Assembly (NCBI GenBank): GCA_944383265.1
Contig: CALWOX010000012.1
Location: 1 to 44,414, forward strand
Reading direction: 5' to 3'
Origin: an uncultured Lachnospiraceae bacterium
Lineage (GTDB): Bacteria; Bacillota; Clostridia; Lachnospirales; Lachnospiraceae
Length of the DNA: 44,414 nt
Positions 1 to 44,414 of the stretch are shown here, one piece after another. The notes below the pieces were generated by a model. That model was not told the DNA's origin. It was given only the letters and a program-made list of their open reading frames with translations, and searched no databases. Position numbers and translations under genes: made by a program. Each line of letters opens with the position of its first letter. Positions within the stretch are counted from its first letter, which is position 1.

Positions 1-2211
1 AGCTGGGACAACGAAATCGGTGCCGAGGCGACAAGCGTGAATGTAGACAAAGACACCGAGAACGGAAAGACATACACTTACACTTATGCTGCAAGAACAG
101 ATATAGCTTACACAATTAACTACACCTACAACACCGACACCCCCGTACCCGAGGGAGTATTACCCGAAGAAACATTTACAGGCGGAACGGGAACCTTCGA
201 TACCGTCGTTGATTTGAACCGGGCGGCAGCGGATGCCGGAATGATAATCCCCGGTAACATAGTTATCGGCGCCGATGTGAACGGTGTCGGAGGCGTCAAC
301 TACATGCTCGACCCCGCAAACAACTACAACGTGACATTGGATAATCCCGAAGGAGTCGGTGTGAATGTAAACTACGTGAAGGATGCGGACAAGGACGGAA
401 CCCCCGACAGCAGTCAGCAATCAATAACCATCAAGCCTTTTGATACGACAGTATATTCGGGAGGAACAAACAGCGACGGCGACAATTCGGGATTCCCCGA
501 TCTGGAGCTCAGCTACAGCGGAGATACGGGGGCCATCAAAAATGATGCCGTAACATCCGTAACCATAAACGGAAAGACATTCTCGGATAACGACGGAAAC
601 GGCGACATCGATCTCAACACTTACCTCAAAGCGATGTATGTTTATCGTGACGAGAACGGAAACTATCAGACAAGCGCATCCGAGAATGATGCGAAAGACG
701 GTACTTATCTTACCGTAGTTGCCGTAAGAGACACAGCGTACGAAGCATTTAAGTACAACAGCAATTATTATATTGATGAAGCCAACGGAGTCATAAGAAA
801 CAGCGCCAATAATGACGGAAGAATCGTCACGATAGGAGTGGGCGGAGAGCTTCCCGCTATCGGTGTAACGGCCGACTACGGTAACGGAAACATCAAACAT
901 TGGATAGTCGAAGTCGAGAACGGAGAACTTACAGTCCGCTATGCGAACAACAACGACAACGGAGACGACAGCGAGGTCTACAGAGACATCCATAACGACC
1001 ATGCGGCAGTAGATACCGAATGGGATACCGAAGCAAAGCATGCGGAGGCTGTTATAGCCGCAGGTACGACCTTCCTTACAAACGGAGATCCCGATCGTGT
1101 TGTTGATGCCGAGAGCGCAAATGACATAAAGCTCTTTGTTGATGATGTCAAGGAAGACGGAAACAGAAGAGTACATATTCAGAACAAAGCTTATGAGGAA
1201 GCATACGGAATAAGCACGGAGCAGGCCGAGGCGGAAGGCTATAATTCAGAGCTCAAGTACTTCGATCTTGTGGACAGCGGAAACGGAAACGCATGGGTAC
1301 AGAGCGAAACAGGAACAGACGTATACTGGCCTTATCCCGAGGGAACAGATCAGAATACGGAGTTCGAGCTCATCCACTTTGCCGGACTTGACAGAAGCAA
1401 AACCTATAACGGAGAACAGGACATAATCGATGCCATAGAGGATGCGGACAATAAGGGAGATATCGTTAATGTCACAATCAGCCTTGAGGAACAGGGAATA
1501 AGATTCCATACCGAAGGCGAACATGCATTCAGCCCCTTCGTACTTATGTGGAAGGAGAGCAGCGGCAGCAACAACGGCGGTACATCCTCACCCGGAGCCG
1601 GCCCCGGAGCAAGCGGCTCAAGCTACACCGCAGGCGTGGACGGACATTGGGTACATATGTCACCCGAGGACATCAATGTTCCTCTTACCGTACCCGTACC
1701 CGAAGGCGCTACACCCGTCACCAACCCCGAGTGGCACCAGTGGAAGTTCTTCCTTAATAACGGAGACATGCTCTATGACCAGTGGGCATATGTTTACAAT
1801 CCTTATGCAGTAGGCGATCAGCCTCGCGAGGGATGGTTCAGCTTTGCCGAGAACGGAATCATGGAGTACGGCTGGTATCTCGATGTGAGAACAGGAAAGT
1901 GGTACTGGATGCACAGGACCTCCGACGGAATGCTCGGAACCATGCTTACAGGCTGGCATTACGACGATCAGGACGGAAGGTGGTATTACCTGAGTCCCGA
2001 GACGGGCGAGATGCTCCTGGGATGGCAGCAGATAGACGGAGTATGGTATTACTTTAATCCCAACGCACCCGAGACCACATGGGTATACGACGAGAGCACA
2101 GGTGGCTGGACATGGAACGGAAGCGCATCAAGACCTTACGGATCCATGTACGTGAACGAGACAACTCCCGACGGATACAATGTGGATGAGAACGGAGCAT
2201 GGAGGAATTAG
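1..2211 (+). CDS. Cell-surface protein with C-terminal choline-binding-type wall repeats (5' end missing)
   Basis: The frame is open from base 1, so the start codon and any signal peptide lie left of the window; 736 residues are visible. The N-terminal part is rich in Asn, Asp, Gly and Thr (for example YTINYTYNTDTP) and reads like extracellular repeat modules. A Gly/Ser/Pro linker follows near residues 508-530, numbering from the GTG at 37. The C-terminal 150 residues hold Trp/Tyr-rich units such as GWYLDVRTGKWYWM, GWHYDDQDGRWYYL and GWQQIDGVWYYF. This is the pattern of choline-binding or cell-wall-binding repeats (PF01473-like), which tether proteins to choline-containing wall polymers. No LPXTG motif is seen. 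The repeat class is clear; the ligand and the role (adhesin or wall enzyme) are not known from this fragment. Confidence 0.85.
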   Translation, partial: SWDNEIGAEATSVNVDKDTENGKTYTYTYAARTDIAYTINYTYNTDTPVPEGVLPEETFTGGTGTFDTVVDLNRAAADAGMIIPGNIVIGADVNGVGGVNYMLDPANNYNVTLDNPEGVGVNVNYVKDADKDGTPDSSQQSITIKPFDTTVYSGGTNSDGDNSGFPDLELSYSGDTGAIKNDAVTSVTINGKTFSDNDGNGDIDLNTYLKAMYVYRDENGNYQTSASENDAKDGTYLTVVAVRDTAYEAFKYNSNYYIDEANGVIRNSANNDGRIVTIGVGGELPAIGVTADYGNGNIKHWIVEVENGELTVRYANNNDNGDDSEVYRDIHNDHAAVDTEWDTEAKHAEAVIAAGTTFLTNGDPDRVVDAESANDIKLFVDDVKEDGNRRVHIQNKAYEEAYGISTEQAEAEGYNSELKYFDLVDSGNGNAWVQSETGTDVYWPYPEGTDQNTEFELIHFAGLDRSKTYNGEQDIIDAIEDADNKGDIVNVTISLEEQGIRFHTEGEHAFSPFVLMWKESSGSNNGGTSSPGAGPGASGSSYTAGVDGHWVHMSPEDINVPLTVPVPEGATPVTNPEWHQWKFFLNNGDMLYDQWAYVYNPYAVGDQPREGWFSFAENGIMEYGWYLDVRTGKWYWMHRTSDGMLGTMLTGWHYDDQDGRWYYLSPETGEMLLGWQQIDGVWYYFNPNAPETTWVYDESTGGWTWNGSASRPYGSMYVNETTPDGYNVDENGAWRN

Positions 2212-2435
2212 GAGGAAGGTTCTTTGTATGCCGAAACTGCGGAAAGCCCGTATTGGCTCTGGGCCCCAAGGATAAGAGAAGTGTATTCTGCTCGAAGGAA
2301 TGCGAGAGGATATACTGGAAGAGGGGAGAAGGGTCGAGGAAGAAGAAGCGGGAGAGAGCAAGGGAGGTATATATTGAACTTGAAAAGGCTGTGGAGCAGG
2401 CAGTAGATGATGCCTTTGACCTTCACGACGAATAA
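2199..2435 (+). CDS. Small zinc-ribbon-like protein
   Basis: This 78-residue protein begins with a four-cysteine motif, CRNC at residues 11-14 and CSKEC at 31-35, which looks like a treble-clef or zinc-ribbon fold. A Lys/Arg-rich stretch (KRGEGSRKKKRERAR) and an acidic helix follow. The gene overlaps the end of the surface-protein gene by 13 bases, so translational coupling is likely; no other in-frame ATG fits. The spacing of a cysteine pair and a basic tail resembles small nucleic-acid-binding zinc proteins of the YacG kind, but I do not recognise the family with certainty. A terminator follows at 2469. Its function is unknown. Confidence 0.6.
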   Translation: MEELGGRFFVCRNCGKPVLALGPKDKRSVFCSKECERIYWKRGEGSRKKKRERAREVYIELEKAVEQAVDDAFDLHDE

Positions 2436-2468
2436 GATAAAATCATAAGCTTTTATGATAAATGCCTC

Positions 2469-2510
2469 AGGGCGTCGGTTCACATTAAAAAAAGGCCGGC
2501 GCCCTTTCTT
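2469..2510 (+). terminator. Rho-independent terminator
   Basis: AGGGCGTCGG (2469-2478) pairs with CCGGCGCCCT (2496-2505) through 10 bp with one wobble, followed by TTCTT. It ends the surface-protein and zinc-ribbon transcript. Confidence 0.75.
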
Positions 2511-2523
2511 CTGCCTTTTCAGG

Positions 2524-2552
2524 TTGAAAAAGCGGTGCTATGATGATACAAT
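2524..2552 (+). promoter_or_regulatory. Predicted sigma-A promoter for grdX-tetR
   Basis: TTGAAA (2524-2529), a 17-bp spacer and TACAAT (2547-2552) lie 35 bases before the grdX start, just after the preceding terminator. Confidence 0.6.
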
Positions 2553-2587
2553 GAACTGAACAGCAATGAAAGAAGGTTATAACAGCT

Positions 2588-2983
2588 ATGTGGGATATGG
2601 ACAAAACAGTACTTGTGACCAACAACCCCGATGTCAGGGACAAGTACTCGGACAAGATGACAGTGGTTTTCGTTGAGGGCTATGAGAATGTCCTTATTAA
2701 GGTCAGGGATATGGTGTATGACAAGTACATTTTGCTTACTCATCCTCAGGCTTCGAGCCTTAAGCCCAATCAGACGCCTTATCGTTCTGTGATGGTTTAC
2801 CCCAAGGATGAGAAGACAAAGGATAACACCAATGACATTTTGCTTATAGAGAAGTGCATTGAAGTTTACAGGCAGTGGCAGGACATCGCCCCTTCGCCGG
2901 CAGGATATGCGGAAGGAGTGGACAAGGATTTCAGAACTATAGATCTTTCGGTTATTGATAATATCATTCCTCGTCTTAATTAA
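2588..2983 (+). CDS. grdX: GrdX family protein
   Basis: This 131-residue protein matches the small GrdX family found at the head of glycine, sarcosine and betaine reductase clusters. Typical features are the N-terminal TNNPDVRDKY, the middle LIKVRDMVYDKYILLTHP and the following LKPNQTPYRSV. The biochemical role of GrdX is not established, so none is asserted here. The ATG at 2588 has AGAAGG about 11 bases upstream; a second in-frame ATG at 2597 is possible. The stop codon directly abuts the tetR gene, so the two form one transcript. Its presence independently supports assigning the genes after 4109 to the reductase system. Confidence 0.85.
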   Translation: MWDMDKTVLVTNNPDVRDKYSDKMTVVFVEGYENVLIKVRDMVYDKYILLTHPQASSLKPNQTPYRSVMVYPKDEKTKDNTNDILLIEKCIEVYRQWQDIAPSPAGYAEGVDKDFRTIDLSVIDNIIPRLN

Positions 2984-2986
2984 TTG

Positions 2987-3670
2987 ATGAAAAAAGACAA
3001 ATTTTTTAAGGAGCTCTCAAGGAAAGACTACATTATAAAAGCAACGGAAATAGTAAAAAACGAGGGACAGAAGGCGCTCACCATACGCAGGATAGCCAAT
3101 GAGCTTAACTGCACGAGCGCCAATCTTTATCGCTATTTTGAAAACATAGACGAGCTTTTCTTTTATTCTCAGATTCAGTATCTGGATTATTACATTGACA
3201 TTCTTACCAAGGCTGAGAAGAACTGGAAGGACGTGTGGGATATGCACATCGGAATATGGGAGTGCTATTCGAGAACGGCTTTTACCTATCCTCAGGCCTT
3301 CAACACGGTATTCTTCTCCGAAATGAGCAAGAACCTTGTGGGAGCTCTGAACGAGTATTATGCTATATTCCCGGAGCATATCGACCTTGTGGCGAAGTAC
3401 CTTACGGACATGCTTAGGACCTCGGACTTTTTCGAGAGAGACTACCAGATGTGCAAGAAATGTGCTGAAGCGGGGGTCATAGATCCGTATAATGCCATAG
3501 TTATGAATCGTATGGTATGCATGCTTTATAAGGGCTATCTCAAGGGGATACTTGATAACGGAATAGAGGAGAGCGAGATAGAAGACAGAGTCGCCACATT
3601 TATGAGAGATGTCCACATGGTCATAAAAAATCTGGCGAAGGATACCTTGGGTCATAAAGAGCTGATGTAA
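2987..3670 (+). CDS. TetR/AcrR family transcriptional regulator
   Basis: This 227-residue protein has an N-terminal helix-turn-helix of TetR type at about residues 10-55 (ALTIRRIANELNCTSANLYRYFENIDELF), followed by an all-helical ligand domain. The ATG at 2987 is preferred over the TTG at 2984. Translation is probably coupled to grdX, whose stop ends at 2983. No good ribosome binding site is visible, which agrees with coupling. The gene lies between grdX and grdE, and palindromic sites sit in the grdE promoter region (3929-3982), so it is the obvious candidate regulator of grdEB. A reductase substrate as inducer is plausible but is inference. Confidence 0.85.
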   Translation: MKKDKFFKELSRKDYIIKATEIVKNEGQKALTIRRIANELNCTSANLYRYFENIDELFFYSQIQYLDYYIDILTKAEKNWKDVWDMHIGIWECYSRTAFTYPQAFNTVFFSEMSKNLVGALNEYYAIFPEHIDLVAKYLTDMLRTSDFFERDYQMCKKCAEAGVIDPYNAIVMNRMVCMLYKGYLKGILDNGIEESEIEDRVATFMRDVHMVIKNLAKDTLGHKELM

Positions 3671-3703
3671 AGACAATATAAGAAATGATTTTGGTATTAT
3701 TTT

Positions 3704-3753
3704 ATCCTGAAGTTTACAAACATGACAGATTTGTAAACTTCAGGATTTTTTTA
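3704..3753 (+). terminator. Terminator after tetR (long AT-rich hairpin)
   Basis: A perfect 17-bp inverted repeat (3704-3720 with 3730-3746, 9-base loop) is followed by a T-run. It separates grdX-tetR from grdEB, so grdE needs its own promoter. The stem is AT-rich and could also act as a protein-binding palindrome. Confidence 0.7.
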
Positions 3754-3924
3754 TTTCAGCGAAATTTTAGGAAGCTTAGAAAAATAATTCATTATCATGC
3801 AATAGCTCTCAGCAAATTTAACAAAACAGACTATATTTCAGTGCGTTTTAAGGGTATAAATTGGTATATTTTTCACAAAAAGAGTAAAAGTTACAAAATA
3901 CATCGAATTTAAGCAAAATAATAG

Positions 3925-3953
3925 TTGCAAAATAATCGCGATTATTTTATCAT
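3925..3953 (+). promoter_or_regulatory. Candidate promoter with 20-bp perfect palindromic operator in its spacer (O1)
   Basis: The sequence AAAATAATCGCGATTATTTT (3929-3948) is its own reverse complement. It fills the gap between a -35-like TTGCAA (3925-3930) and a -10-like TATCAT (3948-3953), which are 17 bp apart. Operators placed like this are typical for TetR-family repression. The likely ligand is the TetR protein encoded at 2987-3670. Confidence 0.6.
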
Positions 3954-3962
3954 TAATACATA

Positions 3963-3982
3963 AAGTAATCACGATTATTTAA
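3963..3982 (+). promoter_or_regulatory. Second operator copy (O2)
   Basis: GTAATCACGATTATTT matches the core of the perfect palindrome at 14 of 16 positions. The two cores start exactly 33 bp apart (3931 and 3964), about three helical turns, as expected for cooperative binding on one DNA face. Confidence 0.5.
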
Positions 3983-4024
3983 TAAATTGCTTATAGAAAA
4001 TATACAAGTATTTTCTTAATTTTG

Positions 4025-4053
4025 TTGCGATTACAGAATTTGGGCCTTAATAT
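4025..4053 (+). promoter_or_regulatory. Alternative grdE promoter
   Basis: TTGCGA (4025-4030), a 17-bp spacer and TAATAT (4048-4053) lie 55 bases before grdE. The -35 overlaps TGCGATTA, a possible third operator half-site. Confidence 0.4.
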
Positions 4054-4108
4054 GTGGTTTACAAAAACTTCAAAGGCTTTTTATAAATTCAAGTAAGGAG
4101 GGGAAAAA

Positions 4109-5395
4109 ATGAAACTTGAGTTAGGTAAAATTAAAATCAATGACATCAAGTTCGCCGACAAAACTGAGGTCAAGGACCACGTTCTTTATGTCAATAAAGA
4201 AGAGGTGGAGAAGCTTGTCCTTGAGGATGACAAGCTCATCGGCTGCAAGCTTGATATTGCAAGACCCGGAGATTCTACTCGTATTACTCCCGTTAAGGAT
4301 GTAATCGAGCCCAGAGTAAAGGTATCAGGAGGAGAGATCTTCCCCGGAGTTATCGGAAAGGTAACACCGCCCGTCGGAACAGGACGTACACACGCTCTTG
4401 ACGGAATGACGGTCGTTACCGTAGGACGTATCGTTGGCTTCCAGGAGGGAGTTATCGACATGTCAGGTGTAGCTGCAGATTACTGCCCGTTCTCAAAGAC
4501 AGTTAACCTCTGCGTAGTTATCGAGCCCGCTGAGGGACTTGAGACTCACGTATACGAGAAGGCAGGACGTATGGCAGGCCTTAAGGTTGCCGCATATCTC
4601 GGAGAGGCAGGAAGAAATGTTGAGCCCGACACACTTGAGACCTATGAGACAAAGCCCATATTTGAGCAGGCTGCAGAGTATCCTGATCTTCCCAAGGTTG
4701 GATACATCCACATGCTTCAGTCTCAGGGACTTCTTCATGACACATATTATTACGGCGTAGACGCTAAGAACTTTGTTCCCACATTCATGTATCCTACAGA
4801 GATCATGGACGGAGCTATCGTTTCAGGAAACTGCGTTGCTCCTTGTGACAAGGTTACAACATATCATCACTTCCACAACCCCGTTATCGAGGACTGCTAC
4901 AAGCATCATGGAAAGGATATCAACTTCATGGGTGTTATCCTTACAAACGAGAATGTATTCCTTGCTGATAAGGAGAGACATTCAGACATGGTTGCAAAGC
5001 TTGCCGAGTACATGGGACTTGACGGAGTGCTCATCACAGAGGAGGGATACGGAAATCCTGATACAGACCTCATGATGAACTGTAAGAAGGTAGAGCAGAA
5101 GGGAATCAAGGTAGTTCTTATCACAGACGAGTTCCCCGGAAAGGACGGAAAGTCACAGTCACTTGCTGATACCTGTGAGGAGGCAACAGCTCTTGCATCT
5201 TGCGGACAGGGTAACATGACTCTTCAGTTCCCCGCTATGGACAAGGTAATCGGAACTCAGGATTATATCGAGTCCCAGATCGGCGGATGGGCAGGCTGTG
5301 TAAATCCTGACGGCTCATTCGAGGCTGAGATCCAGATAATCATAGCTTCAACTATCGCTAACGGCTTCAACAAGCTCGCTGCAAGAGGCTATTAA
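4109..5395 (+). CDS. grdE: Glycine/sarcosine/betaine reductase component B proprotein (alpha and beta subunits)
   Basis: This 428-residue protein is the proprotein of the substrate-binding component B of the Stickland-type reductase. In this family the chain is cut at an Asn-Cys bond and the new N-terminal cysteine becomes a pyruvoyl group that binds the amine substrate as a Schiff base. The motif SGNCVAPC is present with the cleavage cysteine at residue 242, and IGGWAGC lies near the C-terminus. A strong AAGGAGGGG lies 7 bases before the ATG. grdB follows after 23 bases. Homologues named GrdG and GrdI serve sarcosine and betaine, and the sequence alone does not decide which substrate this one uses. 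Confidence 0.92.
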   Translation: MKLELGKIKINDIKFADKTEVKDHVLYVNKEEVEKLVLEDDKLIGCKLDIARPGDSTRITPVKDVIEPRVKVSGGEIFPGVIGKVTPPVGTGRTHALDGMTVVTVGRIVGFQEGVIDMSGVAADYCPFSKTVNLCVVIEPAEGLETHVYEKAGRMAGLKVAAYLGEAGRNVEPDTLETYETKPIFEQAAEYPDLPKVGYIHMLQSQGLLHDTYYYGVDAKNFVPTFMYPTEIMDGAIVSGNCVAPCDKVTTYHHFHNPVIEDCYKHHGKDINFMGVILTNENVFLADKERHSDMVAKLAEYMGLDGVLITEEGYGNPDTDLMMNCKKVEQKGIKVVLITDEFPGKDGKSQSLADTCEEATALASCGQGNMTLQFPAMDKVIGTQDYIESQIGGWAGCVNPDGSFEAEIQIIIASTIANGFNKLAARGY

Positions 5396-5418
5396 TTTTC
5401 GGAAAGGGAGATAAGACT

Positions 5419-6738
5419 ATGGCAAAGTATAAAATTGTTCATTATTTAAACCAGTTCTTCGCAGGAATCGGCGGCGAGGAAATGGCTGATTACCAGCCCG
5501 AGGTTAGAGAGGGAGTTGTAGGACCCGGCGCAGCTTTGAAGGCAGCTTTAGGCGATGATTATGATATCGTTGCTACAGTTATCTGCGGTGACAACTACTT
5601 CGGTGAGAACCTTGACAAGGCTACAGATACAATTATCGAGATGGTTAAGAAGTATGAGCCCGACGTATTCGTAGCAGGACCCGCATTCAATGCAGGACGT
5701 TACGGAGTTGCCTGCGGTACTATCTGTAAGGCAGTAGAGGACAGACTCGGCATACCCGTTCTTACAGCTGCATACGAGGAGAACCCCGGAACAGATATGT
5801 TCAAGAAGGATGTTATCATCGTTAAGGCAGGAAATTCCTCAGCTGATATGAAGAACGTTATCCCCGTAATGGCTAAGCTCATCAAGAAGATGGCTACAGG
5901 CGAGGAGATCTTAGGACCCGCTATCGAGGGATATCACGAGAGAGGAATCCGTGTGAACTACTTCGCTGAGAAGAGAGGTTCAGAGCGTGGACTTGAGATG
6001 CTTATCAAGAAGATGAAGGGCGAGCCCTTTGAGACAGATCTTCCTATGCCCAAGTTCGACAGAGTAGAGCCCGCTGCTCCTATCAAGGATATCAAGCACG
6101 CTACTATCGCTGTTGTTACATCAGGTGGTATCGTTCCTCAGGGTAACCCCGACCACATTGAGTCTTCAAACGCTACAAAGTTCGGCGAGTACTCAATAGC
6201 AGGTATGGATCACATGGATCCTAAGGACTTCATGACTGTACACGGCGGATATGACAGACAGTTCGTCCTTGCAAATCCCAACCTCGTAGTGCCTCTTGAT
6301 GTTCTTAGAGAGCTCGAGAAGGCAGGAGAGTTCGGAAAGCTTTATGATTCATTCTTCACCACAACAGGTACAGGAACCGCTACAGGCTCCGCTGCCAAGT
6401 TCGGTGATGCTATCGGAAAGAAATTAGTAGAGGATCACGTAGACGGCGTAATTCTCGTATCTACCTGAGGAACCTGTACACGTTGCGGTGCAACGATGGT
6501 TAAGGGTATCGAGAAGTATGGCATTCCTGTAGTTCATATGGCTACTGTAGTTCCCATTTCACTTACTATAGGTGCTAACCGTATTATCCCCGGAGTAGGT
6601 ATCCCCTATCCCCTCGGTGATCCTACACAGGGCGAGGCTGACTCCAAGAAGATCAGAATGAGAATGGTTAAGAGAGCGCTCAAGGCTCTTCAGACACCTG
6701 TAGACGGCCAGACAGTATTCGAGAAGGACGACTTCTAA
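5419..6738 (+). CDS. grdB: Glycine/sarcosine/betaine reductase component B, selenoprotein gamma subunit (UGA = Sec350)
   Basis: The full protein is 439 residues, with an in-frame TGA at 6466-6468 read as selenocysteine 350. Reading on gives the family active-site context STUGTCTRCGATM, and the frame then stays open to the TAA at 6738. The selenocysteine of component B takes part in cleaving the C-N bond of the pyruvoyl-bound amine, passing a carboxymethyl group to selenoprotein A (family knowledge). A hairpin suitable as SECIS lies 12 bases after the UGA. Plain ORF calling splits this gene in two. The start has GGGAG upstream, and grdE ends 23 bases before. Which amine is used is not decided here; GrdF and GrdH are the sarcosine and betaine homologues. 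Confidence 0.93.
6466..6495 (+). promoter_or_regulatory. Selenocysteine UGA codon and bacterial SECIS-like hairpin
   Basis: After the UGA at 6466-6468, CGTTGC (6481-6486) pairs with GCAACG (6490-6495) around a GGT loop (6487-6489). A short stem with a GGU apical loop about 12 bases after UGA is the layout recognised by SelB. Confidence 0.8.
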
Positions 6739-6769
6739 CTCAGTCGTATTGAATGCCGTATACATATAG

Positions 6770-6806
6770 GGTGCGGTACACTTGTGCCGTGTACCGCACC
6801 TTTTTG
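6770..6806 (+). terminator. Strong terminator after grdB
   Basis: GGTGCGGTACAC (6770-6781) pairs perfectly with GTGTACCGCACC (6789-6800) and is followed by TTTTT. The transporter gene lies beyond it, so it is expressed by read-through or from its own promoter. Confidence 0.9.
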
Positions 6807-6863
6807 TAAATGAAATTGTTGATTTTTTAACAATAAATTAATCCTAATGCAGGAGGAAAAAAT

Positions 6864-8012
6864 ATGGGTATTGACAACAATAAACTGAACCTTAAGCGTG
6901 TCATTATTCTTGCCGGAGCAGTTATAGCGTTCACTATCGGTTCAGGCTTTGCGACAGGTCAGGAGATAATCCAGTACTTTACCGCCTACGGCGCACAGGG
7001 CATACTTGCCGTTTTACTGTTTTTGGTAATATTCCTTTATTATAATATAAACTTTGCAAACGCCGGAGCTTCCGAGCGATTTGAAAAGGGTAATGATGTT
7101 TACAAGTATTTCTGCGGAAAATACATCGGAACTTTCTTTGATTACTATTCAACTATTTTCTGCTACATGTCATTCTGGGTAATGGTCGGAGGTTCGGCTT
7201 CAACTCTTAACCAGCAGTATGGACTTCCTATGTGGGCAGGCGGACTTATCCTTGCAGCATTGGCCATAATCACTGTAGTAGGAGGACTTAATTCACTCGT
7301 TGACAAGATCGGTGCTGTCGGACCCGCTATAGTTATACTTTGTATCGCTATAGGTCTCATCACAGTAGTGAGAGACGGCGGAAACATCGGAGCAGGCCTT
7401 GAGGTTATAGAGACAGGCGCTTATGCAGGCGCTGCAGAGGGTGAGACTATCATGAACGCCGGTGCAAACTGGCTCGTTTCAGGAATAAGCTATGCGGGAT
7501 TCGTTCTTCTCTGGTTCGCAAGCTTCACAGCAGCTCTCGGATCACAGAACAGCAAGAAGGATCTCTATCATGGAATCATCTGGGGCGCTGTTGCTGTATG
7601 CGTGGCTATAGTTCTTATTTCCTTCGCTCAGATTGCAAACATCAATACTCCTTCATCTGACGGAACAATGTATGTTTGGAACGCTGATATCCCTAACCTT
7701 ATACTTGCCGAGAAGATCTGGAAGCCTTTCTCCGCTATATTTGCTATAGTAGTATTCGGTGGTATCTATACCACAGCGGTTCCTCTTCTTTACAACCCTG
7801 CTGCAAGATTTGCAAAAGAGGGTACAAGTCAGTTCAAGATCCTTACAATAGTACTTGGTGTCGTAGGTCTCGTAGTAGGACTTTTCGTTCCCTTCAGAAG
7901 CCTTGTTAACGTAATCTACGTTCTCAATGGTTACCTTGGCGCAGTTCTTATCCTCTTCATGGTTTATAAGAACATAAAGGATCTCATGAATAAAGGTAAA
8001 AAGACAGCATAA
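6864..8012 (+). CDS. YkvI-like integral membrane transporter, probably for the reductase substrate
   Basis: This 382-residue protein has about ten hydrophobic membrane segments. It begins with an AFTIGSGFATGQEIIQYF motif, typical of the uncharacterised YkvI membrane-protein family (COG3949), which is related in fold to APC/LeuT-type symporters. A strong AGGAGG precedes the ATG. It follows grdEB and is closed by its own terminator at 8057. Location suggests that it imports the amine reduced by the GrdEB component, or a precursor; this is inference, since the substrates of YkvI proteins are poorly known. It is not a BCCT-type betaine carrier, which is the more familiar partner of betaine reductase. 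Confidence 0.75.
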   Translation: MGIDNNKLNLKRVIILAGAVIAFTIGSGFATGQEIIQYFTAYGAQGILAVLLFLVIFLYYNINFANAGASERFEKGNDVYKYFCGKYIGTFFDYYSTIFCYMSFWVMVGGSASTLNQQYGLPMWAGGLILAALAIITVVGGLNSLVDKIGAVGPAIVILCIAIGLITVVRDGGNIGAGLEVIETGAYAGAAEGETIMNAGANWLVSGISYAGFVLLWFASFTAALGSQNSKKDLYHGIIWGAVAVCVAIVLISFAQIANINTPSSDGTMYVWNADIPNLILAEKIWKPFSAIFAIVVFGGIYTTAVPLLYNPAARFAKEGTSQFKILTIVLGVVGLVVGLFVPFRSLVNVIYVLNGYLGAVLILFMVYKNIKDLMNKGKKTA

Positions 8013-8056
8013 AAAGCTGATTTCCTCTAAAAATAAAAAATGTTTAAAGACAGGAT

Positions 8057-8086
8057 GTCCCGTAGGCCTTGCGCTGCGGGACGTTT
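8057..8086 (+). terminator. Terminator after the transporter gene
   Basis: GTCCCGTAG (8057-8065) pairs with CTGCGGGAC (8074-8082), one wobble, followed by GTTTTG. Confidence 0.75.
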
Positions 8087-8110
8087 TGTGTTTCTGCAAA
8101 AATAAATCCG

Positions 8111-8300
8111 CAAAAAAAAATCGCAATCCCTTTTTGGCAAAAGCCACTTCGTTCAGACTCGCCCTTTAACTTACCTCGCTCTTTCAAAACTCGGGAACAG
8201 TAGTTTCCTCAAACAATTGAAAAAGCTCGAAGTTAAATAGGGCTCGTCCTCACTACGTAAACGGCTTAATGAGCCAAAAAGGGATTGCAATATTTTTTTG
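8111..8300 (-). repeat. 190-bp palindromic repeat element, copy 1 (MITE-like)
   Basis: The ends are 28-bp inverted repeats (8111-8138 and 8273-8300) differing at only two positions; their shared core is GCAATCCCTTTTTGGC. The interior is itself imperfectly palindromic about 8205-8210, so the whole unit could fold into one long hairpin. Its interior matches, in opposite orientation, the element at 9233-9398. No coding potential was seen inside it. The remaining bases 8301-8455 hold no recognisable gene, only a TATAAT at 8331 and a weak hairpin at 8346-8368. Confidence 0.8.
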
Positions 8301-8455
8301 CTTCGGCTGTTTTTGCTGAAACACGTTCTGTATAATATGATGTGTGCCTTTGTCGAAAGGACTCAGGCGTTTTTATCGCAAAACCCCTTCGCAACTTACT
8401 TATTTTTTTATAAGATTAAGAAAAGAGATTATATCGAAAGGTTAAATCATTTCAG

Positions 8456-8866
8456 ATGAAAAACAAGTACAGCAAAAAAACGGTCATCTTGGCACTGCTT
8501 TTGGTAATCGTGGTTTTAATGATATTTGCTGCTTTTTGCAGGCCGTTAATGAGACTTTTGGGATTTGAATATGCGGGCATAGGTGATTTTTTCTTGTTCT
8601 TTGTGTTATCGTCTTTTGTTTCATGGCCTCTTAATACGATTTTTGATGCTATACCTGTTGCCTTGGTTAGCTTAAAAAGATTATCTGTAAAAGCTGCATC
8701 TGTAATATATGTAATCTCAGATACTGCTACTACCTTCTTAGGCTTTTGCATAGTTGACTATTTTATGGATAGAGTCTCTGCAAGCGAGCTGTCAATATTT
8801 GTCATAGCATTGATATTCGCATTATCGGGAGTCAGCGATGCTATAAATGGTGAGAGATTGAAATAG
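8456..8866 (+). CDS. Small membrane protein, possibly YrvL family
   Basis: This 136-residue protein has four hydrophobic segments (about residues 10-30, 42-60, 75-100 and 112-128) and a short basic N-terminus. The arrangement, including SFVSWPLNTIFDAIPVALV followed by a membrane segment and VDYFMDRV, resembles YrvL, a Bacillus regulatory membrane protein (PF14184). That assignment is tentative. The ribosome binding site is weak (GAAAGG, about 17 bases upstream). The gene stands alone between two inverted copies of a palindromic repeat and is more AT-rich than the reductase genes, so it may have arrived with the surrounding DNA. Confidence 0.55.
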   Translation: MKNKYSKKTVILALLLVIVVLMIFAAFCRPLMRLLGFEYAGIGDFFLFFVLSSFVSWPLNTIFDAIPVALVSLKRLSVKAASVIYVISDTATTFLGFCIVDYFMDRVSASELSIFVIALIFALSGVSDAINGERLK

Positions 8867-8945
8867 TTTTTTACAAAAAAATTATCTGAAAATATTTCGA
8901 AAATATCTTGTAAAATATGGCGTAGGTTACCTTTGGGATCCTGAT

Positions 8946-9350
8946 ATGACGCTTAAGACCTTGGAATATATTCAAACTGTTGATGCTGAAAGATTTGTTC
9001 CGTCACATGCTCTTGTGGTGACTGATATTAAAAACCTTGCGCAGATAAATATAAGAGCAATTACAGCCATAAAAGAAAAAATCCTAAACTTTTGCAGCAC
9101 ACCTGTCACATTTGAGATGCTCCTTAAGAAAATTTTTGACGCATATAACATGAGCATGTCAGCTCAGCAATATGTACTCATCGGCAGTACAATACGTTCA
9201 TATCTTTCAGCCATGTATGAAGAAAAAGTGACAGAAAGCCCCTTAGGCTCATTAAACCGTTTGCGAAGAGAGGATGAGGCCGCATTAACTTCGAGTTTTT
9301 TCAATTGTCTGAGGGAACGTAAGTTCCCGAGTTTTGAAAAAATGAGGTAA
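8946..9350 (+). pseudogene. 3' remnant of a metallo-beta-lactamase-fold hydrolase gene fused to a palindromic repeat
   Basis: The first ~97 residues (TLEYIQTVDAERFVPSHA, then QQYVLIGSTIRSYLSAM) match the C-terminal third of MBL-fold metallohydrolases. The catalytic HxHxDH part is absent. The frame continues upstream of the ATG without a stop (KYGVGYLWDPD), as if the original coding sequence were cut off there. The last ~37 residues, beginning near LGSLNRLRREDEAAL, are encoded by the repeat element at 9233-9398, which also supplies the stop codon. The product, if made, should be enzymatically dead. MBL assignment is by recalled family pattern. Confidence 0.65.
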
Positions 9351-9398
9351 GTTAAAGGACGAATCCGAACGCAGCGGCTTTTGCCTAAGAGGCCTTCT
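9233..9398 (+). repeat. Palindromic repeat element, copy 2
   Basis: This unit is the inverted relative of 8111-8300. Shared stretches include CTTTAACTTACCTC and TTCAAAACTCGGGAAC when read on the minus strand. Its own ends, AGAAAGCCCCTTAGGC (9233-9248) and GCCTAAGAGGCCTTCT (9383-9398), are inverted repeats with 13 of 16 matches. GGGAACGTAAGTTCCC marks the centre. The element encodes the end of the neighbouring truncated reading frame. Confidence 0.75.
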
Positions 9399-9417
9399 GC
9401 CATCTTTTTCTTTTTTC

Positions 9418-9900
9418 TTACTTATTCTCTTCAGCCTTCAGCTTCTCAGCTCTCTCCCTTACATTCAGGTTAAAGTCCTCAAGTTTATGGGTATACGGCT
9501 TTGACATAAGCGTTGAGTTTATGAGAAAGTCTGCTGTGGCAAGGTTATTTGCCATGGGGATATCGTATACCTGAGCTATCCTTGTGAGGGCCTTTACATC
9601 AGGGTCATGAGGTGCGGCAGTCAGGGGATCGCTCAAAAATATCATCATATTTATAACTCCGTCAACTATCTTTGAGCCTATCTGAAGGTCGCCTCCGAGA
9701 GGGCCTGAATTATATGCCTTTATCCTTAAGCCTGTGGCATCGGCTATCATTCTCGAGGTGGTTCCTGTGCCGAAGAGGTTGTGCTTTGACAAAATATCCT
9801 TATTTCTAAGGCACCAGTCTATGAGATCCTGCTTTTTCGCATCATGGGCGATGAGAGCGATGTTTTTCTGTTCCTTTATCGTTACTTCAACGTAATTCAT
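9418..9900 (-). CDS. mgsA: Methylglyoxal synthase
   Basis: This 160-residue enzyme converts dihydroxyacetone phosphate to methylglyoxal and phosphate, a bypass of lower glycolysis used when phosphate is limiting. The family residues are in their usual places: His19 in LIAHDAKK, Asp71 in GPLGGDLQIG and His98 in APHDPDVKAL. Length is normal for the family. AGGAGG lies about 5 bases before the ATG on the minus strand. The gene diverges from hflX and its 3' end lies close to the palindromic repeat at 9233-9398. Confidence 0.95.
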   Translation of the reverse strand: MNYVEVTIKEQKNIALIAHDAKKQDLIDWCLRNKDILSKHNLFGTGTTSRMIADATGLRIKAYNSGPLGGDLQIGSKIVDGVINMMIFLSDPLTAAPHDPDVKALTRIAQVYDIPMANNLATADFLINSTLMSKPYTHKLEDFNLNVRERAEKLKAEENK

Positions 9901-9982
9901 AGAATCCTCCTTTTTTTGTTATTAAACTTAATGTTATTTTATCATTCGTCCGGATTTTTCTCTACTTAAATATAGTTAAAAA

Positions 9983-10010
9983 TTGATGTATTGTGATATT
10001 ATTATATAGT
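9983..10010 (+). promoter_or_regulatory. Predicted promoter for hflX
   Basis: TTGATG (9983-9988), a 16-bp spacer and TATAGT (10005-10010). The transcript would start near 10017, which rules out the in-frame TTG at 10010 as start codon. Confidence 0.5.
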
Positions 10011-10105
10011 TGAATATTTTTGTATTTGTAAAGACAGATATGCAAGAAGATTTTCATAACATAAATTTATGGAGCATGGGGCATACTGTCATGAAAGGAA
10101 GTCTG

Positions 10106-11500
10106 ATGACGGATAATACAGAAGTGAGGGAAAAAAGAGCTGTAACAGTCGGAGTAAACACCGCGGCTTCAGGAGCGAGTTCGGATTTTGAAGTGTCAAT
10201 GAAGGAGCTTTCAGGGCTCGCTGAGGCCTGTGGCTATGAGGTGGTGGGAGAGAGCAGACAGAATCTTTCACGAATTGAGAATTCCACATATATAGGAAGC
10301 GGAAAGCTCTCTGAATTGAAGCTTTTCATGGAATCCGTGGATGCCGGCAGCGCCTTATTTTTAAATACATTAAGTCCCGCGCAGCTTTCAAATCTGTGCA
10401 CGGAGCTCGACGCCGAGGTACTGGATAAGACAGGACTTATCCTTAATATTTTCGGAGAGAGGGCAAGGAGCAGAGAAGCGAAGATGCAGGTGGAGTCCGC
10501 AAAGCTCAAATACATGCTCCCGCGCCTTTCAGGGCTCAGAAAGAACCTATCGAGGCAGGGAGGAACAGGCGGCTCCATGTCAAACAAGGGCTCCGGAGAA
10601 AAACAGACAGAACTTGACAGGAGGCATATTGAAAAGAGACTTTCCGAGCTGAGACGTGCCCTTGATTCAATAGACGGTGAACGTGAGACGCAGAGGCGCA
10701 GGCGTCAGAGGGAGGGAATACCTCTTGTGGCACTCGTGGGATATACAAATGCGGGAAAATCCACTCTTATGAACAAGCTCCTTGAGACCTTTCCGGGAGA
10801 TGAGATAAAGGGTGGAGACTCGGAAAAGCTTGAGGCAAAGAAGGTGGAAGCAAAGGACATGCTTTTTGCAACCCTGGATACTACTGTGAGGCGCATAGAC
10901 CCGGGAAACGGCAAGAAATTTCTTTTGTCGGATACAGTCGGATTTATACATGACCTGCCTCATGAACTCATAAAGGCCTTTCGCTCAACCCTTGAGGAGG
11001 CAAAGACTGCGGATCTCATATTAAATGTGGTGGACTATTCCGATGAAAACAGGGACAGGCAGATTCGCGTGACAGAGGAAACCCTGAAGGAGCTTGGCGT
11101 CGCTGATATTCCTGTCATATATGTCATGAATAAGGCTGACAAGGCCGTGGACACGGATGAATTTCTGAGAGAGCTGTCATATGAGAGCAATGAAAATAAT
11201 GGCAAAGCTCCGCACAACAAAGTGGCAGGAGAACTGCTTCCGGTAACAAGAGGAAACAGGATTTATATGTCTGCAAAGACCGGAGAGGGTATAAGAGAGC
11301 TTGCCGAGATGATAAGTGCAAAGCTTTTTGAGGATTATATGGAGGTCGAATTTCTCATACCCTATGAAAAGGGAGGAGCGGAAAACGAACTCAGACAAAA
11401 GGCTATAATAGACACGGTGGAGTACAGGAAGGACGGAATATACATAAAGTGCTCTGTGGGGACAAGGCTTTTGGAACGGTACAGGGAATTTGTGATTTGA
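10106..11500 (+). CDS. hflX: GTPase HflX, ribosome-associated
   Basis: The protein is 464 residues from the ATG at 10106. It has an N-terminal HflX domain (YIGSGKLSEL, GLILNIFGERARSREAKMQVE, with a Gly-rich loop RQGGTGGS), a coiled linker rich in Arg, then a G domain: Walker A GYTNAGKST near residue 211, DTVGF near 274 and NKAD near 341. HflX binds the large ribosomal subunit and rescues or splits stalled ribosomes under stress (family knowledge). The frame extends upstream to 10010, but that lies in the probable promoter; 10106 has AAAGGAAG in front, and 10091 is another possible start. Confidence 0.93.
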   Translation: MTDNTEVREKRAVTVGVNTAASGASSDFEVSMKELSGLAEACGYEVVGESRQNLSRIENSTYIGSGKLSELKLFMESVDAGSALFLNTLSPAQLSNLCTELDAEVLDKTGLILNIFGERARSREAKMQVESAKLKYMLPRLSGLRKNLSRQGGTGGSMSNKGSGEKQTELDRRHIEKRLSELRRALDSIDGERETQRRRRQREGIPLVALVGYTNAGKSTLMNKLLETFPGDEIKGGDSEKLEAKKVEAKDMLFATLDTTVRRIDPGNGKKFLLSDTVGFIHDLPHELIKAFRSTLEEAKTADLILNVVDYSDENRDRQIRVTEETLKELGVADIPVIYVMNKADKAVDTDEFLRELSYESNENNGKAPHNKVAGELLPVTRGNRIYMSAKTGEGIRELAEMISAKLFEDYMEVEFLIPYEKGGAENELRQKAIIDTVEYRKDGIYIKCSVGTRLLERYREFVI

Positions 11501-11539
11501 TGTGCCCTGATTTTTTCACTAAAAAACGGGAAAGGAGAG

Positions 11540-12760
11540 ATGTACTTGACTATAAGTACATCATACGAAAAAATGATATCAGAAAGAATGATGCCTTTAT
11601 TGAATAACAATTCAGCCATAAGGACCATGTTTGAGGAGGGGAAGAGGCTTGCGGAAAAGTACGGTAAGGAAAATGTCTATGACTTCAGTCTCGGAAATCC
11701 TTCAGTACCTGCTCCTGAAGCTGTAAATGAGGCTATATGCGACATAGTTAAGACTGAGGATCCCGTATTTCTTCACGGGTATATGAGCAATGCGGGATAT
11801 GAGGATGTAAGGAAAGCGGTTGCTGACTCTCTCAACAGACGCTTTGACACAGCCTTCAATGAGAACAACATACTCATGACAGTGGGAGCCGCAAGCGGAA
11901 TGAATGTGATCCTTAAGACTATACTTGACCCCGGAGATGAGGTCATAGTATTTGCCCCCTATTTCCTTGAGTACAATGCCTACATAAATAATTATGACGG
12001 AAAGGTCGTTATTATTTCTCCTGATACCGAAAGCTTTCAGCCGAAGCTCTCTGAATTCGAGGAAAAGATAAATAAGAGGACAAAGGCGGTTATTATCAAT
12101 ACGCCTAATAATCCCACGGGAGTGATATATTCAGCGGATACACTTAAGAAAATTGGCGATATACTCCTTAAAAAGGAAAGGGAGCTTGGAATATCTGTTG
12201 TGCTCATATCTGACGAGCCCTACAGGGAGCTTGCTTATGACGGAGCAGAGGTCCCTTATGTCACGAAGTTTTACCACAATACAACGGTGTGCTATTCCTA
12301 CAGCAAATCCTTATCTCTTCCGGGAGAGCGTATAGGATATCTCGTGATCCCTGATGAGATGGACGAGCATGAGAAGGTGTTTGCTGCAGCAACTATTGCG
12401 AACAGAGTTCTTGGCTGTGTGAATGCGCCCTCCCTTATGCAGAGAGTGATTATGCGCTGCGTGGATGAAAAGACTGATGTAGAGGCCTATGACAGAAACA
12501 GAAAGCTTCTGTATAACGGCCTTACAGAGCTTGGCTTTGAATGCGTAAAGCCGGAGGGAGCCTTTTATATATTTATGAAGACTCCGGGAGGCGACGAGAA
12601 AGCCTTTATCGAGGAGGCAAAGAAGGAAAATATCCTTTTGGTTCCCGGAAGCTCCTTTGCCTGCCCCGGATATGTGAGGATAGCATATTGCGTATCCTAT
12701 GAGATGATAGAGAGAGCACTGCCTGCATTCAAGAGACTTGCGGAAAGGACGATAAAATAA
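11540..12760 (+). CDS. Class I/II PLP-dependent aminotransferase
   Basis: This 406-residue protein has the fold type I signatures: TVGAASGMNVIL early, NTPNNPTGVIY in the middle, SDEPYREL and the PLP lysine in SYSKSLSLPGERIGY (Lys256). Arg in GYVRIAYC is the usual carboxylate-binding residue. It is close to aspartate/aromatic-type aminotransferases; the amino acid used cannot be told from sequence. GGAG lies only 2 bases before the ATG at 11540 but 8 bases before a TTG at 11546, so translation may really start at 11546. It follows hflX by 39 bases and converges with hicB 12 bases downstream. Confidence 0.88.
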   Translation: MYLTISTSYEKMISERMMPLLNNNSAIRTMFEEGKRLAEKYGKENVYDFSLGNPSVPAPEAVNEAICDIVKTEDPVFLHGYMSNAGYEDVRKAVADSLNRRFDTAFNENNILMTVGAASGMNVILKTILDPGDEVIVFAPYFLEYNAYINNYDGKVVIISPDTESFQPKLSEFEEKINKRTKAVIINTPNNPTGVIYSADTLKKIGDILLKKERELGISVVLISDEPYRELAYDGAEVPYVTKFYHNTTVCYSYSKSLSLPGERIGYLVIPDEMDEHEKVFAAATIANRVLGCVNAPSLMQRVIMRCVDEKTDVEAYDRNRKLLYNGLTELGFECVKPEGAFYIFMKTPGGDEKAFIEEAKKENILLVPGSSFACPGYVRIAYCVSYEMIERALPAFKRLAERTIK

Positions 12761-12772
12761 ACACGATATATT

Positions 12773-13189
12773 TTAATGCAGGCCAAGCTTTTGCTTTAAA
12801 GCATCTTGAAGTATTTGTGAAAAGTTAAAGTTTTTTTCCAAGGCGGCGTAATTAAGCCATGCGGGTAAGGTGACAGTTCTGCTTACAGAACGATTTATAT
12901 GTGCCATTCTGACAGAAGGCATATATACGTCAATTAAAACAGCTCGTTCATTTTCAGAAGTGATTATGTCAGGCAAGGGTGTGGGGGAAGGTATTTCTTC
13001 TTTGTCTTCTTCAAGTCCGCTCAGGACACATCCGAGAAGCTCTCTTGCGGAAAGAAGAGCATCATCCTCGTTTTCTCCTGAGGTGGCAACATCCAAATCG
13101 GGGAAAAATACAGATATTTCCTCACCGGGCTCATAAGAGAAAATTGCGGGGTAAAAATAGCGTTCAACAGGTTTCATTTTTGCCTCCAA
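12773..13189 (-). CDS. hicB: HicB family antitoxin
   Basis: This 138-residue protein has an N-terminal HicB-like domain (YPAIFSYEPGEEISVFFPDLDVATSGENEDDALLSARELLG in pattern, about residues 13-55), a Pro-rich linker and a C-terminal segment with a ribbon-helix-helix look (RSVSRTVTLPAWLNYAALEKNFNFSQ). HicB neutralises HicA and usually represses their shared promoter. It lies 8 bases downstream of hicA in the same transcript, which is the usual order. The C-terminal DNA-binding part suggests autoregulation. Confidence 0.85.
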   Translation of the reverse strand: MEAKMKPVERYFYPAIFSYEPGEEISVFFPDLDVATSGENEDDALLSARELLGCVLSGLEEDKEEIPSPTPLPDIITSENERAVLIDVYMPSVRMAHINRSVSRTVTLPAWLNYAALEKNFNFSQILQDALKQKLGLH

Positions 13190-13197
13190 ACAGATTG

Positions 13198-13395
13198 TTA
13201 ATTGAATTTGAGTCCTGATTGCCTTTCAATACTTCTGAGAGTCTTGAGAGGAATGCTTTTATCAGGATGCTTGACGGTTGTTCGTCCCGGTTTTACGGGA
13301 TGCTTAAATTGGTGATGGCTGCCAACAACATTTACTTCATACCAACCATCGTTTTTTAATAAGGTTATGATTTCACGAGAAGAATAAGATTTCAT
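13198..13395 (-). CDS. hicA: HicA family mRNA interferase toxin
   Basis: This 65-residue protein has the double-stranded-RNA-binding-like HicA fold pattern, with ITLLKNDGWYEVNVVGSHHQF and the catalytic His in GSHH (residues 25-28). HicA cleaves mRNA independently of the ribosome. AAGGAG lies about 9 bases upstream of the ATG. It is transcribed with hicB on the minus strand. The pair is a complete type II toxin-antitoxin module, common in both chromosomes and mobile DNA. Confidence 0.88.
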   Translation of the reverse strand: MKSYSSREIITLLKNDGWYEVNVVGSHHQFKHPVKPGRTTVKHPDKSIPLKTLRSIERQSGLKFN

Positions 13396-13425
13396 TCAGA
13401 TGAGTTCTCCTTAGAATTATAACAA

Positions 13426-13437
13426 ATATAATTATAT
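13426..13437. promoter_or_regulatory. Palindrome in the hicAB promoter region
   Basis: ATATAATTATAT lies about 30 bases before hicA, next to a minus-strand TATAAT (TTATAATTC). It is a candidate HicB operator, though a short AT palindrome can arise by chance. Confidence 0.3.
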
Positions 13438-13641
13438 GTGTAAATATGAACAGATTTGTGATATGCAGATATAGAAATAGAAGCTAAAAGCATATTTTAT
13501 ACAAGAAAACGGAATATCATTGAATCATTGAAGCTCAGATAATAAACTGATTAAAAATATTTATCAGATTTGTTCAAAAAGATTTTTTTACCAAAATAAT
13601 ATTTTTTAAAGGAAATGTCAATACTAAAGAAGGAGGAAGCT

Positions 13642-14151
13642 ATGAATACATCAGAGGCTATAAGAAAGAGAAGAAGCATAAGGAAGTACAAGGAAGGCGT
13701 AGTGATTCCGAGGAAGGATATTGAGACCATACTTGAGGCCGCTATGATGGCTCCGAGCGCCAGAAATACGAGGCCTTGGGAGTTCGTTGTGGTGGAGAGC
13801 CGTGAGGGAAAAGAAAAAATCATGGAGATTCAGCCCTATACGGGAATGCTCAAGACAGCGTCTGCTGCTATTATCGTATGTGGGCTTCCCGAGGTTCAAA
13901 AGGAGGCAAACTGTTCAGAGTTTTGGCCCGAGGACTGCGGAGCCGCTATAGAAAATATCCTTTTGCAGGCTCTTGAGCTCGGCTACGGGACCTGCTGGTG
14001 CGGATTTTATCCTGTGGAGGACAGGGTAAAGGCGCTGAAGGAAGCCTTCGATTTAAAGTCTGTGCCCCTTGCTGTAGTCGCTTTGGGAGTCCCTGATGAG
14101 GAGCCCGCGGCGAGAGGATATTTTGATCCTGAAAAGGTAAGATATATTTAA
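13642..14151 (+). CDS. Nitroreductase family protein
   Basis: The protein is 169 residues from the ATG at 13642, which has AAGGAGGAAG at good spacing; the upstream in-frame ATG at 13615 has no comparable site. Family marks are the FMN-binding RKRRSIRKYKEG at the N-terminus, MAPSARNTRPWEFVVV, and ALELGYGTCWCGFYP. These are flavin-dependent oxidoreductases using NAD(P)H. Two Cys residues in GTCWCG are unusual extras. The physiological substrate is unknown. It has no obvious operon partner. Confidence 0.88.
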   Translation: MNTSEAIRKRRSIRKYKEGVVIPRKDIETILEAAMMAPSARNTRPWEFVVVESREGKEKIMEIQPYTGMLKTASAAIIVCGLPEVQKEANCSEFWPEDCGAAIENILLQALELGYGTCWCGFYPVEDRVKALKEAFDLKSVPLAVVALGVPDEEPAARGYFDPEKVRYI

Positions 14152-14271
14152 AAAATTTTATATAATTATTCTCTGTTCATATTTTGTTCACATTTTAGCC
14201 TTATAAATTAATGGTTAAAGGCCTGTTTCCGGGCCTCATTAGAGAATATTTTTTTGAGAGGATGATTATCT

Positions 14272-14625
14272 ATGAGCTTTAATGCGAACAAGAGACAGGG
14301 CAGGGATTCAGGCGGTGACAAGACCTACAAGAGAGATACCGTTTTGGCGATAATAGTTATGGCGGTGCTCTTCATTTCACCTGTGATCATAACATTGACC
14401 ACGGATTTCTCATCAAATCAGTCGGACATCTATGAGAGCCTTATGGATGAGTATGCGGATCTTCTTGCTACTTCATCAAATGCCACAGCTTCAGATGCTG
14501 TTGAGGCGGAGGATGACGTGACCGAAAGCGCTGCTGCAGATGAGGAGAATACAGCTGAGACAGAGGAGACCGATGAAGCTGAAGAGACAGAGAGCACAGA
14601 TGCTGAGGAATCTGAGGCAGAGTAA
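14272..14625 (+). CDS. Small single-pass membrane protein with acidic tail
   Basis: This 117-residue protein has a basic N-terminus (NANKRQGRDSGGDKTYKR), one membrane helix at about residues 23-43, and an outer tail almost wholly Glu, Asp, Thr, Ala and Ser (EETDEAEETESTDAEESEAE). The tail resembles the acidic linkers of lipoproteins in this genome, such as the one in lsrB. I do not recognise the family. It is a single-gene unit between the nitroreductase and a terminator, with GAGAGGA in front of the ATG. It could be a wall-spanning or scaffolding peptide, but no function can be assigned. Confidence 0.6.
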   Translation: MSFNANKRQGRDSGGDKTYKRDTVLAIIVMAVLFISPVIITLTTDFSSNQSDIYESLMDEYADLLATSSNATASDAVEAEDDVTESAAADEENTAETEETDEAEETESTDAEESEAE

Positions 14626-14670
14626 TATAGGGAATATATAAGAATAGAACAAGAAACAGGATTTTAAACT

Positions 14671-14733
14671 AAAGAGCTTCTTCAGAAATATCTTTGAAAC
14701 GACAAGGACATTTCGAAAAGAAGCTCTTTTGCT
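14671..14733. terminator. Bidirectional terminator between convergent genes
   Basis: AAAGAGCTTCTT (14671-14682) pairs perfectly with AAGAAGCTCTTT (14718-14729), with A- and T-rich flanks on both sides. Confidence 0.7.
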
Positions 14734-14749
14734 TTAGTATAATTATTAT

Positions 14750-15376
14750 TTACTGCTTATTCACAAATCCTCTCACTCCGTCATTTACGATCTGTTCTGT
14801 AATGAGTGAAAGCTCATAAGGACTCTCTTTAAGGCCGTTTTCTATCCAGTATCGCACTATGCCGAGGCAGCCGTTTATGATGTAGCTGTAGTAGATGTCG
14901 AAGTGCTCATTGTCATTCCTTCTGAAATCCTCCATGAAATCGCTTAAGCATTTGTCCCTCAATACAGCCATGAGACTGTTCATAAAAGCTATGTCTCCGT
15001 TTTCTCCGAGGAGTATCTCCACTATATCCGAATTCTTTTTTATAAGGGAGAATACCTCGTCAAAGATCTTTGCCGGATGAGCCTTTATCACCTCCGAATC
15101 AAATCTGTTCAAGGTTGAATTAAATTCCTCCATAAGCTCAGCCTCGATCTGTTCAAGAAGATCAAACACGTCTCTGTAATGAAGATAGAAGGTCCCTCTG
15201 TTTATGTCGGACATTTCGGTGAGCTCTTTTACGGTTATCTCCTGAATCTTTTTTTTCTTCAGCAGCTCCGCAAGGCAGTGCCTTAAGGAATCCTTGGTTT
15301 TTCTGACCCTTCTGTCAACACTCTTCTTTGGGGTCTTTTCAGCTGAAAGATCTTTTTTTGTGTCGGTTCTTTGCAT
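14750..15376 (-). CDS. TetR/AcrR family regulator of the adjacent MMPL exporter
   Basis: This 208-residue protein has a basic leader (residues 1-25) and a TetR helix-turn-helix (TVKELTEMSDINRGTFYLHYRDVFDLLEQIE, about residues 48-78), followed by a C-terminal domain like those of the DhaS-type TetR proteins (SYIINGCLGIVRYWIENGLKESP). It is divergent from the MMPL transporter gene and the gap holds an inverted repeat with overlapping promoter boxes. Local repression of the transporter and itself is therefore likely. The inducer is unknown. Confidence 0.85.
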   Translation of the reverse strand: MQRTDTKKDLSAEKTPKKSVDRRVRKTKDSLRHCLAELLKKKKIQEITVKELTEMSDINRGTFYLHYRDVFDLLEQIEAELMEEFNSTLNRFDSEVIKAHPAKIFDEVFSLIKKNSDIVEILLGENGDIAFMNSLMAVLRDKCLSDFMEDFRRNDNEHFDIYYSYIINGCLGIVRYWIENGLKESPYELSLITEQIVNDGVRGFVNKQ

Positions 15377-15509
15377 GTTTTTTTATCCTTTCATAAAATA
15401 ATTAACAGAAATCGAAAAAGAGTACATTTATAGAATTCCTTTGCGAAACTGTATATTGATATTAGCAACATCCGCCTGTATAATCAACATTAGCATATAA
15501 ATAGACAAA

Positions 15510-15544
15510 TGTCAATTAACATACACACATTGCATTAGTTGACA
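15510..15544. promoter_or_regulatory. Inverted repeat with opposed -35 boxes between tetR and the MMPL gene
   Basis: TGTCAATTAA (15510-15519) and TTAGTTGACA (15535-15544) are inverted with one mismatch. Each arm contains a TTGACA -35 box, facing opposite ways. A TetR dimer bound here would block both promoters. Confidence 0.5.
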
Positions 15545-15581
15545 CTGCGACCCCAAACTTACAGGACAGGATGATCGACAT

Positions 15582-17747
15582 ATGGAAAAGAAAAGCTTTA
15601 ATCTTCCCTCCTTTATCATAAGCCATGCGGCGAAAATAGAGAAGCTCTTTTTTGTTCTCTGTATAATATCGCTTATTATGATGCCTATGGTGAAGGTAAA
15701 TTATGACCTTACAGAATATCTCCCTGATAATGTCCCCTCAAAGGAGGGTCTGAATCTCATGGAGGAGGAGTTCGGATATCCGGGAACGGCGAGAGTCATG
15801 GTGGACGATGTCAGCCTCTATGAGGCAAAACGCATAAAGGATGCCATTGCGGACATTGACGGAGTTGACATGGTGCTCTGGTGCGACAGCTCCACAGATA
15901 TCTTTCAGTCCTCGGATTTTATAGATTATGATGAGATAAAGGATTACTACAGAGACGGTTCCGCCGTAATGGACATTACCTTTGTGGACGGAGACACTGA
16001 TAAAAGTACAGCAGACGCCATTGATGAGATATCGGAGCTCATAGGCGAAAAGGGCCACATGGTGGGGATGGCTGTCCAGAACAAGTCTCTTGAGGAAAAT
16101 GTGGCAAGGGAGCTTAACATGATAATGGTAATAGCCGTTATCATGATCTACATAATACTTACGATATCCACGACAGCATGGGCGGAGCCTGTGTTGTTTC
16201 TTACAGTAATGGGAGTTGCCATAGTCCTGAATAAGGGAACGAACCTCCTTTTGGGAGAGGTATCCTTCCTGACGGACAATGTGGTGGCGGTGCTGCAGCT
16301 GGCGGTATCCATGGATTATTCCATATTTTTGCTGCATGCCTATACCGGCTATAAAGCAAAAGGCATGGAAATGAGGGAGGCGCTGACCGCTGCTGTAGAC
16401 GAGGCCTTCAAATCCATAATAGCCAGCTCTATGACGACTATAGTCGGCTTTATAGTTCTTACCTTTATGAGATTTTCCATAGGCTTTGACCTGGGACTGT
16501 CTCTTACAAAGGGCATAATATTCAGCCTTGCCACAGTGCTTTTTTTGATGCCGGCACTCATCATAAGGATGTCCTCATGGCTTGAAAAGAGCGAGCACGC
16601 CTCCTTTATGCCGAGCTTTGATAAGCTTTCGAGAGGAATATATAAACTCAGAGTCCCCATACTTATAGCAGCGGCAATAACAGCCATACCGCTCTATACG
16701 GCTCAGGGAATGAACAGCTTCCTTTTCGGAAATGCCTCTGTGGGAGCGGGAGAGGGAACCAAGGTTTACGAGGATGACCTTAAGATAAGCGAGAAATTCG
16801 GAAGAAGCAATATGATGCTTGCCATAATACCCAATACCTCAAATGTCACGGAAAAGGAGCTCTCAAAAGAGCTTAAGGACCTGCCTTATATGAAATCGGT
16901 GACCTCCCTCACGGACGAGCTTCCCGAGGGGATACCTGAGGACTTCCTTCCCGAGAGTGTGACGGGGCTTATGCACACGGAAGATTATGCAAGGCTACTC
17001 ATGTATACAAGGACAAAGGAGGAGAGCCCCACCGCCTTTGACGCCGCGGATGAGATAGAATCTGTAATAAGAAAATATTATCCTGAGGATTCCTATCTTG
17101 TGGGAGGCACGCCTTCCACTATGGACATAAAAAACACCATCGTGGAAGACTATGACCTTGTAAATGTTCTGTCGCTTATAGGAGTTTTCGTGGTTGTAAT
17201 GCTGAGCTTTGAGTCCCTTGCTACTCCTGTTGTCGTGATGATACCGATAGAGCTTGCCATATGGACGAACATGGCTGTGCCCTACCTTATGGGCGAGGAG
17301 GTCAATTATATAGGCTATATCATAGTGAGCTGCATACAGCTCGGAGCAACAGTGGACTATTCCATACTTACCACCTCAAATTACAGCGATGCGAGAAAAA
17401 AGCTCGGGCTTAATAAAAGAGAAGCAGCCATATACACTCTGAAAAAGAGTATACCTGCGATACTTACTTCCGGTTCAATACTTACCATATGCGGATATAT
17501 TCTCTATTTTGTATCATCCATATCGGCAATAGGGAGCCTCGGACATCTCATAGGAAGGGGAGCATGGATGAGTGTGCTTTTGGTTTTGGGTATGCTGCCT
17601 CCTCTTCTTGTGTTTATAGATCCGCTTTTGGAGAAAAATGAGTACAAAAGGGTGAGAGAGTTTATGGCCACCTTAAGGGAGCGGAGAAAACGGAGAAGGT
17701 CAGAACGGGAAAGGAGAAAAAAGGGCAATGAATGTAAGGATGCTTAA
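15582..17747 (+). CDS. MMPL/RND superfamily exporter
   Basis: This 721-residue protein has two MMPL halves, each with one helix, a large outer domain and a bundle of membrane helices. The proton-relay Asp-Tyr motifs are visible as VSMDYSIFLLHAY and GATVDYSILTTSNY. The Arg/Lys-rich C-terminus is cytoplasmic. MMPL proteins export lipids or other hydrophobic molecules, or drugs, by proton motive force (family knowledge). It is divergent from a TetR gene and overlaps by 20 bases the gene for a large exported protein, so the two are translated together and may form one complex. Confidence 0.9.
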   Translation: MEKKSFNLPSFIISHAAKIEKLFFVLCIISLIMMPMVKVNYDLTEYLPDNVPSKEGLNLMEEEFGYPGTARVMVDDVSLYEAKRIKDAIADIDGVDMVLWCDSSTDIFQSSDFIDYDEIKDYYRDGSAVMDITFVDGDTDKSTADAIDEISELIGEKGHMVGMAVQNKSLEENVARELNMIMVIAVIMIYIILTISTTAWAEPVLFLTVMGVAIVLNKGTNLLLGEVSFLTDNVVAVLQLAVSMDYSIFLLHAYTGYKAKGMEMREALTAAVDEAFKSIIASSMTTIVGFIVLTFMRFSIGFDLGLSLTKGIIFSLATVLFLMPALIIRMSSWLEKSEHASFMPSFDKLSRGIYKLRVPILIAAAITAIPLYTAQGMNSFLFGNASVGAGEGTKVYEDDLKISEKFGRSNMMLAIIPNTSNVTEKELSKELKDLPYMKSVTSLTDELPEGIPEDFLPESVTGLMHTEDYARLLMYTRTKEESPTAFDAADEIESVIRKYYPEDSYLVGGTPSTMDIKNTIVEDYDLVNVLSLIGVFVVVMLSFESLATPVVVMIPIELAIWTNMAVPYLMGEEVNYIGYIIVSCIQLGATVDYSILTTSNYSDARKKLGLNKREAAIYTLKKSIPAILTSGSILTICGYILYFVSSISAIGSLGHLIGRGAWMSVLLVLGMLPPLLVFIDPLLEKNEYKRVREFMATLRERRKRRRSERERRKKGNECKDA

Positions 17748-19965
17748 AAATATAATAAGAAGAAAGACAGCGCGGGCCCTCATAGTAAGCTTTCTTTTTT
17801 CTTTGATATCATATCCACTTTACGGGGACTGGGCCGTTGTATCCTATGGTGCTGAAAGCTCTGCAGAGCCTGATGTGGCGTTATGCGATGAGACCCTTTA
17901 TGTGAACCTTGACTATTATGGCAGAGTAAGCAAGGTGAATGTGGTAAAGGGCGTGAGCTCTACTGCGGACATGGAATATGTGGATTACGGAAGCTATACA
18001 GATGTCACAAATATGTCCAATGATGAGGAGATAAAGCTTACTGATGAGGGAGTAAGCTTTCCGCTTAAGGGTGACGGAAGCCGGTTTTATTATGAGGGAA
18101 AGCTTTCAGAGGACGAGACCGAGCTTCCCTGGAACTTTGGTATAAGCTATAAGCTTAACGGCCTCCCTGTAAAGGCTGAGGAGCTTGCGGGGGCGAACGG
18201 ACTTATAGAGACTGACATACATGTATCGCCGAACGAAAGCTGTTCGGAATACATGAGAAACAACATGCTCCTTTCCTGCCTTATTCCAATTGATGATGAA
18301 AAAGTCTATTCGGTGGATGCTCCGGGCTCTCAGACTCAGACTGTCGGAGATATAACAGGAGTAATGTTTTCGGCCCTTCCCGGAGAGGAGAAGGATTTCG
18401 TGGTAAGGCTCGGCTGCAATGACTTTGAGAGCATAGGAGTGATATTTCTCATCGTGCCCGCAAGGATGGACAGCTTTGACAATATCAAGGATATAAAGGA
18501 GCTGAAGGATACATGGCGTGACAGCGGTGATGCTATGTATGAAAGCTTTGACGATATGCTTTCCGTGATAGAGTCCATGAGGACGGAGACCTCAAGGCTG
18601 AGGGAAAGCCTCGAATATATGGAGAGCGCCAGAGCAAAGATATCCGGCAATAAGGACGCCATACTTGATTCGGGAGATGCCACTGCAGCAGCATTAAAAA
18701 ATCTTGCGGATGCCACAGGAGAGCTTGTGCCCTATGTCGGTACCGGCAAGGAGGCCTTGGAAAAACTTGACGAAAACCTGGATGCTGTAGTAATTACACT
18801 CACAAGCATGCAAAAGCCCTTAAACAACATGTTTTGGGGACTCAACAGGATACAGGACGGCTCGGATGATCTGCGCTACGGAATGGATAAGCTGAAGCCC
18901 TACATAGAGGATTTTAAGGAGGAGGACGAAAGACTTCAGGACGAGCTTGCTGACCTTATCTCGGCGGTGGAAGAGGCTATGGGAGAGGGAGGAGCATTGG
19001 AGGCCCTTTCGGAAGCGGACACGTCCGCCCTCATAGATGAGTATGATCTCTCGGATATGGTCAGCGAATTTTGCGAGGATAATGATATTGATGAAAGCCT
19101 CTTCTACGATTATATAGAAGGTGATTATGAGGATGATGACCTCAGTTCAAAGGACATAAAAAGGTTCAAAAAGCTTGAAAAGGCCCTGTATGAGGAGGTA
19201 TCCGAGAGGGGTATAGGCCTTGAGAATATTGCGGAGCTCATGAAAAACCTGAATGAGACCAAGGCTGTACTGGGAAGCATAGCGGCACAGCGTGATACAC
19301 TGACTGAAATAGCCTCAGCCTCATCGGCGGTGGCGGATTCGGCGGATGATCTTCTCTATGGTGTGGGAAGGACCGCAGGAGGAGCCAAGATGGTTTCAAG
19401 AGAGCTCATTAACCTGACAAATGATGTCAGGAACTTTGATGCCATAGTAGGCATGTATTATGATGATATGCAGGGCTCCTTAAGTGCGGTGGAGAGGCTT
19501 TTAGGTAGCACACAGGGAAGCCTCGGTTCGGCGGCATCCATGCTTTCTCTGATACAGAGCACGCTTAGAGACGCTTCGGGCGACGTGGATGAAAGCCTTA
19601 AGACCGGTATAAGCTCCGCTATAGCTCTGACAGACAAGAGCATGGGGCTTTTTGACAGCGTATCAGGTATACGGGAAAGCGGAGAGCTTATGAAGGGTAC
19701 GCTTGACAATGAACTTGACAAATTCGAGGAGGAGAATACCTTCCTTAATATTGATCCTGAGGCAAAGCCCGTTTCATTTACCTCTGATAAAAACAGGAAT
19801 CCCGAGAGCATACAGATAATAATAAGAAGCGATGAAATAAGCGCGGAAGATGACGATCATGAGCTCAAGGATGCGGAAAGGCCCGAGGAAAAAACAGGTA
19901 TATTTGCAAGGATAGCAAATGTATTTATCCGCATATGGGAGGCTGTGAGATCGGTGTTTGAATAA
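17728..19965 (+). CDS. Large exported partner protein of the MMPL exporter
   Basis: This 745-residue protein has a basic N-terminus with a hydrophobic segment ending near residue 42 (signal peptide or anchor), a beta-rich N-terminal domain, long coiled-coil helices (about residues 255-370 and 490-670), an acidic insert near 440-475 and an amphipathic C-terminal helix. The helical part recalls the outer domains of YhgE/Pip-type proteins. It overlaps the MMPL gene by 20 bases. A periplasmic-adaptor-like role at the membrane is inference. I do not recognise a named family. Confidence 0.7.
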   Translation: MNVRMLKNIIRRKTARALIVSFLFSLISYPLYGDWAVVSYGAESSAEPDVALCDETLYVNLDYYGRVSKVNVVKGVSSTADMEYVDYGSYTDVTNMSNDEEIKLTDEGVSFPLKGDGSRFYYEGKLSEDETELPWNFGISYKLNGLPVKAEELAGANGLIETDIHVSPNESCSEYMRNNMLLSCLIPIDDEKVYSVDAPGSQTQTVGDITGVMFSALPGEEKDFVVRLGCNDFESIGVIFLIVPARMDSFDNIKDIKELKDTWRDSGDAMYESFDDMLSVIESMRTETSRLRESLEYMESARAKISGNKDAILDSGDATAAALKNLADATGELVPYVGTGKEALEKLDENLDAVVITLTSMQKPLNNMFWGLNRIQDGSDDLRYGMDKLKPYIEDFKEEDERLQDELADLISAVEEAMGEGGALEALSEADTSALIDEYDLSDMVSEFCEDNDIDESLFYDYIEGDYEDDDLSSKDIKRFKKLEKALYEEVSERGIGLENIAELMKNLNETKAVLGSIAAQRDTLTEIASASSAVADSADDLLYGVGRTAGGAKMVSRELINLTNDVRNFDAIVGMYYDDMQGSLSAVERLLGSTQGSLGSAASMLSLIQSTLRDASGDVDESLKTGISSAIALTDKSMGLFDSVSGIRESGELMKGTLDNELDKFEEENTFLNIDPEAKPVSFTSDKNRNPESIQIIIRSDEISAEDDDHELKDAERPEEKTGIFARIANVFIRIWEAVRSVFE

Positions 19966-20013
19966 TATTACATATTTCTTACATGTTCTTACCTTTTATT
20001 TAAAAAACTTGTT

Positions 20014-20042
20014 TTGAGGCCGTCGGTACTTTATACTACAAT
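20014..20042 (+). promoter_or_regulatory. Predicted promoter of the 3D-domain gene
   Basis: TTGAGG (20014-20019), a 17-bp spacer and TACAAT (20037-20042). Confidence 0.5.
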
Positions 20043-20086
20043 AGCTTGAGAATGATTGTAACCTTATGAAAGGAAAAGAAGATTTT

Positions 20087-20758
20087 ATGAATGTTACTTA
20101 TAAAAGGCTTGTCCTTTGGATATTGCCTGCTGTAGTATGCATCCTTCTTCTCGGCTTTGGAGATAAGGCCTACGGTGCGGAGCAGGACAGTGAGGCGAGA
20201 GGCGTTGTTGCTGATGCCGCTGTAACCGACGGCGATTATATAGTAAGCGATGAGCCTGCCGAGCCAGAGGATGCTGAGGACGAGGATTCAGGTAAAAAGT
20301 ATGTATACGGAGTCCATGGAGGCCCCGGAGTTGTGGCTGAAGATGAGAGCGAGGAGGGATCCTCCGAGGATACTGCCGGTGACGACGGGATCTTCTACAT
20401 TGACGGAGCCGCATACAAAAAGGAGGAGCTCATAGGAAATTTCAAGCTTACAGGCTATTGCGGATGTGATGCCTGCGGAGGAGGAAAGAGTACCTATTCA
20501 GGGACGGTGCCTACAGTAAAGCATACTATAGCCGCAGACCTTTCGCTTCTTCCCATAGGCACCAAGGTCGTGCTTGAGGGAACATCCGGACCGACGGTAC
20601 ATAATTTTGACGGAATATATGACGTTGAGGACAAGGGCAGCGGAGTAAACGGAAACCATATAGACATATATTTTGACAACCATGCTGACGCCCTTTCAGT
20701 GACGGATCCTGGCTGGCAGTACGCGGACGTGTGGATAGCTGTTCCGGTTGAGGAGTAG
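20087..20758 (+). CDS. Secreted 3D-domain protein (predicted peptidoglycan-active)
   Basis: The protein is 223 residues from the ATG at 20087, which has AAAGGAA about 11 bases upstream; the ATG at 20066 is also possible. It has a signal peptide ending near AYGA, an acidic low-complexity linker, then a C-terminal 3D (Asp-Asp-Asp) double-psi beta-barrel domain: FKLTGYCGCDACGGG, HTIAADLSLLPIGTKVVLEG, VEDKGSGVNGNHIDIYFDNH. The Asp residues match the active-site set of YuiC/MltA-like lytic transglycosylases and of the resuscitation-type stationary-phase factors. It probably cuts or remodels cell wall peptidoglycan. Confidence 0.85.
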   Translation: MNVTYKRLVLWILPAVVCILLLGFGDKAYGAEQDSEARGVVADAAVTDGDYIVSDEPAEPEDAEDEDSGKKYVYGVHGGPGVVAEDESEEGSSEDTAGDDGIFYIDGAAYKKEELIGNFKLTGYCGCDACGGGKSTYSGTVPTVKHTIAADLSLLPIGTKVVLEGTSGPTVHNFDGIYDVEDKGSGVNGNHIDIYFDNHADALSVTDPGWQYADVWIAVPVEE

Positions 20759-20822
20759 TCGGCAGCCGAAATAAAGATAAAAACAAAAAAGTACAGAAAA
20801 TACAAAAGCAAAATAAAATTTC

Positions 20823-20864
20823 AGGAGCCGGGGAGAGGCGCTTATCTCCTTCGGCTCCTTTTAA
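20823..20864 (+). terminator. Terminator after the 3D-domain gene
   Basis: AGGAGCCG (20823-20830) pairs with CGGCTCCT (20852-20859), with an inner GGAGA/TCTCC stem, followed by TTT. Confidence 0.8.
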
Positions 20865-20873
20865 AATCCAATC

Positions 20874-20902
20874 TTGAATAAGTCTGCTTTCATAAGTATA
20901 AT
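20874..20902 (+). promoter_or_regulatory. Predicted promoter of hemW
   Basis: TTGAAT (20874-20879), a 17-bp spacer and a perfect TATAAT (20897-20902). Confidence 0.6.
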
Positions 20903-20943
20903 ATTTACGAGTGTTCTAAAGGTTATTGGGAGTTTACCGTATT

Positions 20944-22131
20944 ATGAAAACAGGTCTTGAGTTATATATACACATACCCTTCTGCGCGAAAAAGTGCAAT
21001 TACTGTGATTTTTTGTCCTTCAGGACTCTTCCCACAGTACATAACGCATATGTAAGAAGACTGAACGAGGAAATAAAATATTACTCTGAAATATGCGCGG
21101 ACAGAAGGATAACCAGCATATATATAGGAGGCGGGACGCCGTCTTTGCTCGAGCCGGAGCTGATAGTCTCCATAATGAAAAATATTATGGAAAATTACGA
21201 TGTGGAGGAGGACGCGGAGATAAGCATAGAATGCAATCCGGGCTCTGCCATGAGACATAAATTTGCCGCCTACAGGAAGGCGGGGATAAACAGGCTGAGT
21301 ATCGGGCTGCAGTCCGCAAACAATGAGGAACTGAAAAGGCTCGGCAGGATACACAGCTTTGAGGAGTTTTTGAAATGCTATCAGTGTGCAAGGATGGAGG
21401 GTTTTTCAAATATAAATGTGGATCTCATAAACTGCATACCCGGGCAGACAGGAGCCACATGGAAAAAGACTCTGAAAAATATAGTGATGTTAAAGCCTGA
21501 GCATATTTCGGTGTACAACCTTATCGTTGAGCCGGGAACGCCCTTTTTCAGAATGAACGAATGCGGTCTGTTGGAACTTCCTGATGAGGATACGGATGAG
21601 GAAATAGACGAGTTTACAAGGAGCTATTTAAAGCAGACCGGATATGAGCGCTATGAGATAAGCAACTGGGCAAAGCCCTCATATGAGTGCAGGCATAACA
21701 TAGGCTATTGGACGGAGAAGGAATATCTGGGAATGGGACTGGGGGCCGCTTCCTTTTTTGATGAGAAGAGGTTTTCCGATACAAGAGACCTGCAGAAGTA
21801 TCTTGAGCTTGACTTTTTCAGGAAGGATATAGAAAAGGAGCTTTACAGCGAGAAAAAAGAGCTTTCAAGAGAAGAGGAGATGGAGGAATTCATGTTCCTG
21901 GGACTTCGTATGACAAGGGGCATATCCTCTACGGATTTTCTTGTCAGGTTCAAGGTGCAGCTTGAGTCTGTTTACGGAGACAAGCTCAAGAAATTTACAG
22001 ACCTTAAGCTTATGGAAAAGGACGGCTACAGATACAGGCTTACGGACAGGGGAATGGACATAAGCAATCTCATAATGAGCGAGTTTCTTTTGTCGGATGA
22101 AAATACTGAAGTGAAATCAAGGAATTATTGA
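20944..22131 (+). CDS. hemW: HemW, radical SAM heme chaperone family
   Basis: The protein is 395 residues from the ATG at 20944. The radical SAM cluster motif CAKKCNYC is at residues 14-21, followed by YIGGGTPSLL, ECNPG, RLSIGLQSANNEELKRLGRIH and the HemW C-terminal domain (LGLRMTRGIS). These proteins were long annotated as oxygen-independent coproporphyrinogen oxidase; the family is now viewed as heme chaperones. The upstream TTG at 20926 would add six residues and is less likely. The stop overlaps the next gene's possible TTG start, so hemW and the thioredoxin lipoprotein gene form an operon. Confidence 0.92.
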   Translation: MKTGLELYIHIPFCAKKCNYCDFLSFRTLPTVHNAYVRRLNEEIKYYSEICADRRITSIYIGGGTPSLLEPELIVSIMKNIMENYDVEEDAEISIECNPGSAMRHKFAAYRKAGINRLSIGLQSANNEELKRLGRIHSFEEFLKCYQCARMEGFSNINVDLINCIPGQTGATWKKTLKNIVMLKPEHISVYNLIVEPGTPFFRMNECGLLELPDEDTDEEIDEFTRSYLKQTGYERYEISNWAKPSYECRHNIGYWTEKEYLGMGLGAASFFDEKRFSDTRDLQKYLELDFFRKDIEKELYSEKKELSREEEMEEFMFLGLRMTRGISSTDFLVRFKVQLESVYGDKLKKFTDLKLMEKDGYRYRLTDRGMDISNLIMSEFLLSDENTEVKSRNY

Positions 22132-22145
22132 AAGGAAAACAGGAG

Positions 22146-22901
22146 ATGAGAGATAAAAGGAAAATGATATCGGGAAGCATTTTAAAAAGGGCAGGTATAT
22201 CCGCTGCCGCAATGCTTTTTATGGCGACTCTCGTCGCATGCTCGGCGGGGAATGAGACAGCGGATGCATCGGAGCCTAAGGGGACTGTTGCTTCTGACGA
22301 GGCATACCCGGACGACAGCTCATCAGATAAGGATACCGATGATTCTGCAGCAGGGTCCGACGTATCGGATGAGGGATCCGACAGAGGAAGCATAAGCGCA
22401 ACGCCCGAGGACATCCTTGAGTATGCATTCAGCAGCTTCAACGTCAAAGACCTTGAAGGAAATGAGGTCACGCAGGACATTTTTTCCGATGCGGAGATTA
22501 CAATGATAAATTTCTGGGGAACCTTCTGCGGGCCCTGCATAAATGAGATGCCTGATCTGGGGGAGCTGTCGGCAGAGCTTTCCGAGGATGGAAAGGTCAA
22601 GATAGTGGGAATCCCTCTTGACGTGGTAACATTAAGCTCCGACAACGAGATAGTTGCGGACGATGAGATGGTGGCAAAGGCCGTGGAAATAGTTGACCAA
22701 ACGGGAGCAGCCTATACCCATCTCATACCCGAGGGAGAGTTCGGAATATATATATTAGGCTCAGGAGCCACACAGTATGTCCCTTCGACTTATTTTGTTG
22801 ATTCCGAGGGAAAGATAGTAGGCGATCCTGTAGTTGGCGCTATGGATAAGGAAAAATGGCAGGAGGAGATAGAAAACAGGCTTGCTGAAGTCGGGGAATA
22901 G
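22146..22901 (+). CDS. Thioredoxin-fold lipoprotein (TlpA/ResA-like)
   Basis: The protein is 251 residues from the ATG at 22146. It has a lipoprotein signal peptide with lipobox LVAC, an Asp/Ser-rich linker, then a thioredoxin-like domain with the redox motif FCGPC in NFWGTFCGPCINEMPDL. It ends with a conserved YVPSTYFVD segment, whose Pro is the cis-Pro of the fold. Such proteins reduce or oxidise disulfides outside the membrane. A TTG at 22128 overlaps the hemW stop and is a second possible start; the AAAGGA at 22131 favours 22146. A strong terminator follows. Confidence 0.88.
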   Translation: MRDKRKMISGSILKRAGISAAAMLFMATLVACSAGNETADASEPKGTVASDEAYPDDSSSDKDTDDSAAGSDVSDEGSDRGSISATPEDILEYAFSSFNVKDLEGNEVTQDIFSDAEITMINFWGTFCGPCINEMPDLGELSAELSEDGKVKIVGIPLDVVTLSSDNEIVADDEMVAKAVEIVDQTGAAYTHLIPEGEFGIYILGSGATQYVPSTYFVDSEGKIVGDPVVGAMDKEKWQEEIENRLAEVGE

Positions 22902-22912
22902 ACATTAAAATC

Positions 22913-22942
22913 GCGGGAGAGGAAAGGCTTCTCCCGCTTTTG
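22913..22942 (+). terminator. Terminator after the thioredoxin-lipoprotein gene
   Basis: GCGGGAGA (22913-22920) pairs with TCTCCCGC (22930-22937), followed by TTTTG. Confidence 0.85.
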
Positions 22943-23004
22943 TTTTCTCCAAAGTTTTCATCGTTACTTTATAAATATTTCATAATATAAATTACTCACA
23001 GCTA

Positions 23005-23033
23005 TTGACATTTAGGTATGACTATTATATTAT
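23005..23033 (+). promoter_or_regulatory. Heat-shock operon promoter
   Basis: A perfect TTGACA (23005-23010), a 17-bp spacer and TATTAT (23028-23033), just before the CIRCE element. Confidence 0.75.
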
Positions 23034-23044
23034 AAAGCAAGATG

Positions 23045-23071
23045 TTAGCAGTCCTATGATTAGAGTGCTAA
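23045..23071. promoter_or_regulatory. CIRCE operator for HrcA
   Basis: TTAGCAGTC, nine bases, GAGTGCTAA. This matches the consensus TTAGCACTC-N9-GAGTGCTAA with one change in the left arm. It would overlap the transcription start, so HrcA represses its own operon. Confidence 0.95.
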
Positions 23072-23092
23072 CAGGATAAGAGGCCTGATATT

Positions 23093-24160
23093 ATGGAATT
23101 GGATGCAAGAAAGATCATAATATTAAAAACCATTATAAAGAATTATCTCGAGACCGGAGAGCCGGTAGGATCGAGGACGATCTCAAAGTATTCCGAGCTT
23201 AATCTGAGCTCGGCTACCATCAGGAATGAGATGAGCGACCTGGAGGAGATGGGTTATATAATACAGCCCCATACTTCTGCGGGAAGGATACCCTCGGACA
23301 AGGGCTACAGGTTTTATGTGGACAGCATAATGAAGGAGAGCGATGACAGGGTAAATGAGGTCACTGAGCTCATGGTAAAGAAGGTGGACAAGCTGGAGAT
23401 GCTTCTTAAAAATCTTGTAAAGCATCTCGCTCTTGACACTAACTATGCGGCGCTTATAAGCGCGCCTGCTCTCTCCGAGAATAAGATCAAGTATGTTCAG
23501 CTGTCACAGCCGGGAGAGAAAAAGCTCCTTTTAATACTTGTGCTTGAGGGAAATATCATAAAGAACGAGATCCTTACTATTGATGAGGACCTTGATATGG
23601 AGACGGTGCTTAATCTCACCATAGTCATTAATAATCATTTCTCAGGGCTGAGCTTGAATGATATTACAGGAACTGTGGTAAAGGAGGCTGTAAATCAGGC
23701 AGGAAGACACCGACAAACTGTTGAGACTGTCATTGACGCGATGATAGATATGATGGCTGCAGGTGAGGAGACAAGAGATATCTATACCTCGGGCGCCACC
23801 AATATTTTGAAATATCCTGAGCTTACAGATACCAAGAAAGCGGCGGCACTTATATCCGCATTTGAGGAGAAGGATGCATTAAAGAAGCTTGTCTCCGAGG
23901 TCACAAGCGACGAGGCGGCAGATGGAGGACACAATAATCTTCAGGTCTATATAGGCGGCGAGGGCCCCATACAGAATATGAAGGACTGCTCTCTTGTTAC
24001 GGCAAACTACGAGCTGGGAGACGGACTGAGAGGCGTCATAGGTGTTATAGGCCCCAAGCGAATGGATTATGAAAAGGTTCTCGGAACCATGAAAAACCTT
24101 ATGGAGCAGCTTGACAAGACTTTCGGCAAGGACTCCGATAATAAGGAAGGGAAGGGATAG
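23093..24160 (+). CDS. hrcA: Heat-inducible transcription repressor HrcA
   Basis: This 355-residue repressor has an N-terminal winged helix (GEPVGSRTISKYSELNLSSATIRNEMSDLEEMG pattern, about residues 20-55, then SAGRIPSDKGYRFYVD) and the HrcA C-terminal GAF-like domain. It binds CIRCE and is folded by GroEL in well-studied relatives, so that chaperone titration relieves repression. It starts 22 bases after the CIRCE element and is the first gene of hrcA-grpE-dnaK-dnaJ, the typical Firmicute order. Confidence 0.95.
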   Translation: MELDARKIIILKTIIKNYLETGEPVGSRTISKYSELNLSSATIRNEMSDLEEMGYIIQPHTSAGRIPSDKGYRFYVDSIMKESDDRVNEVTELMVKKVDKLEMLLKNLVKHLALDTNYAALISAPALSENKIKYVQLSQPGEKKLLLILVLEGNIIKNEILTIDEDLDMETVLNLTIVINNHFSGLSLNDITGTVVKEAVNQAGRHRQTVETVIDAMIDMMAAGEETRDIYTSGATNILKYPELTDTKKAAALISAFEEKDALKKLVSEVTSDEAADGGHNNLQVYIGGEGPIQNMKDCSLVTANYELGDGLRGVIGVIGPKRMDYEKVLGTMKNLMEQLDKTFGKDSDNKEGKG

Positions 24161-24165
24161 GCAAG

Positions 24166-24822
24166 ATGGAAGATAAGGATTTAAAAGATATAAAAAATAC
24201 AAATGAAGAGGAGACGGACGCCAAGGCGAAATCCTGTGACGGCACTTCATGTAATGCTGATGCAGGAACCGGTAAAGAATGCGGCTCCGAGTGCTCCTGC
24301 GAAGATACCTGCAACAAGCCGGATGCGGCGGATAAGAGCGAGGATAAAGAAAACTCGGGAGAGTCTGAAAAGCCTGTGAAGAAGGATCCCAAGGATGAGA
24401 AGATAGATGAGCTCACCGATAAGTGGAAGAGGCTTATGGCGGAGTTTGAAAACTTCAGAAAGAGGACGGACGCCGAGAAGGCGGGAATGTACTCCGAGGG
24501 CGAGCGCACAGTTCTTGAAAAGATACTTCCTGTAGTGGACAATTTTGAGAGAGCTCTCTCCACAGTCCCTGAGGACAAGAAATCGGATTCCTTCGTGGAC
24601 GGCATGGAAAAGATATACAGACAGTTTGCGGAGCTTTTAAAGGGCTTCGGGGTGGAACCGATCGATGCTGTCGGAAAACCCTTTGACGCCAATCTTCACA
24701 ATGCTGTGATGCATGTGGATGACGAGGAAAAGGGCGAGAGCGAGGTCGTGGAGGAATTCCAAAAGGGCTATATGTACAAGGACAAGGTCCTTCGCTACAG
24801 CATGGTAAAGGTTGCGAATTAG
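24166..24822 (+). CDS. grpE: Nucleotide exchange factor GrpE with cysteine-rich N-terminus
   Basis: The C-terminal 140 residues are normal GrpE: coiled coil with KWKRLMAEFENFRKRTDAEK, then RALSTVP and the beta-wing with HNAVMHVDDEE. GrpE releases ADP from DnaK. The N-terminal ~65 residues are unusual. They carry eight Cys within about residues 20-45 (CDGTSC, then CGSECSCEDTC) in an acidic context, where the family normally has only an acidic, Cys-free tail. The gene starts 5 bases after hrcA, so it is translationally coupled. The function of the cysteines is unknown; metal or redox sensing is a guess. Confidence 0.93.
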   Translation: MEDKDLKDIKNTNEEETDAKAKSCDGTSCNADAGTGKECGSECSCEDTCNKPDAADKSEDKENSGESEKPVKKDPKDEKIDELTDKWKRLMAEFENFRKRTDAEKAGMYSEGERTVLEKILPVVDNFERALSTVPEDKKSDSFVDGMEKIYRQFAELLKGFGVEPIDAVGKPFDANLHNAVMHVDDEEKGESEVVEEFQKGYMYKDKVLRYSMVKVAN

Positions 24823-24888
24823 AAACGCAAACACAGAGATTTAACAATAATAATTATTTCAAGGAAACAATCATTTTTTTCGATATAG

Positions 24889-26781
<1,893 letters not shown>

Positions 26782-26811
26782 AATACTACAGTAAAATATA
26801 AGAAGGCCAAG

Positions 26812-26834
26812 GCGGGGACAAAGACCCCGCTTAT
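26812..26834 (+). other. Intercistronic GC-rich hairpin between dnaK and dnaJ
   Basis: GCGGGG (26812-26817) pairs with CCCCGC (26825-26830) without a T-run. It may lower dnaJ expression relative to dnaK or protect the dnaK mRNA end; this is inference. Confidence 0.5.
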
Positions 26835-26863
26835 GGTCTGTAAAGAGAGTGAGAGATAAGCAT

Positions 26864-28006
26864 ATGGCACAAAAGAGAGATTATTATGAGGTCTTGGGCG
26901 TTGACAAAAACGCCGATGACGCTACTATAAAGAAAGCATACAGGGCTCTTGCGAAGAAATATCATCCGGATGCCAACCCGGGAAATAAGGAGGCCGAGGA
27001 GAAATTCAAGGAGGCGGGAGAAGCCTATGCTGTTCTCTCGGACCCCAAGAAAAGGGAGGCTTATGACCGTTACGGACATGCGGCCTTTGATGCGAACTCT
27101 GCGGCAGGTCAGGCCTCGGGCTTCGGCGGCTTTGACTTCGGCGGTATGGACTTTACGGATATATTCTCGGATCTGTTCGGCTTTGGCGGAGGCGGTTATT
27201 CAGGCTTCGGCGGCTTTGGCGGAGGCGGCTACAGCGGAGGACGTAAGATGCCTCAGAAGGGTGCTACAGTCCGCATAAACATGCGCATAACCTTCGAGGA
27301 GGCTATATCAGGCTGCGAGAAGGAAATAGAACTCGGATATAAGGATGAATGTCCCGAGTGCGGAGGCTCCGGCGCAAAGAAGGGAACATCACCTGTTACC
27401 TGTGACAGATGTAAGGGAAGAGGAAAGATAACAAGGACAACCACAAGCCCCTTCTTCGGACAGGTTCAAAATGTCACCACCTGCCCCGACTGTGGCGGTA
27501 CAGGACAGGTAATAAAGGAAAAGTGTCCCAAGTGCTACGGAACAGGATATATCCAGACCAAGAAGAGATTTAAGATAACTATCCCTGCGGGAATCGACAA
27601 CGGACAGGCTGTAAGGCTTTCGGGAGCAGGAGAGCCCGGAGTAAACGGCGGTCCCAGAGGAGACCTTATGGTCGAGGTAACAGTATCACCTCATCCCATA
27701 TTCAAACGTCAGGGAACCAGCATCTTCTCTACAGTTCCCGTATCCTTTGCAAAGATGGCCCTTGGAGGCCCAATAAGGATAAAGACTGTGGACGGCATGG
27801 TTGAGTACGAGGTAAAGCCCGGAACACCTACTGACACCAAGGTAAGGCTTAGGGGAAAGGGCGTACCTTCCGTAAGCCAAAAAGGAGTAAGAGGAGACCA
27901 CTATGTTACACTTGTGGTCGAGGTCCCCACAACTCTCACAAGGGAGCAGAAGAAGGCTCTTGAGAAGTACGCCGAGAGTCGCGGCGAGGATATAAAGAAA
28001 GCGTGA
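26864..28006 (+). CDS. dnaJ: Chaperone DnaJ (Hsp40)
   Basis: The protein is 380 residues from the ATG at 26864; the GTG at 26849 would add five. It has a J domain with the HPD motif (YHPDANPG) that stimulates DnaK ATPase, a Gly/Phe-rich stretch, four zinc-binding CxxCxGxG-type repeats ([32 protein letters not shown]; the last has Tyr in place of the first Gly), and the C-terminal substrate domain. It is a complete type I DnaJ and the last gene of the heat-shock operon, before a strong terminator. Confidence 0.97.
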
Positions 28007-28023
28007 TAGAATAAAAAAGCATA

Positions 28024-28078
28024 AAAAAGCTGTTGCTTTGGCGGATGGATTTTATATCCGCTTCAGTAACAGCTTTTT
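28024..28078. terminator. Bidirectional terminator between dnaJ and the lsrK-side operon
   Basis: AAAAAGCTGTT (28024-28034) pairs with AACAGCTTTTT (28068-28078), with an inner GCGGAT/ATCCGC stem. It serves both converging transcripts. Confidence 0.85.
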
Positions 28079-28082
28079 AAAA

Positions 28083-28439
28083 TTAATAAGTATAATTGTC
28101 TACTTCAACCTTGTCGGACTCTTGGAAAGGCGCAAGAGTTGAGACCATTTTTACGGGCTCACCATAACTGTTTTTGCAGTAGTGGATCTCGCCCGGCTCA
28201 ATGTGAATGAAATCACCTTCCTTAAGCGAGTTCACTTTTCCGTCCACAATAATGTCTATCTTTCCTTCAAGAATATAGAAATTTTCTTCCATTACATTAT
28301 GATAGTGCGCCTTAAAATCCTCACCGGGATTAAAACGGACTATAGCATAATTCATTCTGGGCCCCTTCATTAAATATTTGGGTCCGCTTTGCCTGTCAAC
28401 GAAGCGGTAATCTTTGTCTTTCTCGTTAAGTACATACAT
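28083..28439 (-). CDS. Cupin-domain protein of the AI-2 locus
   Basis: The protein is 118 residues from the ATG at 28439 (GGAGGAAA in front); an upstream in-frame start at 28481 overlaps lsrK and lacks such a site. It is a single cupin domain with the metal-binding pattern HYHNVMEENFYIL...G and later PGEIHYCKN. Small cupins act as isomerases, epimerases, lyases or dioxygenases. It is the last gene of the lsrR-lsrK transcript. In enteric lsr operons, LsrG isomerises phospho-DPD before LsrF acts, and no lsrG-like gene is seen here, so this cupin could fill that step. That role is inference. Confidence 0.8.
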   Translation of the reverse strand: MYVLNEKDKDYRFVDRQSGPKYLMKGPRMNYAIVRFNPGEDFKAHYHNVMEENFYILEGKIDIIVDGKVNSLKEGDFIHIEPGEIHYCKNSYGEPVKMVSTLAPFQESDKVEVDNYTY

Positions 28440-28459
28440 GTTTGAATTTCCTCCAAAAT

Positions 28460-30022
28460 TTATAATCCGGGCGCTGCCCACATGTGCTTTGTAAGACCTG
28501 CATCGGCTATTTTCAAGTTTTCTTTATAAAACCTTCTCCATGCCTCATACATTTTTAAGTATACCTTATGGTTTTCGGCAGAGGGCGTAAATGTCTTATC
28601 TATTTTTACGAGTTTTTCCGCTGCCTCTGAAATGTCACTGTAAATTCCTACGCCATACCCTGCGATTATAGCGGCTCCCAAAGCGGTTGCCTCTTTGACT
28701 TTCGGAACCTTTACAGGTATTCCCAGTACATCGGCAAGTATTTGAGACCAGAGATCGCTTTTTGAAGCTCCGCCTGCAAATATGACTTCGGAAGGCATAT
28801 TTCCTGTAGCTTCTCTTACGAGATCAACATGTCCCTTTGTAATGAGAGCGGTATTCTCAAGGATAGCACGATAAAATGTGTATCTGGAGAACTTGCCGGG
28901 GTCAAGCTCAAAATTGGTAAATGTGGGTGATGCATGCTTCCAATTGATAAAATTCATTACATCGGAAAATGTGCACATCATACCGTAGCAGCCGGCAGGG
29001 ATATCTTGCGCCTTTTCATTCATAAGATCATAGACGTCTCTGCCTGTTTTCTCGGACTCGGCTTTCTCAAGCTGGCAAAAGCCGTCTCTGTACCATCTCA
29101 TAACAAGTCCGGGCTTGAAGGCAAGAGCTTCATATTGCCATATGTCCTTGACAGCGTGGCAGTTTACCCTTACTCGGCATTTATCATCTGTTTTTGCCTC
29201 GTCTGTATTGTATTCATACTGCCAAAAGCTTCCGCCGAATATAGCGGCCTGATTGGAGTTTACAACTCCGACGCCTATACAACCGAGCTGAGCATCACCG
29301 CCGCCTACTACAACAGGGGTCCCTTCGGCAAGTCCCGATTCTTTTGAAAAAGCAGGTGTTACGGTTCCGATGACGGTTCCGGGCTCCTTTACATCGGGGA
29401 AAATATCGGAACGCAGTCCGCATTTTTCAGCTATGGAGGGATCAAAGGCTCTGGTTTTCAGATCCATGAGGCCTGTTGTTGAACCGTTGGAGGGCTCAAC
29501 CGCAAGTTTTCCTGTCATCATATAGATGAGCCAATCATTGAACATTCCTATCTTATCTATACGCTCATAGAGCTCCGGTAACTTATTCTTGACCCAAAGC
29601 AGTCTGGGCAGAGCATCGAGAGCGTAGGATTGGCCTGATTCCAAATATAACTCTTTCTCCAATCCCGGAAAATCTCTGACAAGCTGTACGACCTCATCAT
29701 CAGAACGCGCATCAACATTTGCACATGCCCATATCTCTTTGCCTTCCTTGTCGTAAAGTACGATTCCCTCTCTCATGCATGTTGTAGATACAGCTGCTAT
29801 ATCGGAAGGATCGATTTTCGAGTTTTCAATAGCCTTGCGTATGCATTCTACCGTAAGACTGCGATTATATTCCCAGTTAAAATCCATGCTTCCGGGATAA
29901 CGAGGATCCTCGGCATGCTCCCATTCGTGCTGTGCACACTCTATTTGATTCCCGTCAAGGTCAAAAAGGACTGCACGTACACTTCCTGTTCCGGCATCAA
30001 CTGCCATAAGATACTTCGACAT
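28460..30022 (-). CDS. lsrK: Autoinducer-2 kinase LsrK
   Basis: This 520-residue FGGY-family kinase follows the E. coli LsrK pattern almost throughout: LMAVDAGTGSVRAVLFDLDGNQIE, STTCMREGIVLYDKEGKEIWACANVDAR in sequence order, VVVGGGDAQLGCIGVG, FAGGASKSDLWSQILADV and the terminal LTKHMWAAPGL. It phosphorylates AI-2 (open-chain DPD) in the cytoplasm, giving the signal sensed by LsrR. GGAGG precedes the ATG; the gap to lsrR is 2 bases. Confidence 0.93.
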   Translation of the reverse strand: MSKYLMAVDAGTGSVRAVLFDLDGNQIECAQHEWEHAEDPRYPGSMDFNWEYNRSLTVECIRKAIENSKIDPSDIAAVSTTCMREGIVLYDKEGKEIWACANVDARSDDEVVQLVRDFPGLEKELYLESGQSYALDALPRLLWVKNKLPELYERIDKIGMFNDWLIYMMTGKLAVEPSNGSTTGLMDLKTRAFDPSIAEKCGLRSDIFPDVKEPGTVIGTVTPAFSKESGLAEGTPVVVGGGDAQLGCIGVGVVNSNQAAIFGGSFWQYEYNTDEAKTDDKCRVRVNCHAVKDIWQYEALAFKPGLVMRWYRDGFCQLEKAESEKTGRDVYDLMNEKAQDIPAGCYGMMCTFSDVMNFINWKHASPTFTNFELDPGKFSRYTFYRAILENTALITKGHVDLVREATGNMPSEVIFAGGASKSDLWSQILADVLGIPVKVPKVKEATALGAAIIAGYGVGIYSDISEAAEKLVKIDKTFTPSAENHKVYLKMYEAWRRFYKENLKIADAGLTKHMWAAPGL

Positions 30023-30024
30023 AC

Positions 30025-30942
30025 TTAACCTCCTATTAAAGAATTGGCTGTTTCTTCGTCAGTAATTAATATATCCAAATACCGCCCTTTTAAAGCAGCG
30101 GAAATGACATCTGTTTTGTGTTTGCCTCCTGCGATACCGATAACATTGTTAAGCTCCTTGAGGGTGTCAAGGGATGTGCTTATCAGTCTCTCATCAATGT
30201 CTGTGCGGACAGGATTTCCGTCCTTATCAATAAAATGAGTCATTATATCACCTACAGCGCCTCTGAGAGAAAGATAAGTGAAATCGTTTTTGGTAAGGAT
30301 CCCGTTTGAAATGATAGTGGCATCATCATTCATGGCGCCTATTCCGATAATGGATATGGAGGCAAGCTTTACCATTCTCTTTATCTCTTTGATCCCGGGC
30401 TCTTCCGAGATCGCTTTGCATAATTCCTTTGATGAGAGCATCAGAGGGGCGGGATAGAGATAGAGCTTTGCTTTAAATACGCTTGAAACTGTATTAGGGA
30501 GATAATAGCTTACGCCGCCTGTCAAGGATACTATAGAAACGGGGTGATCGGTAATTGTCGCCAAATGGTTAAGTACCCTTGAAGGAGTATCACCGTATCC
30601 CATATTTATAAATGTATTTTCAGTCATCCTGTCGGCAATATACATTGCCGCAGCCTTTGCGAGAGATTCGTTGAATACAGCCGAATCATCAGGCGTAGGA
30701 ATGACGAACGCATCCTTGAGCCCCCAAGTCTCTACAAGCTTCTTTTCAATGCGAAGCCTGCGGCTCTTCTCCTGTGAGATCTTAAATTGTATGACGCCTG
30801 TACTTTTTGCGGTTTCAAGAAGTTTAATAACCTTCATGCGGGATATTCCCAGCTTTTCAGCTATATTTTGCTGAGTCATTTCTTCTATATAATAGTACCA
30901 AGCGGCCTTTATCAATAATTCCTCTTCAAAATTCATTTCCAT
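30025..30942 (-). CDS. lsrR: LsrR family (SorC/DeoR-type) transcriptional regulator
   Basis: This 305-residue protein has an N-terminal helix-turn-helix (MTQQNIAEKLGISRMKVIKLLETAK, about residues 22-46) and a SorC sugar-binding domain with INMGYGDTPSRVLNHL and IVSLTGGV. LsrR represses lsr promoters until phospho-AI-2 binds. It is the first gene of lsrR-lsrK-cupin and is divergent from lsrACDBF, as in enteric bacteria. A second in-frame ATG lies two codons downstream. The candidate operators lie in the intergenic region at 30963-31009. Confidence 0.9.
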   Translation of the reverse strand: MEMNFEEELLIKAAWYYYIEEMTQQNIAEKLGISRMKVIKLLETAKSTGVIQFKISQEKSRRLRIEKKLVETWGLKDAFVIPTPDDSAVFNESLAKAAAMYIADRMTENTFINMGYGDTPSRVLNHLATITDHPVSIVSLTGGVSYYLPNTVSSVFKAKLYLYPAPLMLSSKELCKAISEEPGIKEIKRMVKLASISIIGIGAMNDDATIISNGILTKNDFTYLSLRGAVGDIMTHFIDKDGNPVRTDIDERLISTSLDTLKELNNVIGIAGGKHKTDVISAALKGRYLDILITDEETANSLIGG

Positions 30943-30962
30943 AGTGGCGTTTACCTCATATC

Positions 30963-31009
30963 TGAATAAACAAATGTTTGAATAAAAATAAAATGTTACG
31001 ATTTATTCA
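30963..31009. promoter_or_regulatory. TGAATAAA repeat cluster, candidate LsrR operator
   Basis: TGAATAAA occurs at 30963-30970 and 30979-30986, and inverted (TTTATTCA) at 31002-31009. The first two are 16 bp apart. The cluster covers the region just downstream of the lsrR -10 box, suiting autorepression. Confidence 0.45.
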
Positions 31010-31010
31010 A

Positions 31011-31039
31011 AATATAGCACAGCCATGTAACAGTGTCAA
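31011..31039 (-). promoter_or_regulatory. Predicted lsrR-lsrK promoter
   Basis: On the minus strand: perfect TTGACA (31039-31034), a 17-bp spacer and TATATT (31016-31011). Confidence 0.7.
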
Positions 31040-31171
31040 TATAAAGAGAAATAATTGTCAAGACTTAATAAGTATATCAAAAATGACATTAAAATCAAGA
31101 ATAATTAATAAAAAAATTATTAAAATTCACAACAAAACAGCAAAAACTATTTGCTTTGATTGTGAAAAAAC

Positions 31172-31200
31172 TTGACAAACTCTCATCTATTCCCTATACT
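31172..31200 (+). promoter_or_regulatory. Predicted lsrACDBF promoter
   Basis: Perfect TTGACA (31172-31177), a 17-bp spacer and TATACT (31195-31200). It excludes any lsrA start upstream of about 31207. Confidence 0.8.
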
Positions 31201-31258
31201 CATAGACAAATATAAATGTTTTAAACTCAAACAAAAATATCAAAAACAGGAGGAAATG

Positions 31259-32779
31259 ATGGGCGGAAATAATGCGAAAAATACTGACAGTCTGCTTTCG
31301 GTCCGAAATATAAAAAAGAGCTTCGGTCTGAATACCGTCCTTAAAGGAATCGATCTTGATGTGGGAAAAGGCGAGGTCCTTTCTCTTATAGGTGGAAACG
31401 GTGCCGGCAAATCTACACTGATGAAGATAATTATGGGTATATACCAGCCAGATGAGGGCGAGCTTCGTATATGCGGTGAACCGGTTACGAATTTTAAGCC
31501 TGCTGTATCACTTGCCAAGGGTATATATATGGTCCCTCAGGAACCTATGCTTTTTCCTAACATGAGTGTTGAGGAAAATATAATAATAGGTTTTAAGGAG
31601 AAGCCTGCGGAGCTTCACACAAGACTTGTAAAGATCATGGATGACATAGGCTGGCATTTGGACCTTACAGGTAAGGCGCTCAGCCTTTCAATTGCGGAGC
31701 AGCAGCTGGTCGAGATACTGCGAGGCCTTTTGAGAGAGTCCAAGGTACTTATCCTTGATGAGCCCACATCCGCTTTGACCTTTGACGAGGTGGAGTCTCT
31801 GTTCAGGATAGTCAATGATCTTAAGAACAAGGGAATAGGAATAATTTATATCACCCATCGTTTGGCTGAGGTTTTTGAGATATCAAGCAGCGTGGCCATA
31901 ATGCGTGACGGCATGATCACCCTGAGCGGAAGTATAAAAGACTTCACAAGAGAAATGCTCGTAAAGGGACTTCTGCCTCCCAATATGGATGAGATAGAGG
32001 AAAAGGACAGAGAAGACATACCTGTTGACTACAAAAATACGAAACCTGTATTTGAACTTAAGAATTTTTCGGGATACGGTTTTGAGGACATAAGTCTTGA
32101 GGTCTATCCGGGAGAGATACTTGGAGTTGCAGGACTTGTGGGAGCGGGAAGGACAGAGCTTGCCACTACTATATTCGGAAGAGACAAGGTACTTTCGGGA
32201 AAGGCTATACTTGACGGACAGGATATAACAGGACTGAGCACTGCGGAAGTGATAAAGGCGGGTATCAATTATGTGCCTGAGGACAGAAGGCTTAACGGCT
32301 TATTCGGCTTAAGCTCTGTCGCAGCAAATACAACGTCAGCGCTTCTTAACTCGAAGGAAATGGGAAAGGTTATTCTTGACAGTGCAAAGGAAAGGGAGGT
32401 CGCCGGAAAATATATCGATGATTTCAGAACGAAGGTCACAGGTCAGGATCAAGAAGCGGGAAGCCTTTCCGGTGGAAATCAGCAGAAGATAGTAATAGGC
32501 AGAGCTCTCTCAACGAATCCCAAGCTTGTTATTTTGGATGAGCCGACCAGAGGAATCGATGCTGCGGCAAGAGGAGATGTTTATTCGATAATACATGAGC
32601 TTAAGAGAAAAGGGCTGGCCATAATGCTCATATCTTCCGACATGGAAGAGATAGTTGAGCTGTCGGACAGAGCCATAGTAATGTTCCAGGGGCATAAGAG
32701 AGGACAGCTTGATAAAGCGGAGATAAGTCAGACCTCACTTATGAATGCATCCTTTGGAATTGCTCAAAAGGAGGACTAA
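31259..32779 (+). CDS. lsrA: AI-2 import ABC transporter, ATP-binding protein LsrA
   Basis: The protein is 506 residues from the ATG at 31259, 5 bases after AGGAGG; the adjacent ATG at 31256 is less well spaced. It has two fused ABC domains, as in sugar importers. Domain 1 has Walker A GGNGAGKST, a weak signature LSIAEQQ and Walker B LILDEPTSAL. Domain 2 has a degenerate Walker A (GLVGAGRTEL, without Lys), signature LSGGNQQK and LVILDEPTRGID. It energises uptake of AI-2 by LsrCD. General sugar transport would be the alternative, but the flanking lsrK, lsrR, lsrB and lsrF genes argue for AI-2. Confidence 0.93.
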   Translation: MGGNNAKNTDSLLSVRNIKKSFGLNTVLKGIDLDVGKGEVLSLIGGNGAGKSTLMKIIMGIYQPDEGELRICGEPVTNFKPAVSLAKGIYMVPQEPMLFPNMSVEENIIIGFKEKPAELHTRLVKIMDDIGWHLDLTGKALSLSIAEQQLVEILRGLLRESKVLILDEPTSALTFDEVESLFRIVNDLKNKGIGIIYITHRLAEVFEISSSVAIMRDGMITLSGSIKDFTREMLVKGLLPPNMDEIEEKDREDIPVDYKNTKPVFELKNFSGYGFEDISLEVYPGEILGVAGLVGAGRTELATTIFGRDKVLSGKAILDGQDITGLSTAEVIKAGINYVPEDRRLNGLFGLSSVAANTTSALLNSKEMGKVILDSAKEREVAGKYIDDFRTKVTGQDQEAGSLSGGNQQKIVIGRALSTNPKLVILDEPTRGIDAAARGDVYSIIHELKRKGLAIMLISSDMEEIVELSDRAIVMFQGHKRGQLDKAEISQTSLMNASFGIAQKED

Positions 32780-32781
32780 GC

Positions 32782-33816
32782 ATGCAGCACATAAAAAAGA
32801 TATTAAAAGCCAGAGCTATGGGCAGCTTATTGTTCCTTATATTATTGTTTTTTATTGTGGGGCTTGTAAATCCGAGCTTCTGGCAGCCTACAAGTATACT
32901 GAACTGTTTTAACGATTCTGTAGTATTTACACTTCTTGCAGTAGGAATAGCATTTGTTATATTGACAGGTGAGATCGATGTATCAATAGGTGCCATACTG
33001 GGAATGTCGGCTGCTGTCGGAGCTACTATACTCAGAGACGGAGGCAATTATGCTGTTGCTGTAGCAGCGGCGCTTTTGGTGGGAGCGGTCATAGGCCTTG
33101 TAAACGGACTGGGAGTATCAGTACTTAAAATACCGTCACTTATTTTTACTCTTGGTGTAAATGGTATCGTAAGAGGAATGATATATGTCTATACAGGCGG
33201 CGCATGGGTCGAGAATCTTCCTGCCGATTATACAAGAGCGGCGAATATCATGCTTGTGGGCAACCTGACATGGTTTTACGCAGCCACTATAGTTATTGTA
33301 CTTGCGGCAACCTACATCACAACAAAGACAAGACACGGAAAATATTTTACAGCGGTCGGAGATAATATCTCAGGCGCTACTCTGGTAGGAATACCTGTGG
33401 TACCCACTAAGGTTGCGGCTTATGTGCTGTGCGGAGTTTTTGCCGCGGCTGCGGGAATGGTCTATACCTCGCGTATCGGATTTATAACTCCTACAGCGGG
33501 ACTTAACTATGAGATGAAGGCTATTGCGGCCTGCGTGCTTGGAGGAATTGCCCTTACAGGAGGGCAGGGAAGCCTTGTGGGTGCGGCTATAGGTGCGATA
33601 ATAATGTCTTCCATAAGCAGAATACTGGTATTTTTGGGCTTTTCATCAGACTACGACAATACTATTACAGGAATAATGCTTATAGTTATTGTGGTAGTGA
33701 CAACAGTTGCTCAGAATCGTGCCGTCATTAAGAACAGGCATGAGATCCTTTCGGCAAGGACTAACGGTTCAAAAAATAACAGGACAAAAACGATTGAGAA
33801 AGGAGAGGCTCGATAA
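32782..33816 (+). CDS. lsrC: AI-2 import ABC transporter permease LsrC
   Basis: This 344-residue permease has about ten membrane segments and the sugar-ABC permease loop VLTGEIDVSIGAILGMSAAVG near residues 52-72, plus GIALTGGQGSLVGAAIG near the C-terminus. It starts 2 bases after lsrA, with AGGAGG in front, and its stop overlaps the lsrD start by one base (TAATG). With LsrD it forms the membrane channel. Confidence 0.9.
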   Translation: MQHIKKILKARAMGSLLFLILLFFIVGLVNPSFWQPTSILNCFNDSVVFTLLAVGIAFVILTGEIDVSIGAILGMSAAVGATILRDGGNYAVAVAAALLVGAVIGLVNGLGVSVLKIPSLIFTLGVNGIVRGMIYVYTGGAWVENLPADYTRAANIMLVGNLTWFYAATIVIVLAATYITTKTRHGKYFTAVGDNISGATLVGIPVVPTKVAAYVLCGVFAAAAGMVYTSRIGFITPTAGLNYEMKAIAACVLGGIALTGGQGSLVGAAIGAIIMSSISRILVFLGFSSDYDNTITGIMLIVIVVVTTVAQNRAVIKNRHEILSARTNGSKNNRTKTIEKGEAR

Positions 33817-34829
33817 TGGAGAAATCTTTTCTTACAGGGATCAAAAAACTCTTTAAAAGCTGGGCGTTTGTGTTGCTTTTGATCTTACTCTTGGAAGTAG
33901 TGGTATTTGCAACCAAGAATCCGAAGTTTTTGATGCCGAGAGTACTTTTCGGAAGTATAAATGACATTATATCAATATGTATAATCTCCCTGTTTGTTAC
34001 TTTTGTAATGATTACAGGGGGTATAGATATTCAGGCAGGTTCAATAGTAGGGCTCTCGTCAATAGTGGTCGGAGTTTCGTGGCAGGATGCAGGCCTTAAT
34101 ATTTGGATTGCGGTTGCCCTTGCTGTATTAGTTGCTGCGCTTTGCGGAGCACTTTCGGGATTTTTTGTAGCCTATTGCGATGTTCAGCCGATGGTGGTTA
34201 CTTTGGGAGGAAGCTTCTTATACACAGGAATAGCTCTCTTGGTTTCAAATCTTTCTGCTACAGAGAGTTATAAGGGCATTAACGGATTTCCCGAGGCCTT
34301 CACACAGATATCAAAATATAAATTTTTTGACTTTTTACCGAGCCAGGTGGTCATATTCATAATACTTGCAATAATAGCCTACATACTTCTTCATAAGACA
34401 AAATACGGAAGAAAGATATTTCTTGTCGGCGTAAACAGAAATGCGGCTGAGTATTCAGGTATAAATACAAGGCTGATAACCATGAGCACATATGTTCTGT
34501 CGGCAATAAGTGCTTCTATTGCAGGAATAATACTTACCGCATATTTAGGCACGGCAAAATCTGATCTCGGAACCACATTTACTCTGCCTATAATCACGGC
34601 TGTGGTTTTGGGCGGTACTCTTTCCACAGGAGGAAAGGGCTCTGTGGTAGGAACAGCACTTGCGGCAGTTGTGATCGGTGTTTTGAAATTCGGGCTTCCG
34701 CTCTGCTTTGACGTATCACAGCAGTATTTGGATATCCCTGTAGGCCTTCTCTTGCTTGTGGTGGTTATCGGAAGGTCTGTATTTTCTAATCCGAAAGTGA
34801 CAGCTAAGCTTCATGGAAGGAAGAAGTAA
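33816..34829 (+). CDS. lsrD: AI-2 import ABC transporter permease LsrD
   Basis: This 337-residue permease is the partner of LsrC, with the family loop MITGGIDIQAGSIVGLSSIVVG near residues 66-87 and LGGTLSTGGKGSVVG near the C-terminus. About nine to ten membrane helices are visible. The start overlaps the lsrC stop by one base, and AAAGGAGAGG lies upstream within lsrC. lsrB follows after a 54-base gap. Confidence 0.9.
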   Translation: MEKSFLTGIKKLFKSWAFVLLLILLLEVVVFATKNPKFLMPRVLFGSINDIISICIISLFVTFVMITGGIDIQAGSIVGLSSIVVGVSWQDAGLNIWIAVALAVLVAALCGALSGFFVAYCDVQPMVVTLGGSFLYTGIALLVSNLSATESYKGINGFPEAFTQISKYKFFDFLPSQVVIFIILAIIAYILLHKTKYGRKIFLVGVNRNAAEYSGINTRLITMSTYVLSAISASIAGIILTAYLGTAKSDLGTTFTLPIITAVVLGGTLSTGGKGSVVGTALAAVVIGVLKFGLPLCFDVSQQYLDIPVGLLLLVVVIGRSVFSNPKVTAKLHGRKK

Positions 34830-34883
34830 GCTGAAGCTGAATATTTCATAATGAAAAATTTAAAACAGAAGGAGGAAAGCATT

Positions 34884-36062
34884 ATGAAAAGAAAAATCAT
34901 GGCAGCAGTTCTCGCAGCATCAATGGTGCTTTCATTAGCGGCATGCTCAAGCTCTTCTAATGAGACTGAGGCTGCAGCTGAGACTGAAGCTGCTACAGAG
35001 GCAACGGAGACTGAAGCGGCAGCAGAAGAGGAGACTGAAGCAGAGGCGGAAGGAGCTGCAGACGTAAAGTCAGTTGAAGGCATGACTGTAGCTTTTATTC
35101 CCAAGGTTACAGGAAATGCATTCTTCGAGTCAGCTAATAACGGCGCTCAGAAGTATGCTGAGGAGTGGGGAATCACAGTTGATTACCAGGGAAGCTCTAC
35201 AGCAGCAGTTGCAGATCAGGTACAGGTGATCAATAATGCTGTAGCTTCAGGTGCGGATGCTATCTGCATTTCTTCAGTAGACGCTACCGGACTTGATTCG
35301 GCACTTACAGAGGCTGCTGAGGCGGGTGTGCTCGTATCTACTTGGGATTCAGACGTAACCAGCAGCTGCAGAACACTTATGGTTTCTCAGGGAACACCTG
35401 ATATACTTGGAAAGATGCTCGTGGATATGGGTGTTGACGCTCTTACAAAGAGAGGCCTTGATCCCGCTGCCGATCCTATCAAGTACTGCTGGCATTATTC
35501 ACAGGCTACAGTTGCGGACCAGAACTCTTGGCAGGTAGCAGGTGAGGCTTATATTGCAGAGAACTATCCCAACTGGGAAAACGTTGCTCCTGACAACTAC
35601 TATTCAGAGCAGGATGCTGAGAAGGCTGTAACAACAGGTGCAGCTATCCTTGAGGCTCATCCTGACATTGACCTTATAATCTGCAATGACTCAACAGCTC
35701 TTCCCGGACAGGCAAAGGCTGCTCAGAACAAGGGCCTTACAAAGGACGATGTAACTATCACAGGTTTTGCATCACCCATGTCAATGAAGGACTATGCAGA
35801 GGCTGACGTCCTTGAAGAGTGGGGACTTTGGGACTGCGGAGTACAGGGTGCTATGGGTTGCTACCTTGCAGCTTACCTTGCAGCAGGCAATGAGGTTCAT
35901 GTAGGCGACACTATCGACATCCCTTCTATCGGTGTTGTTGAGGTTATGCCTAATGACGCTCTTGTTGAGGGAGATACCACAGCTGACGTTAACAACGGAG
36001 TTGTTCTTCTTCCCGAGAGACTTACATTTACAAAAGAGAACGTTAACGATTACGATTTCTAA
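34884..36062 (+). CDS. lsrB: AI-2 binding lipoprotein LsrB
   Basis: The protein is 392 residues from the ATG at 34884, with AGGAGG upstream. It has a lipobox LAAC and a Glu/Ala/Thr-rich linker of about 40 residues, then a periplasmic-binding-protein fold. Compared from memory with Salmonella LsrB, four of six ligand residues are kept: the Lys in FIPKVTGNAFF, the Asp in TWDSD, and the Asp-Gln in VADQNSW. The Pro and Ala of the APDANALP segment are replaced by Asn and Ser (CNDSTALP). The end, GVVLLPERLTFTKENVNDYDF in pattern, is clearly LsrB. AI-2 binding is likely but should be tested. Confidence 0.88.
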   Translation: MKRKIMAAVLAASMVLSLAACSSSSNETEAAAETEAATEATETEAAAEEETEAEAEGAADVKSVEGMTVAFIPKVTGNAFFESANNGAQKYAEEWGITVDYQGSSTAAVADQVQVINNAVASGADAICISSVDATGLDSALTEAAEAGVLVSTWDSDVTSSCRTLMVSQGTPDILGKMLVDMGVDALTKRGLDPAADPIKYCWHYSQATVADQNSWQVAGEAYIAENYPNWENVAPDNYYSEQDAEKAVTTGAAILEAHPDIDLIICNDSTALPGQAKAAQNKGLTKDDVTITGFASPMSMKDYAEADVLEEWGLWDCGVQGAMGCYLAAYLAAGNEVHVGDTIDIPSIGVVEVMPNDALVEGDTTADVNNGVVLLPERLTFTKENVNDYDF

Positions 36063-36076
36063 TTTTATAATAAAGC

Positions 36077-36102
36077 CCGAGCGGGTGTCACAGCCTGCTC
36101 GG
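36077..36102 (+). other. Intercistronic hairpin between lsrB and lsrF
   Basis: CCGAGCGGG (36077-36085) pairs with CCTGCTCGG (36094-36102), one wobble, no T-run. It may stabilise the lsrB mRNA end or weakly attenuate lsrF. Confidence 0.55.
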
Positions 36103-36146
36103 ACATTTGCAGCATAAAATATTTTACAAAAAAGGAGAATGAAACT

Positions 36147-37028
36147 ATGGCAGATCTTGAAGGCGTAAAAATAGCAAAAGACTATCACGTAGATGTTCCT
36201 TTTGCAAATAATGAGCCCTTTTATGTAAAGGGTGCAAATAACCTCGACTGGGGTATGAAAAAACATCTGAGCAACATTTTTAACAAGAAGAGCGGCAATA
36301 CAGTAATGTTTGCGTTTGACCATGGCTATTTCATGGGATCGACCGCAGGGCTTGAGAGACTTGATCTTGTAATTCCCAAGCTTCTGCCCAATATAGATGT
36401 ACTTATGGGCACCAGAGGAGCCTTAAGGACCTGTGTGGATCCTGCTAACGGAAAGGGTATAGCCTTGAGAGCAACCTCGGGATCATCAATGCTTAACGAG
36501 GATCTTTCACATGAGGTCCTTGCTGTGGACATCGAGGATGCTATAAGGATGAATGCCGATTGTCTTGCGATCCAGACCTTTATAGGTGCGGACGGACAGC
36601 TTTCAAGCCTTGAAAATCTTTCCAAGGCGGTAAATCTCGGACAGAGATATTCCATCCCTGTAATGGGCGTTGTGGCTGTAGGAAAGCAGATGGAAAGGAC
36701 TCCCAGATTCTTTAAGCTTGCGACACGTATACTTGCGGAGCTTGGCGCAAATATTATTAAGACCTATTATTGCGAGGACTTTGAGGAAGTGGTTGCGGCT
36801 TGTCCTGTGCCTATTGTAGTTGCCGGCGGAAAGAAGCTTCCTGAGGAAGAGGCTCTTACACTTGCTTATAATTCAATAAAGGGCGGTGCAAAGGGACTCG
36901 ATATGGGAAGAAATATTTTCCAGTCCACTCATGCGGTAGAAATGAGCGCGGCTATCAGAAAGATAGTTCATGAGGGCTATACTGATAAAGAAGCATATGA
37001 ATTCTTTCAGGATGCAATCAATAAATAA
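36147..37028 (+). CDS. lsrF: 3-hydroxy-5-phosphonooxypentane-2,4-dione thiolase LsrF
   Basis: This 293-residue class I aldolase-fold protein resembles LsrF closely: FAFDHGYFMGSTAGLE, PNIDVLMGTRGALR, ANIIKTYYCEDFEEVV with the Schiff-base Lys205, and IVVAGGKKLPEEEAL. LsrF transfers the acetyl group of the isomerised phospho-DPD to CoA, giving DHAP and acetyl-CoA. AAAGGAG lies 7 bases before the ATG. It ends the lsrACDBF transcript before a terminator at 37054. Confidence 0.93.
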   Translation: MADLEGVKIAKDYHVDVPFANNEPFYVKGANNLDWGMKKHLSNIFNKKSGNTVMFAFDHGYFMGSTAGLERLDLVIPKLLPNIDVLMGTRGALRTCVDPANGKGIALRATSGSSMLNEDLSHEVLAVDIEDAIRMNADCLAIQTFIGADGQLSSLENLSKAVNLGQRYSIPVMGVVAVGKQMERTPRFFKLATRILAELGANIIKTYYCEDFEEVVAACPVPIVVAGGKKLPEEEALTLAYNSIKGGAKGLDMGRNIFQSTHAVEMSAAIRKIVHEGYTDKEAYEFFQDAINK

Positions 37029-37053
37029 TTATAATGAATTAATATGATGACAT

Positions 37054-37091
37054 CGGGGAGAAGGATCTTGTCTTTCTCTCCGTTTGTTTTT
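37054..37091 (+). terminator. Terminator after lsrF
   Basis: CGGGGAGAAGG (37054-37064) pairs with CTTTCTCTCCG (37072-37082), two wobbles, followed by TTTGTTTTT. The next gene starts 12 bases later, so some read-through is possible. Confidence 0.7.
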
Positions 37092-37102
37092 ATGGGGACA
37101 GT

Positions 37103-38041
37103 ATGAGTTTAGTATTAAATGTAATAAAAATGGTGCTTCCTGTTCTTGCAATGATATTAATAGGAAGCTACGCAGGTAAAAAACAGATAATCACAAAGAC
37201 AGGAATTGAAGGGATAAGGACTGTAATAGGAGATATCACGCTTCCTGTAGTCCTGTTCAATGCGTTTTTTACTGCGGAGTACAACCTTAGGATGCTCTTG
37301 GTTTTCATTTGTGTATATGCGGGATTTGCCTTGGCTCTTTTTATAGGCTTTGTATCAAAGCGATTCCTCAGGCCCTACGACAGGTTCCTGCCATTTCTGC
37401 TTACAAGTGCGGAGGGCGGAATGCTGGGATACGCCCTTTTTTCATTGCTTGCAGGTGATGAGAACACGTCAATATTCGCAATAGTGGATATCGGTCAGAC
37501 GGTTTTTGCTTATACACTGTATCTGACTTTTTTGAAGCTTGCCGATGGCAAAAAGACAGGAATAAAGGATGTGGCAAAGGATGTTGTTACAAACAAGGCA
37601 TGCATAGGTATGCTTTTGGGAATAGTATTGGGAGCGACCGGCATAGGAGGAGTAGTCCTTTCTTCCGAGTTTTCAGGTATAGTAACAGAGCTTATAAGCT
37701 TTATAACCGCTCCCACATCAGCCCTGATCCTTTTGATAGTGGGCTTTGACCTTCATTTTTCAAAGGAGATAATGTCTCCTGTCATAAAAACAGCGGTTCT
37801 CAGAATCGGAATAATGGCATTGCTTCTTGCGGCAGTCGGTTCAATACTTTTTACAATTACTGCCTGGGACAAGAACCTCTTCATGGCTCTTGCTCTTATG
37901 TACAGCCTTCCCGCACCGTTTATAATACCTCTTTTTGCTGATGTGGGAAAGGACGGAGCTTATGTGTCCACAGCATTATCTGTAGAGACCCTGGTAACAG
38001 TTATACTTTTCATACCGTTAGTTATATACAGTTTTATGTGA
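37103..38041 (+). CDS. AEC (auxin efflux carrier) family transporter
   Basis: This 312-residue protein has about ten hydrophobic helices in two halves, with GSYAGKKQIITKTG near the N-terminus and the family break motif ITLPVVLFNAFF; the last third has ALMYSLPAPFIIPLFADVG. AEC proteins carry organic anions such as malate or malonate in bacteria. It starts 12 bases after the lsrF terminator and 33 bases before the mutarotase gene. A role in exporting or importing a sugar-derived acid linked to AI-2 metabolism is possible but not shown. Confidence 0.8.
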   Translation: MSLVLNVIKMVLPVLAMILIGSYAGKKQIITKTGIEGIRTVIGDITLPVVLFNAFFTAEYNLRMLLVFICVYAGFALALFIGFVSKRFLRPYDRFLPFLLTSAEGGMLGYALFSLLAGDENTSIFAIVDIGQTVFAYTLYLTFLKLADGKKTGIKDVAKDVVTNKACIGMLLGIVLGATGIGGVVLSSEFSGIVTELISFITAPTSALILLIVGFDLHFSKEIMSPVIKTAVLRIGIMALLLAAVGSILFTITAWDKNLFMALALMYSLPAPFIIPLFADVGKDGAYVSTALSVETLVTVILFIPLVIYSFM

Positions 38042-38074
38042 TCTGTTTAAAATATTTCACGGGAGGTAATAAAT

Positions 38075-38506
38075 ATGCTTAAAGGAATTCCTAAATTATT
38101 AAGCCCTGAGCTTTTGAAAGCTTTATCAGAAATGGGACATGGCGACAGACTGGTGATTGCCGACGGGAATTTTCCCGCAGAAAGCAAGGGAAAGGATGCT
38201 ATAGTCATAAGATGCGACGGACATGGCATACCGGAGATACTTGAAGCGGTGCTTACAGTTTTCCCTTTGGATGATTTTGTGGATAAGGCCGCATGGCTTA
38301 TGCAAGTTCCGGGAGGCGGCGAGGAGCCTGAGATATGGAAGAAATACAGGGATATTATAGAAAAGCATGAAAGGAAGGGTACAGAGCTTCTTGCAGACAT
38401 GCCTAAGCCTGAGTTTATGGAGGAAACCCGAAAAGCATATTTAATTATCGCATCGGGTGAATCGGCGCTATATGCCAATATCATGCTTCAAAAGGGTTGT
38501 GTTTAA
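38075..38506 (+). CDS. RbsD/FucU family mutarotase
   Basis: This 143-residue protein matches the FucU/RbsD family: LLKALSEMGHGDRLVIADGNFPA with His22 at the catalytic place, GHGIPEILEAVLTVFPLDDFV, and the terminal ALYANIMLQKGCV. It appears nearer FucU (fucose mutarotase) than RbsD (ribose pyranase). These enzymes speed conversion between anomers or ring forms of sugars. No fucose or ribose genes are nearby. Its place after the lsr genes suggests a substrate connected with AI-2 uptake, whose forms also interconvert. GGGAGG lies 8 bases before the ATG. Confidence 0.85.
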   Translation: MLKGIPKLLSPELLKALSEMGHGDRLVIADGNFPAESKGKDAIVIRCDGHGIPEILEAVLTVFPLDDFVDKAAWLMQVPGGGEEPEIWKKYRDIIEKHERKGTELLADMPKPEFMEETRKAYLIIASGESALYANIMLQKGCV

Positions 38507-38537
38507 TCAGAGTGCTGCATTTAACCGGTTGAGCGGG

Positions 38538-38566
38538 TTGACGGACGGCTCTTTGGGTCTTATATT
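38538..38566 (+). promoter_or_regulatory. Predicted lgt promoter
   Basis: TTGACG (38538-38543), a 17-bp spacer and TATATT (38561-38566). Downstream, the 12-base unit GCTGTATATATT occurs twice in tandem (38574-38597). Confidence 0.6.
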
Positions 38567-38623
38567 ATACTAAGCTGTATATATTGCTGTATATATTAAT
38601 GAAGAAAGCCGGAAGGAGAAAAA

Positions 38624-39505
38624 ATGACCTATAATGGAGCTGACCTTATTTTCCCGCATCTCGGGATAGTTATAGAAAACTTGCCGAACCATATCACCGT
38701 ATTCGGCTATAGGATAGCATTTTACGGAATAATCATAGGGATAGGTATGCTGCTCGGCATATGCATCGCTTGTGCTGATGCAAAAAGACGCGGGCAGGAC
38801 CCTGATACATATATAGACTTTGCACTGTATGCAATAATTATTTCAGTGATCGGAGCCCGAATCTACTATGTGGCCTTTGAATGGGATTATTACAGTGCTC
38901 ATCCTGCAGAGATAATAAATATACGAAACGGCGGACTTGCAATCTATGGTGGCATTATAGCCGCCTTCATCACGGCTTTTGTATATACCCGAGTAAAAAA
39001 GCTTTCATTCCTGTCACTTGCAGACACAGGAGTCCTCGGACTCATCACGGGACAGATACTCGGAAGATGGGGTAATTTCTTTAATTGCGAGGCCTTTGGG
39101 GGCTATACCGACAATCTGTTTGCGATGCGCATAAAGGAGTCTCTTGTAAATCCTTCAATGATATCTGAGGACGTGGCGGCCCATATGATAAATGACGGCG
39201 AGATAAACTACATCCAGGTTCACCCGACCTTCCTTTATGAGTCGTCGTGGAACCTCTGCGCACTCCTTTTCCTCATATGGTTTGCGTCTCACAAAAAGAA
39301 GTGGAACGGACAGGTAGCTGTTCTTTATCTTCTCCTCTACGGAATAGGAAGATTCTTCATAGAAGGATTAAGGACGGATCAGCTGCTGATCCCCGGGACA
39401 GCCATAGCTGTTTCGCAGGCTCTGTCGGCAGTGCTTGCGGTATTTTCCTTGGTGGTGCTTGTTTATATGGGCAGAAGGACGAAGGGGATGCCTTATATAA
39501 AATAA
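38624..39505 (+). CDS. lgt: Prolipoprotein diacylglyceryl transferase
   Basis: This 293-residue membrane enzyme attaches diacylglycerol to the lipobox Cys of prolipoproteins, a step needed for lipoproteins such as LsrB and the TlpA-like protein. Lgt marks are FYGIIIGIG near residue 34, GGLAIYGGI near 103, the signature GRWGNFFNCEAFG near 146 and HPTFLYES near 200. About seven membrane segments are visible. GGAG lies 7 bases before the ATG. Cys replaces the usual Gln in the GNFFNxEAFG motif. The gene is the last clearly chromosomal one before the mobile element. Confidence 0.95.
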   Translation: MTYNGADLIFPHLGIVIENLPNHITVFGYRIAFYGIIIGIGMLLGICIACADAKRRGQDPDTYIDFALYAIIISVIGARIYYVAFEWDYYSAHPAEIINIRNGGLAIYGGIIAAFITAFVYTRVKKLSFLSLADTGVLGLITGQILGRWGNFFNCEAFGGYTDNLFAMRIKESLVNPSMISEDVAAHMINDGEINYIQVHPTFLYESSWNLCALLFLIWFASHKKKWNGQVAVLYLLLYGIGRFFIEGLRTDQLLIPGTAIAVSQALSAVLAVFSLVVLVYMGRRTKGMPYIK

Positions 39506-39534
39506 AATCATATAAGAAACGAAAAGTATCAGGT

Positions 39535-39573
39535 ATGACCGTGTGTTATTTTGCAGCATACGGTCATTTTTTA
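39535..39573 (+). terminator. Terminator after lgt
   Basis: ATGACCGTGTG (39535-39545) pairs with CATACGGTCAT (39557-39567), one wobble, followed by TTTTTT. Confidence 0.85.
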
Positions 39574-39655
39574 AGAAATATCATCACTTATCTATTGCGA
39601 ATTTAAGTGCAAATGCAACAACTTTCGGGACAGATATCCGAAATCCCTATATTGA

Positions 39656-39684
39656 TTGAGAAAACATCCCCATTGTGCTATACT
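39656..39684 (+). promoter_or_regulatory. Predicted promoter at the element's left end
   Basis: TTGAGA (39656-39661), a 17-bp spacer and TATACT (39679-39684). It would transcribe rightward through a 34-codon frame. Confidence 0.55.
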
Positions 39685-39709
39685 CTGTAGTTGTATAGGA
39701 CTGTTTTTT

Positions 39710-39814
39710 ATGCGGACTATCCCGCAAGCAGAATATAGAGAAAGGCTGAAAGCCATGCTGCATCGGCTTTCAAAACAGGTAAAAGATATGAAATTAGGAA
39801 TCGTAATATATTGA
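39710..39814 (+). CDS. Possible 34-residue peptide or truncated gene
   Basis: An ATG at 39710, 26 bases after a good promoter, opens a basic frame beginning MRTIPQAEYRERLKAMLHRL and ending at the TGA at 39814. No clear ribosome binding site is seen. TGAAAGCC/GGCTTTCA inside it forms an 8-bp hairpin, so the transcript may also be a structured RNA. It could be the broken 5' end of a longer element gene. I do not recognise it. From 39815 to 40252 no other gene was seen, only the direct repeats and a terminator listed here. Confidence 0.3.
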   Translation: MRTIPQAEYRERLKAMLHRLSKQVKDMKLGIVIY

Positions 39815-39931
39815 CCGATTTTCATAATTTCATGTATCTCTATAAAAGTCCGCAAACCCGCATGATTGCTGCATTTCTTGAAATCGCAACTTCATAAAGA
39901 AGCACATAAAACCATATAGTTTCATGCCATT

Positions 39932-39954
39932 TGGGTGTAAAAATGGGTGTAAAA
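39932..39954 (+). repeat. Tandem direct repeat TGGGTGTAAAA, candidate integrase arm-type sites
   Basis: TGGGTGTAAAA occurs at 39932-39942 and 39944-39954. Short paired direct repeats near an element end are typical binding sites for tyrosine-integrase arm domains. The core attachment site was not recognised. Confidence 0.4.
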
Positions 39955-40053
39955 CAGTAGGTACAAATCAGAGTCCAACGCACAAATTCAGTTTATACAT
40001 GTGTTAAGGCTAAGATTATTTATTATTTTAAAATTGAACAATGAACCGCAAAG

Positions 40054-40102
40054 GCGGCGTTTCCCACTTCCAACCCGGAAGAACAGGAACGCCGCTTTTT
40101 TT
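40054..40102 (+). terminator. Terminator upstream of the DUF6017 gene
   Basis: GCGGCGTTTCC (40054-40064) pairs with GGAACGCCGC (40086-40095), one bulged T, followed by TTTTTTT. Confidence 0.75.
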
Positions 40103-40252
40103 ATGCCCTCATGTTACGCAGTAGGGGCAGGAAAATCTTTGATTTATGCGGCTTCCAGAGTGCGAAACCGGGAAAGCAGGGGAATGATACCTTTTCCCCT
40201 CAAATCCGCGTTCTGCTGCGTAACAAATCCACAGCAAAGGAGCTGATAAGCT

Positions 40253-41236
40253 ATGGCAGTTTTCAGAGTGGAACGCAACACGGGATATACCGTAATGAGT
40301 AACCACCACTTACGCAACAAGGAGCTGACCTTGAAAGCAAAGGGCTTGTTGTCGCAAATGCTCTCACTTCCCGAAGATTGGGACTATACCCTTGCGGGGC
40401 TGTCCCATATCAACCGGGAGAAAATCGACGCTATCCGGGAAGCGGTGCGTGAACTGGAACGCGCCGGGTATATCGTCCGTTCAAGGGAACGCGACGCAAA
40501 AGGACGCCTGCGGGGTGCCGACTATGTGATTTACGAGCAGCCACAGCTACCGCCTAAACCGGATTTACCTACGTTGGAAAATCCAACATTGGAAAATCCA
40601 ACGCAGGAAAACCCTACGTTGGAAAAACCTACGCAGGAAAATCCAATGCAATTAAATAAAGAAGTACAAAGAACTAATCTATCAAAAAAAGAAAAATCAA
40701 ATACTGATACACAAAATACCCATTCCATTCCTATCCTTTCCCCTGCCCCCTCTCCCTTAGAGGGACAAGCGGCTGCGCCGCCGGAACGGAAACGAAAGGA
40801 ACCGGACGACGCATACCGGGTATATGAGGAAATCGTAAAAGACAACATCTGCTATGACATTCTCAAACAAAATATGCCCTACGACCATGACCGGATAGAT
40901 GAAATCGTTGACCTTATCCTTGAAACGGTCTGCACAAGGCGCAGGACAATCCGTATCGCCGGGGACGACTACCCGGCAGAGCTTGTAAAGTCAAAGTTTA
41001 TGAAACTGGAAAGTGAACATATCCGGTTCGTCCTTGACTGTATGCGGGAGAACACCACGAAAATCCGCAATATCAAGCAGTACCTACGGGCGGCACTGTT
41101 CAACGCGCCGTCCACTATCGGCAATTACTACACTTCCCTTGTCGCCCACGACATGGCAAGCGGCGCACTGGCTCCGCGAAAGCCCCAGTTTGGCGACCCG
41201 GACTATTATTCATGCAATGAGGGCGAAAGCCTGTAA
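40253..41236 (+). CDS. DUF6017 / replication-initiator-like protein of the conjugative element
   Basis: This 327-residue protein has an N-terminal winged helix like RepA/primase-type initiators (MAVFRVERNTGYTVMSNHHLRNKELTLKAKGLLSQMLSLP in pattern, then LSHINREKIDAIREAVRELERAGYI). A central low-complexity part has five copies of a TLENP-like pentapeptide (residues 107-131), and the C-terminal DUF6017 domain (residues ~190-300) follows. It commonly heads transfer regions of Firmicute ICEs and may act in element replication or control. AAAGGAG lies 10 bases before the ATG. Confidence 0.85.
   Translation: MAVFRVERNTGYTVMSNHHLRNKELTLKAKGLLSQMLSLPEDWDYTLAGLSHINREKIDAIREAVRELERAGYIVRSRERDAKGRLRGADYVIYEQPQLPPKPDLPTLENPTLENPTQENPTLEKPTQENPMQLNKEVQRTNLSKKEKSNTDTQNTHSIPILSPAPSPLEGQAAAPPERKRKEPDDAYRVYEEIVKDNICYDILKQNMPYDHDRIDEIVDLILETVCTRRRTIRIAGDDYPAELVKSKFMKLESEHIRFVLDCMRENTTKIRNIKQYLRAALFNAPSTIGNYYTSLVAHDMASGALAPRKPQFGDPDYYSCNEGESL
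40571..40645 (+). repeat. Five 15-bp tandem repeats inside the DUF6017 gene
   Basis: Five units of the form ACRYWGGAAAAYCCW, at 40571, 40586, 40601, 40616 and 40631, encode T-L/Q-E-N/K-P. Being a multiple of three, changes in copy number keep the frame. Confidence 0.85.
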
Positions 41237-41258
41237 AACAACACAAGGAGGATTTTTT

Positions 41259-41477
41259 ATGGCACAGAGAACCGGAGCATTGGTATTTGACGAGCTGACT
41301 GACCGTTACGACATTCGCTTTGACCTTTCCGACTACTACGGGGGCTTGCATTGTGGCGACTGTCTGGAAGTATTCGTAAGGGGAAAATGGAAGCCGACCC
41401 GTATGGAGTACGGACAGAACTGGTATCTGGTAGGCGTACGCGCCGAGGACTTGAACGGGCTTAGAGTGCGGATTTAA
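41259..41477 (+). CDS. DUF5348 family protein
   Basis: This 72-residue protein (GALVFDELTDRYDIRFDLSDYYGGLHCGDCLEVF pattern; W-K-P-T-R-M-E and WYLVG) matches the small DUF5348 family found in this position of conjugative elements. Its function is unknown. ACAAGGAGG lies 8 bases before the ATG, and the gene lies 22 bases after the DUF6017 gene, so it is in the same operon. Confidence 0.8.
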   Translation: MAQRTGALVFDELTDRYDIRFDLSDYYGGLHCGDCLEVFVRGKWKPTRMEYGQNWYLVGVRAEDLNGLRVRI

Positions 41478-41552
41478 GGAAAGCGGCAGACACAGGGCAA
41501 CCGGGAAAGGGCTGCCCTTTCTTTCTGCCCGGAAGCGAAAGGAGGACGATAA

Positions 41553-42035
41553 TTGCAGGAGGAAGTCAACGAAAAAGTGATTGCCCTGTCAATCAAGACC
41601 GGAAAACTGTCTGCGGAAGTGCTGCAAAAATCCATGAAATTCTTTCTCTCACAGGTAAAGAAGCAGGTAAACAAGCGGCAAATGCCCCACGGCAGGCAGA
41701 CCCTAAAGCAGCTTATGAAGCAGAACGCAGGCGTTTCCAATATCGAAATCACGAAGGACAATATCAAAGCCTTTGAAAGTACCGCGAAGAAATACGGGAT
41801 TGACTTTGCGCTGAAAAAGGACGCGACGGAAAGCCCGCCCCGGTACCTTGTTTTCTTTAAGGCGCGGGACGCTGACGCACTGACCGCAGCCTTTAAGGAG
41901 TTTTCCGCAAAGAAGCTCTCACAGGAACAGAAGCCCTCTATCCGAAAGGCGTTAGCCGTTTTTCGGGATAAGGCGAAGCAGCTTAATGCGAACCGAGAGA
42001 AAGTCAAGAACAAGGAAAGGGGGATTGACCGTTGA
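41553..42035 (+). CDS. PcfB family (DUF3801) conjugal transfer protein
   Basis: This 160-residue protein has the PcfB/DUF3801 layout: IALSIKTGKLSAEVLQKSMKFFL near the N-terminus, PHGRQTLKQLMKQNAG, then YGIDFALKKD and a Lys-rich C-terminus. In pCF10 of Enterococcus, PcfB is an accessory to the coupling protein PcfC. Here too it lies immediately before the VirD4-like gene. The TTG start is chosen because AAAGGAGGA lies 8 bases upstream and no ATG follows early. The stop overlaps the next TTG start by 4 bases. Confidence 0.85.
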   Translation: MQEEVNEKVIALSIKTGKLSAEVLQKSMKFFLSQVKKQVNKRQMPHGRQTLKQLMKQNAGVSNIEITKDNIKAFESTAKKYGIDFALKKDATESPPRYLVFFKARDADALTAAFKEFSAKKLSQEQKPSIRKALAVFRDKAKQLNANREKVKNKERGIDR

Positions 42036-43858
42036 ACAACATAGACTTGAAAAAGCTGATTATCCCGAATATCCCCTATCTGCTCTTTGTCTGGCTCTTT
42101 GACAAGGCAGCGCAGGCATTTAGGCTGTCGCCGGGGGCTGACCTGTCGGAAAAGCTGCTTTCCCTTGGGACGGGATTTTCCGCAGCCTTTGGGGACGCCG
42201 CGCCGAGCTTACACCCTATGGACTTGCTTATCGGTATAGCGGGGGCGGTGCTTATCCGGCTGATTGTCTATTTCAAAGGCAAGAACGCGAAGAAGTACCG
42301 GAAAGGCATGGAATACGGCTCTGCCCGTTGGGGGACAGCCGAGGACATAAAGCCTTATATCGACCCGGTATTCCAGAACAACATCATTCTGACCCAGACG
42401 GAACGGCTTACCATGAACAGCCGCCCGAAGCAGCCAAAGTACGCAAGGAATAAAAACGTCCTTGTAATCGGTGGCTCCGGTTCCGGTAAGACAAGGTTTT
42501 TCGTAAAGCCGAACCTTATGCAATGCTCCGCAGGCGGCTCCAAAAACGGGGAAAATGCTATCCCCGTGAGCTATATCGTGACTGACCCGAAAGGGACTGT
42601 CCTTGTAGAGTGCGGGAAGCTCTTGCAGCGCAGCGGATACCGGATAAAGGTACTGAATACGATAAACTTCAAGAAAAGTATGCACTATAACCCGTTCGCC
42701 TATATCCGCAACGAAAAGGATATTCTGAAACTGGTAAATACCATAATCGCCAATACCAAAGGCGACGGGGAAAAATCCGGGGAGGATTTCTGGGTAAAGT
42801 CCGAACGGCTCTTTTACTGCGCCCTTATCGGCTATATCTGGTATGAAGCCCCGGAGGACGAGAAGAACTTTACGACGCTGCTTGAAATGATAAATGCGTC
42901 GGAAGCCCGCGAGGACGACCCGGAATTTCAGTCCCCGGTTGACCTCATGTTTGAACGTCTGGAAGAAAAAGACCCGGAACATTTTGCCGTCCGGCAGTAC
43001 AAGAAATTCCTGTTAAGCGCGGGCAAGACACGTTCCTCAATCCTCATAAGCTGCGGGGCGCGGCTTGCCCCCTTTGACATACGGGAACTGCGGGAACTTC
43101 TGGAAACCGACGAAATGGAGCTTGACACCCTGGGCGACCGCAAGACGGCACTGTTTGTTATCATCAGCGACACGGACGACACCTTTAACTTTATCGTATC
43201 TATCCTTTACACGCAGCTTTTCAACCTGTTGTGTGATAAAGCCGACGACGTGTACGGCGGGCGGCTGCCCGTCCATGTGCGCTGCTTACTGGACGAGTTT
43301 GCCAATATCGGACAGATACCGAAGTTTGAGAAGTTAATCGCTACCATAAGGAGTAGGGAAATTTCCGCTTGTATCATCTTGCAGAGCCAGTCGCAGCTAA
43401 AGGCAATCTATAAGGACAACGCCGATACCATAGTCGGCAACTGCGACACCACCCTTTTCCTTGGCGGCAAGGAGAAAACCACGCTGAAAGAAATGTCGGA
43501 GCTTTTGGGGAAAGAAACCATTGACAGCTTCAACACTTCCGAAACCAGAGGACGGGAGCAGTCCCACGGGCTGAACTACCAGAAGTTAGGCAAGGAGCTT
43601 ATGACACAGGACGAAATCGCCGTCATGGACGGCGGGAAATGTATCTTGCAGCTACGGGGTGTGCGCCCGTTCTTTTCGGATAAGTACGACATTACAAAGC
43701 ACCCAAATTATAAATACCTTGCCGACTACGACAAGAAAAATACCTTTGATGTGGAACGGTACATGAAACGCCGCCCCGCAATCGTGAAGCCGGACGAGCC
43801 ATTCGACTGTTACGAAATCAACGAAGCAGATTTGCAGGAGGACACAGGAAATGAATAG
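42032..43858 (+). CDS. VirD4/TraG-like type IV coupling protein
   Basis: This 608-residue ATPase delivers the relaxosome to the type IV secretion channel. It has two N-terminal membrane segments, Walker A in VLVIGGSGSGKTRFFVKPN (about residues 143-161), Walker B in CLLDEFANIG (about 416-425) and the family motif ILQSQSQLKAIY. The TTG start overlaps the PcfB stop (TTGA), with AAGGGGG upstream. No sign of inactivation was seen. Confidence 0.95.
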   Translation: MNNIDLKKLIIPNIPYLLFVWLFDKAAQAFRLSPGADLSEKLLSLGTGFSAAFGDAAPSLHPMDLLIGIAGAVLIRLIVYFKGKNAKKYRKGMEYGSARWGTAEDIKPYIDPVFQNNIILTQTERLTMNSRPKQPKYARNKNVLVIGGSGSGKTRFFVKPNLMQCSAGGSKNGENAIPVSYIVTDPKGTVLVECGKLLQRSGYRIKVLNTINFKKSMHYNPFAYIRNEKDILKLVNTIIANTKGDGEKSGEDFWVKSERLFYCALIGYIWYEAPEDEKNFTTLLEMINASEAREDDPEFQSPVDLMFERLEEKDPEHFAVRQYKKFLLSAGKTRSSILISCGARLAPFDIRELRELLETDEMELDTLGDRKTALFVIISDTDDTFNFIVSILYTQLFNLLCDKADDVYGGRLPVHVRCLLDEFANIGQIPKFEKLIATIRSREISACIILQSQSQLKAIYKDNADTIVGNCDTTLFLGGKEKTTLKEMSELLGKETIDSFNTSETRGREQSHGLNYQKLGKELMTQDEIAVMDGGKCILQLRGVRPFFSDKYDITKHPNYKYLADYDKKNTFDVERYMKRRPAIVKPDEPFDCYEINEADLQEDTGNE

Positions 43859-44039
43859 ACGTATTAGAAAGAAAGTAGCAAAGCGCAGGCTTGAAGAAGC
43901 GATACGGCGGCTGATTGACTATGCGCTTGAACAGGCACAAAAAGAGGAAGAAATCAAGCGGCGTTTTCTGGAAAACTATGACCGCTATTACAGAGAACGG
44001 ACACAGAGGAAGGAGGAATTACAGCAACCGACTACATAA
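43851..44039 (+). CDS. Small highly basic/charged protein of the element
   Basis: This 62-residue protein overlaps the coupling-protein stop by 8 bases, with GCAGGAGGA 7 bases before the ATG. It is mostly one long charged helix (RRIRKKVAKRRLEEAIRRL, then ALEQAQKEEEIKRRFLENY). I do not recognise a named family. A DNA- or coupling-protein-associated role is possible but not supported. Between here and 44150 an additional 25-codon frame at 44051-44128 may be a peptide gene, at low confidence. Confidence 0.6.
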   Translation: MNRRIRKKVAKRRLEEAIRRLIDYALEQAQKEEEIKRRFLENYDRYYRERTQRKEELQQPTT

Positions 44040-44149
44040 AGATTGGCTACATGATACGCGCACCCACTGGAAAAATCCATGTTCCCCTCACATTTACAAC
44101 TGAATACCGCTGCACCGCAGACATTTAGGCGGCGCAGGGACTTATGACC

Positions 44150-44182
44150 GCGGCAGTTACCAAAACTGACCGCCGTTTTTTA
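44150..44182 (+). terminator. Predicted terminator before the Maff2 gene
   Basis: GCGGCAGTT (44150-44158) pairs with AACTGACCGC (44164-44173) with one bulged base, followed by CGTTTTTT. Confidence 0.55.
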
Positions 44183-44229
44183 TGCCCTTTTTTCGGGCAG
44201 CCGCAGACGCGGCAGGAAAGGAGAACTCT

Positions 44230-44370
44230 ATGGAATTTTTCAACAGCGCAATCGAAGTTTTACAGACCCTTGTTATCGCACTGGGAGCCGGACTTGGTAT
44301 CTGGGGCGTTATCAATCTGCTTGAAGGATACGGCAATGACAACCCCGGCGCGAATGCTCATGTACGGTAA
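44230..44370 (+). CDS. Maff2 family protein, apparently truncated
   Basis: The 46 residues begin with the familiar Maff2 sequence of a single membrane helix, MEFFNSAIEVLQTLVIALGA, then GIWGVINLLEGYGNDNPGA. Family members normally continue for roughly 20-30 more residues with a second hydrophobic stretch. Here the match stops after NPGA and the frame ends at AHVR. From 44354 another frame (MLMYGKEASNRKQEID) runs to the window end. AGGAGAAC lies a few bases before the ATG. A deletion or insertion junction at about 44354 is the simplest reading; a sequencing or assembly artefact is possible. Confidence 0.7.
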   Translation: MEFFNSAIEVLQTLVIALGAGLGIWGVINLLEGYGNDNPGANAHVR

Positions 44371-44414
44371 GGAAGCAAGCAACCGAAAACAAGAGATAGA
44401 CCGCCAGCACTACA

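Follow-up and report, generated by a model that had tools for sequence, protein, structure and literature searches.

The window analysed here, a stretch of 44,414 nucleotides from an uncultured Lachnospiraceae bacterium, is the entire contig C12 of a genome that is 97.5% complete. Between positions 2588 and 8012 it carries five genes, all on the + strand, which encode GrdX, a TetR-type regulator, the alpha and beta subunits of a component B, and a membrane protein, as a first-pass annotation of the sequence had listed them. The contig starts 2.6 kb 5' of grdX and, as also stated in that annotation, is devoid of grdA, grdC and grdD. The genes and the features that accompany them are as follows.

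2588..2983, + strand: grdX, conserved grd-cluster protein, function unassigned (NF038093, 127 bits, cut-off 40)
2984..3670, + strand: gene of a TetR-type regulator, predicted to repress grdGF locally (PF00440, 27.9 bits, cut-off 24)
3704..3746, + strand: terminator-like hairpin 3' of tetR, 17-bp perfect stem and T run (outside the consensus scan, which has a loop limit of 8)
3925..3953, + strand: promoter-like TTGCAA-17-TATCAT, spacer holding operator 1 (9/12 consensus matches)
3931..3946, no strand: predicted operator 1, perfect palindrome AATAATCGCGATTATT, the only exact copy in the genome
3964..3979, no strand: predicted operator 2, imperfect copy AGTAATCACGATTATT, 33 bp past operator 1
4109..5395, + strand: grdG, sarcosine reductase component B alpha proprotein (NF040793, tree, Cys242)
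5419..6738, + strand: grdF, sarcosine reductase component B beta selenoprotein (NF040794; one in-frame TGA read through)
6469..6506, + strand: SECIS_4 selenocysteine insertion element (RF01990, 59.5 bits, gathering 38)
6770..6800, + strand: terminator-like hairpin in the grdF/transporter gap, 12-bp stem and T run
6864..8012, + strand: transporter of predicted LeuT-type fold, candidate sarcosine importer (neighbourhood, fold model)

The TetR_N domain of the regulator exceeds the gathering score of 24 and places the protein in the TetR family. GrdX gave a confident AlphaFold2 model (pLDDT 94.6), despite which no PDB structure was matched in a Foldseek search at E<=0.001. The selenocysteine codon of grdF is the in-frame TGA at 6466-6468 and, as a strong SECIS_4 element follows directly 3' of it, the selenoprotein reading is not due to chance; a tRNA-Sec is encoded in the same genome (C2:270109-270201, 61.3 bits, gathering 47). 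The reading as a broken gene was ruled out, since all frames are open save for this TGA and the SECIS is strong. Because perfect hairpins with T runs follow both tetR and grdF, the genes probably form two or three transcription units, and of the single unit described previously the clustering of the genes stands, whereas a common transcript is doubtful. The hairpin between grdF and the transporter gene is not general, occurring in 2 of 31 loci.

When the subunits were scored with curated NCBI models, the alpha subunit reached 869.3 bits with NF040793 (GrdG, cut-off 780) and the beta subunit 832.4 bits with NF040794 (GrdF, cut-off 800), so that both pass. The other two alpha proteins of the genome, encoded on contigs C2 and C7, scored 619 and 349 bits with the GrdG model, both below 780. 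With the glycine-specific model TIGR01917 (cut-off 602.2) the window beta subunit obtained 596.7 bits, a narrow miss of 5.5 bits, and the beta subunit from C2 passed with 677.7 bits; with the betaine-specific GrdH model the window protein stayed at 569.1 bits, below the cut-off of 775. A phylogeny, proposed earlier as a check, was calculated for the alpha subunit by a quick method without bootstrap from 77 of 122 extracted rows, kept after thinning (93% identity, 380-residue minimum) and including long rows from L022, L023, the second L082 copy and one GrdI row of L089. It places the window GrdG inside a clade of 51 rows (SH-aLRT 100) that also holds both plasmid-borne GrdGs of Peptoclostridium acidaminophilum, apart from the 17 GrdE rows and thus not among the glycine reductases. 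An identity as GrdE/GrdB, the label given in the first-pass annotation, was rejected because the glycine model was missed, if narrowly, and the position in the tree is elsewhere; by the curated cut-offs for both subunits and the tree the pair is GrdG/GrdF, and the enzyme itself is of a known kind, component B of sarcosine reductase.

The window GrdG is 72-76% identical to four reference GrdGs, 57% to the GrdE and 38% to the GrdI of its own genome. Among 33 columns fixed in the four references and absent from all GrdE/GrdI rows used, it keeps 23, and at 4 of 24 reverse columns it has the GrdE residue (L022, L023 and the second L082 copy being excluded from these counts), so a drift in specificity is possible. 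A cysteine is present at position 242, which we take from GrdE of C. sticklandii to be the pyruvoyl-forming residue and which is conserved in 70 of the 77 tree rows; Cys242 would be the expected pyruvoyl residue of GrdG, with cleavage predicted from the sequence. A sequence search with GrdG against the PDB gave no match. In favor of sarcosine, genes resembling N-carbamoylsarcosine amidohydrolase stand no more than about 3.3 kb from grdGF in three loci (L083, L106, L109) of the 80 related ones, all outside the subclade of the window, and the two of their products that were checked had 1nba as best PDB match (E 1e-63 and 1e-59).

The sole grdA of the genome and one fused grdC-grdD, which provides the only above-cut-off matches to both component C subunits, are located on contig C2, and hence the shared components A and C are both present. 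They adjoin a complete glycine-type grdE/grdB, and a betaine-type module of grdI/grdH and a BCCT carrier is found on C7, which brings the component-B alpha genes to three (glycine, betaine and sarcosine types). The possibility that the core lies just beyond the window was rejected, as the window spans the complete contig and the core maps to C2. One A, one C and three B alpha genes are thus the outcome of the genome search that had been suggested, and they support the earlier idea of a separate component B for a non-glycine substrate served by an A/C core encoded elsewhere. An ordinary split cluster, named there as the contrary outcome, was not what emerged, as GrdG falls outside the GrdE rows and a different contig carries the core. 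Sarcosine, a specificity that already has a name, is the most likely substrate, which had previously been left unassigned.

Upstream of grdG, the palindromic site TTATCGCGATTA was detected in 25 of 29 TetR-linked relatives versus 2 of 50 loci without an adjacent TetR gene, a count that allows one mismatch at most, for which shuffled sequences give at most 1, and whose core was picked from some of the same loci. The count covers 79 of 80 named loci, one with less than 100 bases upstream having been omitted, and excludes the window and L028-L031; in the survey of 34 TetR loci four genomes apparently occur twice, L028-L031 repeating L036, L043, L035 and L034, respectively. In both operator-bearing exceptions a TetR gene lies about 3 kb away, and a contig end falls close to grdG in some of the 50 loci, so that a TetR gene may have escaped notice in these. 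The core of operator 1 is conserved in the relatives. The promoter-like sequence around it is weak when taken alone, because a consensus scan of the whole region returned 15 sites, not above chance (10.9, sd 3.2, in shuffles); across loci, 19 of 43 operator sites lie within a promoter-like -35/-10 spacer versus 2.6 expected by position. The betaine module on C7 has a regulator whose TetR part is 52% identical to the window TetR over 221 aligned positions and is fused to a DUF3841 domain, and that module carries similar operator sequences. Within a 19-kb stretch around the core on C2 the operator core was not found at up to 2 mismatches, so the A/C core seems to be outside the control of the window TetR. 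The assignment of the operator to TetR, predicted from these sequence patterns, is new and testable.

The transporter gene is single copy in the genome, and in 36 of 80 related loci, from at least 4 phyla, a relative lies 3.5 kb or less from grdGF; in the other 44, of which 8 are cut by a contig end, none was seen within that distance. In L046 all three B modules lie in a row and the transporter gene is directly 3' of grdG-grdF. The same locus is carried by the cultured Faecalimonas umbilicata DSM 103426 (L039). A close form of the transporter is present in exactly those 5 of 25 genomes of the genus that have a GrdG above the cut-off and in 4 of 299 genomes of the family; these 4 belong to the 10 family genomes whose GrdG exceeds the cut-off, and the other 6 of the 10 are without it; 16 of the 25 and 246 of the 299 genomes are at least 90% complete with at most 5% contamination. 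Other carriers near grdGF are SLC6-type in 15 of 80 loci, where they take its place, named by clustering and similarity search with an NCBIfam run for L037 alone and with just 32-35% similarity for L067 and L104, and BCCT in 2 of 80. Scans with Pfam and NCBIfam yielded no model that names the transporter and no YkvI-named match, YkvI-like being the label used in the first-pass annotation, and a sequence search against the PDB gave no match; 3 of 30 relatives weakly match the Pfam sodium:alanine symporter family (best E 3e-5). The transporter model (pLDDT 87.9) gave 103 Foldseek matches at E<=0.001, and the best 50 of these include CHT1, CodB, AgcS and BetP, with a TM of about 0.6 and an rmsd mostly of 6-10 A. 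These four are classed as LeuT-type, and a LeuT-type (APC-type) fold is predicted for the transporter from the model. Titles and abstract starts on YkvI contained nothing about sarcosine, COG3949 had no literature match, and in the literature accessible without subscription no such carrier or TetR operator was tied to sarcosine reductase among the matches listed. The candidate role as sarcosine importer is a new and testable prediction.

Clostridioides difficile and P. acidaminophilum provide known precedents for a sarcosine module that stands apart. Plasmid EAL2_808p of the latter has two grdG-grdF copies, whose GrdGs are 72-73% identical to that of the window, whose grdF is likewise annotated as sarcosine type, and which, like the window contig, have no full core within the stretches of 31 kb and 18 kb. 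Copy 2 has grdX in front and, behind it, a protein from the family of the window transporter (45% identity, E 2e-112) with no annotation beyond hypothetical. On the plasmid a sigma-54 regulator and a binding-domain protein stand in place of the TetR; copy 1 differs by a BCCT carrier, an M24 peptidase and a nearby grdA. In C. difficile, the sarcosine reductase genes CD1740-CD1741 with SarRS likewise form a separate, locally regulated operon, which differs from the window by its sigma-54 promoter and two-component system (PMC7438776). No relative of the window transporter was found in the C. difficile stretches L107 and L111. The betaine module on C7 resembles the window in its gene order, with tetR first, then component B, then a carrier, and in its operators, and differs by GrdI/GrdH, the BCCT carrier and the DUF3841 fusion. 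The fluoroacetate reductase farACEB of Cloacibacillus porcorum also joins a component-B pair dedicated to one substrate with a carrier of its own (PMC10838667), but the window GrdG reaches 184 bits with the FarE model, far from its cut-off of 675.

The explanation that we favor, with a probability of roughly 0.77, is a sarcosine-specific component B kept as a separate regulated module with a TetR operator and a LeuT-type importer. Sarcosine would be bound by GrdG, expected to bear a pyruvoyl group at Cys242, together with the selenoprotein GrdF, and a carboxymethyl group would be handed on to selenoprotein A, of which the genome has one; acetyl phosphate would then come from the one fused component C, methylamine would be released and thioredoxin would supply the electrons. 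This order of reactions, from B over A to C with these products and this electron donor, is that of the known enzyme family. TetR may occupy the TTATCGCGAT-type palindromes of the promoter spacer before grdG, thereby blocking transcription, and may let go when sarcosine or a sarcosine-derived signal is present, while the LeuT-type transporter would bring in sarcosine. The analysis shows the identities of the genes, the Sec signal, the one shared core, the conservation of operator and neighbourhood and the predicted fold; substrate, ligand and direction of transport are inferred from these.

Reduction of another N-substituted glycine, such as dimethylglycine or N-ethylglycine, by a Lachnospiraceae branch of GrdG with TetR and transporter shifted accordingly seems improbable. 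It would fit the 10 of 33 reference-specific columns that differ, regulator and transporter types unlike those of the P. acidaminophilum grdG-BCCT copy, and sarcosine-source genes in just three loci of other subclades; however, both subunits exceed the curated sarcosine cut-offs, GrdG is much closer to the references than to its own GrdE or GrdI, and the second P. acidaminophilum grdGF copy is followed by the same transporter family. That the pair is an ordinary glycine component B, cut off from its operon when the DNA was rearranged or the contig broke, is very improbable and already contradicted: a complete glycine-type grdE/grdB stands beside the core on C2, the sarcosine cut-offs and the tree position speak otherwise, and the module is kept as such in many species, even though GrdG and GrdE are related (57% identity), TIGR01917 was missed by so little, the contig starts shortly before grdX, and about 19-26 kb separate the two loci in G011, G017 and G019. 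If the reductase is as proposed, the transporter could have a different cargo (methylamine for export, another amino acid or a counter-ion), which we consider unlikely, though less so than a different reductase substrate. The protein has no Pfam or NCBIfam name, its fold is common to carriers of amino acids, betaine, choline, cytosine and metals, and in more than half of the loci it was not seen near grdGF; on the other side stand the co-occurrence of its close form with GrdG in genus and family genomes and the alternative linked carriers, SLC6-type and BCCT, classes known for import of amino acids or betaine.

Whereas the enzyme chemistry is known, the TetR operator, the betaine TetR paralogue with similar sites and the transporter assignment are new. 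We give about even odds to a broader combined reading, in which an orphan LeuT-type family would serve anaerobes specifically for sarcosine import, having spread together with grdGF across at least 4 phyla, and paralogous TetRs with near-identical TTATCGCGAT operators would separately guard sarcosine and betaine B modules plugged into one core; cross-regulation between the two modules is possible. An uncharacterised carrier family thereby gains a specific substrate prediction, sarcosine, and the repressor a predicted DNA site that can be tested directly. For many Lachnospiraceae, including Faecalimonas and Catonella, which are cultured gut and oral members of the family, a route from sarcosine to acetate and methylamine is predicted.

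All five genes placed by the first-pass annotation at 2588-8012 (grdX, tetR, two component-B genes and a transporter gene) were confirmed there, in an assembly (2.30 Mb, 12 contigs, 97.5% complete, 0 contamination) in which the window equals contig C12. The naming of the component-B pair as grdE and grdB was not upheld, as both subunits exceed the cut-offs of the NCBI sarcosine models (GrdG, 869 bits against 780; GrdF, 832 against 800) and the alpha row lies outside the GrdE rows. GrdF narrowly missed the glycine model TIGR01917 (596.7 bits, 602.2 needed), and the genome's other alpha subunits, on contigs C2 and C7, scored 619 and 349 bits with the GrdG model. The frame of the beta subunit GrdF reads through one TGA, and a SECIS_4 element (59.5 bits) lies directly 3' of this codon. 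In an alpha-subunit tree of 77 rows, built with a quick method, a glycine placement was not obtained: the window row belongs to a 51-row GrdG clade (SH-aLRT 100) that also includes both plasmid GrdGs of P. acidaminophilum and one C. difficile row, and the GrdE (17 rows, 94) and GrdI (6 rows, 100) groups stand apart from it. Window GrdG shares 72-73% identity with both P. acidaminophilum GrdGs, and the values against its own genome's GrdE and GrdI are 57% and 38%; several of the closest named loci come from uncultured Lachnospiraceae. As only 23 of 33 reference-specific columns are retained and 4 of 24 GrdE-specific residues are present, sarcosine is the probable rather than the proven substrate.

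Isochorismatase-like hydrolase genes lie near grdGF in 3 of 80 related loci (L083, L106 and L109, all outside the window's own GrdG subclade). The two hydrolases compared with the PDB, from L083 and L106, best matched N-carbamoylsarcosine amidohydrolase (1nba; E 1e-63 and 1e-59), and in L106 a dihydropyrimidinase-type gene separates the hydrolase gene from grdG. These neighbours fit the creatinine route described for Tissierella creatinophila (PMC5364220) and lend independent support to the sarcosine identity of grdGF. Divergent component-B pairs were seen at L032 (G020:C18), with 52-59% identity to the types of this genome, and at L033 (G021:C32), with 33-48%; the alpha rows concerned, L023 and L022, form long, isolated branches in the tree.

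The proposal that the A/C core is encoded elsewhere was borne out, with grdA and component C on C2 and neither accompanying the window module. The genome has one grdA (C2:281706-282146), one over-cut-off match per component C subunit (the beta model has one extra hit on C11, at 23 bits and so far under its cut-off of 450) and three genes for component-B alpha subunits. All three B modules must therefore depend on a single A/C core, barring genes in the 2-3% of the genome that the assembly lacks. The C2 row reads AgcS-type carrier, grdE, grdB, trxB, trxA, grdA and an 849-aa protein spanning both component C subunits, with tRNA-Sec about 9 kb from the core. The C7 group comprises a TetR-DUF3841 protein, grdI, grdH (752.7 bits, just below the cut-off of 775) and a BCCT carrier.

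L005:6984-9533 (contig C2), minus strand, GrdC-GrdD fusion in a single 849-aa open frame (NF040746 at 5-481, NF040747 at 507-848)
L006:10012-11286 (contig C7), minus strand, betaine-module regulator, TetR fused to a DUF3841 domain (146.9 bits)

At the place matching the fusion, the open frames of L061 (Clostridium asparagiforme, 794 aa) and L066 (C. citroniae, 710 aa) continue past the end of the retrieved sequence; in L046 and L078 a stop separates grdC and grdD.

The transporter is single-copy in the genome and drew no naming match from Pfam or NCBIfam models. Its predicted structure (pLDDT 87.9) matches LeuT-type structures, among them CHT1, CodB, AgcS and BetP (TM ~0.6). A relative lies within 3.5 kb of grdGF in 36 of 80 named loci (29 Bacillota, 4 Spirochaetota, 1 Fusobacteriota, 1 Synergistota, 1 unplaced); the remaining 44 have an SLC6-type gene (15), BCCT (2) or neither (19), or are cut off (8). 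Within the genus, a close form (at least 82% identity) occurs in exactly 5 of 25 genomes, the ones with GrdG above cut-off, and two further genomes have a 36-38% relative. In the family sample, a close form (>600 bits) occurs in 4 of 299 genomes, which are not independent since two belong to the window's genus; GrdG exceeds its cut-off in 10 family genomes, which include all four, and the other 6 have no close form. In L046, a Leptotrichiaceae assembly with all three B modules in a row, the transporter gene is directly 3' of grdG-grdF, and in copy 2 of P. acidaminophilum the gene after grdX-grdG-grdF, annotated as 'hypothetical', encodes a protein that shares 45% identity with the window transporter. 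One family genome, G056, has a second close copy (G056:C5:60829-61959, 74% identity) on a different contig from its GrdG.

Two putative operator sites and a hairpin lie between tetR and grdG.

3704-3746, hairpin with a T run
3931-3946, palindromic site 1
3964-3979, palindromic site 2

The exact 16-mer of site 1 occurs nowhere else in the genome and, beyond the second site, one more place matches at 2 mismatches. In a count over 79 of the 80 named related loci, the core TTATCGCGATTA, with up to 1 mismatch allowed, is present in 25 of the 29 that have a neighbouring TetR gene versus 2 of the 50 that do not, a count that is partly circular because the core was derived from some of the counted loci; both exceptions (L048 and L050) have the TetR gene about 3 kb downstream. 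Dinucleotide shuffles gave the core in at most 1, and the real evidence for the predicted operator is the contrast with the 50 other loci and with the shuffles. At a promoter threshold of 9 of 12 matches, 19 of 43 sites (30 loci including the window) fall inside a -35/-10 spacer versus 2.6 expected at random positions, and the first window site sits within a TTGCAA-17-TATCAT spacer. This is a repressor-site layout, although scanning the entire region for consensus promoters gave no excess over chance. In this genome, where the pair was examined, the betaine TetR is 52% identical to the window TetR over 221 positions and its intergenic region contains TTATCGCGATAC and TTATCTTGATAA, suggesting paralogous regulators with similar putative sites.

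The reductase chemistry, sarcosine to acetyl phosphate and methylamine, is established for this enzyme family, and the locus-specific steps are those we infer: the transporter would bring sarcosine into the cell, the TetR repressor would respond and free grdG, GrdGF would bind sarcosine and pass a carboxymethyl group on to selenoprotein A of the common core, component C would produce acetyl phosphate, and methylamine would exit. It is already known that component B modules can each have their own substrate: a C. difficile sarcosine reductase (CD1740-1741), which has SarRS and a sigma-54 promoter, is described in PMC7438776, and a substrate-specific component B module, that of fluoroacetate reductase, in PMC10838667. 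In the literature searched, as far as its accessible text goes, neither a TetR operator nor such a transporter assignment was found for a sarcosine module.

GrdX (2588-2983) gave a confident model (pLDDT 94.6) for which solved structural relatives were not found at E<=0.001, and its predicted fold is possibly an unrecorded one. Loci L028, L029 and L030 (G011, G017 and G019) have two tandem grdX genes ahead of tetR, about 36-39% and 63-66% identical to window grdX; in their named counterparts (L036, L043 and L035) an SLC6-type relative (29-30%) lies just upstream of the tandem grdX. At the right contig end, the genes at 40253-43858, for a DUF6017 protein and a coupling protein of TraG/TraD type, seem to mark the border of a conjugative element. 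At the other end, the product of 1-2211 is large and its frame is open at the contig edge; its C-terminal part carries W/Y/G-rich repeats that resemble cell-wall (choline) binding repeats.
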